From contig SKMG01000105.1 of NCBI GenBank assembly GCA_007121175.1, positions 1 through 7,170 of the forward strand: DNA of 7,170 bases, written 5' to 3'. This document shows, one piece after another, positions 1 to 7,170 of this stretch. Numbering within the stretch: the first letter of the stretch is position 1; each line of letters starts with the position of its first letter. Source of the DNA: Trueperaceae bacterium (GTDB lineage: Bacteria; Deinococcota; Deinococci; Deinococcales; Trueperaceae). A program made the position numbers and the translations under genes. Under the pieces are notes generated by a model, which made no database searches, was not told the DNA's origin, and saw only the letters and a list, made by a program, of their open reading frames with translations.

Positions 1-237
1 ATCGGCGATGAAGACGTGATCGCCGCGCGTCGCCACGCCCGGCGGCAGGGTGTGGCCGCCGAAGGTGCCGCCGGGGTCGTTGAGCTCGGGCAGCAGCCGC
101 TCGAGCGGCCGCAGCTCGATGGCGCCCGCGGCGAGCGACGCCGGCGTGGCGTCCGCGACGGCGTCCGAGACGGCGTCCGCGCGCCAGCCGCTGCGAGCGT
201 CGAGCAGCAGATCGAAAGGCCTGATGACCCGGGCCAT
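1..237 (-). CDS. eCIS tail protein, possibly NHL/beta-propeller type (3' partial)
   Basis: A minus-strand frame from ATG 237 has no stop before the window edge, giving 79 visible residues. It begins MARVIRPFDLLLDARSGWRA, passes through an Ala/Asp-rich stretch, then reads LERLLPELNDPGGTFGGHTL, PPGVATRGDHVFIAD. The 'F-LLLDA--GWR' opening and 'DP-GTFGG--LP-GVA---D-vfiaD' segment resemble large tail proteins that follow the gp6-like gene in eCIS operons, whose first strands look like NHL/SMP-type propeller blades (compare GVAVD-G-vYVAD). That resemblance is from memory and only the first blade-like segment is visible. Twelve bases separate it from the gp6-like stop codon's first base, with an excellent ribosome site. 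By position it would be an Afp12-like or fibre-side baseplate component, but fold and function cannot be proved from this fragment. Confidence 0.75.
   Translation of the reverse strand, partial: MARVIRPFDLLLDARSGWRADAVSDAVADATPASLAAGAIELRPLERLLPELNDPGGTFGGHTLPPGVATRGDHVFIAD
148..182 (-). repeat. 12-bp tandem repeat, about 2.9 copies
   Basis: On the plus strand GGCGTCCGCGAC, GGCGTCCGAGAC and a partial GGCGTCCGCG follow one another. In the partial last gene they encode the coding-strand run ADAVSDAVADAT, a tetrapeptide-like Ala/Asp repeat. It is in frame, so copy changes would not break the gene. Minor. Confidence 0.7.
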
Positions 238-243
238 CGAGCC

Positions 244-250
244 ACCTCCT
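244..250 (-). promoter_or_regulatory. Shine-Dalgarno overlapping the upstream stop (gene 7/gene 8 junction)
   Basis: The coding strand reads TAGGAGGTGGCTCGATG. AGGAGGT shares bases with the TAG stop of the gp6-like gene and is six bases from ATG 237. This near-perfect site joins the two genes in one transcript and fixes the start of the last, partial gene. Confidence 0.85.
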
Positions 251-2396
251 AGTGGGCGTAGCGCACGGACGTCCGGAGTCGTCGCAGGGCGACGAGCGCG
301 CCCTCGGCTACCGGCATGTCGCAGCAGGCGTAGGCGGCGGCCACGAAGTGCTGCGTGCCCGACGGCTCGGTGATGGTGACGATCGCGGGCGCGAGCTCGG
401 CGCACGCGGGCGAGAAGGCGCGGATCTCGGCGGCGATCAGCTGCTGCTGGTGCGCTCTCGCCTGTTCGGCGGTGTCGAAGTAGGGCCGCTCGTCGGGGTC
501 GTCCCGCCCGCCGGTCCGGTGCAGGAACTTCTTGACCACCGCCTCGGCCACTCGATGGACGCCGCCGAGGCGCATGATCTCGTGCAGCAGCTCCGAGTAG
601 TAGACCGCGCGTCCGAAGGGCCAGCCGGCCCCGTCGCGGCCACCGCGGAGCGGATGGAAGTAGTCGGTGAGCCGGGCGTCGACGGCGTTCTTGACGGTCT
701 TGAGGTCGGCGCCGTCGTCCACCACCAGATCGACGTCGACATCGATGTCGTGGTAGTGCGGCCCGCGCACCCGCAGGCGTGTGGTGATGAGCCGGCGCTC
801 GTCGAGGTAGCGGCACACCCGCCGCCGCGTGGCCGCGCTGGGCACGGGCTTGGCATCGCTGCTGCGCGGGACGATCGCGACCTCGATGAGGCGAGCGTCG
901 TCCTCGTCGAGCGACAGGTAGGCGCGGGCGCGGGCGACCAGCGCGCCGGGGGTCTCGCGCGCCAGGTGCTCGAAATCGGCGAGCGTGACCGCCCGGTTGC
1001 GGGTCACGAGCAGCTCGCGCGGGCCGCGCAATCGGGTCTCGGCGAGCGGCTCCTCGTCGCTGCCGCTCTCGACCCGGCGCAAGTTGGTGACGGCCTCGAC
1101 CTCGAAGATAGGTGTGACGAGGTCGGTGATGGTGCCGGTGCCGACGTTGCCGCTGCTCCCACCGCCGTGGCGGTAGGAGCGCGCGATCACGTTCAGCTGC
1201 CCGGCCAGGGGGATGCGGCCGCGGCGGCCGTCGCCGAAGGTGATGCGGCCGGCGCCGCGATCGAGCAGGTAGTGGGCGTCGTCCGGGCCGGAGGCGGCGA
1301 AGTCCGGCACCGCCTGCCACGGCTCGGGCCCTCGCCCCTCGTCGACCTCCAGCCGCAGCGCGGGCTCGGCCAGGACCGGGGCATGCCTGAGCGCCAGCGA
1401 CTGGTCGGGGGTGCCGTCGCTGCCACCGACGGCCTCGTCGCGCACGGTCCGCGCCGCAGTGGCGGGAACGGTGTTGGTGACGATGCGGTCGAGCCGCGGC
1501 GCGCTGGTGTAGGCAGGTGCGACCAGGCGTACGCGCAGCCAGGCGTAGAGCGGCGGGTCGGCCTCCGCCTCGCCCAGTTTGCCCAGCCCCAGGGCTTCGA
1601 ACGGCACCCGCGAGATCTGCCCCGGCACCCGCAGGTAGACCTGCCCGGACTGCGTGAGCCCCTCGGTCTCGTCACCCGAGACGTCGAGCGCCTGCCAGCC
1701 GACGCCATCCCAGTACTCCCAGGCGAGCGCTGGCGAGAGCCTGCCGGGGAGCCGTGCGTCGCAGGCCTCCTCGGTTCGGGGCGCGAGCAGCGCGTCGCTG
1801 GCTTCGGGCTGGTACAGCTGCAGGCCGATCTCCTCGCGCGGGAACGGCAGCGACGACTGAAAACCCAGCAGCAGCGCCTGGCCCGCCTCAGGGGGGTCGC
1901 CGAACGGCGCGAAGGCGCGCCCTGAGGCGGCGTTGTCCTGCGTCACGTCGGTCGGGCTGGCGCCAGGCGTGGCAGCGACCCTCACCAGCTGCGCCAGCCG
2001 GGCGCTGATGGCGCGGAAGGCGCGATCGGTCTCGAAGAAGACCGGCTGCTCGAGGTCGCGCGCCGAGACGCTCACCACCTGCCCGGCCTCGATGAGCACC
2101 GCTGCGGGCACGTCGCGCTCCTTGAGGGTGAAGCTGAGTTCGGTCGTGGCGGGCCGTGCCGGCCGCTGCTCCACGCCGATGAGCTGGAGGAACTTGACGT
2201 AGTGCAGATCGGGCACTTGGTTGAGCCGGTAGAGGATGGTCTCGGTCAGGAACGCGTGCAGCTGCAGCAGCGTGATGCCCGGGTCGCTGTCGTTCCAGTC
2301 CGTCCACTCGGGCACGTAGCGCGGGATGCGGGCGCGCGCCTCCTTGAACAGGGCCTCGAAGGTGCGGTCGTCCAGGATCGGTGCCGTCAGCGGCAT
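249..2396 (-). CDS. gp6/baseplate-J-like wedge protein (putative baseplate assembly protein)
   Basis: A 715-residue protein of the long eCIS baseplate-assembly type (Afp11-like; T4 gp6/gpJ relatives), expected to form with the gp25-like protein the wedge ring around the hub. Seen: MPLTAPILDDRTFEAL at the start; EWTDWNDSDPGITLLQLHAF and LYRLNQVPD within residues 30-65; and FGDGRRGRIPLAGQLNVIAR followed by SYRHGGGSSGNVG at about 385-417. LADFEHLARETPGALVARAR follows near 470-490, then HYHDIDVDVDLVVDDG near 545-560, then WPFGRAVYYSELLHEIMRLG near 590-615, all hallmark baseplate-J segments. The middle (about 130-370) is a less conserved insertion typical of the long eCIS form. The last 100 residues are a tail with a CC pair (AAYACCDMP). 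The start is chosen on GGAGGAG six bases upstream and on family homology. The stop TAG is embedded in the next gene's ribosome site. A 557-codon open frame on the plus strand over the same DNA is a shadow. Confidence 0.93.
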   Translation of the reverse strand: MPLTAPILDDRTFEALFKEARARIPRYVPEWTDWNDSDPGITLLQLHAFLTETILYRLNQVPDLHYVKFLQLIGVEQRPARPATTELSFTLKERDVPAAVLIEAGQVVSVSARDLEQPVFFETDRAFRAISARLAQLVRVAATPGASPTDVTQDNAASGRAFAPFGDPPEAGQALLLGFQSSLPFPREEIGLQLYQPEASDALLAPRTEEACDARLPGRLSPALAWEYWDGVGWQALDVSGDETEGLTQSGQVYLRVPGQISRVPFEALGLGKLGEAEADPPLYAWLRVRLVAPAYTSAPRLDRIVTNTVPATAARTVRDEAVGGSDGTPDQSLALRHAPVLAEPALRLEVDEGRGPEPWQAVPDFAASGPDDAHYLLDRGAGRITFGDGRRGRIPLAGQLNVIARSYRHGGGSSGNVGTGTITDLVTPIFEVEAVTNLRRVESGSDEEPLAETRLRGPRELLVTRNRAVTLADFEHLARETPGALVARARAYLSLDEDDARLIEVAIVPRSSDAKPVPSAATRRRVCRYLDERRLITTRLRVRGPHYHDIDVDVDLVVDDGADLKTVKNAVDARLTDYFHPLRGGRDGAGWPFGRAVYYSELLHEIMRLGGVHRVAEAVVKKFLHRTGGRDDPDERPYFDTAEQARAHQQQLIAAEIRAFSPACAELAPAIVTITEPSGTQHFVAAAYACCDMPVAEGALVALRRLRTSVRYAH

Positions 2397-2472
2397 GGTG
2401 CGCTCCTCCGGGCGGGCGTGAGGGTGAAGGCCGGCCGGGGCGCGGTCGGCGGGCCGGGCCGTTGCGACCACG
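2397..2472 (-). other. 76-bp leader before the gp6-like gene
   Basis: A GC-rich spacer between the gp25-like stop and ATG 2396, containing GGCCGGCC at 2429-2436. The frame is open from a GTG at 2471, one base after the previous stop, and would add 25 Arg/Pro/Ala-rich residues. I prefer the downstream start because it has a strong Shine-Dalgarno and matches where the family begins. No promoter or terminator is seen. Confidence 0.5.
2403..2409 (-). promoter_or_regulatory. Ribosome binding site that fixes the gp6-like start
   Basis: GGAGGAG lies six bases before ATG 2396 on the coding strand. This is the strongest argument against starting at GTG 2471. Confidence 0.8.
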
Positions 2473-2874
2473 TCATCGCTCTTGCCCCTCGAGCAGGAAG
2501 AAGGGGTAGACGAGGTTGTGGAAGGCGTTGTTGGCGCGGATGCGGTAGTCGATCGAGATCAGCAGCAGGTTCGGTTGGCCAGGGTCGTCGTCGGCGCGAA
2601 CGTCGACGACGTCGATGCGGGGCTCCCAGCGGATCAGGGCCTGCTGCGCCTGGTAGGCGACCGCGCCGCGGGTGTTGGCGTTGTTGGGCGCGAAGACGTA
2701 GTCGTGGACGCCGCAGCCGAACTCGGGGCGCATGATGCGCTCGCCGCGGGCGGTGCTCAGCACGATCCAGATCGCCTCGGCGACGTCCTGCTCTTCGAGC
2801 GAGAGCGAGAAGCCGCCGCGCCCACTCAGGCGGATCGGGAACTTCCAGCCGCTACCTAGAATCGCTCGGCTCAC
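2473..2874 (-). CDS. gp25-like (GPW/gp25 family) baseplate wedge protein
   Basis: A 133-residue protein, the normal size for T4 gp25, TssE and Afp9 relatives. These form the core of the baseplate wedge, touch the first sheath ring and pass the contraction signal. Seen: GWKFPIRLSGRGGFSLS, then EQDVAEAIWIVLSTARGERIMRPEFG (residues 28-53), which is the typical helix followed by the R-PEFG motif. HDYVFAPNN follows, then the core WEPRID with EPR at 84-86, and strands LLLISIDYRIRA and LVYPFFLLEG. The EPR motif is the known contact core of this family, and all three residues are present. The start is GTG 2874 with GAGGGG five bases upstream, inside the end of the DUF4150 gene. No feature departs from the family. 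Confidence 0.95.
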   Translation of the reverse strand: MSRAILGSGWKFPIRLSGRGGFSLSLEEQDVAEAIWIVLSTARGERIMRPEFGCGVHDYVFAPNNANTRGAVAYQAQQALIRWEPRIDVVDVRADDDPGQPNLLLISIDYRIRANNAFHNLVYPFFLLEGQER

Positions 2875-2883
2875 GTCAGCCCC

Positions 2884-3279
2884 TCATCCCACCAGCACCG
2901 TCGGCACCCCGCCGAGCACAGTGCCGCGCGCGTTGCCGTTGTTCTGCCGGGTCGCGTCGCCGAGCCGCACCACGTTGCCGCCCTCGGCGAACACGGTCGT
3001 GCTGAAGCCGACGTCGAAATGGACCGCACCCTTGGTGGTGCCGGAGGTCACTCCGCCCGCCGAACCGGCCTCGTTGCCGCTGGTGCTCCGGATGCGGCTG
3101 TGGCTGGTGACGACCGGCTGGCCGCCGACCAGCACCGAGTTGGCGGTGCCGGTCGCCTCGGCGAGCTGACCGACGTTCGGGTACGGGAGCGGCACCGTCG
3201 ACGTGCCCACCGGCGTGAGGCACACGTCGGGGAACGCGAAGCAGATGCCCTGGCCCTTGACGGTGATCGGCATGCCCAT
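2884..3279 (-). CDS. DUF4150 PAAR-like spike-tip protein
   Basis: A 131-residue protein of the DUF4150 (Tox-PAAR-like) type, expected to cap the trimeric spike and sharpen its point, and possibly to anchor cargo. Seen in order: FPDVCLTPVG at residues 16-25, VPLPYPNVGQLAEATGTANSV, VLVGGQPVV, a SRIRSTSGNEAGSAGGVTSG stretch, and a C-terminal repeat-like part ending GNVVRLGDATRQNNGN. FPDVC-TP-G, PYPN and S-S-G-E-G-GGV-SG are the family's usual markers. It has no C-terminal toxin domain: the protein stops right after the tip fold, so any effector would be separate. The start is ATG 3279 because AGGAG stands five bases upstream. ATG 3273 would be too far, and a longer start at 3312 lacks support and adds non-family residues. 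The stop is nine bases before the gp25-like gene, whose ribosome site lies over it. In eCIS operons this position is normally held by a short PAAR protein (Afp10-like). Confidence 0.88.
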   Translation of the reverse strand: MGMPITVKGQGICFAFPDVCLTPVGTSTVPLPYPNVGQLAEATGTANSVLVGGQPVVTSHSRIRSTSGNEAGSAGGVTSGTTKGAVHFDVGFSTTVFAEGGNVVRLGDATRQNNGNARGTVLGGVPTVLVG

Positions 3280-3394
3280 CAGGTCTCCTCTCCCGTGGCG
3301 CGCGGCGGCCACGCTCGGCCGGCACCCTTAGGTCGCGCCTGGAGCGCTCGGCCGCAGCGCACCGGCTCGAGTCGGTGAGGGGTCGCGACGGCGC
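3280..3394 (-). other. 115-bp intergenic gap between the DUF2169 and DUF4150 genes
   Basis: This is the longest gap in the operon. It holds an imperfect 18-bp palindrome at 3360-3377 (CACCGGCTCGAGTCGGTG, one mismatched pair) but no T-run after it, so it is not a convincing intrinsic terminator. No clear -10/-35 promoter is visible. A 39-codon frame from GTG 3398 to the TGA at 3281-3279 overlaps both neighbouring genes by a few bases. It has no Shine-Dalgarno and encodes an Arg/Pro/Ala-rich sequence with weaker third-position GC than its neighbours, so I do not call it a gene. Confidence 0.5.
3285..3289 (-). promoter_or_regulatory. Ribosome binding site that fixes the DUF4150 start
   Basis: The coding strand reads AGGAGACCTGATG. 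The five-base AGGAG is five bases from ATG 3279 but eleven from the second ATG at 3273, so the first ATG (MGMPITV) is favoured. Confidence 0.75.
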
Positions 3395-4819
3395 TCACGA
3401 GAACGCCACCCGTACGAGGCGTCCCAACCCGACTGCCTCGAGCCCGGTCCAGACACCGCGCCACACCGCGTAGTAGCGCTCGCTCGCCTTGTCGAACACC
3501 AGCGTGTCGAGGCGCAGCGGCACCGAAAGGGTGCTGGTGAGCGCGTCCGGGTCGTCGGTAGCGCGGATCGTGAGGCGCATCTGCGGCGCGGGCGGTACCT
3601 GCAAGGCGGTGGGCGGGCCGCTGCGGGTCTCGCTGCCGCCGGCGCCGTCGTCGTACTCGGCGCTGGCGCACAGTTCGATCGCGTCGGCCTGCAGGTGCTC
3701 GAAGACCGGCCGCCCGCCGGCGTAGAGCCCGCCGTTACAGAAGCGGTTGTCGAACGCCTCAGGCAGCGCCATGGTGTCGGGGTCGAAGGTGTTCAGGTCG
3801 TCGCCGGCGTAGCCCTCCCGGGTGCCGTCGTCGCCGCCGTTGGCCGCCCGGTTCTGCCAGCCGAAGGTGACCGGGGTGGTGCTCGACCACGGCACCTTCG
3901 ACGCCATCGACGCGCCCTGGAAGTGGGTGAGCGCTCCGGAGGCGTCGAACACGGCCCTCATGGTGGCGCCGCCGATGGTCACGCGCTCCTCCCAGACGCC
4001 GCCCAGCGGACCGGGCTCCGGTGGGGCGGGCCGGCCCAGGATCACCACGTCGGCGTAGGGCTTGTAGGCGGCGAGGTCGTGCTCGTAGCGGATCGGGTCG
4101 CGGGCGTCAGGAGCGAGGCTGCTGCTCCCCTCGTGCAGACGCACCCACTGGTACTCGACCGTCGCCCCCGCCGCGCCGCTCAGAGCCAGCAGCGCCCGTT
4201 CGTCGGCCAGCGCCGGCGGCCAGCTGCCGGTGCGCTGGAACTCCGTGAACGCCGGCGTCAGCTCGGCAGTGCCGGTCAGGAGGCGCTGCCCCGATTCCGC
4301 CTCGAGGTAGATCCCGCCGACGCTGGCGCCGGCGCCGCCCGTGACGCGGGCGCGGACGCGCAGGGTGAAAGGTCGGCCACCCGCGGGCCCCGCGAGCGCC
4401 ACGAGCTGCGTGACGGGACCGACCCCCTGCACGCGCATCACCGAGGTTGCGCTGTGATGACTGATGGTGGTGGCCGGATCGGCACTGGTCCAGGCCGCTA
4501 CCGGGGTGATCACGGTACCGTCGGGGTCTACCTGCGCGCCCGCGCGGAAGTCGCCGTTGCGAACGAGGTCGAAGAAGACGTCCTGCTCGAAGATCGGCAG
4601 CTGCACCGGCGCCAGCGAAGCAGACGCACCGGCGGCAGCGGACGCACCACCGGCGGCAGACGCCCCGCCAGCAGACGCACCACCGGCGGCGTACGTGCCC
4701 TTGACGATGCCGGTCAGCACCCGCTGGGCGCCGTGCGGCGCGCCGAGGGGCCCCGCGCCCGCGACGCGGTAGCCGACCAGCACGCGGCTCGGTAGCGTGG
4801 GGTGCGGCACGCTCTCCAT
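3395..4819 (-). CDS. DUF2169-family protein with an inserted CBM-like jelly-roll domain
   Basis: A 474-residue protein. DUF2169 landmarks appear at both ends: VLTGIVKGTYA (residues 34-44); then RYEHDLAAYKPYADVVILGR (244-263), the family's 'K-P-tDV-v-G' motif; FGWQNRAANGG (319-329); LPEAFDNRFCNGG (352-364); and LSVPLRLDTLVFD...VWRGVW (431-457). Two insertions break the N-terminal part. One is a Gly/Ala/Ser repeat linker (about 44-69). The other is about 150 residues (85-232), beginning LVRNGDF and ending VEYQWVRLHEG, the layout of a carbohydrate-binding-module-type beta sandwich. No signal peptide or membrane segment is seen. ATG 4819 has no good Shine-Dalgarno but overlaps the spike gene's stop (TGATG), so it is probably translationally coupled; the open frame reaching back to 5464 is a shadow of genes 2 and 3. 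DUF2169 proteins act as effector adaptors or chaperones in some type VI loci, often beside PAAR-like genes. A spike-tip adaptor role here is inference. Confidence 0.8.
   Translation of the reverse strand: MESVPHPTLPSRVLVGYRVAGAGPLGAPHGAQRVLTGIVKGTYAAGGASAGGASAAGGASAAAGASASLAPVQLPIFEQDVFFDLVRNGDFRAGAQVDPDGTVITPVAAWTSADPATTISHHSATSVMRVQGVGPVTQLVALAGPAGGRPFTLRVRARVTGGAGASVGGIYLEAESGQRLLTGTAELTPAFTEFQRTGSWPPALADERALLALSGAAGATVEYQWVRLHEGSSSLAPDARDPIRYEHDLAAYKPYADVVILGRPAPPEPGPLGGVWEERVTIGGATMRAVFDASGALTHFQGASMASKVPWSSTTPVTFGWQNRAANGGDDGTREGYAGDDLNTFDPDTMALPEAFDNRFCNGGLYAGGRPVFEHLQADAIELCASAEYDDGAGGSETRSGPPTALQVPPAPQMRLTIRATDDPDALTSTLSVPLRLDTLVFDKASERYYAVWRGVWTGLEAVGLGRLVRVAFS
4124..4567 (-). other. 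CBM-like jelly-roll insertion inside the DUF2169 protein
   Basis: This covers residues about 85-232 of the DUF2169 protein; boundaries are approximate. The order LVRNGDF, then W-T with Asp/Ala turns, SVMRVQG, TQLVAL, PFTLRVRARV, GGIYLEAESG, FTEFQRTGSW, ALLALSG and VEYQWVRLHEG is that of many CBM4/9-type or tail-associated beta-sandwich domains. Those typically open with 'N-L-(V)-NGDF' and close with a strand ending 'v-L-E'. The assignment rests on this pattern, not on a search, and says nothing sure about a ligand. Confidence 0.6.
4623..4691 (-). repeat. In-frame 18-bp tandem repeat encoding AAGGAS units
   Basis: On the plus strand the units start GACGCACC...GGCGG at 4623, 4641, 4659 and 4674. 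Three are 18 bp and one is 15 bp, with a few substitutions. On the coding strand they read as near-hexapeptides AAGGAS, AGGAS, AAGGAS and AAAGAS. They lie in the DUF2169 protein between the KGTYA motif and the strand PVQLPIFEQD, where relatives carry only a short loop. It is probably a flexible, length-variable linker; copy number changes in multiples of three bases would keep the frame. Confidence 0.85.
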
Positions 4820-5310
4820 CAGTTCAGCTCGATCCTGGGGCCGATGAGCTTCAAGCCCTGAGCGTCGAGCTCGATGCTGGTGCCAGCGCCGAAGGCGATC
4901 GTGATCCGCTCGGCCTCGAGGGTGATGCTGGGCGTGTCGCCGCGGAAGCGCAGCGAGATCCGCTCGCCGCCGCCGGCGTCCTCGAACTCCAGCACGTGCC
5001 CGCTCACCGTCTCGATGGTGCGGCGGCTGGGCTCGGCGTGCGGCGGCTGCTGGCGCCCGTTCCACAGCGACCCGAGCACGTACGGGAAGCGCAGGTCGCC
5101 GTGCTCGAACGCCACGAGCACCTCGTCGTCGACCTCCGGCAGGAAGAAGAAGCCGCGCTCGGGCCCGCTCATGGGGGCAGCGATGCGCGCCCAGGTGCTG
5201 CGCGGCTCGCTCTCGGCCATCCACGGGAACGACACCCGGATCCGCCCCAGCGCCTCCGGGTCGTTCACGTCGACCACCAGGCCGATGACCACGCCGTTCA
5301 CGGATCGCAT
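4819..5310 (-). CDS. gp5/gpV-like OB-fold spike protein (split VgrG C-terminal part)
   Basis: A 163-residue protein that should trimerise under the gp27-like hub to form the membrane-piercing spike. Residues about 5-90 are the OB fold: GLVVDVNDPEALGRIRVSFP, then WARIAAP, the conserved FFFLPEVDDEVLVAFEHGD, and PYVLGSLWNG. Residues 98-112 (TIETVSGHVLEFED) match the post-OB segment of gp5/VgrG proteins. The last 45 residues are short alternating strands (ISLRFRG, SITLEAERITIAF, SIELDAQGLKLIG) that should make a short beta-helix. The frame stays open upstream to about 5442, but the start is set at ATG 5310. GGAGGGAG lies six bases upstream of it, the upstream translation is Arg/His-rich junk, and family homology begins at MRSVNGVV. 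It overlaps the hub gene by 13 bases, and its stop overlaps the next ATG (TGATG). The short helix fits a particle whose tip is a separate PAAR-like protein. Confidence 0.9.
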   Translation of the reverse strand: MRSVNGVVIGLVVDVNDPEALGRIRVSFPWMAESEPRSTWARIAAPMSGPERGFFFLPEVDDEVLVAFEHGDLRFPYVLGSLWNGRQQPPHAEPSRRTIETVSGHVLEFEDAGGGERISLRFRGDTPSITLEAERITIAFGAGTSIELDAQGLKLIGPRIELN

Positions 5311-6476
5311 GGGCTGCTCCCTCCGCCGTGCCGCAACGACTCCAGCCGCGCCTCGAAGCTGGTGGTGTAGCCGCCGTCGCCGATGGTGTGGGTGCTGCCG
5401 GTGACGAGGTAGCGCCCGCTGAAGCGCGCGCCGAGCTTGCACAGGTAGACCGGCCGGCCGGCACGGAGCTCGGGCAGGCCGACGACGCTGCCGCTGCCGG
5501 TCACCATCTCCTTGGCGCGATGCACGAGGTGGTCGAGCGCCTTCTGCTCGGCGTCGCGCTCATCCGCCACCGGCTCGTCCGAGATGACGATCTCCGAGCC
5601 GGCCAGCGCGGCATCGACCGCCGCCAATGCCTGCGCGTCGGGCAGACCGTCGAATGGCAGGTCGTCGCGGGTGGCGACGCCGACGATCTCCTCGCGCTTG
5701 CGGGCGTCCCAACCGCGCACGGTCACCTTGGAGACCTGTCCGGCGGTGCGCAACGTCGGTTTGAAGCCGATCAGCGACTGCCCCCACGCCAGCTTGAACA
5801 CGGCCGGCACGCCGCGCTCGGAGGGGTGGAAGTGCAGCTTCGAGACGCTGCGGCCGGCCTCCTCGACGTCCTCTAGGTAGAGGTCGTAGCCGTTGTGGCG
5901 CGCGCGCTCGAGCAGGTGCACGATCGGGTACTCGTTCTCGATCAGCACGTACTCCTGTGGCGTCTCCAGCTGGGCGTTGGCCGGGCGCGTCTCGAGCTGG
6001 AGGTTGAGCTCGGGTCGCTCCTGCGCCAGGGCGTCGACGAGCGCCCGCGCGATCTGGGTGTCGGTCTTGCCCTCGAACACCCGCGTCTCCTGCTTGAAGT
6101 GCAGCCGGTAGAGTGAATTGAGCGCCCGCACCAGCAGCGTCGGCTGCCCAGCAGCGGGGAAGTCCGGCGCCAGCGACACCACCGTGCCGCGCAGCATCAG
6201 CGTCAGCCCGCCCTTGTCCAAGTAGCCCAGCGACAGTTCGAGCTGAGCGCCGGGGTCGAACAGGTCGTTCTCGAGGTACTTGAAGTCGCGGCGCTCGGCG
6301 TCCCAGTTGTTGAGCGTGAGCTCGCAAGCGTCGATGCTCCCGAGGCCGTCGCGGTAGCTCACGTTGATCACGTCGCGCAGCACCTCGCGATCCAGACTGC
6401 GCCCCTTGAGCCGCACCTCGAAGGCGGGCACGAAGAAGTCGTACTGCGAGGTGATGGCGACGGGCTGCTCGAGCAT
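5298..6476 (-). CDS. Phage late control D / gp27-like baseplate hub protein
   Basis: A 392-residue protein of the phage GPD/gp27 type, the N-terminal half of VgrG and Afp8 proteins. As a trimer it should form the central hub that receives the inner tube above and the spike below. Features seen: an early strand pair (PAFEVRLKGRSLD), the hallmark YRDGLGSIDACELTLNNWD near residues 42-60, a long stretch YLDKGGLTLMLRGTVVSLAPDF, and the second-domain segment FEGKTDTQIARALVDALA around residue 140. A C-terminal segment carries LPELRAGRPVYL and FSGRYLVTGSTHTI, typical of the family. ATG 6476 is preceded by AAGGAG eight bases upstream, overlapping the stop of the LysM gene. The final 13 bases overlap the following spike gene. 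Unlike many VgrG proteins, it ends after the gp27-like part, with a short Gly/Ser-rich tail, and the OB-fold spike is a separate gene. Confidence 0.92.
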   Translation of the reverse strand: MLEQPVAITSQYDFFVPAFEVRLKGRSLDREVLRDVINVSYRDGLGSIDACELTLNNWDAERRDFKYLENDLFDPGAQLELSLGYLDKGGLTLMLRGTVVSLAPDFPAAGQPTLLVRALNSLYRLHFKQETRVFEGKTDTQIARALVDALAQERPELNLQLETRPANAQLETPQEYVLIENEYPIVHLLERARHNGYDLYLEDVEEAGRSVSKLHFHPSERGVPAVFKLAWGQSLIGFKPTLRTAGQVSKVTVRGWDARKREEIVGVATRDDLPFDGLPDAQALAAVDAALAGSEIVISDEPVADERDAEQKALDHLVHRAKEMVTGSGSVVGLPELRAGRPVYLCKLGARFSGRYLVTGSTHTIGDGGYTTSFEARLESLRHGGGSSPCDP

Positions 6477-6489
6477 CGCAGGCGCTCCT

Positions 6490-7170
6490 TCAGCCGCGCA
6501 GCGGCGGCAGCCGCAGCACGGTGCCGGGCTGCAGCTCGCGTGGCTGCAGCAGCCCGTTGGCGTCGGCGATCAGGCGCCACCGGGCGGGGTCGTGGTAGGC
6601 GACGTAGGCGATGTGCGGCAGCGTCTCGCCGCGCTGCACGACGTGAACGCGGGTGTGGTCGGCGGTCTGCAGGTTCAGCTGGTGCAGCTGCGTCTCGAGC
6701 GTGACGTACTCGCGCAGCGTCAGCGCCAGCGTTGCGCGCAGCGGCACGCCGTCGGGACTGAACAGTGTGAACTGCTGCTGGATGCTCTCGACGATGCACT
6801 CGAAGGCCTTGCGGCTGCCGGAGACCTTCCCCGCCTGGTTGACCAGGCCGGGGAAGTCCTGGCCCCAGCCGAAGCGGCAGCGCGGCGGCGCGTGCTGCTG
6901 GCCCGACATCTTCACCAGCGCGTAGAACTCGTTGGTGAGCCCGGTCACGGGCACGGCGCCGGCGCCGGTACCGCCTTCGGTGCTGTCGAAGAAGAGCTCG
7001 AGCGTCACGCGCTCGTTCTGACCGCGCACGAACTGCAGGATCGGGCTGTCGAGGCCGGGGATGGCGATCTCGGCGATCTGTGCTCCCTTGCTCAGCGACA
7101 GCTCAGCAGGGTTGAACTGCACCTCGAGGCGCTGCTCCACGCGCCCCTCGGCGTCGAGCCGCTCGACGTA
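6490..7170 (-). CDS. Afp7-like CIS tube/hub adaptor protein with C-terminal LysM (5' partial)
   Basis: The reading frame is open to the window edge, so the true start lies upstream. A GTG at 7140 would give 216 residues, but the upstream codons read YVERLDAEGR and run naturally into the family motif (V-QFNP-ELS), so that GTG is probably internal and perhaps 10-20 residues are missing. The visible 226 residues hold two parts. The first is a tube-initiator-like domain with VQFNPAELSLSKGAQ, a PGLDSPILQFVRGQNE stretch and the strand LELFFDST. The second is a LysM domain at about residues 175-226 (VVQRGETLPHIA...DPARWRLIADANG...PGTVLRLP). In eCIS particles this family (Afp7/PVC7, compare T4 gp53/gp48-54 region proteins) links the inner tube to the spike hub; the LysM fold is structural there and need not bind peptidoglycan. 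The stop codon shares a base with the ribosome site of the next gene. The family assignment is confident; the exact role is inferred from homologues. Confidence 0.9.
   Translation of the reverse strand, partial: YVERLDAEGRVEQRLEVQFNPAELSLSKGAQIAEIAIPGLDSPILQFVRGQNERVTLELFFDSTEGGTGAGAVPVTGLTNEFYALVKMSGQQHAPPRCRFGWGQDFPGLVNQAGKVSGSRKAFECIVESIQQQFTLFSPDGVPLRATLALTLREYVTLETQLHQLNLQTADHTRVHVVQRGETLPHIAYVAYHDPARWRLIADANGLLQPRELQPGTVLRLPPLRG

Follow-up and report, generated by a model that had tools for sequence, protein, structure and literature searches.

The window, by which we mean the whole stretch of DNA analysed, is one entire contig of 7170 bases from a 2.55-Mb genome that is 78% complete and split into 464 contigs. 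The genes reported here are all encoded on the minus strand; from high to low coordinates they begin with a CIS_tube protein bearing LysM (Afp7-like, 6490-7170, incomplete at the contig end; PF19266, E 1.5e-30, and PF01476), followed by a gpD-like hub (5298-6476), which matches PF05954 at E 0.0013, below the cut-off of that model, and PHROG 52, 'tail protein', at E 2.5e-21. A spike of 163 residues with a gpV/Phage_base_V OB domain comes next (4819-5310; PF04717, E 5.1e-29), and then a DUF2169-family gene with an inserted module (3395-4819, 474 residues), the subject of this report. Its start shares one base with the stop codon of the spike gene, an overlap that suggests coupled translation. 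Downstream are a PIPY (DUF4150, Tox-PAAR-like) spike-tip protein of 131 residues with the motif PLPY (2884-3279; PF13665, E 7e-34), a gp25-like baseplate wedge protein (2473-2874; PF04965, E 1.4e-28) and a baseplate J-like, Afp11-like protein of 715 residues (249-2396; PF04865, E 2.4e-19; TIGR02243, 383.3 bits).

Landmarks of DUF2169 occur on both sides of the insertion, in residues 1-80 (as far as PIFEQD) and 244-474 (from RYEHDLA). Alignments and models place the first DUF2169 strands (VLVGYR..VLTGIVKGTYA) in residues 1-45 (4685-4819, minus strand). A Gly/Ala/Ser stretch follows at residues 46-68 (4616-4684), modelled with low confidence, and then a short core segment, residues 69-80 (LAPVQLPIFEQD, 4580-4615), which is aligned in uninserted relatives also. 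The inserted module, residues about 82-232 (LVRNGDF...YQWVRLHEG, 4124-4576), is a predicted CBM4/CBM16-type beta-sandwich according to the model, structure matches, alignment and profile alignment. A low-confidence linker in the model (residues 233-243, 4091-4123) leads to the remaining core, residues 244-474 and the stop codon (RYEHDLAAYKP...GW..R...LP..FDNRF.NG...LDT...WRG.W, 3395-4090), delimited by alignments and the profile match of the joined flanks. Values of pLDDT below 50 occur in the model of the window protein at residues 48-64, 233-254 and 308-373.

An eCIS-like operon

Baseplate J, CIS_tube/LysM, gp25, spike and PAAR-like tip are all present in the window, and the earlier note's description of the operon as eCIS-like is sound on that basis. 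The PIPY tip and gp25 genes follow the DUF2169 gene in all five loci compared, three of them inserted (the window, L001 and L008) and two uninserted (L002 and L023). Baseplate J then follows by Pfam in four of the five; in L008 a J-like frame is truncated at the edge of its contig and matches nothing in Pfam. Upstream, the gpV spike gene precedes the DUF2169 gene in the window, L001 and L023, the three loci scanned on that side. The contig of L023 carries two sheaths, along with two gp19 tubes, next to this same operon, and a sheath was found in three of five genomes. Neither component lies on the window's contig, and a search for a sheath gene in the window's own genome, 78% complete, found none. 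TssM (PF06761) was searched as a single marker in six draft genomes and found in none of them, while the same search recovered it from the E. coli control. On this evidence the machine is best read as a contractile injection system of the eCIS type, though its own sheath was not found: sheaths and gp19 tubes accompany the same operon in L023, and a T6SS is rejected as the setting since none of the six drafts matched the one marker TssM. A mis-binned contig is not favoured, since its base composition agrees with its own genome: GC content is 0.718, where the 17 readable contigs among 20 taken average 0.712, and the tetranucleotide correlation is 0.986.

Several further features of these operons were observed. 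The sheath protein at 6329-8410 of L023 (minus strand) matches a carboxypeptidase-regulatory-like domain over residues 345-418, just below cut-off; additional modules may thus occur elsewhere on the particle as well. The gpV-type spikes match DUF6484 weakly and below cut-off (window 4819-5310, E 0.0046; L001 2169-2708, 5.3e-4; L023 3262-3795, 4.8e-4); in the available text of PMC13373197, DUF6484 is TvpC, a spike mimic of class II Tvp systems of T6SS. Baseplate J of L001, an Oscillochloris draft, is represented by two overlapping ORFs in different frames (4979-7125), both matching Baseplate_J, possibly through an assembly error, and the J-like ORF of the uninserted L002 (1924-4329) encodes 801 residues, compared to 715 in the window. 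Farther downstream, L001 (7205-12109) and L002 (4348-9028) encode a Tail_P2_I protein with NHL repeats and, judged by eye, a long protein with collagen-like Gly-x-y stretches.

Family assignment and the inserted module

Model PF09937 scores the whole window protein at 21.7 bits, where the Pfam cut-off is 25. The earlier note expected a match once the flanks were joined without the module; a match is present, but at 22.6 bits it is still below cut-off. The assignment to DUF2169 is carried by relatives and by fold. All 46 rows of the family alignment, the window included, match PF09937 at E of 0.1 or better (best 4.2e-15), and the public record of one relative, P0033, already bears the name 'DUF2169 domain-containing protein'. 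The predicted fold of the window protein agrees with that of 8vth, a solved DUF2169 structure, and the gene adjoins those for the DUF4150 tip and the spike. On these relatives and this predicted fold, identification as a DUF2169 protein stands. A search of the window's own genome with PF09937 returned nothing at E of 0.001 or better, a PDB search with the single window sequence gave no match, and NCBIfam, PADLOC and PHROGs assigned the protein to no family. An ordinary DUF2169 protein, L009, scores 335 bits against the 21.7 of the window protein, so the window family is a remote branch, and assigning it a chaperone task means extrapolating far. That ordinary gene (68-1270 of its contig, minus strand) lies beside a stretch that by eye resembles a VgrG; its genome, one of the Oscillochloris phylum set, gave no TssM match.

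The distance from D80 to E246 in the 46-row alignment takes two ranges with no intermediates: 144-185 residues in 34 rows versus 9-21 in 12. The module is thus common to 33 of the 45 aligned relatives of the window protein and absent from the other 12. An inserted domain was correctly recognised in the earlier note, as was the unbroken course of usual members, of which these 12 are natural examples. Its single insertion at residues 44-235 is to be divided: the module itself stands, at about 82-232, and the Gly/Ala/Ser repeat does not belong to it. That stretch, an in-frame imperfect tandem repeat (4619-4687), expands a separate hairpin loop, across core residues 69-80 from the module, and is found only in the window protein, which rules it out as a part of the module. 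The loop is 30 residues long in the window, compared to 12-20 in the other 44 readable rows; row L008 ends early there and is unreadable.

A structure search with the predicted model matched residues 85-232 to CBM4/CBM16 structures, in keeping with the jelly-roll, carbohydrate-binding-like fold first suggested for it, and an uninserted relative was modelled as a complete DUF2169 fold without the module. On these predicted structures, the reading of residues 85-232 as an ordinary portion of the DUF2169 fold is rejected. Carbohydrate-binding is in the name of many of the nearest solved folds, which include CBM4, CBM16, CBM22, CBM29 and a hyaluronan-binding module. The predicted fold resembles the glycanase modules 2y64, 2zey and 1gui and the hyaluronan-binding 4d0q over the whole module, at 15-18% identity in the quoted structural alignments. 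Cry and Vip3 proteins also contribute domains to the same list, and the fold by itself is therefore no proof of sugar binding. A family profile of the module shows distant sequence similarity to CBM4/CBM16 modules, and a Pfam scan of the module alone returned no family. CBM_4_9 (PF02018) matches three of the 46 rows weakly, at best with E 0.0099, and the window row is not among them. The module differs from the glycanase CBMs in that the window protein does not reach CBM_4_9 and in that it is inserted inside a host fold.

Mean identity over 561 pairs is 40% in the module and 45% in the core; module and core evolve at similar rates, and 18 module columns lie under 0.6 bits. The conserved columns look like fold core, and among the 34 inserted rows they include no conserved set of extra aromatics. 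The Trp in DPWTNYFAQ of 1gui is one we take to be a sugar-stacking residue; at its position, columns 178-181, aromatics occur in 0-3 of the 34 rows.

Relatives and distribution

Three protein searches, two of them seeded with inserted members, each scored about 8000 candidates, so the ratio of 34 inserted to 12 uninserted rows is not a population frequency. P0002, a near copy of the window protein, and the fragments P0011 and P0046 were left out of the alignment. A tree was built from 253 core columns, with module and hairpin excluded. On it, the module switches between present and absent at least 5 times, with starred branches forcing at least 3 of these switches; shuffles average about 10.7. 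The window falls in an all-inserted group of seven rows (99/98), and the uninserted P0042 is sister to two inserted rows (96/90). L011, L008, P0047 and P0038 form long branches. Because site and fold of the module are identical throughout, we infer one origin followed by repeated loss or exchange, in a direction that the tree does not give; its root was not inferred, which leaves gain and loss of the module indistinguishable.

The family is rare in the genomes surveyed. In the window's own phylum it was found in 2 of 111 genomes, the window's and G107, the latter with a module-like stretch only, and a 61-genome survey returned the same two. The phylum of G111 gave 3 of 400 genomes, namely G111 and G502, with inserted eCIS-type members, and G303, with the ordinary DUF2169 protein L009; surveys of the classes of G111 and G502 gave the same 2 genomes of the same 158. 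The class of G112 gave 5 of 298: uninserted eCIS-type members in G112 and G517, and matches in G650, G681 and G731 that cover only profile positions 52-207. A tblastn search against plasmids and phages found no match, and 63 stretches of viral_contigs held no relatives. Separately, a genome of the window's family contains an ORF of 658 residues with long hydrophobic stretches (L004, 907-2883, plus strand), 54 positions of which align to the module profile (E 0.001).

Proposed roles of core and module

DUF2169 has been described as a T6SS accessory. The closest known proteins are the DUF2169/TvpA tip chaperones of T6SS (VP1398, V. xiamenensis 8vth, and Tvp classes I-III), where the spike is VgrG. 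As far as the available text of PMC11883445 goes, DUF2169 genes co-occur there with VgrG and DUF4150, a DUF2169 protein is required for export of the T6SS spike, the protein has been modelled gripping the PIPY patch with a protruding loop, and Phe209 and Trp213 of that loop in V. parahaemolyticus are needed for binding. The window system differs in its eCIS-like operon, its separate gpD-like and gpV-like proteins and the lack of a TssM match in the six genomes tested; the protein differs in its remote PF09937 score and in carrying a CBM-type module in another loop, where the multidomain T6SS forms described in that text mostly carry a C-terminal pentapeptide-repeat domain. A survey of PAAR proteins, in its accessible portion, places DUF4150 mainly with T6SS (PMC8651086). 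The term eCIS does not occur in PMC13373197. The literature searched, with subscription journals mostly outside it and some sources available in part, yielded no DUF2169 in an eCIS, no CBM-type insert in DUF2169 and nothing joining DUF2169 with carbohydrate binding; nor did the literature searched join a Chloroflexi contractile injection system, carbohydrate binding and the baseplate.

A putative counterpart of the PIPY-binding 'thumb' loop of 8vth lies at residues about 320-363 (3731-3862), located by aligning the profile to 8vth residues 191-275. The module sits in a different loop, before a stretch that aligns weakly with 8vth residues 61-106. At least one Phe, Tyr or Trp is kept in the thumb segment of 45 of the 46 rows. 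In the column that likely corresponds to Phe210 of 8vth, Phe or Tyr occurs in 32 of 46 rows; that column is a gap in the window row, although Y337 and F345 lie close to it, and the key contact is therefore not established for the window protein. All five tips carry P[LIV]PY: PLPY in the window and L001, with Leu where the published motif has Ile or Val, PIPY in L002, and PVPY in L008 and L023. Given a thumb-loop counterpart and such tips, the chaperone task may, with reservation, be the same as in T6SS.

We propose, at a little short of an even chance, that the DUF2169-family protein is an assembly chaperone of the PIPY-type tip in an eCIS-like system and that the module is an optional docking arm; the gap at the likely thumb Phe column lowers our confidence. 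By analogy with the T6SS work, the core would grasp the P(I/V/L)PY patch of the tip with a flexible thumb loop and would keep the tip mountable on the spike. The module would contact another part of the assembling particle, or cargo, rather than sugar, tying the chaperoned tip to the right place, and could be missing where such a contact is unneeded. The uninserted L011 (in L023) and P0032 (near-identical to the gene of L002) sit in alike operons, which makes the module unneeded there for loading the tip. Release of the chaperone in the T6SS manner is an assumption, given that a membrane complex is lacking from the released eCIS particle.

Against docking stand the CBM-type fold neighbours of the module and a precedent in AlgoCIS, and both feed the rather unlikely alternative that the module is a true sugar binder, by which a chaperone staying on the released particle as a tip cap would attach it to glycans on the target or on the producer's own envelope. 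Alg11 of AlgoCIS presumably corresponds to Afp11, the baseplate J protein. In the available text of PMC8894135, this baseplate protein contributes two modules, CBM1 and CBM2, to a cage round the tip, CBM1 is compared with TmCBM27, and the authors hypothesise attachment. The likeness lies in having CBM-type modules close to a PAAR-like eCIS tip; the window module, unlike those of AlgoCIS, is part of a DUF2169 protein and matches CBM4/CBM16. Sugar binding also gains from the weak CBM_4_9 matches and from the 50 viral proteins listed for the model, several of which are named tail or tail-fibre. The conserved columns speak the other way, as no aromatic is conserved beyond those read as fold core and the stacking position of 1gui is almost devoid of them, and the Cry and Vip3 domains weaken an argument from fold. 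T6SS DUF2169 accessories are, moreover, reported as not secreted in the text available from PMC13373197. We consider it quite unlikely that the chaperone remains attached after release and caps the tip as a glycan binder; if true, an assembly chaperone would have turned into a receptor-binding part, with a swappable aiming module at the very tip. From the conserved columns, which look like fold core without conserved extra aromatics, we infer that docking fits better than a glycan- or surface-binding role.

It is improbable that the module serves only to pad out the baseplate cavity where the tip is small, in the manner of TvpB, the pentapeptide-repeat partner of class III T6SS. Accessories of effector-free tips are proposed to occupy that cavity, in the same partly available source (PMC13373197), and the window tip is effector-free at 131 residues; however, tips of uninserted relatives are effector-free too and of similar size (135 residues in L002, and in L023 131 in the reading used or 156 as the longest ORF), and conservation of the module comes close to that of the core. 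That conservation, with its 18 columns under 0.6 bits, weighs against a neutral insertion without a role of its own, kept because harmless, which we regard as improbable too, even though it would suit a module that comes and goes both across the tree and within one operon slot.

That DUF2169 and DUF4150 are paired in an eCIS-like operon with sheaths suggests a wider sharing of tip chaperoning than of the T6SS membrane complex. Inserted and uninserted forms in one operon slot provide a ready comparison for the role of a module near the spike tip, and the same natural pairs bear on whether the tip chaperone of an eCIS stays or leaves.
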